64,000 bases of DNA, from positions 2,108,001-2,172,000 of the forward strand of contig NZ_CP034562.1 of assembly GCF_003970675.1 (NCBI RefSeq), given 5' to 3'. Numbering within the stretch: the first letter of the stretch is position 1; each line of letters opens with the position of its first letter. The notes below the pieces were generated by a model. The model searched no databases. It saw only the letters and a program-made list of their open reading frames with translations, and was not told where the DNA came from. A program made the translations under genes and the position numbers. This document shows positions 1 through 64,000 of the stretch, in pieces. Origin of the DNA: Flammeovirga pectinis. Lineage in GTDB: Bacteria; Bacteroidota; Bacteroidia; Cytophagales; Flammeovirgaceae.

Positions 1-234
1 CTGGTTAAAAACTTCCCTTCAATTAGAGAATATTCTCAAAATTTCGGTTTAAATAAAGAAATTATAGAATCACTCGATAAAGAAATTGTAGTTATGCACC
101 CTGGTCCTATAAACCGTGGAGTAGAAATTACTTCTGACGTTGCCGATGCAGAAAATGCCATCATCCTTGATCAGGTGGAAAATGGTGTTGCTACTAGAAT
201 GGCAGCTTTATATTTGTTGGCTGGAAAATCATAA
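1..234 (+). CDS. pyrB: Aspartate carbamoyltransferase, C-terminal fragment (5' end outside window)
   Basis: The reading frame is open from base 1 to a TAA at 232-234 and gives 77 residues. It contains the C-terminal hallmark [12 protein letters not shown] followed by an S/D-rich loop and [18 protein letters not shown], which is the typical end of the catalytic chain of aspartate carbamoyltransferase. The enzyme condenses carbamoyl phosphate with aspartate in the second committed step of pyrimidine synthesis in the cytoplasm. The N-terminal carbamoyl-phosphate domain lies upstream of the window, so the catalytic S-T-R-T motif cannot be checked. No pyrI-like regulatory chain follows. Confidence 0.93.
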
Positions 235-647
235 GACTAAAAGGGTAATTGCAGCTTTTGTAATTACCTTCACTTTACCATCATTCACTGTCTTCTTACA
301 CATATTCAGATAACTTTCGCCAATAATAGTAATAATTCACTTATTGGTGATGTATTTTTGAATATTAGTAGACAACGTTTTAAATATTATTATTGACTAT
401 AGTACTATTTAAAATGGAAGAAAAATTACAAACAACGAATTTCAGAAAAACAACTTCAGAATACTCTTTACTTAGTAATTGATTTATTAGAATTCATTCT
501 TTAAATGAAAGATTTATTTTTATATCAATTACCTATTTTACTATCACAGTTGCTAAAAGACTAGTTTTTTACTAGTCAAATTATCATTTAAAATAAACAA
601 ATCCTATCGCTAAACTGATGACTCTGTTTATTTAGAAACTAATTAAT
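235..647. other. Intergenic leader region with hairpins, no gene seen
   Basis: No convincing reading frame is present in these 413 bases. A GGTAATT/AATTACC hairpin at 241-270 follows pyrB and may be a weak terminator, although it lacks a T run. Further on, GACTAGT/ACTAGTC around a T5 loop (559-577) and AAATAAACA/TGTTTATTT around a 25-base loop (591-633) would form two consecutive hairpins in the leader of the LytTR gene, the second ending 14 bases before its ATG. Their role is unknown; they could be leader structure or operator dyads. Confidence 0.4.
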
Positions 648-1370
648 ATGAAAAATACCTCATCGTCTATTACATGTGTCATAATAGACCCTGATAAGCT
701 ATTACAAGAAGTTTTAATAAGTTATATAGATCAGATACCTTATTTAAAACTTGTTGCCGTTTTTAATTCGCCACTGGTTGCAGATCAATTTTTAGAAAAT
801 AACAATGCTGAATTACTCTTTGTCAGTACAGATTTTGATCAAATTAATGGAATTGAATGGGTAAGATCATTAGAAAATTCTACACAGGTAGTTTTCTTAT
901 CTAATACTAAAGAAAAAGCTGTAGATACTTATGAACTTGATGCATTAGATTATCTTTTAAAACCAACTTCGTTCGAAAGGTTTTATAAGACGGCTATTAA
1001 AGCTAGAGTTAAAATTAAAGCTAATCAAATTCAAGAATCAATAACTGTTGAGAAATGTATTTTTGTAAGGTCAGAAAATCGAATTAATAAAATACACATT
1101 TCTGATATCCAATTTATTGAATCACAGAATAATTACATAAATATTGTTACTGAAGAAAGACAATACATAACATTAATGAAGCTAAAAGATATCCATCTAA
1201 GGTTACCTAGTGAAATGTTTATCCGTATTCAAAAATCATTTATTATTAATATTAACTATGTAAAAGCAATAGAAGGCAATTCTGTTGTTATTAATGATAA
1301 CCTTTTTACAATTAGTAGAAACCTTAAAAAAGAAGTGATCAATTCTTTCACTCAAGGTCAGCTAATATAA
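648..1370 (+). CDS. LytTR-family DNA-binding regulator with degenerate receiver domain
   Basis: Residues 8-120 have the receiver fold pattern and residues 135-235 are a LytTR DNA-binding domain (FVRSENRINKI, IQFIESQNNYINI, MFIRIQKSFIININYV). In ordinary receivers strand 3 ends in the phosphorylated Asp (LLFLD-x-MP); here the equivalent stretch reads LLFVSTDFDQINGIEW, so Ser60 sits at the phosphoacceptor position. The acidic pair at the end of strand 1 is also changed (IIDPD). The LKP lysine (K105) is kept. It is therefore probably a pseudo-receiver that works without His-Asp phosphotransfer, which is inference. No histidine kinase lies beside it. The two lipoprotein genes that follow on the same strand are possible targets. 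Confidence 0.85.
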   Translation: MKNTSSSITCVIIDPDKLLQEVLISYIDQIPYLKLVAVFNSPLVADQFLENNNAELLFVSTDFDQINGIEWVRSLENSTQVVFLSNTKEKAVDTYELDALDYLLKPTSFERFYKTAIKARVKIKANQIQESITVEKCIFVRSENRINKIHISDIQFIESQNNYINIVTEERQYITLMKLKDIHLRLPSEMFIRIQKSFIININYVKAIEGNSVVINDNLFTISRNLKKEVINSFTQGQLI

Positions 1371-1448
1371 TTACCCCCTACTTACTAGTATCATCTTTTG
1401 TGTTGGTCAAATGACTAACGCTTTACGCTAACATACAAATTAAAAACA

Positions 1449-1877
1449 ATGAACTATTTTATTTCAATTTTACTATTATTGGGTTTATTATCATGCTCAA
1501 CCCAAGATGAAACAATCTCTCCTTCTCAAATTTCGACCATTTCTAACTTTGTAAATCCTCAAAACCAAGAAGATGGAGATCAAAACAAAACTGCTGATGT
1601 GAAATTTGGACCTTCATCTGAAGATTGTAGTTATTCCAATGAGTTTATCGAAGTTGCTATTTTAAATAAAGATAAAATCTTTATTTCTTCAATCCATGCT
1701 ACTTTAAGTCCTTCAGGAAAGGGAATGATTACAATTACACAAATTGATAATGAGAATGTCTATTTTTTAAATTTCAAAGAAAATAGCAAAATCATTTCTA
1801 CGGCAAGAATAGAGCTGAATTTTGATAAAAACAACACCGTAGATAACACTGTATCTTATAATAATTGTATCGATTAA
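1449..1877 (+). CDS. Small lipoprotein, two-cysteine family (copy 1)
   Basis: This is a 142-residue protein with a short hydrophobic signal ending in the lipobox LLSC, so Cys16 is the expected lipidation site. A low-complexity Ser/Asn/Asp linker (residues 18-55) leads to a beta-rich domain bounded by Cys60 and Cys140 (ending NNCID). The next gene has the same layout, a matching start of the mature protein (SCxTxDExxSP) and the same NNC ending, so the two look like diverged paralogues. The two Cys could form a disulfide outside the cytoplasm. I do not recognise a described family. The gene starts 78 bases after the LytTR regulator. Confidence 0.75.
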   Translation: MNYFISILLLLGLLSCSTQDETISPSQISTISNFVNPQNQEDGDQNKTADVKFGPSSEDCSYSNEFIEVAILNKDKIFISSIHATLSPSGKGMITITQIDNENVYFLNFKENSKIISTARIELNFDKNNTVDNTVSYNNCID

Positions 1878-1980
1878 ACATACATTATACCATTGGAAGT
1901 AGACATTTTACCAAGTATAATTCATATTAACATAGTGTTTAATGAGTTTTGAATATATGTCAACCATTAAATCGTTAAAG

Positions 1981-2430
1981 ATGAAAACTGCTATTCTTAA
2001 AATTGTATGTCTACTTACACTAACTCTTTCTGTATATTCTTGTGCTACAGATGAAGTTGTTTCTCCTGTAGGTAGTTCACTTTCTGTTCAAGGCTATGCA
2101 AATGATAGTGAATCTGAATCAGATGTGGCTTCTCACATTTTCAACACATTAGTAATCTCTGTAGATCCTCTAAGTAATGTTTGTAATGAAAATAGTTTAA
2201 TCACTCTTCATATCACTTCATCTTATGGTCTTAGTCATACAGTAGCACAAAAACTAACAGAAGGTAAAACAGTTTTTGAATTAAAAAGAGAATTTAAAAG
2301 TGGAAGTCATTCTCTAAAACTTGAAAGTTCTGAAGGTATATTACTTAACTCTCATTCATTTTATATAGACGAAGAGAGTGCATCTGAAAGTATGCATAAA
2401 ATCATAAGATATAATAATTGTGATATATAA
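1981..2430 (+). CDS. Small lipoprotein, two-cysteine family (copy 2)
   Basis: The ATG at 1981 is preferred to the in-frame ATGs at 1942 and 1960 because it places the signal peptide (MKTAILKIVCLLTLTLSVYS) right at the N-terminus with a lipobox Cys at residue 21. After a Ser/Asp/Glu-rich linker comes a beta-rich domain bounded by Cys68 and Cys147, ending NNCDI. Order of features and the conserved cysteines match the preceding gene. The spacing of strands resembles an Ig-like sandwich, but that is only an impression. Function is unknown; lipoprotein location in the outer membrane or periplasm is inferred. Confidence 0.72.
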   Translation: MKTAILKIVCLLTLTLSVYSCATDEVVSPVGSSLSVQGYANDSESESDVASHIFNTLVISVDPLSNVCNENSLITLHITSSYGLSHTVAQKLTEGKTVFELKREFKSGSHSLKLESSEGILLNSHSFYIDEESASESMHKIIRYNNCDI

Positions 2431-2437
2431 TCACAGA

Positions 2438-2473
2438 AGGCTGATTTCAATATTGAAATCAGCCTCTTTTTTT
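2438..2473 (+). terminator. Rho-independent terminator after lipoprotein pair
   Basis: A 12-bp perfect stem (AGGCTGATTTCA / TGAAATCAGCCT) with a 4-base loop is followed by a run of about eight T. It lies directly behind the stop codon of the second lipoprotein. Confidence 0.88.
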
Positions 2474-2534
2474 GATAAAACAAAACAGTTTCAAGTTTTA
2501 CCTGAAATTGTAAAAGAATAGAATTTACTATTAT

Positions 2535-3689
2535 CTACTTATTAACTGGTTTTTTATTCAACTTTAGTGTAATCAATATCAATGTTGCTACACCTGTTAT
2601 TAATGAAATAATTAACATTGAATTAAGTTGATAGGTCAGATCTCCTAAAGAAGTATCATAGTTTATCAACTTTCTAAGTGCCTGTAGAAAATAAGTCAGT
2701 GGAATACAATTTGAAAATGCCTGAATCCAAGCTGGCATTGCTTCTAATGGCCAAGTAAATCCAGATAGAATAAAACTTGGAGTAGAAACAACCATTAATG
2801 CTTCTGTTGCCTTTAATTGAGAAGGAACAATCCAACTAACTAGCATACCTAAACAAGTAAGTGACAATATGAATACTGAAGTAGTAATTAATAAAGCACT
2901 TATGTTAGTTGGTGTTGGGATTTTAAAGAAGGGAAGTAATGTTACTTGAATTACACCCCAAAGAAACATACCTAATACCCAATAAGGAATAGCTTTACCT
3001 AAAAAAACTATAAATGGATTTTTAGTGATTTTACTAAGTTCTCCGAAAGTCTTATTCTCATGTTCATAGCTAAAAGTTAACGCCAATCCCAATAAAAACA
3101 CCTGCTGCATTACAGCCCCCATTACCCCTGGTAACATAAACAACAAATAATTGGATGTACCATTAAAATATCTAGAATTATCAATTGCAAAAACTTCCCA
3201 TTGTTCTTTTGCTGTCTCAAAAGGAATTCCTTGCTTCTGAAGACTCACAATTTCTGCCCCTGCATTTATAGTCCCTAATACAGTTCTTATTCCAATATTA
3301 GCATAATTACCAGTAATCATATTAGCTCCATTCACCTCTATTTGAATGTGTGGATGCCTTTTATAATTAACATCTCCTTCAAAACCTTCTGGAATTCGTA
3401 CAATTGCCTCAAAAGACGGTAAATCCTTTTTTAAATCTTTATCATCAGCTGTAACTTTATCTACCGATAAGTAAAAATTTTCATCTAAAGCATCTATAAT
3501 TGAACTACTTAAAGGCGAATTATCTTGATCAATAACTGCGATAGATAAATTCTTAACACTGGCTTGCTGATAGGTATAACCTATTAATATTCCAAAAAAT
3601 ATTGGTGCTCCAAAGAATACTGCGAGCAATACATTATTGGAGAAGAATAATTTAAATTCTCTTTTAATTATTTGTAATAATGCTTTCAT
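2535..3689 (-). CDS. ABC-2 type permease (YhhJ-like) of TolC/HlyD efflux operon
   Basis: The protein has an N-terminal transmembrane helix (residues ~20-40), a large periplasmic domain (~45-170) and five or six C-terminal helices, which is the layout of ABC-2 permeases of the YhhJ/YbhS/YbhR type. The ATG at 3689 is used; a GTG at 3692 would add one residue and abut the hlyD stop at 3693-3695 directly. It is the last gene of a leftward tolC-hlyD-permease operon. No nucleotide-binding protein is encoded in the operon, so ATP hydrolysis would have to come from a subunit made elsewhere. The substrate is unknown. Confidence 0.88.
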   Translation of the reverse strand: MKALLQIIKREFKLFFSNNVLLAVFFGAPIFFGILIGYTYQQASVKNLSIAVIDQDNSPLSSSIIDALDENFYLSVDKVTADDKDLKKDLPSFEAIVRIPEGFEGDVNYKRHPHIQIEVNGANMITGNYANIGIRTVLGTINAGAEIVSLQKQGIPFETAKEQWEVFAIDNSRYFNGTSNYLLFMLPGVMGAVMQQVFLLGLALTFSYEHENKTFGELSKITKNPFIVFLGKAIPYWVLGMFLWGVIQVTLLPFFKIPTPTNISALLITTSVFILSLTCLGMLVSWIVPSQLKATEALMVVSTPSFILSGFTWPLEAMPAWIQAFSNCIPLTYFLQALRKLINYDTSLGDLTYQLNSMLIISLITGVATLILITLKLNKKPVNK

Positions 3690-3692
3690 CAC

Positions 3693-4658
3693 TTAGTTAA
3701 TTTTATCCATCAATAAAGTAATATTCGTAAGTAATTTATCTGCTTTTTTAGCATTTACAGGAAGGAATTTAAGTTCGTATAACGATTGATCAACATCATA
3801 AGTTGGGTTCATAGATTTCCTTGTAGCAAAAGACATTTCTTCTTTAATAGACCCCACTTTACCTTTTAAAGATATAGATGAATCGAATGGAGAATACACT
3901 GTTACAACATCCCCAACTTTATACTTTAACACTTCTTCTTCTGGCAGAACAAATCTAAAATAAGTTGTCCCTTCTGCATAGCCAGAAAATATATTATAAC
4001 CCGGCAATGCCAATTCACCTTGTTGTAGAGCCATTGATTCTACTCTCATTTTTTTAGGTGCGATAATAAATCTTTCCGATAGCGCTATATTTACCTCTTT
4101 TAAAGCTCCTTTTGCTCTTTCAAGCTGTCCTAAAGCCATACGTTGTTTTTCATTCCTAACACCAGCCTCAACTTCTCTTTTCTTAGCTGCAGTCCCTTCA
4201 TATTTTGCTTTTGCCATTTGGTATTTTGTATATACCTCATCATGTTTCTGAGAAGAAATCAATTCCTCATCATACATTTCTTTTATTCTTTGATAGCTTT
4301 TTTCTGCAAATTCAAATTGTTCTTTTGAAGCTGTATATGCTGCATCTACTTGATCAATTTGATTTTTTGTTGCTCCATTAAAAGCCATTTCATATTGAGC
4401 TTTAGCCGCTTTAACTGCACCATTAGCTTGCATTAATTTTGCTTCTGCTTCTGGTAAATCTATTATTGCTAGTGTATCACCCTGTTCAACAATTTCGCCT
4501 TTCTCTACATTTACAGATACAATTCGACCAGGAACTTTAGAGGCTACATAAACTGCAGTTCTTTTTACTTTTCCTTTTAACTTACTTTCTTGTTCTGGAG
4601 CCTTTGTACAAGAAGAAAAAATAAGCAACGTCGCTAATGATAAGTATATATATTTCAT
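3693..4658 (-). CDS. HlyD-family membrane fusion protein (lipoprotein)
   Basis: The signal peptide ends in a lipobox (IFSSC, Cys17), so the protein is probably lipid-anchored. Residues ~36-68 form the biotinyl-lipoyl-like half (VPGRIVSVNVEKGEIVEQGDTL), residues ~75-190 a long alpha-helical coiled-coil hairpin, and residues ~195-320 the second lipoyl half and barrel domain. This is the adaptor that joins an inner-membrane pump to a TolC channel. It lies between tolC (16 bases upstream) and the permease (touching), so the three are co-transcribed. 321 residues is normal for YhiI/YbhG-type adaptors. Confidence 0.9.
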   Translation of the reverse strand: MKYIYLSLATLLIFSSCTKAPEQESKLKGKVKRTAVYVASKVPGRIVSVNVEKGEIVEQGDTLAIIDLPEAEAKLMQANGAVKAAKAQYEMAFNGATKNQIDQVDAAYTASKEQFEFAEKSYQRIKEMYDEELISSQKHDEVYTKYQMAKAKYEGTAAKKREVEAGVRNEKQRMALGQLERAKGALKEVNIALSERFIIAPKKMRVESMALQQGELALPGYNIFSGYAEGTTYFRFVLPEEEVLKYKVGDVVTVYSPFDSSISLKGKVGSIKEEMSFATRKSMNPTYDVDQSLYELKFLPVNAKKADKLLTNITLLMDKIN

Positions 4659-4674
4659 GATGATTTATTCTAAA

Positions 4675-6156
4675 TTAGTTTTGAATGTGTTCTACATTAA
4701 GCACACCCATTGCGTTAATTAATGCTACCGCCTTTTGTCTTTGATTTGCAATTGATTGAATATATTCAAGTTGAAACTTCTCATATTCTGATATTTCATC
4801 AAGTACATCTGTTACATCTGTTAATCCATTTTGAGCTTCTTGGACTTTAATTTTAAGGCCTGTTTGAGCTCCATCAAGTTTTTGATTTGAAACATCTACC
4901 ATTTGTGTAGCTACTTGCCATTCCATTTTTTTCTTTTGGAAATCTAATTGCACTAAATCCTGAGCGTAGGCTTTCTTTTCTTTCATAGAAATTACAGCAA
5001 GCTCAGATTTTTGAACTTCACGTTTTCTTTGTAAACCATCAAATATTTCCCATTGCATAGCTACTCCAACAAAAGGAACAGCATCAATATTTGTCATATT
5101 TGTACCTCCTTGTACTACATGTGCAAATGCTTTTGCCTTAGGAAGAGCTCCATATTGTTCTCCTTTATGTTTATATTCTAGAGCTTCTATAGAATGTTCT
5201 AAAGCCTTGATCTCATTTCTGTTACTTAAATTAATTTCATTTTCATCAACCATCCATAAAGTTAATTCTGGATTGATTGTCGTTAATTCTTCCTTATCTA
5301 TCCCCGTTAATTGTTGTAGTTTCTGTATTACAAGACTTCTACTTGCTTCTAATTCAATTCTTTTTGCAATAATGTCTTTCTCTGCAATTCTAATTTTATT
5401 TAAATCATATTCAGTAGCTAAACCAACTTCCTTAGCTTTATTTGCGAATTCTGTTTGTTTGTCTAACCTTTTCTGACTTTCCTCTAAAACTTTAAGAGAT
5501 TGATTTACAACAGCCATTTTATCATAATAGCTAAGTGTTTCCATTATAATTTCATTTTTTTCTTGGTCCACCATGGCTTGTTGTGCTTCTGATTTAGCTT
5601 CTGCTGCCTTAGCAAAAGTTGGAGCCTGGAGTCCAGAGAAAATGACCATTTCTACATAAGCATCATAAAACCAAAAATTATTATCTTGTATTGATATAGA
5701 TGGTGTATTAGGAATTTGATTTACCATTCCGCCTATATTATTATAAACACCCTCAATAAGTGGGGTAGCTACACCAATCATAGTTGGTGGTAAACCAGAT
5801 GAAGCTAGTTGAGCTAGAGATTGGTTTTTACTATTTTCTAAACCATAAAGCGCTTGATTTTTTGTACCACTAATATCTCTTGAAATTGTGATATCATTTA
5901 ATAAGTAGGCATAACCACCTTTAACCCCTACTTTAGGTATATAGGTATATAAAGCTCTTTGTTTGTCTAAATGAGATGCTTTCGCTTCATTTTGTTTTAT
6001 TTTAACTATATGAGAGTTATTTATAGCTTTAGTAGCAAGTGCTCTTCTTGTTAAATTTGTATCTGTTTGACCTAAAGCAAAAGAAGATATAATCATAAGC
6101 AAAAATACTGTTACAGTACTCTTTACTTTTTTACTTATTTTCAACATTACGTTCAA
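4675..6156 (-). CDS. TolC-family outer membrane efflux protein
   Basis: A signal peptide (hydrophobic core around residues 16-29, cleavage near LGQ) precedes two long repeated helical segments interrupted by short strand regions, as in TolC/OprM-type channels. The Ala/Gln/Glu-rich helices with heptad character occupy roughly residues 180-290 and 390-480. It is the first gene of the efflux operon, transcribed from the promoter at 6219-6250. An alternative start three codons downstream (MLKISKK) is equally possible. The insertion at residues ~85-150 is larger than in E. coli TolC, as is common in Bacteroidota. Confidence 0.9.
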   Translation of the reverse strand: MNVMLKISKKVKSTVTVFLLMIISSFALGQTDTNLTRRALATKAINNSHIVKIKQNEAKASHLDKQRALYTYIPKVGVKGGYAYLLNDITISRDISGTKNQALYGLENSKNQSLAQLASSGLPPTMIGVATPLIEGVYNNIGGMVNQIPNTPSISIQDNNFWFYDAYVEMVIFSGLQAPTFAKAAEAKSEAQQAMVDQEKNEIIMETLSYYDKMAVVNQSLKVLEESQKRLDKQTEFANKAKEVGLATEYDLNKIRIAEKDIIAKRIELEASRSLVIQKLQQLTGIDKEELTTINPELTLWMVDENEINLSNRNEIKALEHSIEALEYKHKGEQYGALPKAKAFAHVVQGGTNMTNIDAVPFVGVAMQWEIFDGLQRKREVQKSELAVISMKEKKAYAQDLVQLDFQKKKMEWQVATQMVDVSNQKLDGAQTGLKIKVQEAQNGLTDVTDVLDEISEYEKFQLEYIQSIANQRQKAVALINAMGVLNVEHIQN

Positions 6157-6198
6157 TTTTTTGTATAAAAATCTTTCTTTGTTTACTTCTATTTATTT

Positions 6199-6214
6199 GT
6201 GAATGATTATTCAC
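6199..6214. promoter_or_regulatory. Candidate repressor operator of the tolC-hlyD-permease operon
   Basis: The 16 bases GTGAATGATTATTCAC form an inverted repeat with 6-bp arms (GTGAAT/ATTCAC) around a 4-base centre. It lies five bases downstream of the -7 element on the minus strand, where the transcript should begin, so a bound protein would block initiation. A further ATTCAC half-site is at 6231-6236, inside the promoter. The size and symmetry suit a TetR-family repressor, but none is encoded next to it. Confidence 0.5.
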
Positions 6215-6218
6215 TCAA

Positions 6219-6250
6219 CAAATGTAGACTATTCACCTATTGATTTCAAA
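6219..6250 (-). promoter_or_regulatory. Bacteroidota-type promoter of the efflux operon
   Basis: Read on the minus strand, TTTG (6247-6250) is followed after exactly 20 bases by TACATTTG (6219-6226). This is a full match to the -33 TTTG / -7 TAnnTTTG consensus of primary-sigma promoters in this phylum. The start of transcription would fall about 55-60 bases before the tolC start codon. Confidence 0.65.
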
Positions 6251-6360
6251 TTATATTCATTAAATAAATTCAAATGGAGTAAAAAATTCTTAAAAGGTTT
6301 ACTTCTATATATTTTTTTGTATTCTTGTATACATAAATACTAATCATACATATATAAAAT

Positions 6361-7614
6361 TTGGAAAATTCTATCACTCCCCTTATCACAAACGATGCTG
6401 TTGTTTTTGGCCTTCTTATGGCCTCTTTAGCATTTGTATTTTACACTTCAAGTCTAAAAAATTCTTTTTGGTCTAAGTTTTATAAAATATTCCCTGCCCT
6501 ATTGATGTGTTATTTAATTCCATCAATTCTAAGTACACTTAATATAATTTCTCCCGCACATTCTAATTTGTACACAATGGCAAAGAATTACCTTTTGCCT
6601 GCAAGTTTGGTTTTAATGACTATAAGTGTTGATTTAAAAGGAATTATGAACTTGGGAAGTAAAAGTATCATAATGTTCTTATCTGGTACTATCGGTATTA
6701 TTATCGGTGGACCTTTAGCTATATTAATTGTCTCTTATTTCTCTCCCGAAACTTTTAATGGCGTAGGTTTCCAAGAAGTTTGGCGTGGTTTAGCTACATT
6801 GGCAGGTAGTTGGATTGGCGGTGGAGCTAACCAAGCCGCAATGTTAGAAATATATAAATATGACCAATCCTTATATTCTGGTATTGTAGCAGTAGATATT
6901 ATTGTTGCTAATATTTGGATGGCTATTTTATTATTAGGTATCGGTAAAACAGAAAAAATAGATAAATGGCTAAAAGCTGATGTGACTGCAATTGAAGATT
7001 TAAAAGCTAAAGTTGCTGCTTATCAAAATAGTATTACTAAAAACCCATCATTAACAGATTTAATGATTGTATTAGGAGTTGCTTTCGGTATTGTTGGTTT
7101 ATCACATTTTTTAGCGGATAATCTAAGTAGTTATATTACTTCTGTTGTAGCAGACCCATCAACAAGTGTTTTAAGTAGTCGCTTCTTTTGGTTAGTTCTT
7201 TTAGCAACTTCTATTGGTGTAATTCTAAGTTTTACAAAAGCTAGAAAGTTAGAAGGATACGGTGCTTCTAAGTTTGGTAGTGTATGTATTTATATTTTGG
7301 TAGCAACTATAGGAATGAAAATGGATGTTACAAAAACGTTAGAAAACCCAGGTTTATTAGCTGTAGGTGGTGTTTGGATGCTTATACATGTAATTATTAT
7401 GGTAATTACGGCTAAAATTATTAGAGCTCCATTCTTTTTCCTTGCTGTAGGTAGTAAAGCAAATGTTGGTGGAGCAGCTTCTGCACCTGTAATTGCGTCT
7501 GCATTTCATCCATCTTTAGCACCTGTTGGCGTTTTGTTAGCTGTTTTAGGATATGCCTTAGGAACTTATGGAGCAATGTTCTGTGCCTACCTGATGCAAA
7601 TTGCTTCACAATAA
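6361..7614 (+). CDS. DUF819-family integral membrane protein
   Basis: About ten to eleven hydrophobic helices and the family-typical N-terminus (SITPLITNDAVVFGLLM), the LPASLVLMTISVDLKGIM segment and the Gly/Ala-rich GSWIGGGANQAAM and GSKANVGGAASAPVIASAF loops identify DUF819 (YjcL-like). The family has a transporter-like fold but no established substrate. The start is a TTG at 6361: the first ATG in frame is codon 20 and would remove the conserved N-terminal block, so TTG is preferred. The gene is divergent from the efflux operon and ends at a bidirectional terminator. Confidence 0.88.
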   Translation: MENSITPLITNDAVVFGLLMASLAFVFYTSSLKNSFWSKFYKIFPALLMCYLIPSILSTLNIISPAHSNLYTMAKNYLLPASLVLMTISVDLKGIMNLGSKSIIMFLSGTIGIIIGGPLAILIVSYFSPETFNGVGFQEVWRGLATLAGSWIGGGANQAAMLEIYKYDQSLYSGIVAVDIIVANIWMAILLLGIGKTEKIDKWLKADVTAIEDLKAKVAAYQNSITKNPSLTDLMIVLGVAFGIVGLSHFLADNLSSYITSVVADPSTSVLSSRFFWLVLLATSIGVILSFTKARKLEGYGASKFGSVCIYILVATIGMKMDVTKTLENPGLLAVGGVWMLIHVIIMVITAKIIRAPFFFLAVGSKANVGGAASAPVIASAFHPSLAPVGVLLAVLGYALGTYGAMFCAYLMQIASQ

Positions 7615-7631
7615 ATAAATCCATCTAAAAA

Positions 7632-7677
7632 AATAAAACCTCCATTGAATTTGAAATCAATGGAGGTTTTATTTTTA
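7632..7677. terminator. Bidirectional terminator between convergent genes
   Basis: A long perfect stem (core ACCTCCATTGA / TCAATGGAGGT, extended by A/T pairs) with an 8-base loop is flanked by A-rich sequence on the left and T-rich sequence on the right. It can stop the DUF819 gene rightward and the AI-2E-family gene leftward. Confidence 0.9.
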
Positions 7678-7690
7678 ATATAATTTCTAA

Positions 7691-8755
7691 TTATTCTTTT
7701 TCACTTTCTCTAATTGTAGTGCCTATATTTCCATTCTCAGATAAGATAATTGCTATTGGCCTTGTAGATTCAAACTCACCAAAAATTATAATCATCATTA
7801 CTGTTATTGGCACACTCAAAATCATACCTACAACGCCCCATAATGCTCCCCAAAAAGCCAAAGCAATAAGTACAACTAATCCACTAATATTTAATGAATT
7901 TCCCATAACTTTTGGTTCTACAAGATTACCAATAATTACTTGAATAACACCTACTGATAACAACACAATTAAACCTGAAGAGAGGTCTGCAAATTGAATA
8001 ACTGTAAAAAATGCAGGAAAGAGAGTTGCTATTAAAGATCCAATTGTTGGAATATAATTAAGAGCAAAGATTAATAATGCCCAAAAAAATGGAGCATCAA
8101 TACCCATCAATTTTAAAACCATATAACTTAAAACACCTGTAAGCAAACTAACAAATGATTTTAATGTTAAATAACTACTTACAGAATTACCAATCTTAGC
8201 TATCATCTTAACTACTGCCTGATATTCTTTTGCATCTGGATATATTTTAACAAGCTTATCACCAAAAACACTCTCCTCTAATAATAAGAAGACCACATAT
8301 AGAATAATAGTAAAAGTATTGCCAAATAAACCAGTAACAGAGGTGAGTATGTTCTTGAGTAACGAAGTAAAATTATAATCACCAATCATCTTATTTAATG
8401 AAGTAGTAATATCGATATCGAATAAGTTATTTACTTTATCTTCTATTAAAACAAGGTTACCATCATAATGTGATAGTGATTCTGTTAAGTTTTGAATACT
8501 AATACTCAACATCTTTATGGCAACAAAAAATATTGCGAAAATAGTTAACGTTGCGAGAATATTTTGTATCCAAACTGGTATTTTGTTCTTATCTGACCCT
8601 AATAAATTTCCAATTAATGTCCTTACCTCTACCACAATTAGCCAAAAAATTGTAGCCAATATTAAAGGAACGAGGATTGATTTCAGGAAAATTAGAGATA
8701 CTACTATAATCACTAACAGAAGTGATATTGATGTGACCTTGTTTATGCTAATCAT
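7691..8755 (-). CDS. AI-2E transporter family (PerM/YdiK-like) membrane protein
   Basis: The 354-residue protein has two N-terminal helices, an amphipathic periplasmic-type stretch (~80-145), and a C-terminal block of five or six helices with the family signature region LIFALNYIPTIGSLIATLFP and GNLVEPKVMGNSLNISGLVVLIAL. These mark the PF01594 family, whose members include TqsA and sodium/proton antiporters; the substrate cannot be told from sequence. It is a single-gene unit with its own terminator at 7632-7677. Confidence 0.88.
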   Translation of the reverse strand: MISINKVTSISLLLVIIVVSLIFLKSILVPLILATIFWLIVVEVRTLIGNLLGSDKNKIPVWIQNILATLTIFAIFFVAIKMLSISIQNLTESLSHYDGNLVLIEDKVNNLFDIDITTSLNKMIGDYNFTSLLKNILTSVTGLFGNTFTIILYVVFLLLEESVFGDKLVKIYPDAKEYQAVVKMIAKIGNSVSSYLTLKSFVSLLTGVLSYMVLKLMGIDAPFFWALLIFALNYIPTIGSLIATLFPAFFTVIQFADLSSGLIVLLSVGVIQVIIGNLVEPKVMGNSLNISGLVVLIALAFWGALWGVVGMILSVPITVMMIIIFGEFESTRPIAIILSENGNIGTTIRESEKE

Positions 8756-8944
8756 TATATATGTCTAGTTCTTTTGAATTACTACGTGCAATGTACGAAC
8801 ATTCATGAACAAAGCGTACGTTATTGAACAATATTTACAAATATTTAATCACCTAAAACAATATTAAACATCTGACAAACAGTCATTTAAATACAATAGG
8901 TATAAAGATGGATTTATAATAGTTGTCAAATTAATATTGAAATC

Positions 8945-8970
8945 TTGAGCTGAAAGAAATTTCAGTTCAA
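8945..8970 (+). other. GAAA-tetraloop hairpin in the leader of the TPR gene
   Basis: TTGAGCTGAAA (8945-8955) pairs with TTTCAGTTCAA (8960-8970) over 11 bp, with one G-T pair, around the loop GAAA. GNRA tetraloops are especially stable in RNA, and the element lies 50 bases before the ATG at 9021 with no T run, so it is more likely a structured 5' leader than a terminator. It could also be a DNA dyad bound by a regulator. Confidence 0.45.
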
Positions 8971-9020
8971 TGGTTTCTAAAAATTGGAAACTATTTCTCT
9001 TAAAAAAATCAACTACTAAA

Positions 9021-9416
9021 ATGAAAACGTTATTCTCTATTTTCAGTGTACTTTTAATATTCTCTTTATCTTCTTTTGCTGATGCTCCAAATGATGAAAA
9101 ATCAGCAAAATTAATTAAGATCGTAAATAAAGCAGATAAAAATGACTGGCAAACTTTAAATAAAGCTGCAGCATTAGCAATAAATTGGAATGCAGATTTA
9201 GAATTAGCAAAAACTTGGATAGAATCTTCTATTTTAATCAGTGATAATGCAGAAGCATATGAAGTTTTAGGAGATTATTATTTAAGAAAAGGTGATACTC
9301 AAAATGCATATAAGAATTATAACCTATCACTTGAAAAAGGAATGTTTAAACTTGAATCAAAAGATTTTGACCGTATTCAAAGAAAAGTTTTGACATTCGG
9401 TAAAGCTCTTCAATAA
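9021..9416 (+). CDS. Small exported TPR-like protein
   Basis: The ATG at 9021 gives a clean signal peptide (MKTLFSIFSVLLIFSLSSFA), while the longer frame from 8970 would start inside the leader hairpin. The mature ~112 residues contain one clear tetratricopeptide unit (AEAYEVLGDYYLRKGDTQNAYKNYNLSLEKG) and a preceding helical pair. Such short TPR proteins act as binding scaffolds in the periplasm; no partner is visible. It is a monocistronic gene ending at a strong hairpin. Confidence 0.75.
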   Translation: MKTLFSIFSVLLIFSLSSFADAPNDEKSAKLIKIVNKADKNDWQTLNKAAALAINWNADLELAKTWIESSILISDNAEAYEVLGDYYLRKGDTQNAYKNYNLSLEKGMFKLESKDFDRIQRKVLTFGKALQ

Positions 9417-9441
9417 AAATTTTAAATCTTTTGTTTTAAAC

Positions 9442-9482
9442 AAGAAGGAGTTGATTATTCAGTTAATCAACTCCTTCTTTTA
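9442..9482. terminator. Bidirectional terminator
   Basis: A 16-bp stem (AAGAAGGAGTTGATTA / TAATCAACTCCTTCTT) with a short loop is bordered by T runs on both strands and separates the convergent TPR and DUF2490 genes. Confidence 0.9.
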
Positions 9483-9484
9483 TT

Positions 9485-10336
9485 TTATCTTCTTTTTTTC
9501 TCTCCTGGGCAATTACATTCTTCTTTCTGCCTTATGCTATACTTAAAAGTGATACCATAAGTTGGTGTAATCAAATTTAAATTTCTTTCTGGCTTACCTT
9601 CTGAAATTAAATTCCCATTAGCATCATAGCTAGGTCCAGAAGCAGGTGCGAAATAATATTGAGTATCACGCATTGCAAATAAGCCTACTCTAAATTTATC
9701 TTCTGCAAATCTATAATATACATCAAAACGTAATCTTGTTAAGTCTACACTCCTGTCATCGGATGAACTATTATTTGTATTCACAAAAAGCTCATAAGAA
9801 AATTCTGCTCTTAATTTAGCTTGTGCAATAGTAAAATTACGACCAAGCATTATCCAGAACCCTATTCTACCATAATCGTCTCTATTGCCAGATGTATCAC
9901 CGGTTTTATTATGAAGAATCTGTTCGTATTGTAATCGCTTTTGAAAATCTAAAAGACCTCCACCAATTTGGCCATTATGTTGAAAGAAAGCACGTAGAAA
10001 AAGAACATTCCAATTAGGTTCGAATACATCTCTTATAGATCCTCCAACCATTAATTTCTTATTCTTAAATTTATGCGCATATCCAAGCATTATGTGTGCT
10101 CTATTAATATTTAAGCCATCTATGATATAACTATCGAAAGCAGATGATCTTGTATTTACCTCAAAAAACAGGCTATCACTATTGTTCAATTCATAATCGA
10201 CATTCCATAATGTCCAATAAGAGTTGTCATAATATTTTTTTTCAGTTTCTTGAGAAAAGATAGACTCACTAAAAATTATCAGGAAAAACAGTGTTATATT
10301 AAAAATTCTAAAAATAGTCTTGTAAAATGTTATCAT
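9485..10336 (-). CDS. DUF2490-family outer membrane beta-barrel protein
   Basis: After a signal peptide ending in IFSQ the protein has the DUF2490 pattern: YWTLWNVDYELNNSDSLFFE, an R-rich strand with GYAHKF, then WNVLFLRAFFQH and LQYEQ, with alternating hydrophobic strands through to FRVGLFAMRDTQYYF near the C-terminus. Family members are predicted 12-stranded barrels of unknown function. I start at the ATG at 10336, which puts the hydrophobic core in the usual place; a longer frame from 10402 adds 22 residues. Confidence 0.7.
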   Translation of the reverse strand: MITFYKTIFRIFNITLFFLIIFSESIFSQETEKKYYDNSYWTLWNVDYELNNSDSLFFEVNTRSSAFDSYIIDGLNINRAHIMLGYAHKFKNKKLMVGGSIRDVFEPNWNVLFLRAFFQHNGQIGGGLLDFQKRLQYEQILHNKTGDTSGNRDDYGRIGFWIMLGRNFTIAQAKLRAEFSYELFVNTNNSSSDDRSVDLTRLRFDVYYRFAEDKFRVGLFAMRDTQYYFAPASGPSYDANGNLISEGKPERNLNLITPTYGITFKYSIRQKEECNCPGEKKRR

Positions 10337-10463
10337 CACTAATGTAAAAAGCTTTATTAACTTATGGACTGTAACTAATAACGGTATCTTTCGATAAAAC
10401 ACAAAGAGTTCTTATACATTATTGATAACTCTAATAAAATTAATATTCACTTACACTATATTC

Positions 10464-11732
10464 ATGACTAATACTACATCATCTACTATCACTCCTACTA
10501 CCGGAAAACAAAGACTTGGCGTTATTGATGCGTTAAGAGGTTTTGCGATTTTAGGGATTTTATTTGCAAATATTCTTAGCTGGAGTTTGTATAAATTTAC
10601 TCCGACAGCAGAATTAAATACTTTTGCTTTTGCAGAATATGATAGTACACTTCACCATTTATTAAATTTCTTTGTTGATACTAAATTCTATAGTATCTTC
10701 TCTATTTTGTTTGGAGTGGGTTTTTACCTCCAATACGACCGTCAGAGAAACAATCAAGAAGCATTTCTTAAAGTTTACAGAAGAAGATTAAAATTTCTTA
10801 TCCTTTTTGGGTTTATACATATGTTATTTTGGTCTGGTGATATATTGATGCTTTATGGAATGATGGCATTTGTCTTTATTCTGTTTAGAAATCAATCGCC
10901 CGATAGAATCTTAAAATGGGCTGTTTTCTTTATGTTCGCACCATTACTCGTAGATGCAGTAATGTTATATGTAGCTCCAGGTTGGATGAGCCCTAGTAAA
11001 GAAATTGCTGGAGAAGCAATGAAAAGATATATCGATGAAGATCCTTCTGCAGTTGTTGCAGCGTTCCAAAGTGGAAATTTTATTACAACATTTAAACAAA
11101 ATGTTCATAACATTATGTGGAGATGGTTTGACTTTATGCCTTCTTACCGTCCATTTAAAGTTTTAGGATTATTCCTTTTTGGTTTTTATCTACAATCTAA
11201 AAAATTCTTTACTGAAGGTGGAAGATCTTGGAAAGTATTTTTCATTTTTGCGACCTTAGGTACTGCTGCCCATTTAATTGGTTATCAAATTGGAGGTAGT
11301 ATGGCTAAATTCCCTAAAGAAGCTTCTGATTTAGGTTTTAAAGCTATCATGATGTTTGGTCAACTTACATTAGCATTGTCTTATGCTTCTCTTTTATCAA
11401 TTATTTATCATACTAGTTGGGGAGAAAAAGCAATGCAACCATTAACATCGGTTGGTAAAATGTCGTTCACAAATTACTTATCTCAAACGTTAATTGGTAT
11501 TGTTATATTCTATGGAATTGGTTTTGGTTTAGGAGGTACATTAACCCTAGCTCCAATTTTTGTAATAGCTGTATTAATTTATATCTTCCAAGTAACTTAT
11601 AGTGCTATTTGGTTGAAGAAGTTTAAATTCGGTCCATTAGAATGGGGATGGAAATGTTTAACATACAGTCAAAGATTTCCAATTTTAAATAGTGAATATG
11701 ACAAAATTAAAGCTGCTAAAAAGGCTGCATAA
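10464..11732 (+). CDS. DUF418-family (YeiB-like) membrane protein
   Basis: The N-terminal motif RLGVIDALRGFAILGILFANI, followed by some nine further membrane helices, and the C-terminal DUF418 domain (SVGKMSFTNYLSQTLIGIVIFYGIGFGL ... FGPLEWGWKCLTY, abbreviated) identify the family. The N-terminal motif resembles that of membrane acyltransferases such as HGSNAT, so transfer of an acyl group across the membrane is a reasonable guess and no more. The ATG at 10464 is chosen because the upstream ORF extension is not conserved-looking. Ends at a terminator at 11791. Confidence 0.85.
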   Translation: MTNTTSSTITPTTGKQRLGVIDALRGFAILGILFANILSWSLYKFTPTAELNTFAFAEYDSTLHHLLNFFVDTKFYSIFSILFGVGFYLQYDRQRNNQEAFLKVYRRRLKFLILFGFIHMLFWSGDILMLYGMMAFVFILFRNQSPDRILKWAVFFMFAPLLVDAVMLYVAPGWMSPSKEIAGEAMKRYIDEDPSAVVAAFQSGNFITTFKQNVHNIMWRWFDFMPSYRPFKVLGLFLFGFYLQSKKFFTEGGRSWKVFFIFATLGTAAHLIGYQIGGSMAKFPKEASDLGFKAIMMFGQLTLALSYASLLSIIYHTSWGEKAMQPLTSVGKMSFTNYLSQTLIGIVIFYGIGFGLGGTLTLAPIFVIAVLIYIFQVTYSAIWLKKFKFGPLEWGWKCLTYSQRFPILNSEYDKIKAAKKAA

Positions 11733-11790
11733 TAGTATATATAGTTTGTTTTAATAGTTCTTAGCTTCTATAAAATGAAACTAAAAGAAA

Positions 11791-11828
11791 GATAGCATAG
11801 GGAGTAATCTCTATGCTATTTTTTGTTT
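11791..11828 (+). terminator. Rho-independent terminator after DUF418 gene
   Basis: ATAGCATAG pairs with CTATGCTAT around a 10-base loop and is followed by a T-rich tail. Confidence 0.85.
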
Positions 11829-11920
11829 TAAACAGAAATACAGACTACCCGATTAAGATTTATTAATTGTCAACTGTTTCATATTGATTGTTTTAAGAGT
11901 GAATCATCCAAAAACATATT

Positions 11921-12484
11921 ATGAAAAAAATTAATACTTTCTTACTTAGTATACTCCTTATAGCAGCATTATTTAGTTGTAATAAAGATAAAGATTTAAT
12001 GTCTGATAGAGATGTTTTACAAAGTTTATATCAATCAACAAATGGAAAAGGCTGGTACAATAAAACTGGTTGGGGTTCTGCTGAACCATTATCAGAATGG
12101 TATGGCGTAGAAGTAGATTCTAAAAATAGAGTTACAAAAGTTAATTTAAGAGGAAATAATTTAAACGGTACAGTGCCAGGTAATATTGGTAACTTACAAG
12201 AATTAAAAATATTAGACCTTAGTGATAATAAGCTTAGAGGATCAATACCAAATCAGATTAGATTTCTTAAAAAATTATCTAGGTTAAAAATGAATCATAA
12301 TAGTTTTACTGGTATGATTGATAAAGGAATTTCAGAACTTAGAAAAAAAGATAAAGGACAGTTAATTTCTTTAGAGGTTGACCAAAAAAATAGATTTATA
12401 GAAAAACAGGTTTTAGTAAAAAGAACTACTAATTCTAAAAAAGGAAGAGGACGAGGTAAAAAATATACTTATCCAATTCAATAA
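11921..12484 (+). CDS. Leucine-rich-repeat lipoprotein
   Basis: A signal peptide with lipobox LFSC (Cys20) is followed by a segment resembling the N-terminal cap of plant-type LRR proteins (DVLQSLYQSTNGKGWYNKTG ... WYGVEVDSKNRV) and two to three repeats of the plant type (LRGNNLNGTVPGNIGNLQEL, LDLSDNKLRGSIPNQI). The C-terminal ~45 residues are very basic (KKGRGRGKK). At 187 residues it is short for an LRR protein. Such lipoproteins are common in marine Bacteroidota and presumably bind proteins or glycans; the target is unknown. Confidence 0.82.
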   Translation: MKKINTFLLSILLIAALFSCNKDKDLMSDRDVLQSLYQSTNGKGWYNKTGWGSAEPLSEWYGVEVDSKNRVTKVNLRGNNLNGTVPGNIGNLQELKILDLSDNKLRGSIPNQIRFLKKLSRLKMNHNSFTGMIDKGISELRKKDKGQLISLEVDQKNRFIEKQVLVKRTTNSKKGRGRGKKYTYPIQ

Positions 12485-12527
12485 AAAAAGAGCTCGATTT
12501 AAGATTTAAATCGAGCTCTTTTTTTAT
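12484..12527. terminator. Bidirectional terminator
   Basis: AAAGAGCTCGATTTA pairs with TAAATCGAGCTCTTT around a short loop, with A and T runs on either side. It serves the convergent LRR and DUF3127 genes. Confidence 0.92.
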
Positions 12528-12528
12528 A

Positions 12529-12936
12529 CTAGAATGGTAAATCACCATCTATATCATCTCCTCCTACCGGTGGAGGTGGTGGAGGTGGTGTATTTGATTG
12601 TACAGGAGCTCCTCCACCATAACTTGGTTGTTGTGGAGCCGCTTGTGGTTGTGCACTTGCTGCAGCATTAATTCTCCAAGCTTCTAAGTTTGTGAAATAA
12701 ATTGTTTCACCACCTTTATCAAAAGGTCTTCCTTTTAAATCGAAAGTTACTGCAATGTCATCTCCTTCATTAAAGCTATCAAGTAAAGTACAACGATCTT
12801 GTGTTGCCTGAAACTTGATGTATTGAGGGTAACTACCATCTTGAATTAAGAGCACAAAATCTCTTTTTTTGAAACGATCAGATACTTGTTGAGTATCCAT
12901 AATCTTTTCAATTTTACCAACTACTTCAAAAGCCAT
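12529..12936 (-). CDS. DUF3127-family protein with SSB-like acidic tail
   Basis: Residues 1-95 match the DUF3127 family (MAFEVVGKIEKIMDTQQVS, RDFVLLIQDGSYPQYIKFQ, YFTNLEAWRI), a small beta-barrel resembling an OB fold. A Gln/Pro/Gly-rich linker follows, and the protein ends in DDIDGDLPF. That layout of OB-like barrel, disordered linker and acidic tip ending Pro-Phe is the layout of single-strand DNA-binding protein, whose D-x-x-PF tip recruits repair proteins. A nucleic-acid role is therefore likely but is inference. Confidence 0.82.
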   Translation of the reverse strand: MAFEVVGKIEKIMDTQQVSDRFKKRDFVLLIQDGSYPQYIKFQATQDRCTLLDSFNEGDDIAVTFDLKGRPFDKGGETIYFTNLEAWRINAAASAQPQAAPQQPSYGGGAPVQSNTPPPPPPPVGGDDIDGDLPF

Positions 12937-13090
12937 AATCTATATATTAGTTCATTTGATTTTTCTGAATCACGAAACTACAAAAGGAAAAGCAGATTTA
13001 CTGAATAATCAATTATAATATTCCACAATTAAAGAGATTTTTTATCATCTTGTACTATAATCACATAAAACCATAACTCACAATAAACAC

Positions 13091-14248
13091 ATGACTGATT
13101 TCTATAATATCGACGATCTTCTGAGTGATGAACAAAAGATTGCAAGAGATGCTACAAATGCATTTATCACCAAAGATGTTCAACCTATAATTGAAGAATT
13201 TGCTCAAAAGTCTGAAGCTCCTCAACACTTAATTCAGAAATTTGGAGAAATGGGATTGTTCGGCCCTGCCATACCTACAGAGTATGGAGGAGGCGGAATG
13301 GATGATATTTCGTACGGACTTATTATGCAAGAAGTAGAAAGAGGAGATTCTGGATTAAGATCAATGGCCTCCGTACAGAGTTCGTTAGTAATGTATCCTA
13401 TTTATGCTTTTGGTTCTGAAGAACAACGAAAAAAGTATCTTCCTAAATTAGCTACTGGCGAATTTTTAGGTTGTTTTGGTCTCACAGAACCTAATCATGG
13501 TTCAAATCCATCGGGAATGGAAACACATTTAATAGATAAAGGAGAATATTATTTATTAAATGGAGCAAAAATGTGGATAACTAACTCTCCAATTGCCGAT
13601 ATTGCGGTTGTGTGGGCTCGAGATGAAAATAAAAGAGTAAAAGGAGTTATTGTTGAGAAAGGAATGGCAGGTTTTACAGCTCCAGAAATCCATAATAAAT
13701 GGTCTTTGAGAGCAAGTAGTACTGGTGAGCTAGTTTTTGACAATGTAAAGATTCCAAAAGAAAATATCCTCCCAAACAAAGATGGCTTAGGTGCTCCATT
13801 AATGTGCCTTGATAGTGCACGTTATGGCATTGCTTGGGGTGCGATTGGTGCAGCAATAGATTGTTATGAAACAGCTAGAGATTACTCTTTAGAAAGAACG
13901 CAATTTGACAAGCCTATTGGTGGGTTTCAGTTAACGCAGAAAAAACTTTCTGAAATGTTAACAGAGATTACAAAGGCACAACTCTTAGCTTTGCGTCTTG
14001 GTCAGCTAAAAGTAAAAGGACAAGCTACTTCTACGCAAATATCTATGGCTAAACGTAATAATGTTGAAATGGCATTAAAAATTGCTAGAGAAGCAAGACA
14101 GATTTTAGGCGGTATGGGTATTTCTGGAGAATATCCTATTATGCGTCATATGATGAACTTAGAGTCTGTAATTACTTACGAGGGCACACATGATATTCAT
14201 TTATTAATTTTAGGAGCTGATATTACAGGAATTCCAGCATTTAAATAA
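13091..14248 (+). CDS. gcdH: Glutaryl-CoA dehydrogenase-like acyl-CoA dehydrogenase
   Basis: The 385-residue flavoprotein shows the three acyl-CoA dehydrogenase domains: N-terminal helical (1-120), beta (GCFGLTEPNHGSNP, KMWITNSPIADIAVVWA) and C-terminal helical. The end (NLESVITYEGTHDIHLLILG ... ITGIPAF) carries the catalytic Glu364 in TYEGTHDIH and is characteristic of glutaryl-CoA dehydrogenase, which oxidises and decarboxylates glutaryl-CoA to crotonyl-CoA in lysine and tryptophan breakdown. Only 5 bases separate it from the next gene, so they are likely co-transcribed, though functionally unrelated. Confidence 0.9.
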   Translation: MTDFYNIDDLLSDEQKIARDATNAFITKDVQPIIEEFAQKSEAPQHLIQKFGEMGLFGPAIPTEYGGGGMDDISYGLIMQEVERGDSGLRSMASVQSSLVMYPIYAFGSEEQRKKYLPKLATGEFLGCFGLTEPNHGSNPSGMETHLIDKGEYYLLNGAKMWITNSPIADIAVVWARDENKRVKGVIVEKGMAGFTAPEIHNKWSLRASSTGELVFDNVKIPKENILPNKDGLGAPLMCLDSARYGIAWGAIGAAIDCYETARDYSLERTQFDKPIGGFQLTQKKLSEMLTEITKAQLLALRLGQLKVKGQATSTQISMAKRNNVEMALKIAREARQILGGMGISGEYPIMRHMMNLESVITYEGTHDIHLLILGADITGIPAFK

Positions 14249-14253
14249 AAAAC

Positions 14254-14967
14254 ATGCAGTATAAATATTTTATAGTCAATAAACCATATGGTGTTTTACC
14301 TCAATTTTCTGATGATGGAGGGCGACCAACATTAAAAAGTCTTGGGAAGTTTCCTAATGATGTATATCCTGTTGGACGTTTAGATATGGATAGTGAAGGT
14401 TTATTAATTATCACGAATGATAAACTATTAAATCATAAGCTATTAAATCCAAAATTTGAATACGATAAAACATATTTGGTTCAGGTTGATGGAGATATTA
14501 CTACTGAAGCAATAAAAAAATTAGAAAAAGGGACACAAATTACGGTTAACTCTGCCCCTTATACTACGCTACCTGCGCTGTGTAAAAAAGTGGATAAACC
14601 AGACAATTTGCAGGAAAGAAACCCTCCTGTACGATTTAGAAAAAATATTCCCACTTCTTTTATTGAACTTACCATCCATGAAGGTAAAAACAGACAAGTT
14701 CGTAAAATGACTGCCTCTGTTGATTTCCCAACATTACGATTAGTAAGATTTGCAATTGGAAATCTTAGAATTAAAGAATTAAAATCTGGTGGAGTAATAG
14801 AAGTTCAAAGAGATTTACTTTATGAGAAGTTAGGTTTAAAAACTAATGACAGGGAGGAAAAGCCAAAAGCTAGGCGTCCAAGTACTAGAAAACCAAGAGT
14901 TCCCACTAGGAACCCGAACACAGGAAAAGCCCCTACTTCTAAAAAAAGATACGGAAAATCAAGATAA
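14254..14967 (+). CDS. rluE: RluE-family 23S rRNA pseudouridine synthase
   Basis: There is no S4 domain; the catalytic domain starts at once (YFIVNKPYGVLPQFS) and carries the active-site motif GRLDMDSEGLLIIT with Asp44 as the catalytic aspartate, plus the second motif EGKNRQVRKM. The compact form and the sequence around PVGRLD point to RluE, which modifies U2457 of 23S rRNA, rather than RluB or RsuA. The C-terminal ~45 residues are strongly basic (RRPSTRKPRVPTRNP), probably for RNA binding. Length 237 is typical with this tail. Confidence 0.85.
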   Translation: MQYKYFIVNKPYGVLPQFSDDGGRPTLKSLGKFPNDVYPVGRLDMDSEGLLIITNDKLLNHKLLNPKFEYDKTYLVQVDGDITTEAIKKLEKGTQITVNSAPYTTLPALCKKVDKPDNLQERNPPVRFRKNIPTSFIELTIHEGKNRQVRKMTASVDFPTLRLVRFAIGNLRIKELKSGGVIEVQRDLLYEKLGLKTNDREEKPKARRPSTRKPRVPTRNPNTGKAPTSKKRYGKSR

Positions 14968-14969
14968 TC

Positions 14970-15012
14970 AAATCCCCACTATACTTAAATTGATATAGTG
15001 GGGATTTGTATT
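14970..15012. terminator. Bidirectional terminator
   Basis: AAATCCCCACTATA pairs with TATAGTGGGGATTT around a 10-base loop; it sits between the convergent rluE and aldo/keto reductase genes. Confidence 0.9.
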
Positions 15013-15013
15013 T

Positions 15014-16036
15014 TTATCTTTTATCTATTTTATCATACCAACCGCCAAAAGAATATTTCTTTGCGGTATCATCATTTAAAAATTTTGTTGGAAAACCTAG
15101 ATCAATTGCACTTTCACCATCTAAAAGATCCAAGTCTAATTGTTCTAAATTCCAATCAACGCATTTTAAATTATCTTTTACCTGTTCAAGTTTTCTTGCC
15201 CCAACAATTGGAATAATGCGTTTATTTTGTGCTCTCAACCAATTTAATGCTACTTGTGTAGGAGACTTTCCTAATTTCTGTGCAATACTCACAACAGTTT
15301 CTGCAATTCTTAAATTTTTAGGCGAATACTTAACACTCTTTTCACTTAATCGCCCCCCTTCTACTATTCCTTTATTGTACTTCCCAGATAATAACCCTGC
15401 GCCTAACGGAGACCAAGTAGTTACAGACATTCCAAAATGATCTGCCATTGGAATCAATTCTCTTTCTACATCACGAGCAATTAAACTATATTCTACTTGT
15501 AGGCCTACAAATTCTTCCCATCCTCTTAAAATTGCCATCGTATTTGCCTGAGAAACAACCCAAGCAGGTGTATCAGAAATTCCTATGTAACCTACTTTAC
15601 CTTGGCTAATTAAATCGTTCATGGCTCTTAAGATTTCATCAACACTTGTTGTGCCATCCCACATGTGTACCCATAGCACATCCATGTAATCTGTATTCAT
15701 TCTTTTAAGTGATGCTTCCACCGTTCGCATCATATTTCTTCTAGAATTTCCTGTTCCATTAGGGTGAGAACTATCTTCTATTAATGTATACTTTGATGCT
15801 AAAACGAATTTATCTCTTTCTGCACCAACAAAATCACCAAGGTACTTTTCTGATGTTCCGTTTGTATAAAAATTTGCAGTATCAATAAAATTTCCTCCTG
15901 CTTCTGCAAAAGATTCAAAAATTTGTTTTGATGTGTTATAATCAGCACCAGTTCCCCAATCTTCTCCAAAAGTCATTGCTCCTAAACACAACTCAGAAAC
16001 TTTTAATCCTGACTTTCCAAATAGTTTATACCTCAT
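15014..16036 (-). CDS. Aldo/keto reductase
   Basis: A complete 340-residue TIM barrel of the aldo/keto reductase superfamily. The catalytic tetrad is visible: Asp52 and Tyr57 in FIDTANFY, Lys82 in LASKYT and His124 in VLWVHMWD. The order and spacing match the YajO/Tas-like group acting on small carbonyl compounds with NADPH. Substrate is not determinable. It is divergent from the tetR gene at 16204, and the two palindromes upstream of tetR lie in the shared intergenic region, so the efflux repressor could also affect this gene. Confidence 0.9.
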   Translation of the reverse strand: MRYKLFGKSGLKVSELCLGAMTFGEDWGTGADYNTSKQIFESFAEAGGNFIDTANFYTNGTSEKYLGDFVGAERDKFVLASKYTLIEDSSHPNGTGNSRRNMMRTVEASLKRMNTDYMDVLWVHMWDGTTSVDEILRAMNDLISQGKVGYIGISDTPAWVVSQANTMAILRGWEEFVGLQVEYSLIARDVERELIPMADHFGMSVTTWSPLGAGLLSGKYNKGIVEGGRLSEKSVKYSPKNLRIAETVVSIAQKLGKSPTQVALNWLRAQNKRIIPIVGARKLEQVKDNLKCVDWNLEQLDLDLLDGESAIDLGFPTKFLNDDTAKKYSFGGWYDKIDKR

Positions 16037-16153
16037 TTTTATAAAAGTTTAATAACCGTGAATTATAATTTAATTATATCATTTCAAATTATCATTATCT
16101 GAGTAAATAATATCTAATGTTTTTAATAAAGTTATTGAAAAGTTGTTTTTAAA

Positions 16154-16169
16154 TTAACCATATGGTTAA
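16154..16169. promoter_or_regulatory. Perfect palindromic operator 1 of the TetR regulator
   Basis: TTAACCATATGGTTAA is a perfect 16-bp palindrome. A near copy follows 28 bases downstream. Two such sites directly before a tetR gene are the usual arrangement for autoregulation. Confidence 0.8.
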
Positions 16170-16181
16170 TTCGTGTATCAG

Positions 16182-16197
16182 TTAACCAAATGGTTAA
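16182..16197. promoter_or_regulatory. Near-perfect palindromic operator 2 of the TetR regulator
   Basis: TTAACCAAATGGTTAA differs from operator 1 by one base at the centre. It ends only six bases before the tetR ATG at 16204, so repressor bound here would cover the translation start region and block transcription. The 28-bp centre spacing (about 2.7 helical turns) is compatible with two dimers. Confidence 0.8.
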
Positions 16198-16203
16198 AAA
16201 AAT

Positions 16204-16794
16204 ATGGAATCGAAAGACAAAATTTTAGAAGTTGCAACAGAGATTTTCCAGCTGAAAGGGAAAAGTGGAGCAAGAATGCAAGAAATTGCAGATGCTGCTG
16301 GTGTAAATAAAGCACTTGTACATTATTACTTTAAAAATAAAGAAGGCTTATTTCAGGAGGTCTTTCAAGATCTAATTCGAAAGACTATTCTTCCAATTGT
16401 TGATGTCCTCAAAGGACCCGAATCTTTGGATAGTAAAATTGCAAAGTTTATTGACTTATATATCGATACATTAAAAGAGAATCCTAATATGGTTACTTTT
16501 ATTATTGGTGAACTTCAAATGAACAAAGCTCCTTTTACTCCATCAAAAGACATGCAGGATACTATAATTGCAATAGGAAAGCAATTACAAGAAGATACTA
16601 ATTTTATATCAATTCATCCACTTCAGTTCATGACCACACTCCTTGGGGCATGTATATTTCCTTTTATCGCAAAACCTATGTTTGCTAATTTCAATCAAAT
16701 CGATTCATTTTCATTCGATGAGTTCATAGAAGAACGTAAAAGTATTCTTCATCAAATAATATTAAATGGCATTAAATCTAAAAAAAATGGATAA
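16204..16794 (+). CDS. TetR-family repressor of the downstream efflux operon
   Basis: Residues 1-50 form the TetR helix-turn-helix (DKILEVATEIFQLKG, MQEIADAAGVNKALVHYYF, KNKEGLFQEVF), and the remaining ~145 residues are the helical ligand-binding domain. The gene heads a TolC-HlyD-ATPase-ATPase-permease-permease operon, and two palindromes lie just upstream. The arrangement matches E. coli cecR-ybhGFSR, where the TetR protein controls the exporter. The ligand is unknown, probably a compound pumped out by the system. Confidence 0.9.
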   Translation: MESKDKILEVATEIFQLKGKSGARMQEIADAAGVNKALVHYYFKNKEGLFQEVFQDLIRKTILPIVDVLKGPESLDSKIAKFIDLYIDTLKENPNMVTFIIGELQMNKAPFTPSKDMQDTIIAIGKQLQEDTNFISIHPLQFMTTLLGACIFPFIAKPMFANFNQIDSFSFDEFIEERKSILHQIILNGIKSKKNG

Positions 16795-16795
16795 T

Positions 16796-18079
16796 ATGAA
16801 TAGTAGGTATTTACTCCTCCTGCTATTAGTTATTGGGCTCTCTTCCCCTCTAATAGCACAAACAAAAATAACTTTTGAACAAGCCGAAAAAGAAGCACTC
16901 GAAAAGCATCCTTTATCGGAACAAAAAGAAATGTTTTCTAGAATGCAGGAAACAGAAAAAGAAGCAATAAGTAAAGATCGTTTACCTCAGTTCGGTATTC
17001 AAGGTAAAATTGGTTACTTGTCGGATGTAATTTCTCCTACCGACCCAAACGCTCCTGCTGCTGCCGTTTTTCCTGATATTCCACATACACAATGGCAAAC
17101 CTATGCTTCTGTAGATTATGCTATTTATAATGGTAACATTAAGAAAAAGAAGCTTGCTAAATCAAGTTCTGAGTATGGTATCAAAATTCAAGAAAATAAT
17201 GTTAAACAATTTTCTGTAAAAGAGTCTATCTCTCAAATTTACTTTGCTGCTTTAAGTTATCAAGAGCAAGAAATTTTAATAAAAGATGGTGTAATTAATG
17301 AGTTGGAAAATCAACTTAAAGAAGTAGAAGCTCTTGAAGCAGGTGGTGCTGCATTACCAAGTACAACTGATGCTTTAAAAGTTGAATATTTTAAAGCTCA
17401 ACAAAAATTATTATCTGTAGAGGCTCAAAAGAATGGTGCATTAAAAGCATTGTGCATTTGGTTAGAAAGAGAAAATGAATGGAATACAATTGAACTTGTT
17501 CGTCCAGAAATGACTGTTTCTTTATCTGCTCAATATAACCGTCCTGAGGTTGAAATGTATAAACTTCAAACGCAAAATATGGATGTAATGAGCGACATGT
17601 TAAAAACACAACGTTTACCTGTTGTGTCTGCTTATGCCATTGGTGGTTACGGCACTCCTAACCCTTATAACTTCTTTATTATTGATGGTGATTTTTTCTA
17701 TCAAGTTGGTCTTAAATTCGCATGGAAACCATTCGATTATGGCAAAAACAACAGAGAAAGACAAATTACTCAAATACAAAAAGAGGTGATTAACACGGAA
17801 TTAGAAACCTTTAATAAAACAATGAACTCTCAGATAGTTCAGATACAAGCCACAATAGATCAGTTAGGTAAATTAATATCTCAGGATAATGAGATTATTA
17901 AAATTCAAGAACGCAATGTAGTTCGTTCAAAAGGCCAACTTGACAATGGTGCAGCTACTTCTGCTAAGTATGTAACAGCACTAAATGCATTAACTGATGC
18001 AAAATTGAATTTATCATCTCATGAATTGCAGTTATTACAAACACAATATCACTTAGCAATGACGAAAGGACTTCTTTAA
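16796..18079 (+). CDS. TolC-family outer membrane efflux protein
   Basis: A signal peptide (hydrophobic run from residue 5, cleavage near LIAQ) precedes the two helical repeats of an outer-membrane efflux channel (Ala/Gln/Glu-rich, roughly 130-250 and 320-425). The ATG at 16796 begins one base after the tetR stop; an ATG at 16787 overlapping the tetR end by eight bases would add three residues. Either way the gene is translationally close-coupled to the repressor. It provides the outer-membrane exit of the exporter. Confidence 0.9.
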   Translation: MNSRYLLLLLLVIGLSSPLIAQTKITFEQAEKEALEKHPLSEQKEMFSRMQETEKEAISKDRLPQFGIQGKIGYLSDVISPTDPNAPAAAVFPDIPHTQWQTYASVDYAIYNGNIKKKKLAKSSSEYGIKIQENNVKQFSVKESISQIYFAALSYQEQEILIKDGVINELENQLKEVEALEAGGAALPSTTDALKVEYFKAQQKLLSVEAQKNGALKALCIWLERENEWNTIELVRPEMTVSLSAQYNRPEVEMYKLQTQNMDVMSDMLKTQRLPVVSAYAIGGYGTPNPYNFFIIDGDFFYQVGLKFAWKPFDYGKNNRERQITQIQKEVINTELETFNKTMNSQIVQIQATIDQLGKLISQDNEIIKIQERNVVRSKGQLDNGAATSAKYVTALNALTDAKLNLSSHELQLLQTQYHLAMTKGLL

Positions 18080-18097
18080 TATTAAACATCAAAAACA

Positions 18098-19021
18098 ATG
18101 AAATTCAAGATATATACATCAATTTATTCTAAAGGAATTGCACTTATTACATTAGGGGCTCTATCACTTTTCTCTTGTAAAAATGATAATGAAAAATCTG
18201 ATGCCTACGGAAACTTTGAAGCTGTTGAAGTTATCGTATCAGCAGAAAGTAATGGTCAGCTTATTAACTTTAATGTAGAAGAAGGTCAGAAAATTAAAGA
18301 AGGTGAACAGGTTGGTTTAGTAGATACTGTGTTACTTCATCTACAGAAAGAAGAAGTTTTAGCAAATATTGCTGCTCTTGGATCAAGGGTTATGAGTATC
18401 CATGAACAGATTGCTGTTTATGAGGCTCAGCATAAAAAATTAATGATTGATAAAAATCGTTTAGAAAAGTTATTTGCAACCGAAGCTGCTACGCAACAAC
18501 AATTGGATCAAATTAACTCTGCATTAGCAATCAACGAGAAACAATTAGAGGCAACAAGAAGAAAAATTAAAGATTCTAATAGAGCAACTTTAAGTCAGTA
18601 TGGGCCTTTAAGTAAGAAAGTAGATGTTCTAAACGAGCATATAGATAGATGTAATATTATATCTCCTATTACAGGCATAGTTTTACAAAAATTTGCAGAA
18701 AGAGGTGAAATGACTGGTACTGGAAGACCATTGTATAAAATTGCAAACCTGTCTACTATTAAGGTGAAAGCTTACGCGACTGCAACCCAATTAAATGGAG
18801 TAAAAATTGGTCAAAAAGTAACTGTTTTAACAGACGGAAAAGAAGGCACTTTAAATCAAACACAAGGTGTTGTGGAGTGGATTTCTAACAAAGCAGAGTT
18901 TACACCCAAAACAATTCAAACTAAAGAAGAAAGAGTTAGCCTTATCTATGCTTTTAAAGTAAAGGTTCAAAATAAAGACGGGTTATATAGAATTGGAATG
19001 CCTGCTGAGATCAACTTCTAA
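18098..19021 (+). CDS. HlyD-family membrane fusion protein (YbhG-like lipoprotein)
   Basis: The signal ends in lipobox LFSC (Cys27). Residues ~35-70 carry the first lipoyl half (AESNGQLINFNVEEGQKIKE), ~80-180 the helical hairpin, and ~185-300 the second half plus barrel (IISPITGIVLQKFAERGE). This is the periplasmic adaptor between the two permeases and the TolC channel. It lies 18 bases after tolC and 12 before the first ATPase, so it belongs to the operon. Confidence 0.9.
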   Translation: MKFKIYTSIYSKGIALITLGALSLFSCKNDNEKSDAYGNFEAVEVIVSAESNGQLINFNVEEGQKIKEGEQVGLVDTVLLHLQKEEVLANIAALGSRVMSIHEQIAVYEAQHKKLMIDKNRLEKLFATEAATQQQLDQINSALAINEKQLEATRRKIKDSNRATLSQYGPLSKKVDVLNEHIDRCNIISPITGIVLQKFAERGEMTGTGRPLYKIANLSTIKVKAYATATQLNGVKIGQKVTVLTDGKEGTLNQTQGVVEWISNKAEFTPKTIQTKEERVSLIYAFKVKVQNKDGLYRIGMPAEINF

Positions 19022-19033
19022 ACAACAATTATT

Positions 19034-19963
19034 ATGTCAGTTATAGAAGTTAAAGACCTTAAAAAATCCTATGGTAAAAAAGACATTGTAGAAGCATTAA
19101 AGGGGATTTCTTTTAATGTAGAGCAAAATGAAATCTTTGGATTAATAGGGCCCGATGGAGCAGGTAAAACTACCTTAATTAGAATATTAGCTTCGTTAAT
19201 GGTTGCTGATAGCGGCTCTGCTACTGTAATAGGAAAAGACCCTAAGGTAGATTACCAATATATTAGAAATAACATTGGATACATGCCGGGTAGATTCTCT
19301 CTCTATGAAGATTTGAGTGTAAAAGAGAACTTAGAATTTTTTGCTACAACTTTTGGTACTACAATAGCCAAGAGTTATGATTTAATTAAAGACATCTATC
19401 AACAAATAGAACCTTTTAACGATCGTAAAGCCGGAGATCTTTCAGGAGGCATGAAACAAAAATTAGCACTTTGTGCTGCAATGATTCACTATCCTAAAGT
19501 CTTATTTTTAGATGAGCCTACTACAGGTGTAGACCCTGTTTCTAGAAAAGAATTTTGGAACATTATTAAAGGATTAAACAAACATAATATCACAATAGTG
19601 GTCTCTACTCCTTACATGGATGAAGCAGATTTATGTGATAAAGTAGCATTAATGAACAATGGTGAAATTCTTGGAATTGACACGCCTGAAAATGTAGCGG
19701 CATCATTTAATAAGAAACTTTATGCCGTTGAAGTAGGTGGCTCTAATTATCATCTTATAAAATCTTTAAGAAAATATGAGTTTATGGACAGTGTTTTCCC
19801 TTTTGGTGAGCTACTGCACTATACAGATAAGAGAGCCACTGATATAAAAGGTGATCTTAAAGATTTTCTTGAAAAAGAAGGGTATAAAAATATCTTTATT
19901 CAAGAAATTAAGTCGAATACAGAAGATGTATTTATTCGTTTGATGAACGCTCAAAAGAAATAG
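19034..19963 (+). CDS. ABC exporter ATPase 1, with degenerate Q-loop and H-loop
   Basis: Walker A GPDGAGKTT (39-47), signature LSGGMKQ (136-142) and Walker B VLFLDEP (Asp160-Glu161) are intact. The Q-loop reads GYMPGRFSLY with Gly86 where Gln is usual, and the H-loop reads STPYMDEAD with Pro in place of His. Residues ~215-305 are an extra C-terminal domain. Together with the next gene (3 bases away) it corresponds to a split version of the double ATPase YbhF. The altered residues fall in the composite site formed with the second ATPase's signature motif, which is itself degenerate. Confidence 0.92.
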   Translation: MSVIEVKDLKKSYGKKDIVEALKGISFNVEQNEIFGLIGPDGAGKTTLIRILASLMVADSGSATVIGKDPKVDYQYIRNNIGYMPGRFSLYEDLSVKENLEFFATTFGTTIAKSYDLIKDIYQQIEPFNDRKAGDLSGGMKQKLALCAAMIHYPKVLFLDEPTTGVDPVSRKEFWNIIKGLNKHNITIVVSTPYMDEADLCDKVALMNNGEILGIDTPENVAASFNKKLYAVEVGGSNYHLIKSLRKYEFMDSVFPFGELLHYTDKRATDIKGDLKDFLEKEGYKNIFIQEIKSNTEDVFIRLMNAQKK

Positions 19964-19966
19964 ATA

Positions 19967-20716
19967 ATGGAGACTGAAAATAAAATTATATCAGCCAATA
20001 AGTTAACCAAGAAATTTGGGGATTTTAAGGCGGTAAATGAAATCACTTTTGATGTAAAAAAAGGTGAGATATTTGGTTTTCTAGGCGCTAATGGTGCAGG
20101 AAAAAGTACAGCTATGAAAATGCTTACAGGACTCCTATCACCCACTTCTGGAGAAGCTACCGTTGCAGGTTTTGATGTATTTACACAACAAGAAGAAATT
20201 AAAAAGAATATTGGCTATATGAGTCAGAAATTCTCTTTATATGACGATCTAACTCTACTGGAAAACATTCATTTCTTTGGTGGAATTTATGGTTTATCAA
20301 AAGATGAATTGAAGGAAAGGAGTAGTGATATGATCCAAAGACTTGGTTTATCTGATGTATCTCATAAATTACTTAAAGAAGTACCTCTTGGATGGAAGCA
20401 AAAAATTGCATTTTCTGTGGCTACTTTACATCACCCTAAAGTTGTTTTCCTAGACGAACCTACTGGAGGTGTTGACCCTATTACCAGAAGGCAATTTTGG
20501 GAATTAATATATGAGGCAAGCGATTCTGGAACTACTGTTTTTGTTACCACACATTATATGGATGAAGCAGAATACTGTAATAGAATATCTATGATGGTGG
20601 AAGGAAGAATTGCAGGTTATGGATCTCCTAAGGAATTAAAAAAGGAATTTAATGCCAAAAATATGGATGAGGTTTTTGTAAAAATTGCACGTGGTGATAA
20701 TTACACTATCAAATAA
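19967..20716 (+). CDS. ABC exporter ATPase 2, with degenerate signature motif
   Basis: Walker A GANGAGKST (40-48), Q-loop Gln87 (GYMSQKFSLY), Walker B VVFLDEP (Asp163-Glu164) and H-loop His196 (TTHYMDEAE) are all canonical. The signature motif, normally LSGGxxQ, reads VPLGWKQ (139-145). I recall the same LGWKQ form in the C-terminal half of RbbA/YbhF-type ATPases. It is the partner of the preceding ATPase; the intact site would be its own Walker motifs with the LSGG of ATPase 1. Gene spacing of 3 and 6 bases places it firmly in the operon. Confidence 0.92.
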   Translation: METENKIISANKLTKKFGDFKAVNEITFDVKKGEIFGFLGANGAGKSTAMKMLTGLLSPTSGEATVAGFDVFTQQEEIKKNIGYMSQKFSLYDDLTLLENIHFFGGIYGLSKDELKERSSDMIQRLGLSDVSHKLLKEVPLGWKQKIAFSVATLHHPKVVFLDEPTGGVDPITRRQFWELIYEASDSGTTVFVTTHYMDEAEYCNRISMMVEGRIAGYGSPKELKKEFNAKNMDEVFVKIARGDNYTIK

Positions 20717-20722
20717 AATATC

Positions 20723-21841
20723 ATGGGTAGATTAGGTGGAATTATAAAAAAAGAGTTTTATCATATTTTTAGAGATAAACGTACATTATTGATCCTGTTT
20801 GGTATTCCGATAGTACAGATTATTCTATTTGGCTTTGCGATATCAAATGAAATTAAAAATGTAAAGATTGCTGTGTTAGACATGGCTAAGGATGGACATA
20901 GTCAGAAAATCACAGAAAAAATACTATCAACTTCATATTTTGATTTAGATAAATATCTTAATTCTACAGATGACATTAATAAAACATTTAGGGAAGGTAG
21001 AATAAAAGCTACACTTGTTTTCCCTCCAAAATTTAGTGAAGATTTAAAGAAGCGTAATACTGCGAATATTCAAATAATTTCTGATGCATCTGACCCAAAT
21101 ACCGGTACTCAAATCGGTTCTTACCTTCAAATGCAGATACAAGGTTATTTGATTGAGAATGAAATGTCGCAAGTTTACTTACCTCCTCCCGCTTTAATTA
21201 ATACTGAAATAGAAATGAGGTACAATCCAGAATTACTTTCTGTTTACATGTTTGTACCTGGTCTGATCACTATTATTTTAATGCTTGTTTGTACAATGAT
21301 GACTTCAATTGCAATAACAAGAGAAATAGAGACAGGAACAATGGAAGTTTTATTGGCATCACCAATGCATCCTTTTACCATAATTCTTGGTAAAGTAATT
21401 CCATACCTCCTTCTATCTTTCTTAAATGCATCAATAATTATTGGTTTAGGCAAATACTTATTTGAAGTACCAGTACTTGGTAGTTATTCTTTAATGATAG
21501 GAGAAATAATTTTGTATTGCTTGGTTGTTTTAGCTTTGGGAATCTTTGTTTCTACAATAGCAGAAACGCAACAGTTAGCACTAATGATTTCACTTTTTGC
21601 AATGTTTTTACCAACAATGTTACTCTCTGGTTTTATTTTCCCTGTAGAAAACATGCCATTACCTCTGCAAGTAGTCTCTAGCATTGTTCCTGCAACTTAT
21701 TTTAATATTATCATTAAATCAGTAATGCTAAAAGGCGTTACTATAGCGTACATCTGGAAAGAAACTGCCATTCTATGCTTCATGTTTATAGGACTAATTG
21801 GTATAAGTGTAAAACGTTTCAAAATTAGATTAGACGATTAA
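20723..21841 (+). CDS. ABC-2 type permease 1 (YbhS-like)
   Basis: 372 residues with one N-terminal helix (LLILFGIPIVQIILFGFA), a periplasmic domain (~45-175) and six C-terminal helices, the ABC2_membrane_3 layout. The conserved cytoplasmic segment TGTMEVLLASPMHP between helices 2 and 3 is the likely ATPase contact. It forms a heterodimer with the next permease by analogy with YbhS/YbhR. Starts six bases after ATPase 2. Confidence 0.92.
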   Translation: MGRLGGIIKKEFYHIFRDKRTLLILFGIPIVQIILFGFAISNEIKNVKIAVLDMAKDGHSQKITEKILSTSYFDLDKYLNSTDDINKTFREGRIKATLVFPPKFSEDLKKRNTANIQIISDASDPNTGTQIGSYLQMQIQGYLIENEMSQVYLPPPALINTEIEMRYNPELLSVYMFVPGLITIILMLVCTMMTSIAITREIETGTMEVLLASPMHPFTIILGKVIPYLLLSFLNASIIIGLGKYLFEVPVLGSYSLMIGEIILYCLVVLALGIFVSTIAETQQLALMISLFAMFLPTMLLSGFIFPVENMPLPLQVVSSIVPATYFNIIIKSVMLKGVTIAYIWKETAILCFMFIGLIGISVKRFKIRLDD

Positions 21842-21872
21842 TAATGGTTTTATATCATTAAAAAATAAATAT

Positions 21873-23003
21873 ATGAGTGCATTAAAATTTATACTCCAAA
21901 AAGAGTTTAAACAGATATTCAGAGATAAGGGAATGCTTCCTATTATTTTTGCGATGCCAATAGTGCAATTATTGGTACTATCGTTTGCTGCCACTTTTGA
22001 TGTAAAAGATATTAAAATTGAAATTGTTGATAGAGATCATTCTGAATTATCACAGCAATTAATTTCTAAATATGAGGCGTCTAATTATTTTTCTATTGTA
22101 AACTTTAGAAATGCTACAGACCCTTATGGAGAAGTATTGCAAAATGGCTCTGCAAGTATTTCTTTAGAGATACCAAATGATTTTGAGAAAGATTTAATTA
22201 ATAATAAACCGGTTGATCTTTCTGCAAAAGTAAACGCTATAGACGGGATGACTGCAGGAGTTTCTGCATCTTATTCTCAAACAATTATTCAAGAGTTTAG
22301 AGAGGAGTTTTTAACAAATCATGATTTCTCTGATGTTGTAAAAGAAAAAGGGATTGAACCGTTTCAGGTAAATTTCTCTATGCAAAACTGGTACAACCCT
22401 ACTCTGAATTATAAATATTATATGGTACCGGGCTTATTAGTTCTTTTAGTTAGTATGATTGGATTGTTCCTAACATCTATGAATATTGTAAAAGAAAAAG
22501 AAATTGGAACTATTGAACAACTTAATGTTACACCAATAACTAAAGGTGAATTTATAGTAGGAAAATTACTACCTTTTTGGTGTATTGGTATGTTCGTATT
22601 ATCATTTGGACTAGTGATAGCAAAACTCTTTTTTAATGTCCCGATATTAGGTCCATTATACATAGTTTTCTCATTCGCTATGGTCTACCTTTTAGTAGTG
22701 TTGGGAATTGGTCTTTTTATATCTACAAAAGCAGATACCCAACAACAAGCGATGTTTATTGCTTGGTTCTTCATGATAGTATTTGTTTTGTTGAGTGGAT
22801 TATTTACACCCATAGAAAATATGCCAGTTTGGGCTCAACAGATTACACTTCTTAACCCCGTCAGGTATTTTGTAGAAGTAATGAGGAATGTTTTATTAAA
22901 AGGTGCGACATTTACGGATGTAAAAAATAATTTTATAATTATAGCTATATATGCTGCCTTAGTTAATACAATGGCCATATTAGCCTATCGTAAAACAAAT
23001 TAA
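21873..23003 (+). CDS. ABC-2 type permease 2 (YbhR-like)
   Basis: 376 residues with the same layout as the preceding permease and similar ends (KEFKQIFRDKG near the N-terminus, GTIEQLNVTPITKGEF before helix 3). It would be the second half of the membrane channel. It is the last clear exporter gene; the unrelated membrane protein that follows starts only five bases after its stop and may be co-transcribed. Confidence 0.92.
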   Translation: MSALKFILQKEFKQIFRDKGMLPIIFAMPIVQLLVLSFAATFDVKDIKIEIVDRDHSELSQQLISKYEASNYFSIVNFRNATDPYGEVLQNGSASISLEIPNDFEKDLINNKPVDLSAKVNAIDGMTAGVSASYSQTIIQEFREEFLTNHDFSDVVKEKGIEPFQVNFSMQNWYNPTLNYKYYMVPGLLVLLVSMIGLFLTSMNIVKEKEIGTIEQLNVTPITKGEFIVGKLLPFWCIGMFVLSFGLVIAKLFFNVPILGPLYIVFSFAMVYLLVVLGIGLFISTKADTQQQAMFIAWFFMIVFVLLSGLFTPIENMPVWAQQITLLNPVRYFVEVMRNVLLKGATFTDVKNNFIIIAIYAALVNTMAILAYRKTN

Positions 23004-23008
23004 AAAGC

Positions 23009-24610
23009 ATGTTAATTTCACTTTTAATACTACTATTAGTATTAATAAATACTGTAGGAATAGGTTTAATTGTGGTTGGTTTATTTAAAACTTCCAATGA
23101 AAGAGATTTAGTAATAACCTCTTTTATTGGGAGTTTCGTTATTATGTTATTACTAGCAATAACTCACTTTTTTGTTCCAATAAATGAATTAACTTTAATA
23201 CCATTCACTCTACTCTCTTGTATTATACTTTATGTTAATCGTAAAGTAGATTACAAACTATCTCTTTCTAAAGAATTTATTTTCTTATTAATCATTTTTA
23301 TCTTTTACCTAATTGGAAAAGGGACTCAATACCCTTCATGGACTGATAGTAATTTATATCATGCCCAAGTAATTCAATGGTACAACAAATACCCTATTAC
23401 AAAAGGTATCGCCAACTTATTCTGTGCTTATGGTTTAAATTCTTTTTTTCACCTCTTCGCAGCTCAGTATACGTTTCTAAATATTAGTAATGACCCTTTA
23501 CCAAATATTGGGATCTTATACTTTGAGTTAATGTTCCTACTATTTGTCTTTTCTAAGATACAAGAACACACTAATTATATATTAATTATTCCTTGTTGGA
23601 TTTTTGTTGGTTATTGGAATTGGGAATCTTCTCCATCACCAGATATTGTAGTTAGCATAATAATTTCAATTGGTTTAATAATTTTTTCTCAGAAAAAAAT
23701 AAGTATTGAAGAACACCTATTTTGTATATTATCAATTATTCTAATTGTAACAATCAAACAGTCAGGTGCAATTTATTCATTACTCATTTTTCCATATTTA
23801 GGTTTTCTTAAACCTAACAAAAAGCACTTATATTTTCTTTTGACTATTACAGTAGTAACATTTTTAACTTGGGTTCCCAGAAATCTTATACTGTCAGGAT
23901 ATCCTCTTTACCCATTAACAATCATTGACTTTGTCGATTTAAAACATCAGGTACCTAAAGAATTGGTAAATGCTTGGACCATTCAAATTACCTATTTTGC
24001 TAGACTCCCAATAGATTCTTGGAGAGAGGTAATAGGTCAACCATTCACGACATGGATACCCAATTGGTTTTTATTACATAGAAAAACAGATCGACTATTA
24101 ATGATAGTTACATTAATTTCTCTAATATACAGTGTCTTCATTTTTAATAAACAAGACAATAAACACAAAGCTATTCTATGCATCATATATATTGGATTAA
24201 CCTTTTGGATTGTAAAAACACCTACTATGCGCTTTGGATATTCTTACATGCTGATGCTATTTACAATTTGCTTAAAGGCAATCTTAAAAAAGAAAAAAAA
24301 TACAGATTTAATAATTAATTATTCATTAGCGATAATTATCATTATCGGAATTAGCTTCTCAGCTTTATATTATAATTGGAAAGACACAATAATTTTCCCT
24401 GGGAAATATAAAAAAACAAATACTAATAACTTTCTGATTGATCAAAATGTATTTATTTCTGTCCCTATTGATGATTACTGTAAAGATACCGCTATCCCTT
24501 GTATGTATATTACTCCTGAAAGTACCTTAAAAGCATTTTCTAATAAAATAAGTGATGGATTTTACCAATCACACCCCTCAGAAATTGATATAGAACAAAG
24601 AGGTTACTAA
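23009..24610 (+). CDS. Polytopic membrane protein, LIC_10190-like
   Basis: A 533-residue protein with about thirteen hydrophobic helices in a glycosyltransferase-C-like arrangement. The C-terminal soluble end (DDYCKDTAIPCMYITP and a DGFYQSH motif) recalls the LIC_10190 family of bacterial membrane proteins, for which I know no function. Involvement in transfer of sugars from lipid carriers is a guess from the fold type only. The five-base gap to the permease gene makes co-transcription with the exporter possible, although its job there is unclear. Confidence 0.65.
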   Translation: MLISLLILLLVLINTVGIGLIVVGLFKTSNERDLVITSFIGSFVIMLLLAITHFFVPINELTLIPFTLLSCIILYVNRKVDYKLSLSKEFIFLLIIFIFYLIGKGTQYPSWTDSNLYHAQVIQWYNKYPITKGIANLFCAYGLNSFFHLFAAQYTFLNISNDPLPNIGILYFELMFLLFVFSKIQEHTNYILIIPCWIFVGYWNWESSPSPDIVVSIIISIGLIIFSQKKISIEEHLFCILSIILIVTIKQSGAIYSLLIFPYLGFLKPNKKHLYFLLTITVVTFLTWVPRNLILSGYPLYPLTIIDFVDLKHQVPKELVNAWTIQITYFARLPIDSWREVIGQPFTTWIPNWFLLHRKTDRLLMIVTLISLIYSVFIFNKQDNKHKAILCIIYIGLTFWIVKTPTMRFGYSYMLMLFTICLKAILKKKKNTDLIINYSLAIIIIIGISFSALYYNWKDTIIFPGKYKKTNTNNFLIDQNVFISVPIDDYCKDTAIPCMYITPESTLKAFSNKISDGFYQSHPSEIDIEQRGY

Positions 24611-24640
24611 TATTGTATATCAATATAAATTTTTTTAAAC

Positions 24641-25165
24641 ATGACGACAGACCTTTTAGACTTATTGAAGATGACAATCCCTGCGGGTATTGTTTTATAT
24701 GGAGCTTTTGTAATAGTAAAGATGTTCCTACAAAAAGACTACGATACTTTATCAATTAAGATCAAATCAAGCCAAATAGAGCATACTTTACCTTTAAGAT
24801 TACAAGCATACGAAAGAATGGCTCTTTTTCTTGAAAGAATTAATTATAGAGAATTGATGGACCGTATTAATTACGATGAAATTCCTGCAGCTTTATTTCA
24901 CCAGAGTTTAATAATGACAATAAAGGAAGAATTTAATCATAACCTTTCTCAACAAATATATATTTCTCCTGATTTATGGGAGACAATCCGTGGAGTAAAA
25001 GAAGAAAACATCTCTTTTATAAATGGAATTGCACAAACTTTAGGAAAAGATGCATCTGGGTTCGATTTAGCAAAAACCATTTTGGAGAACAGTATTTCAG
25101 AAAATGCCACTCCTATTGATATTGCATTATTAAGCCTTAAGGAAGAAGTAAATACTTTATATTAA
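24641..25165 (+). CDS. Conserved membrane-anchored protein of Bacteroidota, function unknown
   Basis: 174 residues with one N-terminal transmembrane helix (residues ~13-30) and a cytoplasmic helical domain containing HTLPLRLQAYERMALFLERI and EFNHNLSQQIYISPDLWE. These blocks recur in an uncharacterised family that I associate with Bacteroidota (possibly DUF7935; not checked). No enzymatic motif is visible. It is the last gene before the 1.3-kb repeat array. Confidence 0.7.
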   Translation: MTTDLLDLLKMTIPAGIVLYGAFVIVKMFLQKDYDTLSIKIKSSQIEHTLPLRLQAYERMALFLERINYRELMDRINYDEIPAALFHQSLIMTIKEEFNHNLSQQIYISPDLWETIRGVKEENISFINGIAQTLGKDASGFDLAKTILENSISENATPIDIALLSLKEEVNTLY

Positions 25166-25262
25166 GATTTTCATTCATTAACTACTATTGCCATTTGTTT
25201 GAACAACTTTATAAACTTCAAATCAATACTCACGTTAGTATATTTATAAGATTTGAAATAAT

Positions 25263-25357
25263 AAACTCTGATGAGTTTTTAAGATATAAAGATTAAGAGT
25301 AATAGTTAGTTTTTGGGTTATGAAAAAGCATTGGAGGATTCTTCCAATGCTTTTTTT
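25263..25357 (+). ncRNA. Candidate small RNA, copy 1 (diverged)
   Basis: The core begins with AAACTC-TGAT-GAGTTT and ends with the hairpin AGCATTGG / CCAATGCT plus T7. Relative to the other copies both stems have changed on both sides while remaining paired. The 3-base insert ATG before the final stem is shared with copy 4. Strand is inferred from the T run. Confidence 0.5.
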
Positions 25358-25458
25358 ATGTGCAAAATTTTAAAAATCACATTTAAGAATATTCACACCA
25401 AAACCACAACAGTGAACAAACATTCACCGTTAAACAAAACATATAAAATGATATAAAT

Positions 25459-25557
25459 AACTCAAATAGTATTGAGTTTTTTAAGATATAAAAGATTAAG
25501 AGTAATAGTTAGTTTTTGGGTTAAAAAGCACTGGGAGTTTCTTCCAGTGCTTTTTTT
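25459..25557 (+). ncRNA. Candidate small RNA, copy 2
   Basis: The 5' hairpin is AACTCAA-ATAGTA-TTGAGTT and the 3' hairpin AGCACTGG / CCAGTGCT followed by T7. The preceding bases CATTCACCGTTA ... ATATAAAATGATATAAAT are common to copies 2-5 and may hold the promoter, although no TTTG / TAnnTTTG pair is visible there. Confidence 0.5.
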
Positions 25558-25658
25558 ATGTACAAAATTTTAAAAATCACATTTAAGAATATTCACACCA
25601 AAACCACAACAGTGAGCAAACATTCACCGTTAAACAAAACATATAAAATGATATAAAT

Positions 25659-25756
25659 AACTCAAATAGTATTGAGTTTTTAAGATATAAAAGATTAAGA
25701 GTAATAGTTAGTTTTTGGGTTAAAAAGCACTGGGAGTTTCTTCCAGTGCTTTTTTT
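25659..25756 (+). ncRNA. Candidate small RNA, copy 3
   Basis: Same two hairpins as copy 2. It differs by one T in the run after the first stem. The spacer before it has a single base change in a GTGAA / TTCAC inverted repeat (GTGAG). Confidence 0.5.
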
Positions 25757-25857
25757 ATGTACAAAATTTTAAAAATCACATTTAAGAATATTCACACCAA
25801 AACCACAACAGTGAACAAACATTCACCGTTAAACAAAACATATAAAATGATATAAAT

Positions 25858-25958
25858 AACTCAACTAGTATTGAGTTTTTAAGATATAAAAGATTAAGAG
25901 TAATAGTTAGTTTTTGGGTTATGAAAAAGCACTGGGAGTTTCTTCTAGTGCTTTTTTT
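25858..25958 (+). ncRNA. Candidate small RNA, copy 4
   Basis: The first loop has changed to CTAGTA. In the terminator stem one C has become T (TCTAGTGCT), which keeps pairing as G-U. It carries the ATG insertion seen also in copy 1. Confidence 0.5.
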
Positions 25959-26060
25959 ATGTACAAAATTTTCAAAAATCGCATTTAAGAATATTCACAC
26001 CAAAACCACAACAGTGAACAAACATTCATCGTTAAACAAAACATATAAAATGATATAAAT

Positions 26061-26157
26061 AACTCAACTAGTATTGAGTTTTTAAGATATAAAGATTAAG
26101 AGTAATAGTTAGTTTTTGGGTTAAAAAGCACTGGGAGTTTCTTCCAGTGCTTTTTTT
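26061..26157 (+). ncRNA. Candidate small RNA, copy 5 (array end)
   Basis: It has the loop CTAGTA of copy 4 and the terminator stem of copies 2 and 3. The spacer sequence does not follow it; after the T run the DNA becomes unique, which defines the right end of the array. Confidence 0.5.
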
Positions 26158-26526
26158 GTTATTCATTTAATATCTTACTTTAAAAGAGTAAAAATAATAA
26201 GTCTTTTTTTTATTTTCGACATATAAACTACTATAAATTTACACAATTTAGGAATCTCTACAATTATTTAAATAATTATTATTCAGCTATTTACGTTTTT
26301 AAAAATGAATAAACTTTCATTTTTAAATGAAAAAATAAGTTAAAACAAGTTCGTGAATTTAACTTATTTGAAGAACTCGACATTTTATATCATATAATTT
26401 CTTTAGAAATAGTATTTATTACTTTAAATAGTATTATTCCATCAAAGTTTTTCATTAAATTGCAATCAATTAAGATATGGATTATTAATCATAATCAATT
26501 ATACACTACCACTTGTAACCAACATT
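26158..26526. other. AT-rich gap before the ECF sigma gene with two perfect inverted repeats
   Basis: No gene is seen. At 26298-26327, TTTAAAAATGAA and TTCATTTTTAAA form 12-bp arms around six bases. At 26334-26368, AATAAGTTAAA and TTTAACTTATT form 11-bp arms around thirteen bases. They lie six bases apart, about 160-230 bases before the sigma factor start, and lack T runs. They might be a structured leader or dyad binding sites. Confidence 0.5.
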
Positions 26527-27150
26527 ATGTTAGCTGAACAAGCAATCACCGAATATCGTCCTTTGCTTTACACTGTTGCCTACAGAATTCTAGGTGCGGC
26601 ATCAGATGCAGAAGATATGGTACAAGAAACTTTTATAAAGATATTAAGAGTTGACCTCTCAAAAATAGAAGACATCAAAAATTATTTGATAAAAACGATT
26701 ACTAATACTTGCCTAAATCATCTCGAAAGTTTAAAAAGAAAAAAAGAACATCTCGTAGATAATTGGTCAAATATTACTAATAATTTTCAGCTAGACCCTT
26801 TCGAACACTGGTCGAATGATAAAGCTGCTGAATTATCAGATGGTTTGAGAAATATGATGAAAAGACTTACGGATGCTGAACTTAGTGTTTATCTAATGAA
26901 AGAAGCATTCAATATGAATTACAATGAAATTACTGAAATTGCTAAGAAAAAAGCAGATCATTGTAGACAATTATTTCATCGCTCTAAACAAAAACTTGAA
27001 GAGGGAAAAGATAAATTTAATGTAGATCCAGAGAAACATCTTCAATTATATAAGAAATTTCAGCAAGCAAATGCTGATGGAGAAGTAAGAGGACTGGTTG
27101 ATTTTATCTTTGGATCGAAGAAAAAAACAGTAAAACTAAAAAATTCTTAG
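26527..27150 (+). CDS. ECF-type RNA polymerase sigma factor, ECF41-like with truncated C-terminal domain
   Basis: Region 2 (residues ~8-75: YRPLLYTVAYRILGAASDAEDMVQETF) and region 4 (~108-160: LRNMMKRLTDAELSVYLMKEAF ... HCRQLFHRSKQKL) are clear. ECF41 sigmas carry a further SnoaL-like domain of about 100 residues; here only its first helices seem present (HLQLYKKFQQANADGEVRGL), and the protein ends at residue 207 in a Lys-rich tail. No anti-sigma gene is adjacent, as is usual for ECF41. It lies directly downstream of the repeat array. Confidence 0.85.
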   Translation: MLAEQAITEYRPLLYTVAYRILGAASDAEDMVQETFIKILRVDLSKIEDIKNYLIKTITNTCLNHLESLKRKKEHLVDNWSNITNNFQLDPFEHWSNDKAAELSDGLRNMMKRLTDAELSVYLMKEAFNMNYNEITEIAKKKADHCRQLFHRSKQKLEEGKDKFNVDPEKHLQLYKKFQQANADGEVRGLVDFIFGSKKKTVKLKNS

Positions 27151-27257
27151 TTTTTTTAGTTAATGACATTGTATAAATCGACAAAAAAAGAATTTGTTTG
27201 ATATTGAGCATTAAAGATGCATAAACAATTAAATTCAATATCATCCTATTCAATATT

Positions 27258-27299
27258 AAGGGTTTACAAAAATTATATTTTGTAAACCCTTGTTTTTTA
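27258..27299 (+). terminator. Rho-independent terminator
   Basis: AAGGGTTTACAAAA pairs with TTTTGTAAACCCTT around six bases, followed by a T-rich tail. It lies 108 bases behind the sigma gene, so the transcript would have a long 3' end. Confidence 0.88.
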
Positions 27300-27410
27300 T
27301 ACTTAAACCACTGATTTAATAGTGATTAATACACTTATATTTTGTTTGAAATTGGTTAAAATTGCCAACAAATAATGATAAATGTCATTCCATTAAACAA
27401 TCTACTAAGG

Positions 27411-27418
27411 TATGTTTG
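27411..27418 (+). promoter_or_regulatory. Candidate -7 element of gapA promoter
   Basis: TATGTTTG matches TAnnTTTG exactly and would give a leader of about 90 bases. A good TTTG at -33 is not present at the normal distance, so the assignment is tentative. Confidence 0.4.
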
Positions 27419-27477
27419 CAGTGTAGTAAATGATACGGATCAAATTATTTGTAACATCTGCTGCAACACAATTTTAG

Positions 27478-28512
<1,035 letters not shown>

Positions 28513-28540
28513 GTTGTAGAATAAGCTTTTAAAATATAAG

Positions 28541-28573
28541 AAAGGGTAAGTCTTCGGATTTACCCTTTTTTTG
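28541..28573 (+). terminator. Rho-independent terminator after gapA
   Basis: AAAGGGTAA pairs with TTACCCTTT around a short loop containing TTCG, followed by T7. Confidence 0.9.
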
Positions 28574-28622
28574 TTGTCAAAAATCTTGTAGCTTGCTTTT
28601 TTAAACTACCAAACATCTATCA

Positions 28623-29297
28623 ATGCAAAAACTTTTTTGTATCGTTTTCCTTCTTTTATCAAATATTACCCTTGCACAAGACGATTGTAGCGCTTCTCTT
28701 CAAAAAAAGTATTGGAGATACAGAATTAATATGAGTACGTTTCTAGCACAAGAATCGGGTATAGATATTCACCCAGATAAAATTTTCTATGATTTTATGA
28801 ATATGCCTATTGGTGTACCCTTTAATTATATTGACTTTATAGATATTAGCAACCAAAAGTATGTAAACATTGGTTCTGATAAATTACTCTACCCTGCTTA
28901 CATTGAATATAAAAAAATGAAAGCTGACGCATCGAAAAAAGGAGTAAACATAAATATTCGTTCTTCTTATCGATCTAAGCGTACTCAAGAAATTGTTTTT
29001 AGAAAGCATGGGCCTAAAGTTGCAGAAATTCCAGGTTACTCAGAACATCATTTACTTACCACTATAGATATTAGATATGCTGGCGAAAACACTAAACTGT
29101 TTCTCTGGCTCTTAAAATATGGTTTTGATTATGGATGGGTACCTACCTATTATTTCAGAATTGAGAAAAATATTAGGAAAGAAGCTTGGCATTGGCGATT
29201 TGTAGGTATTGAAGCGGCTAAATGGTTTGAATGTGCCTGGAAAGATGATATTAACCAAGAAATTAGAAGACTATCTTATCAATTTGGAAGTATATAA
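28623..29297 (+). CDS. M15B-family D-alanyl-D-alanine carboxypeptidase (VanY-like)
   Basis: After a signal peptide (cleavage near LAQD) the protein carries the VanY pattern: SSYRSKRTQ (residues 114-122), PGYSEHHLLTTIDI with metal ligands His142 and Asp149, and EAWHWRFVG with Glu187 and metal ligand His190. Such zinc peptidases trim D-Ala-D-Ala from peptidoglycan stem peptides in the periplasm. The usual Gly in SEHxxGxAxD is replaced by Leu, which is a little unusual. There is no vancomycin-resistance context, so a cell-wall maintenance role is most likely. Confidence 0.88.
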   Translation: MQKLFCIVFLLLSNITLAQDDCSASLQKKYWRYRINMSTFLAQESGIDIHPDKIFYDFMNMPIGVPFNYIDFIDISNQKYVNIGSDKLLYPAYIEYKKMKADASKKGVNINIRSSYRSKRTQEIVFRKHGPKVAEIPGYSEHHLLTTIDIRYAGENTKLFLWLLKYGFDYGWVPTYYFRIEKNIRKEAWHWRFVGIEAAKWFECAWKDDINQEIRRLSYQFGSI

Positions 29298-29337
29298 AAA
29301 ATGCTCATTAGTTAAATTCTAATGAGCATTTTTTATG
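29298..29337. terminator. Bidirectional terminator
   Basis: AAATGCTCATTAG pairs with CTAATGAGCATTT, flanked by A and T runs, between convergent genes. Confidence 0.9.
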
Positions 29338-29354
29338 TAATATATTGATTAAGA

Positions 29355-30476
29355 TTAAAGAGCTTTAGTAAAGCATCTCTTTCTCTTATGCTGGATATGA
29401 TCGTAATTTTTCCAGTTTTGAATGGCTTTTTGATTTGTCTCAAACATACCTGTTGTTTCCAAATACTTAATACCGTTCTCTGCCATTGTTTTCTGAAGCT
29501 CTCCAACTAACATAACACCACCACCTAAACGTTGTAATTTTGGTGTTGCAGCAGTAAGTAGCATATCACAAGTATCATTATTATTTAATGCCTTATAAAT
29601 ATGGTACCAACCAAATGGCCATATACTACCGTTTGCTTTTTGAAGTGCCTTAGAAAGAGAAGGTAAACCGATTACAAAACCCATCATTTCACCATCTTCC
29701 TCACTAACAAGTACTTTTACATACTTTGGAGAAATCATCTTCAAGAATTTCTTTTTATAATATTCGATCATATCAGCATCGAATTCAATTACACTATAAA
29801 GATCTTTAAAAGCCTCTCCTAGTAAATTAAAAATACGATCTGCATACTCTAATAATTCCTTAGAAGAATTAAAGCTGATCATTTTCGTTTTTGTTCTTTT
29901 CATTAATAAAGCTGCACCTCTTGCCCCTTTATCAATAATTGCTTGATCCATTGTAAGACGGAATTCAATCCAATCCACTAGTTTATCGTAACCTAGCGCC
30001 TCTAAATGATCTTTATAATAAGGTAAATGATATTCTGATGCCACAGATGGTAAATGATCAAAACCTTCCACCATCATTCCTTGATGATCTATGTTTGTAA
30101 ATCCTAAAGGCCCAACAATTCCTGTCATTCCTCTGTCTTTACCCCATTTCTCTGCAGTTTCTAATAATTTCTGAACTACTTCTCTATCATCAATAAATTC
30201 TAAACGAGTAAAACGAACGTTTTCTTTCCCTTCCTTCTCGTTATATTTTTTATTAATGATTGCCCCTATTCTACCTACAGGTTCATTATCCTTATATGCA
30301 ATCCAATATTGAGTATCGCAGAATTTCTTAAATGGGTTGTTTTGATCAAAAATCGTTAATTCGTCTTTTTTGATTGGAGGAACCCAAAATTCATTTCCTT
30401 TATATATTTTAAATTGAACATCAACAAATTGTTTTTGCTCTTTTTTATTTTCTACTTCACGTATTTCGATACTCAT
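29355..30476 (-). CDS. GNAT-like N-acetyltransferase family protein
   Basis: A 373-residue cytoplasmic protein. Residues ~1-150 resemble one acetyltransferase-like domain (YWIAYKDNEPVGRIGAIINK, GIVGPLGFTNIDHQGMMVEGF) and residues ~170-370 a second GNAT-like half (VKVLVSEEDGEMMGFVIGLPS, GVMLVGELQKTMAENGIKYLE). This two-domain family is widespread in Bacteroidota and is usually labelled GNAT; substrates are not known. No operon partner. Confidence 0.7.
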   Translation of the reverse strand: MSIEIREVENKKEQKQFVDVQFKIYKGNEFWVPPIKKDELTIFDQNNPFKKFCDTQYWIAYKDNEPVGRIGAIINKKYNEKEGKENVRFTRLEFIDDREVVQKLLETAEKWGKDRGMTGIVGPLGFTNIDHQGMMVEGFDHLPSVASEYHLPYYKDHLEALGYDKLVDWIEFRLTMDQAIIDKGARGAALLMKRTKTKMISFNSSKELLEYADRIFNLLGEAFKDLYSVIEFDADMIEYYKKKFLKMISPKYVKVLVSEEDGEMMGFVIGLPSLSKALQKANGSIWPFGWYHIYKALNNNDTCDMLLTAATPKLQRLGGGVMLVGELQKTMAENGIKYLETTGMFETNQKAIQNWKNYDHIQHKRKRCFTKAL

Positions 30477-30627
30477 AATCTATATTTACTCTTATCGTAA
30501 TTCAACAACTTGTATTGCATTGCAATTTAAAACCATTTTATCGAATCATATAAGATTGAAGTGGAAAAATTAATTCATTGCTGTACTTTTAATGTAAAAA
30601 AATGTCAATTAAATAACTTTTCAATTT

Positions 30628-32349
30628 ATGACTCACCTTTTCAAGAAATTAAATCTTCAATCTCTCCTAATTTTAATTGTTTGTACATTATTATTTAATT
30701 GTGAAACTAAGACGTCTCCTGAGAAAAAACGTGGTACGATAGCCAAAAATGGTATAGTCTCTTGTGCTCACCCTTTAGCTGCTGAAGTAGGTATTGCTAT
30801 CTTAAAAAAAGGCGGGAATGCTTTTGATGCTGCAATAGCAACACATTTTGCACTTGCCGTTGTTTACCCTAGAGCTGGTAATATTGGCGGAGGTGGATTT
30901 ATGGTTTATAGAGATCAAATTGGTAATTCAGGGAGTCTTGATTTTAGAGAAAAAGCACCTTCGTCTGCTTCGGAAAAGATGTATTTGGATGCAAATGGAC
31001 AACCTATTAAGAATTTAAGTTTAAAAGGTCTTTTAGCAAGTGGTGTTCCAGGTTCTGTTGATGGAATGTTCAAAATTTATCAAAAATATGGATCATTACC
31101 TTGGGATGTATTACTTCAACCTGCAATTCGATTAGCTGAAGATGGAATTGTTTTGACACAACTCGAAGCAGAAAAAATTAATCAATATCAAAAGGATTTC
31201 AATTCCTATAATAAAAAACCAATCCAACTCTTTAAAGATGGTAATTGGAAGGCTGGTGATAAAATTATTTATCCTGATTTAGCCATCACCCTAAAAAGTA
31301 TTAAAGAAAATAAAAGAGCAGGTTTTTATGAAGGAGTTGTCGCAGACAAGATCATTAATGCGATGCAAAATAGTAATGGTATTATTTCTCATAAAGATCT
31401 AAAAGATTATTCATCTGTATGGAGAGAAGCTATAAAAATACCCTTTAAAGATAATTACACGGTCATTTCTATGCCACCTCCGTCTTCTGGAGGTGTTGCT
31501 CTAGCACAAATATTACTTGGGTTAGAAGATTTCAATACAAGTAACTATACACATAATTCTGTAGAATGGATACACCTTCTTACAGAACTAGAAAGAAGGG
31601 CTTATGCAGATAGAGCTTCTTTTTTAGGTGATAACGATTTTTACAATGTGCCCGTAAAGCAATTAACTAGTAAAAAATATGTAAGCTCAAGAGTTAAATC
31701 AATTGATTTAACAAAAGCTACAAATTCACAAGATATAAAAGCAGGAGATGTTCTTAAAATTGAAAGTTTTGAAACTACTCATTATTCAATAGTTGATAAA
31801 CATGGGAATGCGGTTGCCATCACTACAACATTAAATGGAAATTTTGGCTGTAAAGTAGTCATTGATGGTGCTGGCTTTTTTATGAATAATGAAATGGATG
31901 ATTTTAGTATAAAACCAGGCCAACCAAATCAATTTGGGTTAATTGGTGGAGAAGCAAATAAAATAGTTCCAAACAAAAGAATGCTTTCTAGTATGACGCC
32001 TACTATAGTAGAAAAAGATAATGCTCTATTTATGGTTTTAGGTACTCCAGGAGGATCGACTATTATAACTTCTGTTGCACAAACGCTATTGAATGTAACC
32101 GAATTTAATATGACTATGCAAGAAGCTATAGATGCAAAGAAGTTTCATTCACAATGGTTACCTGATGAAATCTATTTAGAAGATAAAGTTTTTCCAGACT
32201 CAACTATATCTGGTTTAGAAAAAATGGGCCATAAAATAGGTTTTGTCCCTATTTTAGGAAAAATGGACTGTATTTTAAAAAACAAAAATGGCACTTATGA
32301 AGGTGCTTCTGATCAATCTAGGAGTGATGGAGTGGCATTTGGGTATTAA
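30628..32349 (+). CDS. ggt: Gamma-glutamyltransferase (lipoprotein form)
   Basis: 573 residues. The N-terminal signal ends in lipobox LLFNC (Cys25), so the enzyme is probably anchored rather than free in the periplasm. The large-subunit region has GGNAFDAAIATHFALAVV and GNIGGGGFMVYR, and the autoprocessing site is TTHYSIVDKHGNAV with Thr383 as nucleophile and new N-terminus of the small subunit. NNEMDDFS and the Gly-Gly-Ser oxyanion loop (GTPGGST) follow. It cleaves gamma-glutamyl bonds of glutathione and related peptides. Upstream and downstream genes are unrelated. Confidence 0.95.
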   Translation: MTHLFKKLNLQSLLILIVCTLLFNCETKTSPEKKRGTIAKNGIVSCAHPLAAEVGIAILKKGGNAFDAAIATHFALAVVYPRAGNIGGGGFMVYRDQIGNSGSLDFREKAPSSASEKMYLDANGQPIKNLSLKGLLASGVPGSVDGMFKIYQKYGSLPWDVLLQPAIRLAEDGIVLTQLEAEKINQYQKDFNSYNKKPIQLFKDGNWKAGDKIIYPDLAITLKSIKENKRAGFYEGVVADKIINAMQNSNGIISHKDLKDYSSVWREAIKIPFKDNYTVISMPPPSSGGVALAQILLGLEDFNTSNYTHNSVEWIHLLTELERRAYADRASFLGDNDFYNVPVKQLTSKKYVSSRVKSIDLTKATNSQDIKAGDVLKIESFETTHYSIVDKHGNAVAITTTLNGNFGCKVVIDGAGFFMNNEMDDFSIKPGQPNQFGLIGGEANKIVPNKRMLSSMTPTIVEKDNALFMVLGTPGGSTIITSVAQTLLNVTEFNMTMQEAIDAKKFHSQWLPDEIYLEDKVFPDSTISGLEKMGHKIGFVPILGKMDCILKNKNGTYEGASDQSRSDGVAFGY

Positions 32350-32377
32350 TTTGTTAAATAAAGTTAAAATGCGAACC

Positions 32378-32400
32378 TTAAATGTATTTAATACATTTAA
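32378..32400. repeat. Perfect 23-base dyad downstream of ggt
   Basis: TTAAATGTATT and AATACATTTAA form 11-bp arms around a single T, flanked by CGAA and TTGCG which loosely extend the symmetry. There is no T run, so it is not an ordinary terminator. It may be a protein-binding site or a 3' hairpin of the ggt message. Confidence 0.5.
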
Positions 32401-32536
32401 AGCTTGCGTAATAAGTACACTTTTTGTTCTTTTGTTATACCGATAAACAATACAATAATAACACAATGCTTAAATCGAGAGGAGGTTTAACCAAATCTTG
32501 ATTGTTTGAAACACACAATCGCACACACAACACTGA

Positions 32537-32570
32537 AAAAGCCGAACACTAATGTTCGGCTTTTTTTTAT
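32537..32570 (+). terminator. Rho-independent terminator downstream of ggt
   Basis: AGCCGAACA pairs with TGTTCGGCT around a 4-base loop, followed by T8. It lies about 190 bases after the ggt stop. Confidence 0.88.
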
Positions 32571-32587
32571 TCAATTTTATCTGCACA

Positions 32588-32622
32588 TAAAAAAAGTGAT
32601 GTATCTGACTACATCACTCCTT
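32588..32622 (-). terminator. Rho-independent terminator of the hotdog-fold gene
   Basis: On the minus strand AGTGATGTA pairs with TACATCACT around six bases and is followed by a T run. Confidence 0.85.
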
Positions 32623-32638
32623 TCTAAATTTATTCTTA

Positions 32639-33166
32639 TTACTTTTTAGATCTTTTCTTAAAAGACCACGTAAAGTGAAATCTTGATACTTCTGTACCGT
32701 CTGCCATTTTTCCAATAGTCAGCATTTTTATTTCTTCTGCTTCACCTGTTTCGTATGCCCTATCAATTGCTTCTTTTACAAGGTGACCATCTTCACAGAC
32801 AAATGTTACTTTACCTACTGCTTTCTTACTAAATTTTGCGTCCATATCTACAATAATGAAAGCAATTGATTTCAAATGCTCATTTAAATGAAGCATACCT
32901 AAAGAGGCTGTCGATAATTCTGCGGCCATACTTTGTGCAGCAAAATATATAGACTTAAATGGATTCTTATTTAGAAATTTAAACGGTAAAGACGTAGCAC
33001 AACGAGATCCATTAAGTGATTCTAATTTCATCCCCGCAATAAAACCGAGTGGTACTTGTGTTAGTGTAAACATTCTAAACTTAAAAGGATGGAGCATTTT
33101 TGAAGCAAAACTCTTTTGTTTACTTGTTAATTGCAACTCTCCTACTTGTGTTCCTTTGGCATTCAT
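32639..33166 (-). CDS. DUF4442 hotdog-fold protein
   Basis: 175 residues showing the hotdog thioesterase pattern of DUF4442: a central helix with YFAAQSMAAELSTASLGML, followed by strands IAFIIVDMDAKFSKKAVGKVTFVCED and a C-terminal strand pair. Relatives include YiiD-like acyl-CoA thioesterases, but no acidic catalytic residue can be assigned with confidence, so hydrolysis of an acyl thioester is only likely. Monocistronic. Confidence 0.75.
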   Translation of the reverse strand: MNAKGTQVGELQLTSKQKSFASKMLHPFKFRMFTLTQVPLGFIAGMKLESLNGSRCATSLPFKFLNKNPFKSIYFAAQSMAAELSTASLGMLHLNEHLKSIAFIIVDMDAKFSKKAVGKVTFVCEDGHLVKEAIDRAYETGEAEEIKMLTIGKMADGTEVSRFHFTWSFKKRSKK

Positions 33167-33372
33167 ATGTTAAGTTATTGTATTGAAATTGGTATAAATG
33201 AATGAATATTTACACAATATAAGAATTAATTGATATGAAAACTCCATTTCAAAATCAGTTTTTAATTACAAACAACTGTAAACCTTAAAACTTGTTAGCA
33301 AAAATCTATAAACTAAGTTGCTTAAAATCAGTTTATATATTTAAATCTTCTCAATCACTTAAACTCTCTGTT

Positions 33373-33576
33373 ATGAATACTATGCTTACTATTTACTTGA
33401 TTATTGCTAATTTTGCTATCGTTGTTAAATGCTACCAAGTCTTTCTTAAAAAGATGCTTGTTCAAAGAGCATTTGTAGCATTAGCCTTCATTATTTTTGG
33501 TTTAGTTACTGTAGATATGTTTTTCTATGGTCAAGTTACTAATGGTTATGGTATCACTTCGTTTGGCCTTAATTAA
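33373..33576 (+). CDS. Small two-helix membrane protein
   Basis: From the ATG at 33373 this is a 67-residue protein with two hydrophobic helices (IYLIIANFAIVVKCY and AFVALAFIIFGLVTVDMFF) joined by a basic loop (FLKKMLVQR). The frame is open upstream to a TTG at 33292, but that extension has no helix pattern and is probably leader. I do not recognise the family; function unknown. Confidence 0.5.
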   Translation: MNTMLTIYLIIANFAIVVKCYQVFLKKMLVQRAFVALAFIIFGLVTVDMFFYGQVTNGYGITSFGLN

Positions 33577-33634
33577 GACCTTTAAGTGAATAAACATTGT
33601 TGTAATAAATTATCAAAAAGTACAATAAAAATTG

Positions 33635-33642
33635 TAATTTTG
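33635..33642 (+). promoter_or_regulatory. Candidate -7 element of the acyltransferase gene
   Basis: TAATTTTG matches TAnnTTTG and lies 40 bases before the ATG. No clear -33 TTTG is found at the usual spacing. Confidence 0.35.
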
Positions 33643-33681
33643 ATGAACGACTAATTTACATTACATTTATCACCTACAACA

Positions 33682-34950
33682 ATGACCTCAAATCCAAAAG
33701 AATTGCAAGAAATAATTAAAGACCAAAAAACTAGTAGTACATCTGATAGTACTAATAGCAGTCAGTTAATTACTGCCGATGCTCCTAAAGAAATTAAGGA
33801 GAATGCACATATACTTGATGATTATTTTGATGCTGGTTATGCATATAGTATCACTAAATTGATTTTAAATCATATTAATGATGGCTATTTTCGCATTAAA
33901 TTTGTTGGGTTTGATAACATTCCTGAAAGAAATAATCCTGATAGCCCTTTAATATTTGCTAGTAACCATTCTGGAATGGCTTTCCCTTGGGATGCAATTT
34001 CTTTTGTTTCTGGCTTATTCGAAAAAAATAATTTTGACATGAAGAAAAGCGTAAGAGCAATCACTGCTCCTGCTTTATCTAGAAGTCAATTTATGAACCC
34101 TTTCCTTATTCAAAACTTTTGGAAAAAATTAGGAGCAATTGATGCTACTTGGTTAAACTATGAAACAGCCATGCATTACAATGGCTCAAATATTTTAGTT
34201 TATCCTGAAGGTGTCCCTGGTATTGGCAAAGGCTTTAATAATAAATATACTTTACAACGTTTAGCTACTTCTACTCTTAGAATGAGTATTAAGTACAAAA
34301 CAGACATTGTTCCTTTTGCTACTGTAAATGGCGAATTTATTAATCCTTTTAGTTACAGTGCATCCCTACTGAATGATTTTGTTCAAAAATTAGGTATTCC
34401 TTTCTTGCCTATTGGTTTTATGTCTTTATTAATTCCATTACAACCTTGGTTATTTTATTTTGCTTTTCCTGCTAACCTCACGTTTGTGAGAGGTAAGAGA
34501 ATTAGTCCTTATAAAATGATTGGCGAGCGAGAAATTGAAGATATTTCTGAAGAAGAAATATTAGACTTAAGTGAAAAAATTCATGATCAGATGCAAGATG
34601 AGTTAGACAAAGCTGTAAGCATCTATGGTCGTAAACCTTATGATTTCTGGGATTTATTATCTGTAAGTATGAAAAACGTTCAACGTTCTTTCAAATTTTT
34701 CCCAGCATTATGGCCAATCATTTTCACTAAACACAAGAACGATTTTAAGCAGTTAAAAGAGAATGCAAATAATGGCAATTACCCTTTAAATGCTCAAGAA
34801 CAATTAAATATTGTTCAACCTATAGTAGACAAACAAAAAGATTTAGATGTCTCCGTTTCATCTGTAGTAGATACCATTGTAGAAAATCCAGAAATCCTGT
34901 TATTCTACACTCCTGTTGCAGGTTTACTTCACTTATTTACATCTAAATAA
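33682..34950 (+). CDS. PlsC-like phospholipid/glycerol acyltransferase
   Basis: Residues ~90-260 form an acyltransferase domain: ASNHSGMAFPWDAISF is the catalytic block and YPEGVPGIGKGF the glycerophosphate-binding block. Between the His and Asp there are seven residues rather than the four of the classical HX4D, a spacing seen in diacylglycerol-acyltransferase-like branches of the superfamily. The N-terminal ~45 residues are Ser/Thr-rich and disordered-looking; a hydrophobic segment (FLPIGFMSLLIPLQPWLFYF) probably associates with the membrane. Likely role: acyl transfer in membrane or storage lipid synthesis; substrate not known. Confidence 0.78.
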   Translation: MTSNPKELQEIIKDQKTSSTSDSTNSSQLITADAPKEIKENAHILDDYFDAGYAYSITKLILNHINDGYFRIKFVGFDNIPERNNPDSPLIFASNHSGMAFPWDAISFVSGLFEKNNFDMKKSVRAITAPALSRSQFMNPFLIQNFWKKLGAIDATWLNYETAMHYNGSNILVYPEGVPGIGKGFNNKYTLQRLATSTLRMSIKYKTDIVPFATVNGEFINPFSYSASLLNDFVQKLGIPFLPIGFMSLLIPLQPWLFYFAFPANLTFVRGKRISPYKMIGEREIEDISEEEILDLSEKIHDQMQDELDKAVSIYGRKPYDFWDLLSVSMKNVQRSFKFFPALWPIIFTKHKNDFKQLKENANNGNYPLNAQEQLNIVQPIVDKQKDLDVSVSSVVDTIVENPEILLFYTPVAGLLHLFTSK

Positions 34951-34967
34951 ATAAAAAATATATCTTT

Positions 34968-35007
34968 AACAGCATTTGGATTTGATTTCAAATGCTGTTT
35001 TTGTTTA
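34968..35007 (+). terminator. Rho-independent terminator
   Basis: AACAGCATTTG pairs with CAAATGCTGTT, followed by a T-rich tail, just behind the acyltransferase gene. Confidence 0.85.
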
Positions 35008-35040
35008 TTCAAGTCTGAATTAAAACAATAAAATATTAAA

Positions 35041-35637
35041 ATGAATAAAGGTCTCATTATAATCTCTAGTATTCTTATCACAATTGCAGCAATTGGTGGT
35101 TTCTTTTACTTATCAAAAAAGAATGATCCAGAGATGACATTCATTAAAATAAAATCTTCTATTGATAATAAAGATTTAGCTGCGTTTAATCAATTAGTAG
35201 ATGTTGATCAGGTTTTAAATAGTGTTATAGATCAATATATTGATTACTCTACAAAAGCAAATAATGGAGAATTAGATATTTCAACTGGGTTAATTGCATT
35301 TATGCGCCCTTCTATTATATCTATCATTAAAGAACAAATTGAAACTAGCATAAGCCAAGGACAAATTAATATACCTAAGACGGTAGATGGCCTTAGTACT
35401 GAAGTGTTAGGGCTATTGACTTTAGCACATGGAGATGGTGCTAATTTTAAAGGAATTAAAGACCAAAAAATTGAAGGAACTCAAGCTGAGCTTACATTAC
35501 AAGTTCAATTAGATGGCTCTGACCGAGTTGATGATTTAATTGTTAAGTTTAGACAGAAAGGAGATATATGGCAAATTTATGATGTAAAAAATTTAGCTGC
35601 ACTTGTTGATAGTTATGTTGCTGTCAATGGTCAGTAA
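35041..35637 (+). CDS. Membrane-anchored protein resembling DUF2939
   Basis: 198 residues with an N-terminal helix (LIIISSILITIAAIGGFFYL) and an exported domain: a helical start with IKIKSSIDNKDLAAFNQLVDVDQVLNSV, which recalls DUF2939, and a C-terminal sheet (AELTLQVQLDG, DLIVKFRQKGDIWQIYDVKNL). Family assignment is tentative and the function unknown. It may share a transcript with no other gene; terminators lie on both sides. Confidence 0.6.
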   Translation: MNKGLIIISSILITIAAIGGFFYLSKKNDPEMTFIKIKSSIDNKDLAAFNQLVDVDQVLNSVIDQYIDYSTKANNGELDISTGLIAFMRPSIISIIKEQIETSISQGQINIPKTVDGLSTEVLGLLTLAHGDGANFKGIKDQKIEGTQAELTLQVQLDGSDRVDDLIVKFRQKGDIWQIYDVKNLAALVDSYVAVNGQ

Positions 35638-35651
35638 AGTTGATATAAATT

Positions 35652-35698
35652 AAAAATAAAACGCTAGTAAGAATTGCATCTTACTAGCGTTTTATTGT
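35652..35698. terminator. Bidirectional terminator
   Basis: AAAACGCTAGTAAGA pairs with TCTTACTAGCGTTTT around a short loop, between convergent genes. Confidence 0.9.
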
Positions 35699-36589
35699 TT
35701 ATAAGAAACGCTTACTCACTACAAGCGATTTATTATTTCCTTTTTCCCAATCATAAAAACCTTCACCAGATTTCACTCCTAAGATCCCTGCCTGAACCAT
35801 ATTTACAAGTAATGGGCTTGGTGCATATTTAGTATCACCTAATCCATCTTGGAGCACGTTCATTATTGACATACAAACATCTAAACCAATAAAATCTGCT
35901 AATTGAAGTGGGCCCATTGGGTGTGCCATTCCTAGCTTCATAATGGTATCAATCTCTTCTACTCCTGCTACCCCATTTTGTAATGAAATTATTGCCTCAT
36001 TAATCATAGGCATTAAGATTCTATTAGCAACAAAACCTGCATAATCATTGGCAGGCACTGGTACTTTACCTATTTGCTTTGAAATGTCTATCACTGCATT
36101 AGTCGTTTCTTCATCAGTTAAATAACCTTTAATTACTTCTACTAATTTCATGACAGGAACAGGATTCATAAAATGCATCCCTATTACTTTCTCTGGGCGT
36201 TTTGTAGCTGCTCCAATTTTAGTAATTGATATTGATGAAGTATTTGAAGCTAAAATTGCTTCTGGTTTCGCCAATTCATCAAGTTGTTTGAAAATTTTTA
36301 GTTTTAAATCTACATTTTCTGTTGCTGCTTCTACAATTAAATCTGCATTTTTAATCCCTTCTTCTACCTCTGTAAAAGTTGTAAGATTGTTTATTGTGTT
36401 TGCTTTTGTCTCTTCAGAAATTTTTTCTTTAGAAATTAAGCGATCTAGATTTTTAGTAATTGTGGCCATTGCTCTATCTAAAGCAGAAACATTAATATCT
36501 ATTAGAGATACTTTAAAACCACTTTGAGCAAAAACATGAGCGATACCATTGCCCATTGTTCCTGAGCCAATAACTGAAATGTTTTTCAT
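35699..36589 (-). CDS. 3-hydroxybutyryl-CoA dehydrogenase
   Basis: 296 residues. The N-terminal Rossmann fold begins ISVIGSGTMGNGIAHVFAQ, and the NAD pocket acidic residue follows strand 2 (LIDIN). Ser118 (ASNTSSISIT), catalytic His139 (GMHFMNPVP) and Glu151 (LVEVIKG) are in place, and the C-terminal helical domain (GFVANRILMPMINEAI) completes the family pattern. It oxidises L-3-hydroxyacyl-CoA in short-chain fatty-acid or aromatic-acid breakdown. With the glutaryl-CoA dehydrogenase at 13 kb it could serve lysine degradation via crotonyl-CoA, but the genes are far apart. Confidence 0.93.
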   Translation of the reverse strand: MKNISVIGSGTMGNGIAHVFAQSGFKVSLIDINVSALDRAMATITKNLDRLISKEKISEETKANTINNLTTFTEVEEGIKNADLIVEAATENVDLKLKIFKQLDELAKPEAILASNTSSISITKIGAATKRPEKVIGMHFMNPVPVMKLVEVIKGYLTDEETTNAVIDISKQIGKVPVPANDYAGFVANRILMPMINEAIISLQNGVAGVEEIDTIMKLGMAHPMGPLQLADFIGLDVCMSIMNVLQDGLGDTKYAPSPLLVNMVQAGILGVKSGEGFYDWEKGNNKSLVVSKRFL

Positions 36590-36710
36590 TTTAAAAATGT
36601 GTTTATTGGTGATTGAAATTTGTTAAGTGTTGTTATTACGTACAAAGTAAAAAGAAAAATAAATAAAAAGTGAATAAACTATCATTTATTATTTTCTCTT
36701 GAGATGAAAA

Positions 36711-36758
36711 TCAAAAAAAGCCTTATCAAAGATTTAACTCTCTGATAAGGCTTTTTAT
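36711..36758 (-). terminator. Rho-independent terminator of lysS
   Basis: AAAAAGCCTTATCA pairs with TGATAAGGCTTTTT; on the minus strand the stem is followed by a T run. It lies just after the lysS stop. Confidence 0.9.
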
Positions 36759-36775
36759 ATAATGTAACGCTAAAC

Positions 36776-38530
36776 TTATGCGTTTTGCTCTGCTGCTTTA
36801 GCAATCCATCCTTCTACAACATCTTTCGATGGGTTAGGAATTTGCTTTAATTTCAATTTCTTTTTCATTCCGATGAAATCATTCATCAATTTACCAGATG
36901 TTTTATCTGCTAAATCTGAAGTCATGTAGAAACCAATTTTGTGCATTACTGGAATTAAGTCTTCACCTACGCCAATTTCTGCCCATTGTGCTTCTGAAGA
37001 AGCCTCTGGCCATTTTTCTGGACGCATTTGAGGGAAGAATAATACTTCTTGGATTGATGCATTGTTTGTTAATAACATTACAAGGCGATCAATACCAATA
37101 CCTAAGCCAGATGTAGGAGGCATTCCGTATTCTAATGCACGTAAGAAGTCTTGGTCAATAAACATTGCCTCGTCATCACCTGCATCCATTAACTTCATTT
37201 GCTCCTCAAAACGTTCACGTTGGTCAACAGGATCATTAAGCTCAGAATATGCGTTAGCAACCTCTTTACCATTAATCATTAACTCAAAACGCTCCGTTAA
37301 TTCTGGATTATCTCTATGACGCTTACATAATGGAGACATCTCAACTGGGTAATCTGTAATGAAAGTTGGTTGGATATAGTTACCCTCACACTTTTCACCA
37401 AAGATTTCGTCAATTAATTTACCTTTACCCATAGTTTCGTTATGAGGAATTTCTAGCTCATCACAGATGGCTTTTAATTCTTCAACACTTTTACCGTTGA
37501 TATCTTTACCTGTGTTCTCTAAAATAGCATCTGCCATTGTAACACGACGGTACGGAGCCTTGAATGAGATTTCTTTATCACCTACAGTTACTTCAGAAGT
37601 ACCATTTGCTGCATTAGCAACGTTTTCTAAACACTGTTCGGTAAATTCCATCATCCAGTTGTAATCTTTGTAGGCTACATAGATTTCAACTGCTGTAAAT
37701 TCTGGGTTATGTGTTCTATCCATACCTTCGTTTCTGAAGTTACGAGAGAATTCATATACACCATCAAATCCACCAACAATTAAACGTTTTAAGTATAATT
37801 CGTTGGCAATTCTTAAATATAAAGGAGTATCTAAAGCATTATGGTGTGTAATAAACGGGCTTGCCGCTGCACCACCAGGAATACCTTGTAATACTGGAGT
37901 ATCTACTTCTAAATGTCCGTGATCGTTAAAGAAGTTACGCATTGCGTTCATGATTTTCGTTCTTTTCATGAACGTTTCTTTCACGCCTTTGTTTACTACT
38001 AAATCAACGTAACGCTGACGGTAACGTAATTCAGGATCAGTAAATGCATCATGTACAGTTTCTGTTCCGTCCTCGTCTTTTGTTACTTTTACTGCAGGAA
38101 GTGGTTTTAATGCTTTAGAAAGCACTTTCAACTTCTTTGCATGGATTGAGATTTCCCCTACCTGTGTAGTGAAAACAAACCCTTCGATACCAATAAAATC
38201 ACCTCTATCAAGTAATTTTTTGAATACCGTATTATATAAAGTTTTATCTTCTCCTGGACAGATATCGTCTCTAGAGATATATACTTGAATTCGTCCTGTA
38301 GCGTCTTGTAGCTCAATAAAAGCTGCCTTACCCATTGCACGAACACTCATCAAACGACCTGCTATAGACACAGTGCCATAATCGTTTGGACGGCGTTCGA
38401 AATTCTTAAGAATATCTGCTGCCGATACATTTACATCAAACTTTTCGGCTGGATATGGATCAATACCAAGATCCATTAACTGTTGTCTCTTTTCTCTTCG
38501 GAGTACTTCTTGTTCGCTAAGAATTTGCAT
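36776..38530 (-). CDS. lysS: Lysyl-tRNA synthetase, class II
   Basis: 584 residues. The N-terminal OB-fold anticodon-binding domain ([20 protein letters not shown]) is followed by the class II core with motif 2 ([18 protein letters not shown]) and motif 3 ([13 protein letters not shown]). Relative to E. coli LysS (about 505 residues) there is a C-terminal extension of some 75 residues after motif 3, ending in a Lys-rich helix, as I recall from other Bacteroidota. It charges tRNA-Lys. Codon use is moderately biased, consistent with good expression. Confidence 0.97.
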
Positions 38531-38715
38531 TGCTGAATTATTTATTCATTAAGCAGTAAAACATCAATACTAATACCCATTAGCTGATTAATTTGTAATA
38601 CTGCACAATTTCAATCAGCGAAAATAATAGATTTAATTGAAACTATAATGCAAAAGCAGAAATTCGTTTCTATCATTTACTATTAATAGGAAAAATAGCT
38701 TAAAAATTTCCTATT

Positions 38716-38760
38716 AAAACAAGAAAAGCAACACTTTGAGCATTGCTTTTCTTGTAAAAA
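38716..38760 (-). terminator. Rho-independent terminator of the BASS transporter gene
   Basis: ACAAGAAAAGCAA pairs with TTGCTTTTCTTGT around an 11-base loop; T-rich tail on the minus strand. Confidence 0.85.
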
Positions 38761-38770
38761 TGCATCTTTT

Positions 38771-39658
38771 CTAATTCATTAGTTCAACAGAATCAGATGT
38801 GGTATTTTCAGTCTTCTTATTAAAAAGGAAAATCAAAATTCCAGATGTAAAGAACATTAGAAGGCTATATACACCAGCTGCAATAGATAAATCTACTCTC
38901 CCCATAATACCAACTGCTATTGTAATTGCCATTGTTCCGTTCTGAATACCCGTTTCTATTGCAATAGATTTAGATTGGGCAACGTTTAAACTAAATAATC
39001 TTGCCGCAAAAAAACCAATAATCATTGTAATTCCATTTAATAACAATGCAGCAGTTCCTGCTTGTGTAAAATACTCTATTACATTGTTTCTTTCTTTAAC
39101 TACAATACCTACAATCATTACTATCAAAATTATTGCAGATGCAACCTTTGTAGGTTTTGCCATCTTTTCTGCAAAATTATTAAAGTAACGTTTTATTAGC
39201 ATTCCTAGGATAATTGGAACAATACTTACAATCATAATTTTTTTGATTGTATCTGGTATATCCAATAAAATTTCTGTTTCTGAACTGTAGAATACAGACG
39301 AGCCTAAATTGATAATAAATGGAATGGTGATGATAGTAAGAAAGCTACTGACTGCTGTTAAGGTTACAGATAATGCGGTATCTCCTTTTGCTAAGTGAGT
39401 GATTAAGTTCGATGTTGGACCACCAGGACAAGCTGATAAGATAATAAGACCTAAAGCAATAAATGAAGGCAATACTAAAACATAAGAAATTCCAAAAGCC
39501 ACTAATGGTAATACCAAAATTTGAAGTACAAGCCCTAAAATGACTGCTTTTGGTTTCTGAAAAATTCTTTTAAAATCGTTAGTTACAAGAGATAAACCCA
39601 TGCCTAACATTATGATGGCAAGTGCTAACCCTAATAATAATGTACTAGTTTGATTCAT
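38771..39658 (-). CDS. Bile acid:sodium symporter (BASS) family transporter
   Basis: 295 residues with about nine to ten helices and the family motifs: ILSACPGGPTSNLITHLAKGDTALS in the first crossover region and ESGIQN-like ETGIQNGTMAITIAV in the second. These discontinuous-helix motifs hold the two sodium sites in structural homologues. Substrates of bacterial members include organic anions such as bile acids and pantoate; nothing nearby indicates which applies. Monocistronic. Confidence 0.9.
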   Translation of the reverse strand: MNQTSTLLLGLALAIIMLGMGLSLVTNDFKRIFQKPKAVILGLVLQILVLPLVAFGISYVLVLPSFIALGLIILSACPGGPTSNLITHLAKGDTALSVTLTAVSSFLTIITIPFIINLGSSVFYSSETEILLDIPDTIKKIMIVSIVPIILGMLIKRYFNNFAEKMAKPTKVASAIILIVMIVGIVVKERNNVIEYFTQAGTAALLLNGITMIIGFFAARLFSLNVAQSKSIAIETGIQNGTMAITIAVGIMGRVDLSIAAGVYSLLMFFTSGILIFLFNKKTENTTSDSVELMN

Positions 39659-39938
39659 AGTAGTAGTTGAATGAGAAATGTTGATTAAAAAATGTAGAAA
39701 GTCTCTTTTAAAGACAATCTATACAAAGCTGCTAATTTATTAAGGTTTAAATCACAATCCAAATAAGTCCTTTTCCCTATAAAATGAATTCACATTGTCT
39801 TTAGATTAATATCTGATTCTAACTACTTTATAGTCTTTAAAAACCAATAAAATTAAACATTTGCAACTTTGGTTAAATATTAAACGTTTAGTAAATTAAT
39901 TAAACATACAATTAACGATTTGAAATTTACCAAAGATT

Positions 39939-40322
39939 ATGACAATAAGTTTGCTACAATATATTTCGGATTTAAAGACAGAAATTAAATCATGGGATAA
40001 TGAATTAACCTATTATATTAATGAAATAACATTATTAAACGATAGATTAAATAGTTACCTCAATAGAAATATCGATGAATTTGATTTTAAAAAATTAGAA
40101 AAGTTCAAAACATGTAATACTGAATTACTGGGAAGAGCTAAGAAATTATTTTATGAAATTGAAGGTTTTAATGATACATTAATTTTGAAAAAAAATGATA
40201 ATAAAGTTTCGGATGAATCTTTTGATCATTATCAGTTTTTTAAAGAAAAATTAGATGATTTCGCAAACGATTTCATGTGCATTAAAGACCAGACCGTTAG
40301 ATTTACAATATCTTCACTTTAA
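39939..40322 (+). CDS. Small helical protein of unknown function
   Basis: 127 residues, almost entirely predicted helix, rich in Lys, Glu, Asp and Asn, with heptad-like spacing (LKTEIKSWDNELTYYINEITLL) suggesting a coiled-coil bundle. No signal peptide, membrane segment or recognisable domain. Ends at a strong bidirectional terminator, which supports it being a real transcription unit. Confidence 0.55.
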   Translation: MTISLLQYISDLKTEIKSWDNELTYYINEITLLNDRLNSYLNRNIDEFDFKKLEKFKTCNTELLGRAKKLFYEIEGFNDTLILKKNDNKVSDESFDHYQFFKEKLDDFANDFMCIKDQTVRFTISSL

Positions 40323-40340
40323 GCAAAAAAATATTAAATT

Positions 40341-40390
40341 AGAAAGCCTTACTTGTATTATATAACGAGTAAGGCTTTCATTTTTTATAG
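40341..40390. terminator. Bidirectional terminator
   Basis: GAAAGCCTTACT pairs with AGTAAGGCTTTC, with T-rich sequence on both outward sides. Confidence 0.88.
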
Positions 40391-40400
40391 AGCTCTATTT

Positions 40401-40775
40401 TTATAAAACTCCTTCAGAAAGTAATTGATATACTTCTTTAATATCGGTATCGCTACCAAACTTTGTTTCTAAAGGTTCAGGCATTCCTTTAACCCATAGC
40501 TTAAGTTCAGCATCTGCATCAAAAGTTCCTTTTGTTTCCATAGAAAACAGTTCGATACTTTTAAACGGTATTGTCAAAAGCTCAGATTTTTTACCAGTAA
40601 TTCCTTGTTTATCCACCATTACTAATCTTTTATTGGTAAATATCCACTGATCTCTTACAAGCTTAAATCCTTTTACAAATTGTTCATCACTTGCTAAGAC
40701 AAACCCTAAGTCTTCTTGAACTTTTTCTAGATCTGCACTAGACACATTACCCATTAGGCTATCAAATAATCCCAT
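40401..40775 (-). CDS. PH-domain protein (PF08000 type)
   Basis: 124 residues forming one bacterial pleckstrin-homology domain: a helical start (LEKVQEDLGFVLASDEQFV), then strands with the hallmark DQWIFTNKRLVMVDKQGITGKK and TIPFKSIELFSMETKG, and a C-terminal helix (DIKEVYQLLSEGVL). The family is cytoplasmic and of unknown function. It lies 54 bases downstream of the small membrane protein at 40830-40952, so it may be the third gene of a leftward operon. Confidence 0.85.
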   Translation of the reverse strand: MGLFDSLMGNVSSADLEKVQEDLGFVLASDEQFVKGFKLVRDQWIFTNKRLVMVDKQGITGKKSELLTIPFKSIELFSMETKGTFDADAELKLWVKGMPEPLETKFGSDTDIKEVYQLLSEGVL

Positions 40776-40829
40776 TTTTAGTATGTTATATTGTTTACTT
40801 TATATTGTTACTTTCTAAAAGTAGAAAAA

Positions 40830-40952
40830 TTAATCAATAATAGAAACGATAAGCACACCAATAATTAAAGCTAGGATCATGGTTAGATACATTAAAAGGT
40901 CAACTCTCATGTATGCTTTATATTTTTGATAAAAGGCCGTTAACTTCTTCAT
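40830..40952 (-). CDS. 40-residue single-helix membrane protein overlapping the MORN gene
   Basis: A short frame gives a basic amphipathic start (MKKLTAFYQKYKAYMRVDL) followed by one hydrophobic helix (LMYLTMILALIIGVLIVSII) and a terminal Asp. Its ATG shares one base with the stop codon of the MORN gene (TAATG), the typical arrangement for translational coupling. The positive-inside pattern predicts a cytoplasmic N-terminus. It is too short for routine gene calling, but coupling and membrane-protein composition support it. Function unknown. Confidence 0.65.
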   Translation of the reverse strand: MKKLTAFYQKYKAYMRVDLLMYLTMILALIIGVLIVSIID

Positions 40953-42130
40953 TATTCTTCTTCAACATAGTTATAAGAAGGTTGGTCTGTCTTTTTTGGT
41001 TCAGATTTTTGTTTTTCTTCTTCCTGAATTTCCTCTTTTATATGTAACCGCTCTTTTCTCAGTTTTTCATCTTTTGCTTTTTTCTCCGCACAAGTACCCG
41101 CATACCAATGCCCTACTCCTGCCTTAAAAGCTTTGAATGGGTTTTCATATTCTTGCTCATCGCACCCACATACTGCATCCTTAGAAAAATCAAAAGCTAC
41201 TTTTCTATCTTCCCCTTCTTTTATCATACAATCAAAAGAACGTAGAATTTTAATATCATTTTGAGCTAGAGGTAATGAGGTTTTCATTGTTCTTGTACAC
41301 TTATTTGGGAAATAAAGTGTTTTATCAAAAATATATGGTTGTGCATAAACCAAATATTCATCGCCTTCAAAATAAACAAAATCACATGATGAATATTCTG
41401 CTCTTAAATATACTTTTCGTCCAGGGTATAAAGACCCTTTCCAATATTCAGAAACAATCATACCTACTCTATCATAACCAGAGTCTGTTGTTTCTACCTC
41501 AAAAACTTCACCTATAAAAACTGCTTCAGATTCTACATAAGATTCTTCAACAGAAATACTTTCTCTAGCACATTCATCGCAAGGAATATACTTATCGTCT
41601 GCCCATTGCCCTTGTTCTGTGTCTCCATTCATGTAAAGCATTATACCTTTTCCGTTACGCTTTCCATCTTTCCACATACCAATATATTGTGCTCCATTGT
41701 TGTACCAATGAGTACCTTCTCCATTTACCTGATTTTCAATCCATAACCCTTCATGACGTTCGCCAGTATTTGTAACTAATACACCACGACCATTCATTTT
41801 ACCATCAAGAAAACCTCCTTGGTAAACATCTCCATTTACCCAGTGGTACACACCCATTCCAAATGGAGTTCCTTTAGAAAAATTCCCTTCGTATTTATTT
41901 CCGTTGGCAAAAAGTAGTAACCCTTTACCATCCATTAAATCATTTCTCCATTTACCACGGTATACGGTTCCATCTTCCCAAGTATACGTACCAGAACCAT
42001 GGCGTTTTCCATCGCCATTGTATTGTCCTACATACGAATCTTTGTTTGGATTTTCACTAATCTGTGCTGAAGTTTGTATTGCCATTGTGGCAATTATCAT
42101 CAAAATTAATAACCAAGAATATCTAAACAT
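40952..42130 (-). CDS. Exported MORN-repeat protein with TIMP/netrin-like domain
   Basis: 392 residues. A signal peptide is followed by six or seven MORN repeats (about residues 35-185, units such as YRGKWRNDLMDGKGLLLFANG). From Cys-x-x-Cys at ~198 to ~305 there is a different domain with the pattern of TIMP/NTR modules: AVFIGEVFEVETT, a WKGSLYPGRKVYLRA strand, SSCDFVYFEGDEYLVYA and NKCTRTMKTSLPLAQNDIKIL. The C-terminal ~60 residues are a charged helix. MORN arrays usually contact membranes or scaffold proteins, and NTR modules bind or inhibit other secreted proteins; the combination here is unexplained. Confidence 0.78.
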   Translation of the reverse strand: MFRYSWLLILMIIATMAIQTSAQISENPNKDSYVGQYNGDGKRHGSGTYTWEDGTVYRGKWRNDLMDGKGLLLFANGNKYEGNFSKGTPFGMGVYHWVNGDVYQGGFLDGKMNGRGVLVTNTGERHEGLWIENQVNGEGTHWYNNGAQYIGMWKDGKRNGKGIMLYMNGDTEQGQWADDKYIPCDECARESISVEESYVESEAVFIGEVFEVETTDSGYDRVGMIVSEYWKGSLYPGRKVYLRAEYSSCDFVYFEGDEYLVYAQPYIFDKTLYFPNKCTRTMKTSLPLAQNDIKILRSFDCMIKEGEDRKVAFDFSKDAVCGCDEQEYENPFKAFKAGVGHWYAGTCAEKKAKDEKLRKERLHIKEEIQEEEKQKSEPKKTDQPSYNYVEEE

Positions 42131-42287
42131 TCTTATTTGATTTTTATAAGTTAATCTAAAGAGGTAATTTGTTTATATTCGATTAATTTGAAATTTTAAA
42201 GAGAATTAATCTCGCTAGTTCATTTAATCATTTACAAAAATGAAAGACCTCTGCTCTTTCATCATGCAAAATTGCTAAAAAATAAAT

Positions 42288-43151
42288 ATGTTGAAGCTAA
42301 TCTTATCAATATTTCCGTTATTATTTATTACTTTTTCTCTACAAGCTCAATTTATTTGCTCTAATCCGAGTAAAATGGCTTTAGATGCAAAAATTAAAGA
42401 GTTAAATAAACTTCCTGTAGAAGGGATTACAAATAATGAAAAGCTTTCACTAATAGGAAATACTTTTTTAGGACAGCCCTATTTAGAAAAGACACTTGAA
42501 GTTGGTGAAAAGGAACAATTAGTTATTAATTTTATTGGTTTTGATTGTACAACATACGTTGAGTCAGTGCTTGCGCTTACTATTTTATATAGTGATACTT
42601 CTTTAGAGTCTCTGAGAACTATTAATCATTATGCTTCGATATTAGAAAGGATTCGTTACAGAGATGGAGTAATTGATGGATATACTTCTAGATTACATTA
42701 TTTTACAGAATGGGTACGTGACAATGCAAAAAAAGGTATTATAAAAGATGTTACTGTAGAAATTGGGGGTACAGAATATACTAAAGAAATCAATTTCATG
42801 AGTACCCACCTATCTTCTTACAAACAATTAGATAACGATAAAGGCGCTGTTGAAAAGATAAAATGCGTTGAAGAAGAGATTAATAAAAAGAAATTAAGTC
42901 AGATTTATATCAATGACATTGAAAGTATTGATAGCAAAATAAAGTCTGGTGATATTATTTCATTAGTAACAAAAATAAAAGGGTTAGATGTTACTCATGT
43001 GGGTATAGCCGTAAGAGAAGCTGATGGTAAAATACATCTAATGCATGATTCTCAATCAAAAGGGAAAGTAGTAATAACAGACAAACCTTTATATGAATGG
43101 CTTAAAAACAGTAAAATAAATACAGGAATTACTGTTGCTCGAATAAATTAA
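42288..43151 (+). CDS. DUF1460-family cell-wall amidase-like protein
   Basis: 287 residues with a signal peptide (cleavage after LQAQ). The NlpC/P60-like fold of DUF1460 is indicated by FDCTTYVESVLALTIL with the likely nucleophile Cys87, the SRLHYFTEWVRDN segment, and VTHVGIAV with the catalytic His. Relatives characterised in Bacteroides act on N-acetylmuramoyl-L-alanine bonds of peptidoglycan fragments, so a periplasmic amidase is likely. Not obviously connected to the B12 operon downstream. Confidence 0.85.
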   Translation: MLKLILSIFPLLFITFSLQAQFICSNPSKMALDAKIKELNKLPVEGITNNEKLSLIGNTFLGQPYLEKTLEVGEKEQLVINFIGFDCTTYVESVLALTILYSDTSLESLRTINHYASILERIRYRDGVIDGYTSRLHYFTEWVRDNAKKGIIKDVTVEIGGTEYTKEINFMSTHLSSYKQLDNDKGAVEKIKCVEEEINKKKLSQIYINDIESIDSKIKSGDIISLVTKIKGLDVTHVGIAVREADGKIHLMHDSQSKGKVVITDKPLYEWLKNSKINTGITVARIN

Positions 43152-43261
43152 TCTGATAAATTTAATGTTGATGAAAGCATTATAGAGTTTTCTAATATTT
43201 TTTAATGATCAACATCACTAGTAAATAAGGCTTCTAAATATTTGATTGTTTAAAATCTTCA

Positions 43262-43445
43262 ATCATCTTTGCACTCAAGATTCTGAAGGGAATTTGGTTA
43301 AAATCCAAAACAGTCCCCGCTACTGTAATTTTATCTATGAAAATAGAATGATGTATAAACCACTGAAGTAATTCGGGAAGGGCATCTTAATAAAAAAGTC
43401 AGGATACCTTCAAAATCAAAAAAATTATCTTCGGGTGCAAAGTCA
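43262..43445 (+). ncRNA. Cobalamin riboswitch
   Basis: The conserved core is visible in order: GAAGGGAA (43285-43292), a TTGG/CCAA stem, then AACAGTCCCCGCTACTGTAA, CCACTG, CGGGAAGG and the B12 box AGTCAGGATACCT (43397-43409). CTTTGCAC (43267-43274) pairs perfectly with GTGCAAAG (43435-43442), which probably closes the structure eight bases before the ATG at 43451. The downstream genes are a B12 binding protein, receptor and capture lipoprotein. Bound cobalamin is expected to reduce their expression; the position of the closing helix suggests control of translation. Confidence 0.92.
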
Positions 43446-43450
43446 TTGAT

Positions 43451-44620
43451 ATGTCAATTAAACAAACTTTACAGTTAGTTGGTTGCTTACTCCTATTTAT
43501 AGGTTGCAACTCATCTACTACTAATACTAAACAATCTGATACTTTAGAAAACTCTGTAGCAATTACAGGTGTACAGTCTAAAGTAATATATGCAAAAACT
43601 TTTAACTTAGAGTATCACAATAACTTTAAGTTACTGCATTTAATTAACCCCTTCTCTAAAGATAATAGCGAAGTGCAAACAATTGTACTTCTGCCTAACG
43701 GAAACCCCATTCCAAAAGGATTTGAAAATAATACTATTGTTCGTATTCCCGTAAAAAGAATTATTACAACAACTACCGCTCAAACTTCTATGCTAGAAGA
43801 ATTAGGTAGTATTGATGCCATAAAAGGTTATACTTCTAAAGACTATATGTATAGTCAAGCAATAGTAGACAAAATGAATGATGGAAACATTATCACTATT
43901 GGATACGATATAAATGATAATGCTGAAAAAATTATAGGTGCTGCGGCTGATCTTGTAATGGTTGTTGGTAGTAGTTCTAGTACTTCTGCTTCATTTCCTG
44001 TTTTAGCGGCTTCTAAAATTCCAGTTTTAGCCAATACAGATTGGCAAGAAAACAGTATGCTTGGTAGAGCGGAATGGTTAAAGATTTTTGGAGCACTTTT
44101 AAATAAAGAAAAAGAAGCAAATGCTATTTTCGATAATGTTGTTAAAAAATACAATTCATTATTGTCGTTAGCCAAAACAGCTAAAACTACACCTAAAGTT
44201 ATTACTGGTTTACCTTATAAAAGTATGTGGTCTGTACCTGGAGGTCAATCTTATTTAGCACAAGCCTTGCTAGAAGTTAAAACAGATTACCCTTGGAAAA
44301 ATACCCAAGAAACAGGGAGCATTCAATTAGATCTAGAAGGTGTTTATGCAAAAGGAAAAGATGCTAATTTTTGGATTAATCCTGGTCAAGTTAAAACAAT
44401 TGATGAACTTAAGAATCTAGATACTAGATATACTAAATTTCAAGCTTTTTCTACCGGAAAGATCTACAATCATAATAAAAGAACACGCAATAGCACAGCT
44501 AATGATTATTGGGGAACAGGTATTATTCACCCAGAATTAATTATTGCAGACTTAATTAAAGTTTTTCATCCAGAGCTACTTCCTCAGCACGAACTATTTT
44601 TCTATAAGCAACTAAAATAA
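43451..44620 (+). CDS. btuF: BtuF-like periplasmic cobalamin-binding lipoprotein
   Basis: 389 residues with lipobox FIGC (Cys19). The two-lobed metal-chelate binding-protein fold (PF01497) is shown by IVRIPVKRIITTTTAQTSMLEELGSIDAIKGYTSKDYM, ADLVMVVG, PVLANTDWQENSMLGRAEWLKIFG and the C-terminal TRNSTANDYWGTGIIHPELIIADLIKVFHPE region (quoted in part). Placement after a B12 riboswitch and before btuB makes cobalamin the likely ligand. The BtuCD permease is not in the window. Five bases separate it from the receptor gene. Confidence 0.88.
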   Translation: MSIKQTLQLVGCLLLFIGCNSSTTNTKQSDTLENSVAITGVQSKVIYAKTFNLEYHNNFKLLHLINPFSKDNSEVQTIVLLPNGNPIPKGFENNTIVRIPVKRIITTTTAQTSMLEELGSIDAIKGYTSKDYMYSQAIVDKMNDGNIITIGYDINDNAEKIIGAAADLVMVVGSSSSTSASFPVLAASKIPVLANTDWQENSMLGRAEWLKIFGALLNKEKEANAIFDNVVKKYNSLLSLAKTAKTTPKVITGLPYKSMWSVPGGQSYLAQALLEVKTDYPWKNTQETGSIQLDLEGVYAKGKDANFWINPGQVKTIDELKNLDTRYTKFQAFSTGKIYNHNKRTRNSTANDYWGTGIIHPELIIADLIKVFHPELLPQHELFFYKQLK

Positions 44621-44625
44621 AGAGA

Positions 44626-46494
44626 ATGAAATATTTGTTACTCGTGCTATTTTCTATTACAACATTCTCTGTTTTAGGCCAAGAATTTAAATTCCCAGAT
44701 AGAGAACTAAAGACTGTAGAGATACATTCCAATCCTTTAAAATATTATATACAGGGATCTTATATACAATCGTTTGATAGTGCTGCTTTACAGCTTGAAA
44801 ACACTGGTTCTCTAGCTACCTTGTTAAGAAATAGGGCATCTGTATACATCAGAGAACAAGGTGCACCTGGACAGTTATCTACAATTTCTATTAGAGGAGC
44901 ATCTCCAGAAAATACTGCTATAATGTGGAATGGAATTAATTTAAATTCCCTTTCATTAGGTCAGTTAGATATGTCTTCAATAAATATCTATTATTTTGAT
45001 AATATTGATGTCAATTTTGGGAGTGGAAGTGCGCAATATGGTTCCGGTGCCGTTGGCGGAACAATTGTATTAGATAACAAATTCGATTGGAACCAGAACA
45101 ATCGTTACGAAGTACAAACAGCATACGGTAGTTTTGGGCAACTCTTTACAGGAGTGAAAGCAATGTATGGCTCTAAAAAATGGGCACATAAAACAGTAGC
45201 TTTATATCAAAAAGCTGATAATAATTTTGAGTTCACGAATACAAGCATTAAAGAGACAACTGAGAAGATGAATAACGCTGGCTTTTGGCACGCAGGAATA
45301 CTTCATGAAACTCACTTTAAACCAAATGATCATGAAGAATGGTCTGGAAAAATTTGGTACACTTCCGAAGAAAGAGCAATTCAACCTACAATGGGCAATA
45401 ATAATAATTCTGCTACTTATGATTCTATTCAAAGTAGAAGTATTAGAGCAGTGCTTGACTATAAACATAGAGGTGACAAATGGAATCACACAATAAGTAC
45501 TGCATATGTTAAGGATGACCAATGGTTTTACAATTCTTTTATTGGTACAGAAAGAGTTCAATTAGAATGGAGAGGGGAAACATTTTTAAAAGATAATCTT
45601 ACATTAACTACTGGTGCTAGTGGAATGTATATTTGGCCAAATGTATATGCTTACCCAGAAAACACAAACGAAGCTAGAGTCTCTTTCTTTGCTGCTTTTA
45701 GATGGGATATAACTAATAGATTTAGTGTTTCTACCACTTTAAGACAAACAATTGTAACAGGATATTCTGCACCGTTTACACCATCATTTAGTATGTCTTA
45801 TGCTGCTATTCAGAATGAATATAATACCCTGAAATTGAAATCATCAATTGCTAGGAGTTATCGTGTACCTACTTTAAATGAAAGGTATTGGGGTGAAAAT
45901 GCTAACCCTAACATAAAACCTGAAGATGGATATAATTTTGATTTAGGATTTGATTATACAAGAAATTTAGGTGTTTTATCTTTCAATTGGGTTTCTTCTG
46001 CTTTTTACTTAAGAATGTATGATAGAATCCAATGGGTTCCAGTAGACCCAACTTATGCAGAAAATATTGCAAATTCTTTATCTAAAGGGGTAGAAACTGC
46101 CATAAACCTTAATAATAAATACAGTCTTACTAAACTAAAATGGAAAATTGGCAGTAGTTATGCATTTACACATGCTACAGATCTTGAGAAAGATAAACAG
46201 CTAATTTATGTACCTAGACATATGTTTAAAGCTCATCTAACACTAAACTATAATAAATGGATCTTTGGTTTAGATAGTAATTATACTGGTTGGAGAACAA
46301 CAACAGATGACTTTGATACACTTGACCCATATTGGTTACTTAACACAAGTATTAGTAAGTCTTTTGCTATAAAAAAATCATCATTTCTTTTATCACTTAT
46401 GGTTAATAACCTAATGGATAAAGAATATCAAAACTACAAAAATTATCCTATGCCTGGGATAAACTATACAATCAAGGCAAAAATCACTTTTTAA
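44626..46494 (+). CDS. btuB: TonB-dependent receptor, BtuB-like
   Basis: 622 residues: signal peptide, plug domain (~30-150, with LLRNRASVYIREQGAPGQL, ISIRGASPENTAIMWNGI and GSGAVGGTIVL) and a 22-strand barrel ending in the aromatic strand INYTIKAKITF. The compact length and lack of a carboxypeptidase-like N-terminal extension resemble BtuB rather than SusC. Position in the riboswitch operon assigns it to uptake of cobalamin across the outer membrane, driven by TonB. Confidence 0.9.
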   Translation: MKYLLLVLFSITTFSVLGQEFKFPDRELKTVEIHSNPLKYYIQGSYIQSFDSAALQLENTGSLATLLRNRASVYIREQGAPGQLSTISIRGASPENTAIMWNGINLNSLSLGQLDMSSINIYYFDNIDVNFGSGSAQYGSGAVGGTIVLDNKFDWNQNNRYEVQTAYGSFGQLFTGVKAMYGSKKWAHKTVALYQKADNNFEFTNTSIKETTEKMNNAGFWHAGILHETHFKPNDHEEWSGKIWYTSEERAIQPTMGNNNNSATYDSIQSRSIRAVLDYKHRGDKWNHTISTAYVKDDQWFYNSFIGTERVQLEWRGETFLKDNLTLTTGASGMYIWPNVYAYPENTNEARVSFFAAFRWDITNRFSVSTTLRQTIVTGYSAPFTPSFSMSYAAIQNEYNTLKLKSSIARSYRVPTLNERYWGENANPNIKPEDGYNFDLGFDYTRNLGVLSFNWVSSAFYLRMYDRIQWVPVDPTYAENIANSLSKGVETAINLNNKYSLTKLKWKIGSSYAFTHATDLEKDKQLIYVPRHMFKAHLTLNYNKWIFGLDSNYTGWRTTTDDFDTLDPYWLLNTSISKSFAIKKSSFLLSLMVNNLMDKEYQNYKNYPMPGINYTIKAKITF

Positions 46495-46517
46495 CAAACG
46501 AATTTTCAATTTTTACA

Positions 46518-47615
46518 ATGAAAAACTTTTACAAATTATCTTCTTTTCTGTTAGTTCTAATTGGACTATCATTCGGTTCTTGTGAAAACAAAGATGAGCA
46601 ACCTTATATTCCTGGATCTACAGGTTTTTATGTAAGTAATTCAGGAAACTTATCTGAAGGAAATGGCTCAATTACTGGAGTTGTTCAAAATGGAGAAGAA
46701 TCAACAGTTTCTCAAAGAGTATTTAAATCTGCAAATGGTGCTGATTTAGGTGGTATTACTGAAGGCTTTTATACAGATGGAGCTATTGGTATTTTGAGTG
46801 TTCAAGCTGCAGATAAAATCGAGATTCTTGATATTAAAACAATGATACGTAGGTTCGATCCAATTAGTGAAGGTATCGTGACTCCAAGGTATTCAACTAA
46901 GGAAGGAAACTTTGCTTACACTACTGTATGGGGACCTTATGAAAGTGATTGGACTTTAAAAAACTCTAAAGTAGTTGTAATAAACACTTCTACAGGTTTA
47001 CAAGTAAATGAATTTAAAGTTGGTGGTGGAGCCGAAGGAATTACAATTTATGATAGCAAAATTTATGTAGCGATATCTAATTCAACAAATGTAGAAGTTT
47101 ATAATATATCTTCTTTTGAGTTAGAAGCTACTATCGATGTAAAAGCTGCTCCTCAACATTTTGTTATAGATGGAGAAAATAATTTATGGGTTTCTACTTC
47201 TGCAGGATATTTATTCCCTGCTCCTGCTGATACTGAAATTGGTATTGCTAAACTAAATACTACAGACAATACAGTTGCATCTAAAGTACAGTATTCTGGT
47301 ATTGGTAAAGATGGAGATATTCAATTATCTTCAGATGGAAAAAGTATTTATGTGCTTGGTTCAGACGATGCGTATCAAGGTCCTTCGACAACGGAAGTTG
47401 TTAGCTTTGGTATTAATGATTCATCAATTGGAAGTGCTGTAATTTCTGGAGAATATTTTAAAGGAATTGGCGTGAACCCTTCAAACGGTAACATTCACGT
47501 TGCAGTTGCACAGAGTTTTTCTGAGTCAGGATCTTTCAGAATCTATTCTAACGATGGAGATATGATTACTGAACAACCAACAGGTGTTGGTCCTTTCCAC
47601 TTCGTTTTCTACTAG
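46518..47615 (+). CDS. btuG: BtuG-like surface B12-capture lipoprotein (beta-propeller, DUF5074)
   Basis: 365 residues with lipobox FGSC. The rest is a YncE-like beta-propeller with repeated strands (VVVINTSTGLQVNEFKVGGG, GITIYDSKIYVAISNSTNVE, HFVIDGENNLWVSTSAGY, DIQLSSDGKSIYVLGSD) of the DUF5074 kind. In Bacteroides the surface lipoprotein BtuG is a seven-bladed propeller that binds B12 and delivers it to BtuB; the fold, lipoprotein signal and operon position agree with that role. Direct sequence relation to BtuG was not tested. Confidence 0.78.
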   Translation: MKNFYKLSSFLLVLIGLSFGSCENKDEQPYIPGSTGFYVSNSGNLSEGNGSITGVVQNGEESTVSQRVFKSANGADLGGITEGFYTDGAIGILSVQAADKIEILDIKTMIRRFDPISEGIVTPRYSTKEGNFAYTTVWGPYESDWTLKNSKVVVINTSTGLQVNEFKVGGGAEGITIYDSKIYVAISNSTNVEVYNISSFELEATIDVKAAPQHFVIDGENNLWVSTSAGYLFPAPADTEIGIAKLNTTDNTVASKVQYSGIGKDGDIQLSSDGKSIYVLGSDDAYQGPSTTEVVSFGINDSSIGSAVISGEYFKGIGVNPSNGNIHVAVAQSFSESGSFRIYSNDGDMITEQPTGVGPFHFVFY

Positions 47616-47636
47616 AATAATCTAGAATTAAACTAG

Positions 47637-47690
47637 TAAAGGCTTCCATTTATCAAGTACAATTTGATGAATGGAAGCCTTTACTTTTAT
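47637..47690 (+). terminator. Rho-independent terminator of the B12 operon
   Basis: AAAGGCTTCCATTTATCAA pairs almost completely with the segment TTGATGAATGGAAGCCTTT across a short loop and is followed by a T-rich tail. Confidence 0.9.
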
Positions 47691-47825
47691 GAAGGTGTAA
47701 ATTTCTCGATACAAAAGTGTAATTACAAGACACCTTTCTTATTGTCTTATTTCTCCACACTGTATTCTACCCCATTCAATAATTGTTTATTCACCTTTGA
47801 GTATCAAAAACAACTATTGAATGAA

Positions 47826-49538
47826 ATGAAAAATCAACTACTATCTTTTTTATTACTTTCTATATTACTAACTAATTGTGCTTCTAATACTCTTCCTTTA
47901 AATGATATTGAGGAAGAAATAGAAACAAAATTAGATCAACCTTCCTTTCCTGTAAACTTAGATCCTTCAATCAAAATTAAAGCTGATCTACAGGATTCTT
48001 TAGCACAAAGTACTTTTATTTTTATAATAGAAGCAGACGATCAAGATGGTGAAATTGTTGTACAGCAATTATTATTAAATGATGCTGTAATAAGTACATC
48101 AGATACTACTAAATGGTTAGCTGTTACTGGTGATTTTTTACTTAAAGCAATAGTAGAAGATGATTCAGGAAGTAGCGTAATGGATAGTCTTTCTTTTAAA
48201 GTGATCGAAAAAGAAAATAGTGTCCCTACTTTAAAAATAATACTTGATGAAACACCTTTATTAGAAGGTAACAGTATAAACATAGTACTTGATGTAAATG
48301 ATGCAGATGGAACAATTACCAAAACCTCCTTGTATATAGATAATACTTTAATGACCTCAACTACTTCTTTAGATTGGATTGCGACTCTAGGTATTCATAC
48401 AATAAAAGGAGTAATTGAAGATAACCAAGGAAGTAGTGTTACTGATAGTTTAGAAATTGAAGTTATTAAGAAAGAAAACATTATTATTGAAGCAGATAAC
48501 GAAGCTATTATCTATACAGGAAGGATTGATTATAGTAACCCCAAAGCACCTTCATTTTGCTTTCCTGGTATTTCTATTAAAACCAATTTTACAGGTACTT
48601 TTATTAATTTATTATTAGAAGATTTTGCTACAGGTGGCAACATAAACACAAACTATTATCAAGTGATCTTAGATAATAGCACCCAAGAAATAACTGTAGA
48701 AGTAAATGCCAATCAAGATAAATATGAGCTGTTCTCTGATTTAGAAAATACAAATCACACTATAGAAATAGTAAAACGAACAGAATGTATGGTGGGTAAA
48801 AGTACTTTTAAAGGTTTTGAAATTGGAGGAAATGCTACTGTAAGCCAACCTACCTCAAAAACTAGAAATATTGAATTTATCGGAGATTCTCAAACTTGTG
48901 GTTATGGTAACGAAGTAAGTTATGATAACCCCTCAATAAACTCAGGTTTTAATGCAGTTAATGAAAATGCTTATAAAGCTTGGGGTGCAATAACAGCTAA
49001 TAACCTAAACGCTAACTACCAATGTGTAGCCTATTCTGGAAGAGGAATGTATAGAAATGTTGATGCTTCTTTAAATGGTACACTACCTAAAATTTACAAT
49101 CGCATTTTTGCTAATCAGTCTACCCCACTTTGGAATATAAATCTTTATACTCCAGATGTTATTGTTATTAATTTGGGAACGAATGATTATGCTCAAAATG
49201 CAAACAATAACTTACTTAACGGTGATGATTTTGTGAATACTTATACTGAATTTGTGACTACAATTAGGGAGAATTACCCTAATGCTAAAATTATCTGTGT
49301 GAATGGTGTGATGATGAGTGACTACTTTCCAGCCAATCAAAATGTGTGGACTACTATTAAAAAGCAAACTGCTGCTGTGGTTAAAAGTTTTAATGACAAT
49401 AATGATACGGAAGTATATCATTATGCTTTATCACCACAAAGCGGACCTTATGGAGAAGATTGGCATCCTACATTAACAACTCATCAGCGTATGGCAGAAG
49501 GTTTAACTTCCTATATCCAAACTATTTCTAGCTGGTAA
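47826..49538 (+). CDS. CE2-family carbohydrate esterase lipoprotein with Ig-like domains
   Basis: From the ATG at 47826 (570 residues) the protein starts with a signal peptide and lipobox LLTNC. The frame upstream to 47664 overlaps the terminator and is rejected. Two Ig-like repeats (~35-120 and ~120-215; each with DxDGxI and SSVxDSL) precede a jelly-roll domain and an SGNH hydrolase domain. Catalytic blocks: FIGDSQTCGYGN with Ser355, LGTNDY with Asn453-Asp454, and EDWHPT with Asp545 and His547. This is the carbohydrate esterase family 2 layout, removing acetyl groups from plant or algal polysaccharides. The next gene is a sulfatase. Confidence 0.85.
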   Translation: MKNQLLSFLLLSILLTNCASNTLPLNDIEEEIETKLDQPSFPVNLDPSIKIKADLQDSLAQSTFIFIIEADDQDGEIVVQQLLLNDAVISTSDTTKWLAVTGDFLLKAIVEDDSGSSVMDSLSFKVIEKENSVPTLKIILDETPLLEGNSINIVLDVNDADGTITKTSLYIDNTLMTSTTSLDWIATLGIHTIKGVIEDNQGSSVTDSLEIEVIKKENIIIEADNEAIIYTGRIDYSNPKAPSFCFPGISIKTNFTGTFINLLLEDFATGGNINTNYYQVILDNSTQEITVEVNANQDKYELFSDLENTNHTIEIVKRTECMVGKSTFKGFEIGGNATVSQPTSKTRNIEFIGDSQTCGYGNEVSYDNPSINSGFNAVNENAYKAWGAITANNLNANYQCVAYSGRGMYRNVDASLNGTLPKIYNRIFANQSTPLWNINLYTPDVIVINLGTNDYAQNANNNLLNGDDFVNTYTEFVTTIRENYPNAKIICVNGVMMSDYFPANQNVWTTIKKQTAAVVKSFNDNNDTEVYHYALSPQSGPYGEDWHPTLTTHQRMAEGLTSYIQTISSW

Positions 49539-49545
49539 ACTATCT

Positions 49546-49581
49546 AGTAGCAGTCTTGATTAACTTCAAGGCTGCTTTTTT
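49546..49581 (+). terminator. Rho-independent terminator
   Basis: AGCAGTCTTGA pairs with TTCAAGGCTGCT, allowing G-T pairs, followed by T6. Confidence 0.7.
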
Positions 49582-49708
49582 ATGTCATTTCAATAAAATT
49601 TCTTCAAAGAACAGAATAGTATACTCAATAACATTTTAAGGATATTCCTTCCTATATATATCGCCGTTTATCATTCTATACAGTTACTCATTTATAACTA
49701 ATAAAAGA

Positions 49709-51259
49709 ATGAAAAAAATACTTATACTTTTTCTATCAGTTCTATCCTTACCCATTTTTGCTGATAAAGCTCCTAAAAAACCCAATGTGGTTATTCTTTG
49801 GGGTGATGACATAGGTCAATTTAATATCTCTTATTGGAATAGAGGACAGATGGGGTATTCTACTCCAAATATTGATCGTATTGCTGAAGAAGGCATTGCA
49901 TTTACAGATTACTACGGTGAGCAATCTTGTACAGCAGGTAGATCTTCTTTTTTAACTGGTCAAAACCCTATTCGTTCTGGTCTTGCTAAAGTAGGTTTAC
50001 CAGGTGCTGATGCTGGTTTCAGAAATGAACATCCTTCTATTGCATGGTTATTAAAAAGAGAAGGATATGCTACTGCTCAATTTGGTAAAAACCATTTTGG
50101 CGACAGAGATGAAATGCTTCCTACAAACCATGGTTTTGATGAATTTTATGGAAATTTATACCATTTAAATGCAGAAGAAGAACCAGAACATCCTGATTAT
50201 CCTCAGGAAGAATGGTTTAAAGAAAAATTTGGACCAAGAGGTGTAATTCACTCATATGCTGATGGTAGAATTTCTGATACAGGTCCGTTAACTAAGAAAA
50301 GAATGGAAACTGTTGACAGAGAAATTACAGACCGTACTTTAGATTGGTTAGACGAAAGAGCTAAAGAAGACAAGCCATTTTTCTTATGGTACAATACTGT
50401 AGGCATGCATTTCCCTACTTACCCTGCCGATGATATCAAAGGTATTTCTGGACAAGGAGGAGACTCTTTTTATGCAGATGCAATGGTTGATCATGACCGT
50501 AACATTGGTAAAATTCTTTCTAAGTTAGAAGAACTAGGTCAACTAGAGAATACAATCATAATGTATTCTACAGATAATGGTCCTCATTACAATGAATGGC
50601 CTGACGGTGCTGTAACTCCTTACCGTTCTGAGAAAAACTCTAACTGGGAAGGTGCTTATAGAATTCCTTGTCATGTAATGTGGAAAGGTCAAATTCCTGA
50701 AGGGAAAATCTTAAATGGAATTGTATCTCATCAAGATTGGTTACCTACACTTCTTGCAGCTGCTGGACAAGATAATATTAAAACTGAATTAGAGGGAGGT
50801 ATTGATTATGCTGGTCGTAAAGTACAAACTACTATTGATGGCTTTAATATGCTACCTTATTTCACAGGTAAAGTAGATGATTCTCCAAGACATAATTTTA
50901 TCTATTCTTCAGATGATGGTGACATTACAGCAATAAGAATGGATGATTGGAAAGTTGTTTTCATGGAGCAACGAGCACATGGAATGCAATTATGGGCAGA
51001 ACCTTTTATACCATTGCGTTTACCAAAAATCTTTCACCTAAGAAGAGATCCTTACGAAAGAGCTGACACAGATTCTAATGCTTATTGGCCGTGGGTTATG
51101 GAACGTGCGCCATATATCTATAAAGCAGGCGCTACAACAGCAGGTTTTATTAAATCTTTGTATGAGTACCCTCAAATAGAAAAAATTGATTCTTTCTCTA
51201 TTGATAAGACAATGGAAACTTATCAAACATGGAATGAACAAAGACTAAAAAGTAAATAA
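49709..51259 (+). CDS. Type I sulfatase (arylsulfatase family)
   Basis: 516 residues with a signal peptide (cleavage near FADK). Metal ligands are Asp33-Asp34 in LWGDDIG and Asp289-Asn290 in YSTDNGPH. The activation site is SCTAGR, with Cys74 to be converted to formylglycine (C-x-A/P-x-R), followed by SSFLTGQNPIRSG. Lys and His of the active site lie in GKNHFGDRDE. This cysteine-type enzyme needs a formylglycine-generating enzyme encoded elsewhere. Next to a CE2 esterase it suggests attack on sulfated, acetylated polysaccharide, consistent with a marine habitat. Confidence 0.93.
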   Translation: MKKILILFLSVLSLPIFADKAPKKPNVVILWGDDIGQFNISYWNRGQMGYSTPNIDRIAEEGIAFTDYYGEQSCTAGRSSFLTGQNPIRSGLAKVGLPGADAGFRNEHPSIAWLLKREGYATAQFGKNHFGDRDEMLPTNHGFDEFYGNLYHLNAEEEPEHPDYPQEEWFKEKFGPRGVIHSYADGRISDTGPLTKKRMETVDREITDRTLDWLDERAKEDKPFFLWYNTVGMHFPTYPADDIKGISGQGGDSFYADAMVDHDRNIGKILSKLEELGQLENTIIMYSTDNGPHYNEWPDGAVTPYRSEKNSNWEGAYRIPCHVMWKGQIPEGKILNGIVSHQDWLPTLLAAAGQDNIKTELEGGIDYAGRKVQTTIDGFNMLPYFTGKVDDSPRHNFIYSSDDGDITAIRMDDWKVVFMEQRAHGMQLWAEPFIPLRLPKIFHLRRDPYERADTDSNAYWPWVMERAPYIYKAGATTAGFIKSLYEYPQIEKIDSFSIDKTMETYQTWNEQRLKSK

Positions 51260-51280
51260 TTTTGAGTTAGTACTTTATTA

Positions 51281-51318
51281 CACCAAGTTGAATAATTTCT
51301 TCTTGGTGTTTTTTTTAT
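51281..51318 (+). terminator. Rho-independent terminator after the sulfatase
   Basis: ACACCAAG pairs with CTTGGTGT around a 14-base loop, followed by T8. Confidence 0.82.
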
Positions 51319-51396
51319 ACTGATAACAAAATTGTAATATCGTATTAATCAGGGTTTACTACTTCCCTTTTCAATTAAAATTTTTAAGTCGCAATT

Positions 51397-52416
51397 ATGT
51401 TAGAAGAGTCAGACGGTAAAAAAAACATCATCCGAATAAAAGAAGCAAATGCAAAAGAACTCATTATCCAGCTTCAAGAACAAATTGGCGGAACTTTCGA
51501 AAAACAGAAATATGTATTCAATACTTCCTTTGCGAAAGGATATATAAGGTATTATAAATTAACTGAAGGTATAGAAATTACTATAAACTCTATCACTTCG
51601 CTAGAAGATCATGATGTTTATTTTGAAGGAAATACTAATGATCGAAATTCTATCTGCGTACGATTTACAAGAAGTGGAGAACTGCTTACAAAAGGGAAAT
51701 ATGACCATCGTCCCAACCTAACATTAGACAATGGTAGTATTATCTACGATACAAAACTTTCGAATAATAGCTCCATTAAAAAAGGGGAACTTAACCAATG
51801 GGTAGCTGTTAGACTTGCTGAAAGTGTAATTGATCATGATAATTCTTTTTTTAAAGAGTTATTTGGAGATATTTTTAATATCCCAAAATATTGGTTTCAA
51901 TACGATACTACTCCTTTAGAAATTCATGCTATTTTAAATGACATATTTGCCTTAGACCACACCTTAAAACCACCAATATTTAATTTGAAATTGCTCTCTA
52001 AAACCAGTGAAGCAATGAGTATATTCTTTGATAGGTTATTACACAGAGATGAAATTTTACCCGCTAATAATATCCATCCTAACGATTTAGTCCATTTGAT
52101 GAACATTAAAGATGAGCTGCTTTCTAATTTAGAAGAAGTAAAATCTTTAAATGAGTTTGCTGATAAATATGGCTTTTCTATTTCTAAACTCCGTAGAGAT
52201 TTTACTCAAGTTTTTGGAACAACAATACACCGTTTTCATCAAAATTACCGTTTAGAAAAAGCTAAAATATTATTGACAACAACCAATAAAAGTATCACAG
52301 AAATTTCTAGAACATGTGGATATAAATCTGGTGCGAAATTTTCAGAATACTTTAAAAAGAAAAATGGAATTACCCCAAAAGAACTCTCAAAACGCTATAA
52401 ACCTTCAGTTGTTTAA
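51397..52416 (+). CDS. AraC-family transcriptional regulator
   Basis: 339 residues. The C-terminal ~100 form the AraC double helix-turn-helix (SLNEFADKYGFSISKLRRDFTQVFGTTIHRFHQ and ITEISRTCGYKSGAKFSEYFKKKNGITPKEL, quoted in part). The N-terminal ~230 residues are not a recognised sensor domain, although length and strand pattern resemble the N-terminus of PchR-type regulators. The gene lies 72 bases before a nitronate monooxygenase-like gene on the same strand and may control it; this is inference. Confidence 0.85.
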   Translation: MLEESDGKKNIIRIKEANAKELIIQLQEQIGGTFEKQKYVFNTSFAKGYIRYYKLTEGIEITINSITSLEDHDVYFEGNTNDRNSICVRFTRSGELLTKGKYDHRPNLTLDNGSIIYDTKLSNNSSIKKGELNQWVAVRLAESVIDHDNSFFKELFGDIFNIPKYWFQYDTTPLEIHAILNDIFALDHTLKPPIFNLKLLSKTSEAMSIFFDRLLHRDEILPANNIHPNDLVHLMNIKDELLSNLEEVKSLNEFADKYGFSISKLRRDFTQVFGTTIHRFHQNYRLEKAKILLTTTNKSITEISRTCGYKSGAKFSEYFKKKNGITPKELSKRYKPSVV

Positions 52417-52488
52417 ATAGGAAAAACAAGCTTTTTCATATAGTAAACAAATTGATTAACTTCATGATATAACTATAAATAAACAGAC

Positions 52489-53433
52489 ATGAAGAATAAC
52501 AGAGTTTGCGAAATTTTTGGTATTGAAAAACCAATTATTTCGGGAGGAATGGTATGGTGTAGCGGTTGGAAACTTGCTGCAGCTGTAAGTAACGCAGGTG
52601 GCTTAGGTTTAATTGGTGCTGGTTCTATGCACCCGGATACATTTCTAGAACATGTTCAAAAGTGTAAAAAAGCAACTCAGAAACCATTTGGTGTAAACAT
52701 TCCATTATTCTACCCAGAAGTTGAGAAATTAATAGAAATAATACTTCAAGAAGAAGTACCTATTGTTTTCACTTCGGCTGGTAGTCCTAAAAAATTCACT
52801 GGTTTATTTAAAGAAAATGGCATTAAGGTAGCTCAAGTAGTTTCTTCCCTAAAATTTGCACTTAAATCTCAAGAAGCTGGTGTTGATGTCGTTGTAGCAG
52901 AAGGTTTTGAAGCAGGTGGTCATAATGGTAAAGAGGAAACTACTACAATGTGCTTAATTCCTCCTATTGCATCAGCTCTTTCTATTCCAGTAATTTCTGC
53001 TGGTGGAATTGGTTCTGGTAAAGCAATGCTTGCTGCTTTTGCATTAGGCGCAGAGGGAGTACAAATAGGAAGTCGATTTGCTATTTCTGAAGAATCTTCA
53101 GCTCATGATAATTTCAAACAAAAAATTGTTGCTACTCAAGAAGGTGATACAATTCTTACATTAAAAGATTTAGTTGCAGTTCGATTAGTGAAAAATAAAT
53201 TCTACCAACAAGTAGAAGAAGCAGAAACAAGAGGCGCTACTAAAGAAGAACTCATAGAATTGTTAGGAAAAAGAAGATCTAAAAAAGGAATTTTTGAGGG
53301 AGATCTTGATGAAGGAGAAATTGAAATTGGACAAGTGTCTGCTCATATTCAAGACATACAACCTGCAGGCAATATTCTTAATTCTATTTGGGTGGAATTT
53401 TTAGAAGAAAAAGAACGTATAAATAATTTATAA
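52489..53433 (+). CDS. Nitronate monooxygenase / FabK-like flavoprotein
   Basis: 314 residues forming an FMN TIM barrel. N-terminal PIISGGMVWCSGWKLAAAVSNAGGLGLIG, the catalytic-type His145 in AEGFEAGGHNG, and the phosphate-binding PVISAGGIGSGKAMLAAFALGAEGVQIGSRF (in part) are characteristic of the 2-nitropropane dioxygenase superfamily. The family includes nitronate monooxygenases and enoyl-ACP reductase II (FabK), which cannot be separated here with certainty. Followed by a strong terminator. Confidence 0.85.
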   Translation: MKNNRVCEIFGIEKPIISGGMVWCSGWKLAAAVSNAGGLGLIGAGSMHPDTFLEHVQKCKKATQKPFGVNIPLFYPEVEKLIEIILQEEVPIVFTSAGSPKKFTGLFKENGIKVAQVVSSLKFALKSQEAGVDVVVAEGFEAGGHNGKEETTTMCLIPPIASALSIPVISAGGIGSGKAMLAAFALGAEGVQIGSRFAISEESSAHDNFKQKIVATQEGDTILTLKDLVAVRLVKNKFYQQVEEAETRGATKEELIELLGKRRSKKGIFEGDLDEGEIEIGQVSAHIQDIQPAGNILNSIWVEFLEEKERINNL

Positions 53434-53446
53434 AGAAGTCTAATAA

Positions 53447-53493
53447 AAAAATAGCCGATAAAAGTTTTAAAATGCTTTTATCGGCTATTTAAA
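53447..53493. terminator. Terminator between convergent genes
   Basis: AATAGCCGATAAAAG pairs with CTTTTATCGGCTATT around ten bases, with an A run before and T-rich sequence after. Confidence 0.9.
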
Positions 53494-53526
53494 TTACATT
53501 AAAGTGATTACTTAATCAATTGTATA

Positions 53527-54180
53527 TTAATCCTCATCGTCAATTGTATCATCATCAAAATGAATAATTTCGAAGCCATTTTCTTTTGCTTCATCTATAC
53601 AATCTTCAAAGTCTTTGTATTTATTTTTATCATCATCTTCGTTTACAACAAGAATACCCTTTTTTGCAAAGTTCATCATTGGAAAATCGGCTAATGAATT
53701 ACCATACGCAACGTCTGGATTAATTTTATTCTTTTTTAAGGCATTCACCTTTTTATCGTAGCTATTTACATCCTTTGATAAATCAGAGCCTATTACTTCA
53801 TCAAATGCATTATTTAAGAATCTTCTATTAATTTCTTTTGCAAAATGCTCTTCTGTAGATGTACATAACACAAGCGTATACCCCTCTTTCTTTAATTTAT
53901 TTATTAGTTCTAGAGCATCTCCGTACACTTCAACATCATTTCTTTTAAAGAATCTGTCTACCAACTTTTGGTAATTTTCACGTTCAGAAATTTCAGCAAT
54001 TTCATGTACTAAATCATCATAAGTCTCAAAAGAATGATTGGAATAAACGTCGGTAAACTTCTCATACATGTATCCATTAGATTCTGATATGATTGTACCA
54101 TCAAGGTTAAAAACTGCAGTTTTATCTTGTCCAAAAAGGGTATTTGATAATAATAAAAGTAGTATGATATATCTTTTCAT
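53527..54180 (-). CDS. Exported HAD-like protein with substituted catalytic residues
   Basis: 217 residues with a signal peptide (cleavage near LFGQ). The haloacid dehalogenase fold is clear: motif I VFNLDGT, motif II LVLCTSTE (Thr107/Ser108), motif III Lys144, motif IV AYGNSLADFPMM. In motif I the nucleophilic Asp is Asn25, and in motif IV the first metal-ligand Asp (normally GDS) is Asn161; Asp27 and Asp165 remain. The protein may therefore lack phosphatase activity and act as a binding protein. The C-terminal tail is strongly acidic (FDDDTIDDED). Export of a HAD protein is itself uncommon. Confidence 0.82.
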   Translation of the reverse strand: MKRYIILLLLLSNTLFGQDKTAVFNLDGTIISESNGYMYEKFTDVYSNHSFETYDDLVHEIAEISERENYQKLVDRFFKRNDVEVYGDALELINKLKKEGYTLVLCTSTEEHFAKEINRRFLNNAFDEVIGSDLSKDVNSYDKKVNALKKNKINPDVAYGNSLADFPMMNFAKKGILVVNEDDDKNKYKDFEDCIDEAKENGFEIIHFDDDTIDDED

Positions 54181-54299
54181 AGGGAAGTATAGTATTAATA
54201 ATTAACAGATAAATGAATTTACGAAATTCATAATAAACAGAAAGATACTAATATCATCAATAGAAAAAATCACACTTTTTTACATAAATATTAACAAAG

Positions 54300-54334
54300 A
54301 ATAACCCGAAAACTACGTGTAATTTTCGGGTTAC
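54300..54334 (-). terminator. Rho-independent terminator of the giant T9SS gene
   Basis: TAACCCGAAAA pairs with TTTTCGGGTTA around ten bases; on the minus strand T-rich sequence follows. It lies about 20 bases past the stop codon. Confidence 0.75.
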
Positions 54335-54355
54335 TCAGTAGATCAACTTAAGGTA

Positions 54356-57300
54356 TTATTTTTTAATAAATTGAGCATTATATATAATCTCACCTCCATT
54401 AATAACTCGAATAAAATAGTTACCAGATTTTAATTCTCTGATATCAATATTCTTAGTATCAAACTGATGTTTTGGGACAATTACACTTCCTTTTGTATCG
54501 ACAATACTATATTCATACTGCCCTATTGGAAGGTTTTTGATCTCCATAAAATCACTTGATGGATTTGGATAAATAGACAACTCTTGTTCTAACGAAATAA
54601 TTGCACTTACAATACAATTACTAATTCTAACATTTGCCGTTTGTGTGTTAGAATTTCCACAATCATTAGATGCATTGACAGATACTTCATGATCTCCGTC
54701 AGCTACGCTCGTAAAATTAACTACTATCTGATCTAAGCTAAGAGAATCTACAATTACAGCACCTGTAGGTAAAGTCCAACTAACTGTATTTGCTTGATTT
54801 AAGATGGATACAGTTAAAGTGTCGTAAGATGATTTACATAATTCCGATGGCAAATCAATACCTTCTATCACAGGACTATTATTTACATTGACTGTTAAAC
54901 TTAAAGTATCCGAAATATGACAACCATTACTTGCTACATATTTTATTGTTTCAACTCCATAAGTATCATCTGCAAAGTGGAAAGAAAGACTGGCTAAATT
55001 GGTATCTCCACTTGGAACAACATTACCAGAATAAATCCAATGATGATTTGCCACATTTTTAGTACCTACTGCAGATATACTAAACTCATTATCGTAGCAA
55101 CCAGCCGTTTCAGATAATTCTAATCTATCTGTGATTACATTACCATCATGAATATTAAAAGTGTAGAATGTAGGGCTTGAACTAAAACAATTTCCTTGTC
55201 CTTTTACACTAATTTGGAAATCACCAACTGTAAGCATACTGACATCAAGAACTAATGTATCATTATTAGATGTTCCTACTTTTATCGCTTCATTTGGATA
55301 CGTCCAAAGTAAAGGTGTGTCATCATGATTTTCAGCATAAACTTTAATTAGTTCTGAACTATTACCACAAATAGCATTTGTACCTGTTAGGAGTACTTTC
55401 TTAATTTCCTTTACTGTGATATCTACAAAAGCAGTATCTGTTGATAAATTACAACTTGTACCATTACTAGGTATTTTAGTAGTAACTCCTATTGTAAATG
55501 TTCCACCCTCATTAAAAACTAAACTAGGTTGTTTACTTATACCATGAGAAACAAGAGTTACTGCATTTGGTAAGATCCATTCAAAATCAAATCCATAACC
55601 ACCATTAAACTCTGCTTCTAAGTTGATTTCCTGACCTGCACAAACATTATTATTAGCTGTTTTAATACCTGACATAGCATAAGGAGTATAATAGTAGATG
55701 GTATCTGTATTAATTAAAGAAGACCCCCCGCATGCATCATAACCCCAGACTCTAATTTGGTTAGGTCCCTCTTTTAATGGTAAAGTAACCTCTATATCAT
55801 TTTGATTATATACTTCCCAAGCATTTGTGGTTTCATTCCATGGATAAACAAATAATTTATTAACATGAGAAACATCTTTAATACGAGTATCTTTATGCGG
55901 GAAATCCCACATCATTTGTGAAATATTTGAAGGACGATTATCATAAGTAATTACTCCACTAATCTTGTCTGAACAGTAAATATTTTCATCAATTTGATGA
56001 TTCGTTGTTTCTGAATATGGAGTAAAAGTAAAGTCTATTTCAGAAGGATTGTATACATCTATAGTAAAGTGATATTCTGTTGAATCAATTGATCCACAAC
56101 TATTTTCAACATAAGCTGTAAGGGTATGATCCCCAAAACCAATCCCTTGCAAACTAAGTTGTATTTTATGCTTATCATTATCCCCGACAACAACGGCTCC
56201 ATTTGGGATTTTCCAACGGTAGCTATCTGCTAACTGAACTCCATCCATTTCAAAGTTAGCAAAGGCAATTTTACAAGTAATACTTTGTTGTGTTTTGATG
56301 GTATCAATGCTTACACTTTGTACCTTTTCAAAGTTAGTTGTAACAGGGGTAGATGAACCACAACTGTTTGTATTACTAAGATCAAGAGTATATTTTCCTA
56401 TACTTAAATTAGATATATCCAAAGTCATTGTTGTATCACTTTGACTAATAATAGAGGTATTAGTAGGTAGGTTCCATTGATTTGAGTTTCCTCTTATAGT
56501 TTTAAAGTTGAAAGTTAAAGCATTACCTGTACAATTGACAGAAGAAGGGTCAAGTGCTAATGAAGTTATACCAGGAACAATACAATCAATAATTGGTATG
56601 GTATTAAGAGGATGACCTCCAGTATTTTTATCAAGATTTAGTAATACTTCATAGGATGATGTATTTGTTGTAAACTTGAAAAGAGTTCCTAAATGATGTG
56701 AACCACCATCAAATGTCACACCATATAATACTCCATTATCTTCTAATAAGCCTCCTTTTGGGTGTCCTCCATCTGTATCACCATCAAAATGTTTTAATAC
56801 AGAAAGTTGACTACTATTGATATCATATTTAAATAAAACACCTTTATTAAAGTTACCTCCTAATGAAGTCATGCCATAAAGATTTCCATCGCTAGCTTCT
56901 AATAAACCACTTGAAGGAGAAGACCCCGTAAGTGAATCAAATTGATGTAGACTTTGCATTGCTTTTGTTTGATAATCATAAGAAAATAAGGTTCCTAAAT
57001 TATTTGTACCCTTTTTTCTCATCATACCATACACCAAGTTATTTTGAGCCAAGATCATATGATCTCCAAAATTTTCACCATAGGTATCTACATCATTAAT
57101 AAAAGTTTCTTCACCAAAATTTTCAAAGGTCTTAGTATTTACTTTACCAATTCTATTATCTACAAAAACAAGTGCAGTATCACCGTCAATCTCTAATAAT
57201 GAAATATTAGTGTAATAGGGATGTCGATTATAAAAGTTACCTTGATCATCAACCCTTTCATGCTTAAATTTCATTTGCAATGAGCTTCCTGTTTTATGAT

Positions 57301-58936
57301 CACCTGCAGTATCGATTGCAGTAAAAGCCCCTCGATAATATTCATAATACTGTCGAGTTTCAGCATAATAATTAACTTGTTTTCGATTATACAGATCGGA
57401 ACTGAAAATGAATTTTCCTTCAGAATTAATATAATGTCTTGTAGAAGGGGAATTACTATGAGCTATTTGTCCACCTACATTAAATGAATAAGCGTAATGA
57501 GCATCTTCAACGGTTGAAAAACCATCTATGCTAGGATTGTATTTTAGAATTGCTCCTTGATCAGATTTGGCGCCTGTTTGGGCTGAGACATAGTACTTAC
57601 TATCATTAATTTTAGTGATTTCTCCTGATAGGGTATTACCGCCATTCGTCTTAAATTCTATTAAATTTTTAAATTCGCCAGAATTGACATCAAAGGAGAA
57701 TAATCCACCACTACCATTGAGCTCAAGAGTACTATAACCTCCAATCATTAAACCAGCATCTGTAATAATATAATCATAGGCATTGATTGTGCTTTTATCA
57801 ATCGTATATAACTCGGAATAAGAAGGGGAGTTAGATGAAGCATCTTCAATTTTGTAAATGACACTCCAACCACTATTATTATGAACTGCTTTATAATCTC
57901 TAATACCATATAAAACACCATTGAGAGAGGTAGGAATTGATTCCATCCAACCATCATATGGAAATGCGTATTTAATTTCACTGTTATGAGCACTTGGTTC
58001 AATATATTGTAAAACACCACCATTCTTTGCACCGCCTCCTAGAGCAGTAGCATAAAGTTGATTAAATGAAGTTTTTGTAATTCCTTGATAAGTTGTTCCT
58101 TCAACATCTGTTTCTAAAATTTTTAAAACTACTCGGAATTCTTTTTTTACGATGTTGTAAGCGTATATCCCTCCAGAAAAACCTCTAAATTCATTTTTCT
58201 TTGTGGTGCCGTAAATCTCATCTCCGTGCATAACAATAGGTCCCCATGGTCTATACATCCCTCCTATATAATCATCATAAAAATTATAAACCCTAAAGAT
58301 TGTATTATTTGAAAGATTTACTCCATAGATTGTTCCTGTGTCCTTTGCATGACCATTCCCAGAAGTACTTGTACCATAAAGTGTATTGTCATTTTCACCA
58401 ACTATAAGTGGACTGGATTGTAGGTGTTCATTATTAAAATGCACTAAGAAAGACATTTCATCAGTAGAGAGATCATATTTATAGACTGCTCCCCAACCAT
58501 AATCTCCTCCATCTCTTGTAACACCATACAAAGAACCGTTGTGGTGAAGAGGTTTGAAACGAGGGTTATTGGGGAGAGGTATGCCAAACTCTCCATCAAT
58601 TCCAAAACTATAGAGCATTGCAACATTGCCTGTCTTTAAATCATAAGAAAATAAAGCACCTTCATCATAATCACCGCCACTAAGTGTAGTTACATAAATA
58701 GTAGTATTATCCCCTTGAGTAATTCCAAAGAATTCTGATCCATCAAGATCTAAACTAGGGTTAAGTGAATTTATAGAGGTAATGTTTTCAAAAGCATTGG
58801 TTCCTAAGTTGAAATGAAGGATACCTCCAGCCCCTTTTGTACCACCTGTAGTAGTAGGAGTTAAAATGTAAGGCTGTGCAATGGTAGTACTAAATGCGAA
58901 GAGTAAACTGGAAAATAAAAGAATAAAGTGTTTCAT
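54356..58936 (-). CDS. Giant secreted GloVer-repeat / PKD-like protein with T9SS sorting domain
   Basis: 1526 residues. A signal peptide (cleavage near TIAQP) leads into repeated GloVer units (TIGR03803 type, pattern LYGxTxxGGxxxxGxLFxY), about residues 30-340 and 620-770, with related strands between them. From ~780 to ~1440 there are several PKD/Ig-like domains, with Cys at their ends and NSCGSS- or NDCGNS-like turns. Residues ~1455-1526 are the type IX secretion sorting domain (SIYPNPSSDFMEIKN ... LKSGNYFIRVI), which directs export to the cell surface or medium. Likely an adhesin or cell-surface structural protein. An IS element lies 102 bases upstream. Confidence 0.9.
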   Translation of the reverse strand: MKHFILLFSSLLFAFSTTIAQPYILTPTTTGGTKGAGGILHFNLGTNAFENITSINSLNPSLDLDGSEFFGITQGDNTTIYVTTLSGGDYDEGALFSYDLKTGNVAMLYSFGIDGEFGIPLPNNPRFKPLHHNGSLYGVTRDGGDYGWGAVYKYDLSTDEMSFLVHFNNEHLQSSPLIVGENDNTLYGTSTSGNGHAKDTGTIYGVNLSNNTIFRVYNFYDDYIGGMYRPWGPIVMHGDEIYGTTKKNEFRGFSGGIYAYNIVKKEFRVVLKILETDVEGTTYQGITKTSFNQLYATALGGGAKNGGVLQYIEPSAHNSEIKYAFPYDGWMESIPTSLNGVLYGIRDYKAVHNNSGWSVIYKIEDASSNSPSYSELYTIDKSTINAYDYIITDAGLMIGGYSTLELNGSGGLFSFDVNSGEFKNLIEFKTNGGNTLSGEITKINDSKYYVSAQTGAKSDQGAILKYNPSIDGFSTVEDAHYAYSFNVGGQIAHSNSPSTRHYINSEGKFIFSSDLYNRKQVNYYAETRQYYEYYRGAFTAIDTAGDHKTGSSLQMKFKHERVDDQGNFYNRHPYYTNISLLEIDGDTALVFVDNRIGKVNTKTFENFGEETFINDVDTYGENFGDHMILAQNNLVYGMMRKKGTNNLGTLFSYDYQTKAMQSLHQFDSLTGSSPSSGLLEASDGNLYGMTSLGGNFNKGVLFKYDINSSQLSVLKHFDGDTDGGHPKGGLLEDNGVLYGVTFDGGSHHLGTLFKFTTNTSSYEVLLNLDKNTGGHPLNTIPIIDCIVPGITSLALDPSSVNCTGNALTFNFKTIRGNSNQWNLPTNTSIISQSDTTMTLDISNLSIGKYTLDLSNTNSCGSSTPVTTNFEKVQSVSIDTIKTQQSITCKIAFANFEMDGVQLADSYRWKIPNGAVVVGDNDKHKIQLSLQGIGFGDHTLTAYVENSCGSIDSTEYHFTIDVYNPSEIDFTFTPYSETTNHQIDENIYCSDKISGVITYDNRPSNISQMMWDFPHKDTRIKDVSHVNKLFVYPWNETTNAWEVYNQNDIEVTLPLKEGPNQIRVWGYDACGGSSLINTDTIYYYTPYAMSGIKTANNNVCAGQEINLEAEFNGGYGFDFEWILPNAVTLVSHGISKQPSLVFNEGGTFTIGVTTKIPSNGTSCNLSTDTAFVDITVKEIKKVLLTGTNAICGNSSELIKVYAENHDDTPLLWTYPNEAIKVGTSNNDTLVLDVSMLTVGDFQISVKGQGNCFSSSPTFYTFNIHDGNVITDRLELSETAGCYDNEFSISAVGTKNVANHHWIYSGNVVPSGDTNLASLSFHFADDTYGVETIKYVASNGCHISDTLSLTVNVNNSPVIEGIDLPSELCKSSYDTLTVSILNQANTVSWTLPTGAVIVDSLSLDQIVVNFTSVADGDHEVSVNASNDCGNSNTQTANVRISNCIVSAIISLEQELSIYPNPSSDFMEIKNLPIGQYEYSIVDTKGSVIVPKHQFDTKNIDIRELKSGNYFIRVINGGEIIYNAQFIKK

Positions 58937-59045
58937 AGAAGTATAGGATTACATTAGATTGCCTTTGGGTTTTTAAAAATGATTAATAAGTTCTATACCT
59001 TTTAATCATTTCCTTATATAAGATAAATTAAAAGATGTCTTTAAT

Positions 59046-59059
59046 CAATACTTCGGTAA
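59046..59059 (+). repeat. Left terminal inverted repeat of the IS
   Basis: CAATACTTCGGTAA, exact reverse complement of the right end. It lies at the transposase 3' side. Confidence 0.92.
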
Positions 59060-59072
59060 AATAATATATTTT

Positions 59073-60278
59073 TCAAGCAGCAATTTGACCTAATTTTCGA
59101 ATCATCTCAAATTGCTGTTTATTTTTTTCAACATCTACATCAATTCGAAATACACTAAAAATCTTTTTTAGTATTAACTCATTGAAATAGAGTGTTTTTA
59201 TGTTAGCCATTGAAAAGGGTCCTCTTTCCTTTTTTTCTTGATTGATCCAATGAAAAGCCTTAGCAATTGAGACAGAAGTAAGTGCCATATTAGTATGAAA
59301 ATGAATTTTATTTTTACTTATTCCTTGACAACCTGTAAGACTTGTATGCTGTTTTGCATCTCGAAAAAGAAATTCTATGTGAAAACGTAATCTGTAATAA
59401 TTGAAAATTTGGAAGGCCTCTTGATTTAGATCTGTTGAAAAGAATATTTTTTGCTTGAGCTTTTGATTTTTAAATTGAACAAGTGCAATCATTACTTCTC
59501 TTTTTAAAGCAACGCTATAAATTTTTGCAGAGTACAAATAATATAAGTCTGTATCATCTTCTAACTGAAAAATATCGAGATCAATATTTTTCCAGTCTAC
59601 TTTTCCGTTGAATTTTTTAGGTCTACCGCGTTTTCCTGTTTTTGGTCCTTCAAATAAATACCTTGCATTCATATCACCTCTAAATCGACTAAGTACAGTA
59701 AAGCCAGCCTCATCTAATGGTCGAACAAACTTTTCTTTTGCAAAATAAGCATCAGCTACAACATACTTAGAATGCGTCAATAATTGCTCTTTATGTGTAA
59801 GCAAAGTGGATGCATAATGGTCAACTAAACTCATGCCTTTCTCCTTTAATTCTGTAATTGAAGGCGTTTGGATTGCATCATAATGAAAGGCATTACGACT
59901 TTCTACATCAACAATTCCAATACCTGATAAATCCAATCCTTTTTGAGCTTTACCAGCACATCCGGACCAATATTTCCCTAAACCATAGGTTTTCTTACCA
60001 CTTTTACTGAGGTAAACAGGATCGAAAGCTATTATTTTTTCATCACCACAATGTTCATTGATCAAATGATGATTAAATTCTGAAAAAGAAAAACCTGATT
60101 CGAAATTATTTCGGTAAGTTTTTTCACTATATGAACCATACCTTGATAACTGAAGAAAATTAATTTTCCCCTTGATACTCAAGAAGAGTATAAAACATTC
60201 TGTTAAAAAGTTGACTTTACTTTTTCTTAAGTCAGACATTTTTGATAATATTGGTCCTATGAAAGCTCTGCTTTCCAT
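59073..60278 (-). CDS. IS4-family DDE transposase
   Basis: 401 residues. The catalytic triad can be assigned to Asp86 (IIAFDPVYLS), Asp176 (YVVADAYFAK) and Glu302. The IS4 signature Y-(2)-R-(3)-E-(6)-K is exact: Tyr295, Arg298, Glu302, Lys309 in YRLRFHIEFLFRDAKQ. An insertion of strands between the second Asp and Glu, as usual for this family, spans ~195-285. The frame is full length with no stop or shift, so the enzyme is probably functional. Confidence 0.95.
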   Translation of the reverse strand: MESRAFIGPILSKMSDLRKSKVNFLTECFILFLSIKGKINFLQLSRYGSYSEKTYRNNFESGFSFSEFNHHLINEHCGDEKIIAFDPVYLSKSGKKTYGLGKYWSGCAGKAQKGLDLSGIGIVDVESRNAFHYDAIQTPSITELKEKGMSLVDHYASTLLTHKEQLLTHSKYVVADAYFAKEKFVRPLDEAGFTVLSRFRGDMNARYLFEGPKTGKRGRPKKFNGKVDWKNIDLDIFQLEDDTDLYYLYSAKIYSVALKREVMIALVQFKNQKLKQKIFFSTDLNQEAFQIFNYYRLRFHIEFLFRDAKQHTSLTGCQGISKNKIHFHTNMALTSVSIAKAFHWINQEKKERGPFSMANIKTLYFNELILKKIFSVFRIDVDVEKNKQQFEMIRKLGQIAA

Positions 60279-60348
60279 AATTAGCTGTTTTTTGTTGGTA
60301 GGACTTCAAAAATACAGCTTTTTATGTTTTATAGGGATTTTGAAAAAA

Positions 60349-60362
60349 TTACCGAAGTATTG
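60349..60362 (-). repeat. Right terminal inverted repeat of the IS
   Basis: TTACCGAAGTATTG, reverse complement of the left end; it lies 70 bases beyond the transposase start codon. Confidence 0.92.
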
Positions 60363-60591
60363 CTTTAATCAAAAGCACTATTATTAAACTGTTTTTATTA
60401 CTATTAAAAGCTCCTATTGTTCAGTGTTATACTCAAATACAATGAAATTTATCCTATTCCTTTTTTCTTAAAAGATACTCTCTAGTGGTTAAATCACTTA
60501 AAAACTATTATTTTGTTTTAGGTTGCCCCAAAAAAATGGGTTAAATTAATACTAGAAATCAATAATCATAAAGAAAAATACAGACATTGGA

Positions 60592-62097
60592 ATGAAACTA
60601 TTTACAACACAACAAATTAGAGATTGGGATATTTACACTATTAAAAATGAACCTATAGATAGTATTGATTTAATGGAAAGAGCTGCCAATCGGTTAACAG
60701 ATTGGTATTATGAAAATTGTGAAAGGTATACTGATATTACTTTCTTTTGTGGTGTAGGTAATAATGGTGGTGATGGTCTTGTTATGGCACGCTTACTTCA
60801 CCTCTTACACTTTAATGTTAAATGTTATATTGTTCATTTTAGTGATAAAATATCTGAGGATTTTAAGCAAAACCTCTCAAGGCTACCAAAAAATGTACCT
60901 TGTTATGATATTAAAGAAGATAGTGATGTTCCTGTTATAAACGATGAAACAGTACTGGTTGATTGTATTTTTGGGTCTGGCCTTTCTAGACCTCCAAAAG
61001 GAATTACACAAAAAACCATTATTGAAATCAATAGATCGAATAATCCTGTAATTGCCATTGATATTGCCTCTGGTTTATATGCAGATCATTACTCTACCCA
61101 TTTTCAGACAATTATTGAAGCAGACATTACGCTTACATTAGAAGTGCCCAAATTAGCAATGTTGTTTCCTGAAAATGATAAGAATGTTGGTGAGTTAAAT
61201 ATTATACCAATTGATTTAAGTAAAAAATTTAAAGAAGAAACACCTTCTAATTACTTTTTTACTACTCATAAAAATGCACAAGAAATATACCGACCAAGAA
61301 AGCGTTTTGATCATAAAGGTAAGTTTGGAAATCTTTTAATTGTTGGTGGATCAAAAGGTATGATAGGTGCCGTACAATTGGCTACAAAAGCTGGTTTAAG
61401 AGCTGGTGCAGGTAAAACAACGGCTTTAGTTCCCGCATGTGGATATGAAATTATTCAAGCTACTATTCCTGAAGCAATGTGTATATCAGACCCATCAAGA
61501 AACCATATTGTAGCCTCAACTTTAGTTTCTAAATATTCTGCTATTGGTATTGGGCCTGGAATTGGACAGCATGAACAAACGCAAAAGGCGGTGCGCTCTA
61601 TTATTGAAGATGCTGAAAAGCCAATTGTATTAGATGCTGATGCATTAAATATGTTATCCGAAAATGATGAATGGTGGTCGTTAATTCCAGAAAATTCAAT
61701 TCTTACTCCTCACTTAGGAGAGTTTGAACGTCTTGCGGGAATTCAATTTATTAATTCTTTTGATAGGTTGGAAGCTGCCAGTAAAATGGCTAAAGAACAC
61801 AACGTAATTATTGTACTTAAAGGAGCCAATACAGCTATCTGTTTACCTAACGGACAAATTCATTTTAACTCTACAGGTAATGCAGGTCTTGCCAAAGGTG
61901 GTAGTGGCGATGCCTTACTTGGTATTATTAGTAGCTTATTAGCACAAAAATATAAACCTTACGAAGCGGCAATCTTAGGTGTTTATTTACATGGAAAAGC
62001 TGGAGATTATGCTTCGGCAGATAAAGGTTTTGAATCTATGGTTGCTTCTGATGTTATAGAAAGCCTAGGAAAAGCATTTTTTGAGTTATTAAAGTAG
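60592..62097 (+). CDS. nnr: Bifunctional NAD(P)H-hydrate epimerase / ADP-dependent dehydratase
   Basis: 501 residues. Residues 1-~210 are the YjeF_N epimerase domain (FFCGVGNNGGDGLVMARLL, VDCIFGSGLSRPP, IAIDIASGLYAD), and ~225-500 the ribokinase-like dehydratase domain (GNLLIVGGSKGMIGAVQLA, GIGPGIG, VLDADALNML, LTPHLGEFERL, and AKGGSGDALLGII with the catalytic Asp440). The two domains repair damaged NAD(P)HX: the first interconverts R and S epimers, the second dehydrates the S form using ADP. A fused gene is normal in bacteria. Ends at a terminator. Confidence 0.95.
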   Translation: MKLFTTQQIRDWDIYTIKNEPIDSIDLMERAANRLTDWYYENCERYTDITFFCGVGNNGGDGLVMARLLHLLHFNVKCYIVHFSDKISEDFKQNLSRLPKNVPCYDIKEDSDVPVINDETVLVDCIFGSGLSRPPKGITQKTIIEINRSNNPVIAIDIASGLYADHYSTHFQTIIEADITLTLEVPKLAMLFPENDKNVGELNIIPIDLSKKFKEETPSNYFFTTHKNAQEIYRPRKRFDHKGKFGNLLIVGGSKGMIGAVQLATKAGLRAGAGKTTALVPACGYEIIQATIPEAMCISDPSRNHIVASTLVSKYSAIGIGPGIGQHEQTQKAVRSIIEDAEKPIVLDADALNMLSENDEWWSLIPENSILTPHLGEFERLAGIQFINSFDRLEAASKMAKEHNVIIVLKGANTAICLPNGQIHFNSTGNAGLAKGGSGDALLGIISSLLAQKYKPYEAAILGVYLHGKAGDYASADKGFESMVASDVIESLGKAFFELLK

Positions 62098-62112
62098 AAC
62101 ATCAGTTATGAA

Positions 62113-62156
62113 ATTAAGAGCGAGTGAAATTAGTTCTTCTCGCTCTTTTTTAATGC
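62113..62156. terminator. Terminator between convergent genes
   Basis: AAGAGCGAG pairs with CTCGCTCTT around a 12-base loop and is followed by T6. Confidence 0.85.
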
Positions 62157-62158
62157 TT

Positions 62159-62590
62159 TTAAAGTCTAAAACCAATCCCAAAACTTAGTGTAAACATTTT
62201 TCTACTAAAATAGTAATCTCCGTTTACTTGTAAACTCATACCATCTTGTAACCCATGAGAATACCCTCCTCCGAGTGCAAAGTCGGTTTGATTAACCAAG
62301 ACACCTTTCATACTAAAATGAAATTCTGGCACAATATAAATTCTGTTTCCTAAAATTAGGGAGTGCTTGTCTGTAAGGTACTCGTACCCTGCTGTAAGCG
62401 CCATGTTGCCACTCATAAAGAAATTCAGTTCTGCATTTCCATAGAAATACGTTCCTTTATCACCTCCAAAAGTAGGCCCTATACTTCCAGAAAGTTCTAC
62501 CCTCCCGTTCCCACTTTTTTGTGACGATTGTGCACTTATAAATTGACTAGTTAAAGCTATTGTTGAAATTAGTAGTAATATTTTTCTCAT
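62159..62590 (-). CDS. Small outer membrane beta-barrel protein
   Basis: 143 residues with a signal peptide (cleavage near ISAQ) and alternating amphipathic strands throughout (GNAELNFFMSGNMALTAGYEYL, RIYIVPEFHFSMKGVLVNQ, MFTLSFGIGFRL as final aromatic strand, shown in part). The size suits an eight-stranded barrel of the OmpA/OmpW kind. No ligand or partner can be assigned. Divergent from the peptidase gene at 62764. Confidence 0.72.
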   Translation of the reverse strand: MRKILLLISTIALTSQFISAQSSQKSGNGRVELSGSIGPTFGGDKGTYFYGNAELNFFMSGNMALTAGYEYLTDKHSLILGNRIYIVPEFHFSMKGVLVNQTDFALGGGYSHGLQDGMSLQVNGDYYFSRKMFTLSFGIGFRL

Positions 62591-62763
62591 TGTTGATCGT
62601 TAATAGTACATACAAAGCTATACAATCAAAATGTTTGAAAATCTTAAAGATGGTATTGGTTGCAATACATTAACAATCAAAGTAAAGCTGATAGGTATTG
62701 TATCAAGTGTTTTTCATAAATTCACCCATCAATTTATTATCACAAATAAACAACTTCCCACTA

Positions 62764-64000
62764 ATGAAAACTTTTTTAAAAGTAGTCGCTCCAATTATTG
62801 GTGCTGCTGCAATTACCTCTTGTGAAGTAAAACCCCCTTCAATGGCGTATCCAGATACAAAACGTGATGTAGTTGTTACTACATATTTCGGAGAAGAAGT
62901 TAAAGACCCCTACCGTTGGTTAGAAGATGACAAATCTGAAGAGACCGCAGAATGGGTGAAAGCAGAAAATGATTTAACGCAAAAATACCTAAGTCAAATT
63001 ACGTATAAACAAGGTATTGTTGACCGTTTAACAGAGCTTTGGAACTATGAGAAAATCACAGCTCCGAGAAAGCATGGAGAATGGTTGTATTTCTATAAAA
63101 ATGATGGTTTACAAAATCAATATGTAATTTATAGAAAGAAAGCGAATAGCGATAAAGAAGAGATATTTTTAGATCCAAATACGTTCTCTGAAGATGGAAC
63201 AACTTCTCTTTCTTCAATAAAATTTACTAAAGATGGTAAACTCGCTGCTTACGCAACTTCTGCAGGCGGTTCTGATTGGAGAACAATCCATATTATCTCT
63301 ACTGAAAATGGAAAAGAAGTAGAAGCCCCAATCTTAGATGCTAAATTTACAGGCATATCTTGGAAAGGTAACGAGGGTTTTTATTACAGTAGTTATGATA
63401 AACCAAAAGAGGGTTCTCAGTTATCTGGTATGACACAACATCATAAATTGATGTATCACCAGCTGGGTACTAAACAAGCTACTGATCAGCTTGTTTTTGG
63501 TGGAAAAGAAACTCCAAGAAGATACGTGGGGGGTAATGTTACAGACGATAATAAATACCTTCTTATATCTGCATCGGTAAATACTTCTGGTAATGAGTTG
63601 TACATTCAAGATTTAAGTAAAAAGAATGCACCTATTATTACTATGGTAGACAACTTTGATAATAACTCTTATGTGTTGTATTCTAAAGGCGATCAACTTT
63701 TTATTCAAACGGATTACAATGCTCCAAACCAAAAGGTAGTTACTGTAAATGCTAAAAAACCTGAGTTAGCACATTGGAAAGACCTTATTCCTGAAACAGA
63801 AAATGTACTTTCTGCCTCTACAGCCGGTGGTAAATTATTTGCTAATTATATGGTAGATGCTGTTTCTAAAGTCTATCAATATGATTTGAATGGCAAAAAA
63901 GAAAGAGAAATCAAATTACCTGGCTTTGGCACTGCAAATGGTTTTTACGGAGAAGACGAGGACAAAACTTTGTTCTATTCTTTCACTTCGTATATCTACC
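62764..64000 (+). CDS. Prolyl oligopeptidase family (S9A) lipoprotein, N-terminal part
   Basis: The frame is open from the ATG at 62764 to the window end (412 codons). It starts with a signal and lipobox AITSC (Cys18). Then comes the family N-terminus (DVVVTTYFGEEVKDPYRWLE), the helical lid and propeller strands (SLSSIKFTKDGKLAAYATSA, GGSDWRTIHII), reaching LFYSFTSYIY, which precedes the catalytic alpha/beta-hydrolase domain. The Ser-Asp-His triad lies beyond the window. It cleaves short peptides after proline; as a lipoprotein it would act outside the cytoplasm. Confidence 0.92.
   Translation, partial: MKTFLKVVAPIIGAAAITSCEVKPPSMAYPDTKRDVVVTTYFGEEVKDPYRWLEDDKSEETAEWVKAENDLTQKYLSQITYKQGIVDRLTELWNYEKITAPRKHGEWLYFYKNDGLQNQYVIYRKKANSDKEEIFLDPNTFSEDGTTSLSSIKFTKDGKLAAYATSAGGSDWRTIHIISTENGKEVEAPILDAKFTGISWKGNEGFYYSSYDKPKEGSQLSGMTQHHKLMYHQLGTKQATDQLVFGGKETPRRYVGGNVTDDNKYLLISASVNTSGNELYIQDLSKKNAPIITMVDNFDNNSYVLYSKGDQLFIQTDYNAPNQKVVTVNAKKPELAHWKDLIPETENVLSASTAGGKLFANYMVDAVSKVYQYDLNGKKEREIKLPGFGTANGFYGEDEDKTLFYSFTSYIY

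Follow-up and report, generated by a model that had tools for sequence, protein, structure and literature searches.

FopS (RF04319) and GibS (RF04182) are multicopy small RNAs (sRNAs) of Bacteroidota that, as described in PMC11697453, have a conserved single-stranded stretch and a Rho-independent terminator, as do the units of the tandem array analysed here. Unlike the array, FopS is described there as having 14 paralogues in B. thetaiotaomicron, sigmaABfr and PM2 promoters, and a seed in its 5′ stretch, with a consensus that lacks the 5′ hairpin of the array units (PMC11697453). Sibling sRNAs that share a core and are countered by one complementary sRNA, as we propose for the array, are described for SisA-D and the sponge CrfA in Caulobacter and for Qrr and QrrX in Vibrio (PMC12559287, including its account of QrrX). 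The CrfA and QrrX sponges have been demonstrated experimentally, whereas the array has 3–9 units in one row and a sponge that is predicted only. LhrC1-5 of Listeria, which is under LisRK control, belongs to a different phylum from the array, uses UCCC motifs and has no adjacent sigma control. Like the array, LhrC1-5 comprises five sRNA copies, which are 111–114 nt long, are induced by envelope stress and appear additive in the account of PMC6794450. ECF-type promoters, as in the array, precede the sRNA genes MicA and RybB, which are under RpoE (PMC8103513), and Rfp11 of Flavobacterium psychrophilum, which is listed in a table that seems to belong to the CGT-box motif SM6 (PMC9723704). By analogy, the array most likely works like SisA-D/CrfA, Qrr/QrrX and LhrC, while being a member of no sequence family tested.

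The window analysed is a stretch of 64,000 nucleotides from the genome of Flammeovirga pectinis. The reading that we favour, with modest confidence, is that the array encodes one small regulatory RNA five times over, in consecutive genes, likely driven by a sigma factor, with a linker that acts mainly by pairing and has an RNA from a DinB locus as one likely partner.

Five tandem units of ~199 bp occupy positions 25214–26157, each closed by a covarying hairpin and a T-run (Table 1), and Tandem Repeats Finder reports a repeat at 25272–26157 with a period of 199, 4.4 copies, 96% matches and a score of 1602. The repeat call, the five linker copies and the five terminators confirm the five-copy tandem array proposed in an earlier note on this DNA; the interval, given there as 196–203 bases, measures 203, 199, 199 and 202 bases between successive linker starts. 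The cores that the note took as the repeat are correctly placed, but the promoter-bearing spacer repeats as well: the period takes in the whole ~199-bp unit including the spacer, in which the promoter motif of each unit sits, and the identity between units 2 and 3 is 99% over 199 nt. Within a unit, the order is AAC, CGTT, a hairpin of 16–20 nt, the linker AGAGTAATAGTTAGTTTTTGGGTTA, and a terminator hairpin with its T-run. The hairpin and T-run that the note placed at the end of each core are present in 5/5 units, the hairpins being of 15–16 bp. The region had also been called gene-free, and the intergenic gap holding the array (25166–26526) indeed contains no ORF of at least 100 aa, the longest being 47 aa. 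ORFs of 32–47 aa recur in the spacers of the window, but the equivalent place in two spacers of another Flammeovirga (G006) gives only 18 aa; coding spacers were rejected, and the spacer ORFs would therefore seem to be incidental products of unit duplication. Next to the array is a LIC_10190-family membrane protein gene for which the regions fetched from the eight other Flammeovirga genomes contain no full match; G006 retains ~30 codons of its end.

Table 1. Features of the array and its surroundings (positions in the window)
Feature	Position	Strand	Details
LIC_10190-family membrane protein gene	23009..24610		adjoins array
DUF7935 gene	24641..25165	+	left neighbour of array, conserved
Unit 1	25214..25357	+	AAC (−35) 25214–25216, CGTT (−10) 25233–25236, 5′ hairpin 25263–25278, linker 25296–25320, terminator stem 25323–25355, T-run to 25357
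Unit 2	25408..25557	+	upstream TTCACA from 25392; AAC 25408–25410, CGTT 25428–25431, 5′ hairpin 25459–25478, linker 25499–25523, terminator stem 25523–25555, T-run to 25557
Unit 3	25608..25756	+	upstream TTCACA from 25592; AAC 25608–25610, CGTT 25628–25631, 5′ hairpin 25659–25678, linker 25698–25722, terminator stem 25722–25754, T-run to 25756
Unit 4	25807..25958	+	upstream TTCACA from 25791; AAC 25807–25809, CGTT 25827–25830, 5′ hairpin 25858–25877, linker 25897–25921, terminator stem 25924–25956, T-run to 25958
Unit 5	26010..26157	+	upstream TTCACA from 25994; AAC 26010–26012, CGTT 26030–26033, 5′ hairpin 26061–26080, linker 26099–26123, terminator stem 26123–26155, T-run to 26157
Spacer ORFs, 32–45 aa	25358..25456, 25558..25656, 25757..25855, 25921..26058		repeated, e.g. 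MYKILKITFKNIHTKTTTVNKHSPLNKTYKMI
ECF sigma factor gene, 207 aa	26527..27150	+	best NCBIfam match SigX4/SigJ (ECF41-like), most of C-terminal extension missing; candidate driver of units
Cobalamin riboswitch	43241..43429		RF00174, 69.5 bits

The array is conserved throughout the sampled members of the marine genus Flammeovirga. Genomes are labelled G000 (own genome), G001–G008 (other Flammeovirga), and G010, from a sister genus, and G012 (same family, other genera). With a 200-nt unit as query against 58 genomes including the own genome, strong tandem matches are found in 8/8 other Flammeovirga, and the array is syntenic in 9/9, between the DUF7935 gene and the ECF sigma gene; in G003 the array spans a contig break, the DUF7935 gene lying at the end of one contig and the sigma gene at the end of another. 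Unit counts are 5 (G000), 7 (G001), 5 (G002), 7+1 (G003), 5 (G004), 6 (G005), 3 (G006), 9 (G007) and 8 (G008), all of which are lower bounds, as units with a divergent linker would be missed. An exact scan of named genomes for the linker pattern returned 14 stretches, 12 of them from Flammeovirga; the other two, from a Clostridiales MAG and Persicitalea, have no unit around the match. The array is not a private satellite; it is shared at one place by the genus.

In total, 81 distinct copies were collected, of which 60 (class A) are array units plus four solo copies that share the promoter (two each in G000 and G006), and 21 are solo copies with ATGAG before the motif. Of the 60 class A units, 57 share the first 23 bases of the linker and 51 share all 25; a constant linker is favoured by the search itself, which located units through the linker and allowed up to 3 mismatches. 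In the terminator stem, 98.5% of cells are paired and 9/13 pairs have changes on both sides; on all five pairing measures, 0/500 shuffles reach as high, and sliding the partner by one column lowers pairing to 58–70%. Furthermore, a 5′ hairpin of at least 5 bp, ending 22–27 nt before the motif AATAGTTAG, is present in 57/60 units and comprises 32 distinct arm pairs, and arms crossed between units pair at only 41% of positions. The full pairing of the 5′ stem within a unit follows from the method, which picked the best stem for each unit, and only 37/60 units reach p<=0.05 against letter shuffles. Since the paralogous units share descent, the cells and promoter copies behind these counts are not independent events. 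At the sequence level, a fixed single strand between covarying stems is characteristic of a functional RNA and contrary to random drift. Random substitution in the stems of homologous arrays, named beforehand as the outcome that would speak against consecutive sRNA transcription units, is not what was found: the stems covary, the linker is fixed and homologous arrays exist, in support of that proposal. It is extremely unlikely that the array is a functionless selfish or neutral tandem repeat; the homogenisation of units within a genome, as seen in units 2 and 3, fits such a repeat, but its retention at one place in 9/9 genomes, the compensatory stem changes and the near-invariant linker do not.

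The units carry a recognisable promoter motif. The sequence AAC-N16/17-CGTW (W = T/A), the general form of ECF promoters, lies upstream of 54/60 units. In 500 Markov controls, the corresponding number averages 1.3 and never exceeds 5; the reverse strand gives 7 in the same search. The remaining 6/60 units lack the ECF-type motif; three of them are the first units of their arrays and have TATATTTG. In Flavobacterium psychrophilum, as presented in PMC9723704, the CGT box is taken as an ECF promoter mark and TAnnTTTG is named as the housekeeping box, which TATATTTG fits as a sequence. In the own genome, the strict motif TTSACA-N9-13-AAC-N16/17-CGTT has 7 matches (4 for the reversed pattern), a count that leaves out weaker sites and does not give the full regulon. 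Four of the five array units account for 4 of these matches and the two ECF-type solo copies for 2, with one further site elsewhere; with 6/7 matches in this sRNA family, the strict motif is almost specific to it, whereas MicA, RybB and Rfp11 are single genes among other regulon members.

The ECF-type promoter motif in most units and the ECF sigma gene beside the array in every Flammeovirga searched go beyond the earlier note. This adjacency and the promoter class point to the ECF41-like sigma factor encoded next door as the likely driver of the units. Its gene is the sole match at E<=1e-20 in each Flammeovirga genome. The 207-aa protein matches SigX4 over model positions 4–188 of 281 with 167.9 bits, against a cut-off of 323.25. 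Several hallmarks of ECF41 are absent: the SnoaL-like C-terminal extension beyond sigma4 is missing, with no SnoaL in Pfam at E<=0.001; the neighbours are the array and a GAPDH gene in place of a COE gene (decarboxylase, oxidoreductase, epimerase), which is also absent in about a third of the ECF41 group; and the units have AAC-N16/17-CGTT (motifs compared as read) in place of the ECF41 consensus, given in PMC3426412 as TGTCACA-n16-CGTC next to the sigma gene. According to the same source, artificially cutting ECF41 proteins to 204 or 206 aa raises activity ~20-fold and ~120-fold, respectively, and removing the whole extension abolishes it (PMC3426412). The natural length of 207 aa is near that of these hyperactive truncations, an analogy that is suggestive, nothing more. 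Autoregulation of the sigma gene through a unit-type promoter was considered and rejected, as AAC-N15/18-CGTW is absent from the 330 nt before the gene in 9/9 regions.

It is rather unlikely that the sRNA array is driven by an ECF sigma encoded elsewhere, with the adjacent sigma incidental, and the position of the array beside the SigX4-like gene in every Flammeovirga argues against it. Four observations are consistent with such a driver: the departure of the unit motif from the ECF41 consensus; the 31 first-look candidates, not all necessarily sigma factors, that the sigma query returns in the own genome; the regions of 7–11.5 kb around sigma relatives in four other genera (G010, G012, G015 and G011, with only 717 nt upstream in G015), none of which has a linker copy differing at fewer than 4 of 17 positions; and the ECF-type solo copy at G000:C2:430663, which is ~1.1 kb away from a second ECF-type sigma gene (TIGR02999; 191.8 bits against a cut-off of 126.15), likewise in G006. 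With no such linker copy in these regions, an origin of the array older than the genus was rejected. The TIGR02999 sigma may drive this solo copy, or both sigmas may share a promoter type. Near the same copy (region L057 5038–6680), the TIGR02999 sigma gene is accompanied by genes for a PP2C-like phosphatase and a Ser/Thr kinase.

Related copies occur outside the array. Solo copies with AATGAGAAATAGTTAGTTTTTGGGTTA (0–1 mismatch) are present in 9/9 Flammeovirga, and one solo class has a box such as TATGTTTG just before the 5′ hairpin, which we read, from its sequence, as a putative promoter. A second tandem family, with GCAATAAGAAATAGTTTTTGGGTTATTAAAGGAA and a terminator, lies at a separate locus, where the own genome has two copies 201 bp apart; this locus (G000:C1:2348294-2348578) is between a class-III aminotransferase gene and the gene for a 400-aa Omp85-domain protein. 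A variant linker, AGTAATAGTTAGTAATTGGG, is found at G000:C1:2673877 (minus) and at a matching site, G006:C1:4628970, with no obvious terminator. The solo copies bear on the suggestion of the earlier note that the array blocks read-through, which is not favoured because it leaves the promoters, the fixed linker and the solo copies elsewhere unexplained. More broadly, it is very unlikely that the array is a cis-acting insulator whose terminators guard against read-through into the sigma gene, or a leader tuning that gene. Such a role would fit the strong terminator closing each unit and the position of the array, immediately before the sigma gene and in the same orientation, but a terminator array needs no promoters, fixed linker or 5′ hairpin, the unit also stands solo at other loci, and the copy number ranges from 3 to 9.

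A covariance model built from 63 sequences and searched against 241 genomes gives matches better than 1e-6 only in the nine Flammeovirga and in G010 and G012. At E<=0.01 it reports 51/241 genomes, and the weak matches in 40 others were not accepted; five of these from four genomes were inspected, and the full linker is in none, the one from G320 having AGTAGTTTTTGGGG. In G010, one sRNA copy lies directly behind three tRNA-Gly genes (region L068 4569–5182). The earlier statement that no described family has this linker holds against Rfam 15: a scan of the array at gathering score and at lax thresholds gives no family at cut-off. FopS (17.2–21.0 bits, cut-off 56), GibS (20.7–24.1 bits, cut-off 115) and BTnc049 (RF04179; 29.1, 27.9 and 22.5 bits, cut-off 81.9) were rejected as parents because their scores are far below cut-off and unrelated families score alike. 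BTnc049, on which a literature search found nothing, gives the best Rfam score for a unit and has a similar U-rich stretch before the terminator; no homology is claimed. Across the phylum, the FopS model is over cut-off in 0/118 genomes, and its two weak matches in the own genome are both away from the array. Where a Type III toxin-antitoxin RNA array would have its toxin gene, directly downstream of the repeats, the ECF sigma gene stands in 9/9 genomes (across the contig break in G003). The units show, by prediction from sequence, features of the multicopy trans-acting sRNA class, namely paralogous, separately terminated units with one shared single-stranded core. The sequence family is new, with no Rfam family at cut-off, and its design is a tandem sRNA row beside a likely sigma factor. 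Among the titles and abstract openings listed in literature searches, including those on Flammeovirga and on multicopy sRNAs and sponges, the array is described in none.

A candidate partner RNA is encoded at a separate locus. The sequence AACCCAAATACTAACT at G000:C1:1366802-1366817 (minus) lies just before a terminator, between a DinB-superfamily gene (PF12867) and an ABC-transporter gene. The box ACCCAA(A/G)TACTAACT is found downstream of the orthologous DinB gene in 9/9 Flammeovirga and is absent from the 420 nt examined in four other genomes of the family. In the nine-region alignment, the box is the most conserved 15-column window, with 14/15 columns invariant, while the region in species other than the near-twin G006 is 55–67% identical to the own sequence. 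Because the site was chosen in a complementarity search and its conservation was tested afterwards, conservation is the independent part of this evidence. The box is complementary to the linker save one or two mismatches: one U-U mismatch is present in 9/9 genomes, and the outermost base of the 16 is unpaired in five species; four species have G for A in the box, so that an A-U pair becomes G-U. The duplex predicted between the array linker of the own genome and the partner in each of the nine species is matched in strength by 0, 0, 5, 0, 2, 0, 0, 1 and 0 of 200 dinucleotide shuffles, and that for the solo linker by 0–7 of 200, whereas the linker of the second family does no better than chance (10–74 of 200). 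These alignments and predicted duplexes suggest that the linker probably does pair with the DinB-locus RNA; the candidate roles of that RNA are sponge and target, and the match may also be coincidental.

Matches to the linker among mRNAs are less uniform. Complements of linker 14-mers in the nine genomes are near control among the matches listed, which leave out G001, G003 and G008 and part of G005; in the own genome, there are 18 non-self matches against 14 for the control. In G010, the pattern ACCCAAAAAC-N0-30-ATG has 44 matches and its reversal 8; the corresponding pairs in six Flammeovirga are 15 and 7, 11 and 14, 14 and 7, 20 and 14, 18 and 5, and 29 and 8. All of these counts take in sRNA antisense and nested ATGs, and a reversed pattern controls poorly for leaders rich in A/C. 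The excess before start codons in G010 may reflect either sRNA targets or leader composition. Several of the ACCCAAAAAC sites in G010 precede genes with signal-peptide-like starts. The target stretches inspected were a chosen subset of 40 (34 from G010, 5 from G002 and 1 from G000).

A permutation test of single k-mers gives a few mild excesses in G010. In a whole-site test on 306 G010 leaders, 7-mers number 47 against 24.4, with 5/400 shuffles as high, followed by 8/400 for 8-mers and 9/400 for 9-mers. The same test on 311 leaders of the own genome gives no enrichment (31 against 29.1, 153/400 shuffles as high, then 93 and 56 of 400). Complements of the 5′ part of the array linker are rarer than in shuffles in both genomes (390 and 398 of 400 as high). 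A reversed-leader control of the whole-site test gives similar counts, 43 and 36, although it is weak, since part of the site reads the same backwards. In G010, a perfect 16-nt complement lies 5–20 nt before the start codon of a 118-aa gene, whose product looked like a response regulator yet matches no Pfam family, so that assignment was dropped. The exact 16-nt complement found at G002:C1:321995 falls within a radical-SAM gene, and we discounted it as a chance match. Taken from these sequence counts, a general mRNA-repressing role of the linker RNA would be plausible but unproven, and it is the weakest step of the proposal.

The leaders also bear on what the linker binds. CsrB-type RNAs titrate CsrA, and the units could likewise be sRNAs whose linker is a protein-binding site, forming a decoy or chaperone element that titrates an RNA-binding protein. 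We consider this unlikely: a protein footprint would fit the shortened linker of the second family, the retention of the linker over very different 5′ hairpins and terminators, and the lack of enrichment for complements in the own-genome leaders, but it leaves aside the complementary RNA conserved in 9/9 Flammeovirga and, in G010, the perfect complement before a start codon and the mild leader enrichment (5/400).

Under the favoured reading of the array as a row of sRNA genes, each RNA would be ~115–120 nt long, as estimated from promoter and T-run, with a small variable 5′ hairpin, an AU-rich single strand containing the linker AGAGUAAUAGUUAGUUUUUGGGU(UA), and a Rho-independent terminator. 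Transcription, the choice of sigma factor, pairing in the cell and the direction of control are what we infer here from the observed units, synteny and complementarity. A signal that raises the activity of the ECF sigma would cause several units to fire together; given their own ECF-type promoters and the likely sigma driver, one sigma signal would fire many gene copies at once. The TAnnTTTG box on the first unit in three of nine arrays could provide a basal level. The linker would be the working part, acting mainly through base pairing in trans, and the single-copy complementary RNA of the DinB locus would serve as a sponge (a counterweight) or as a target. As a tentative possibility, the sigma factor may work almost wholly through RNA, with the short ECF41-like sigma firing 3–9 tandem and a few solo sRNA genes and little else, one sponge opposing them, and copy number setting a titration threshold.

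Circuits of sRNAs in Bacteroidota are little known outside Bacteroides. A sigma factor with its own candidate sRNA genes lined up next to it would offer a clean example of RNA dosage as the means by which a stress sigma acts, and the predicted complementary RNA bears on why cells keep many copies of an sRNA, as a matter of dose against a sponge. The array size, from 3 to 9 units among nine Flammeovirga, forms a natural copy-number series.
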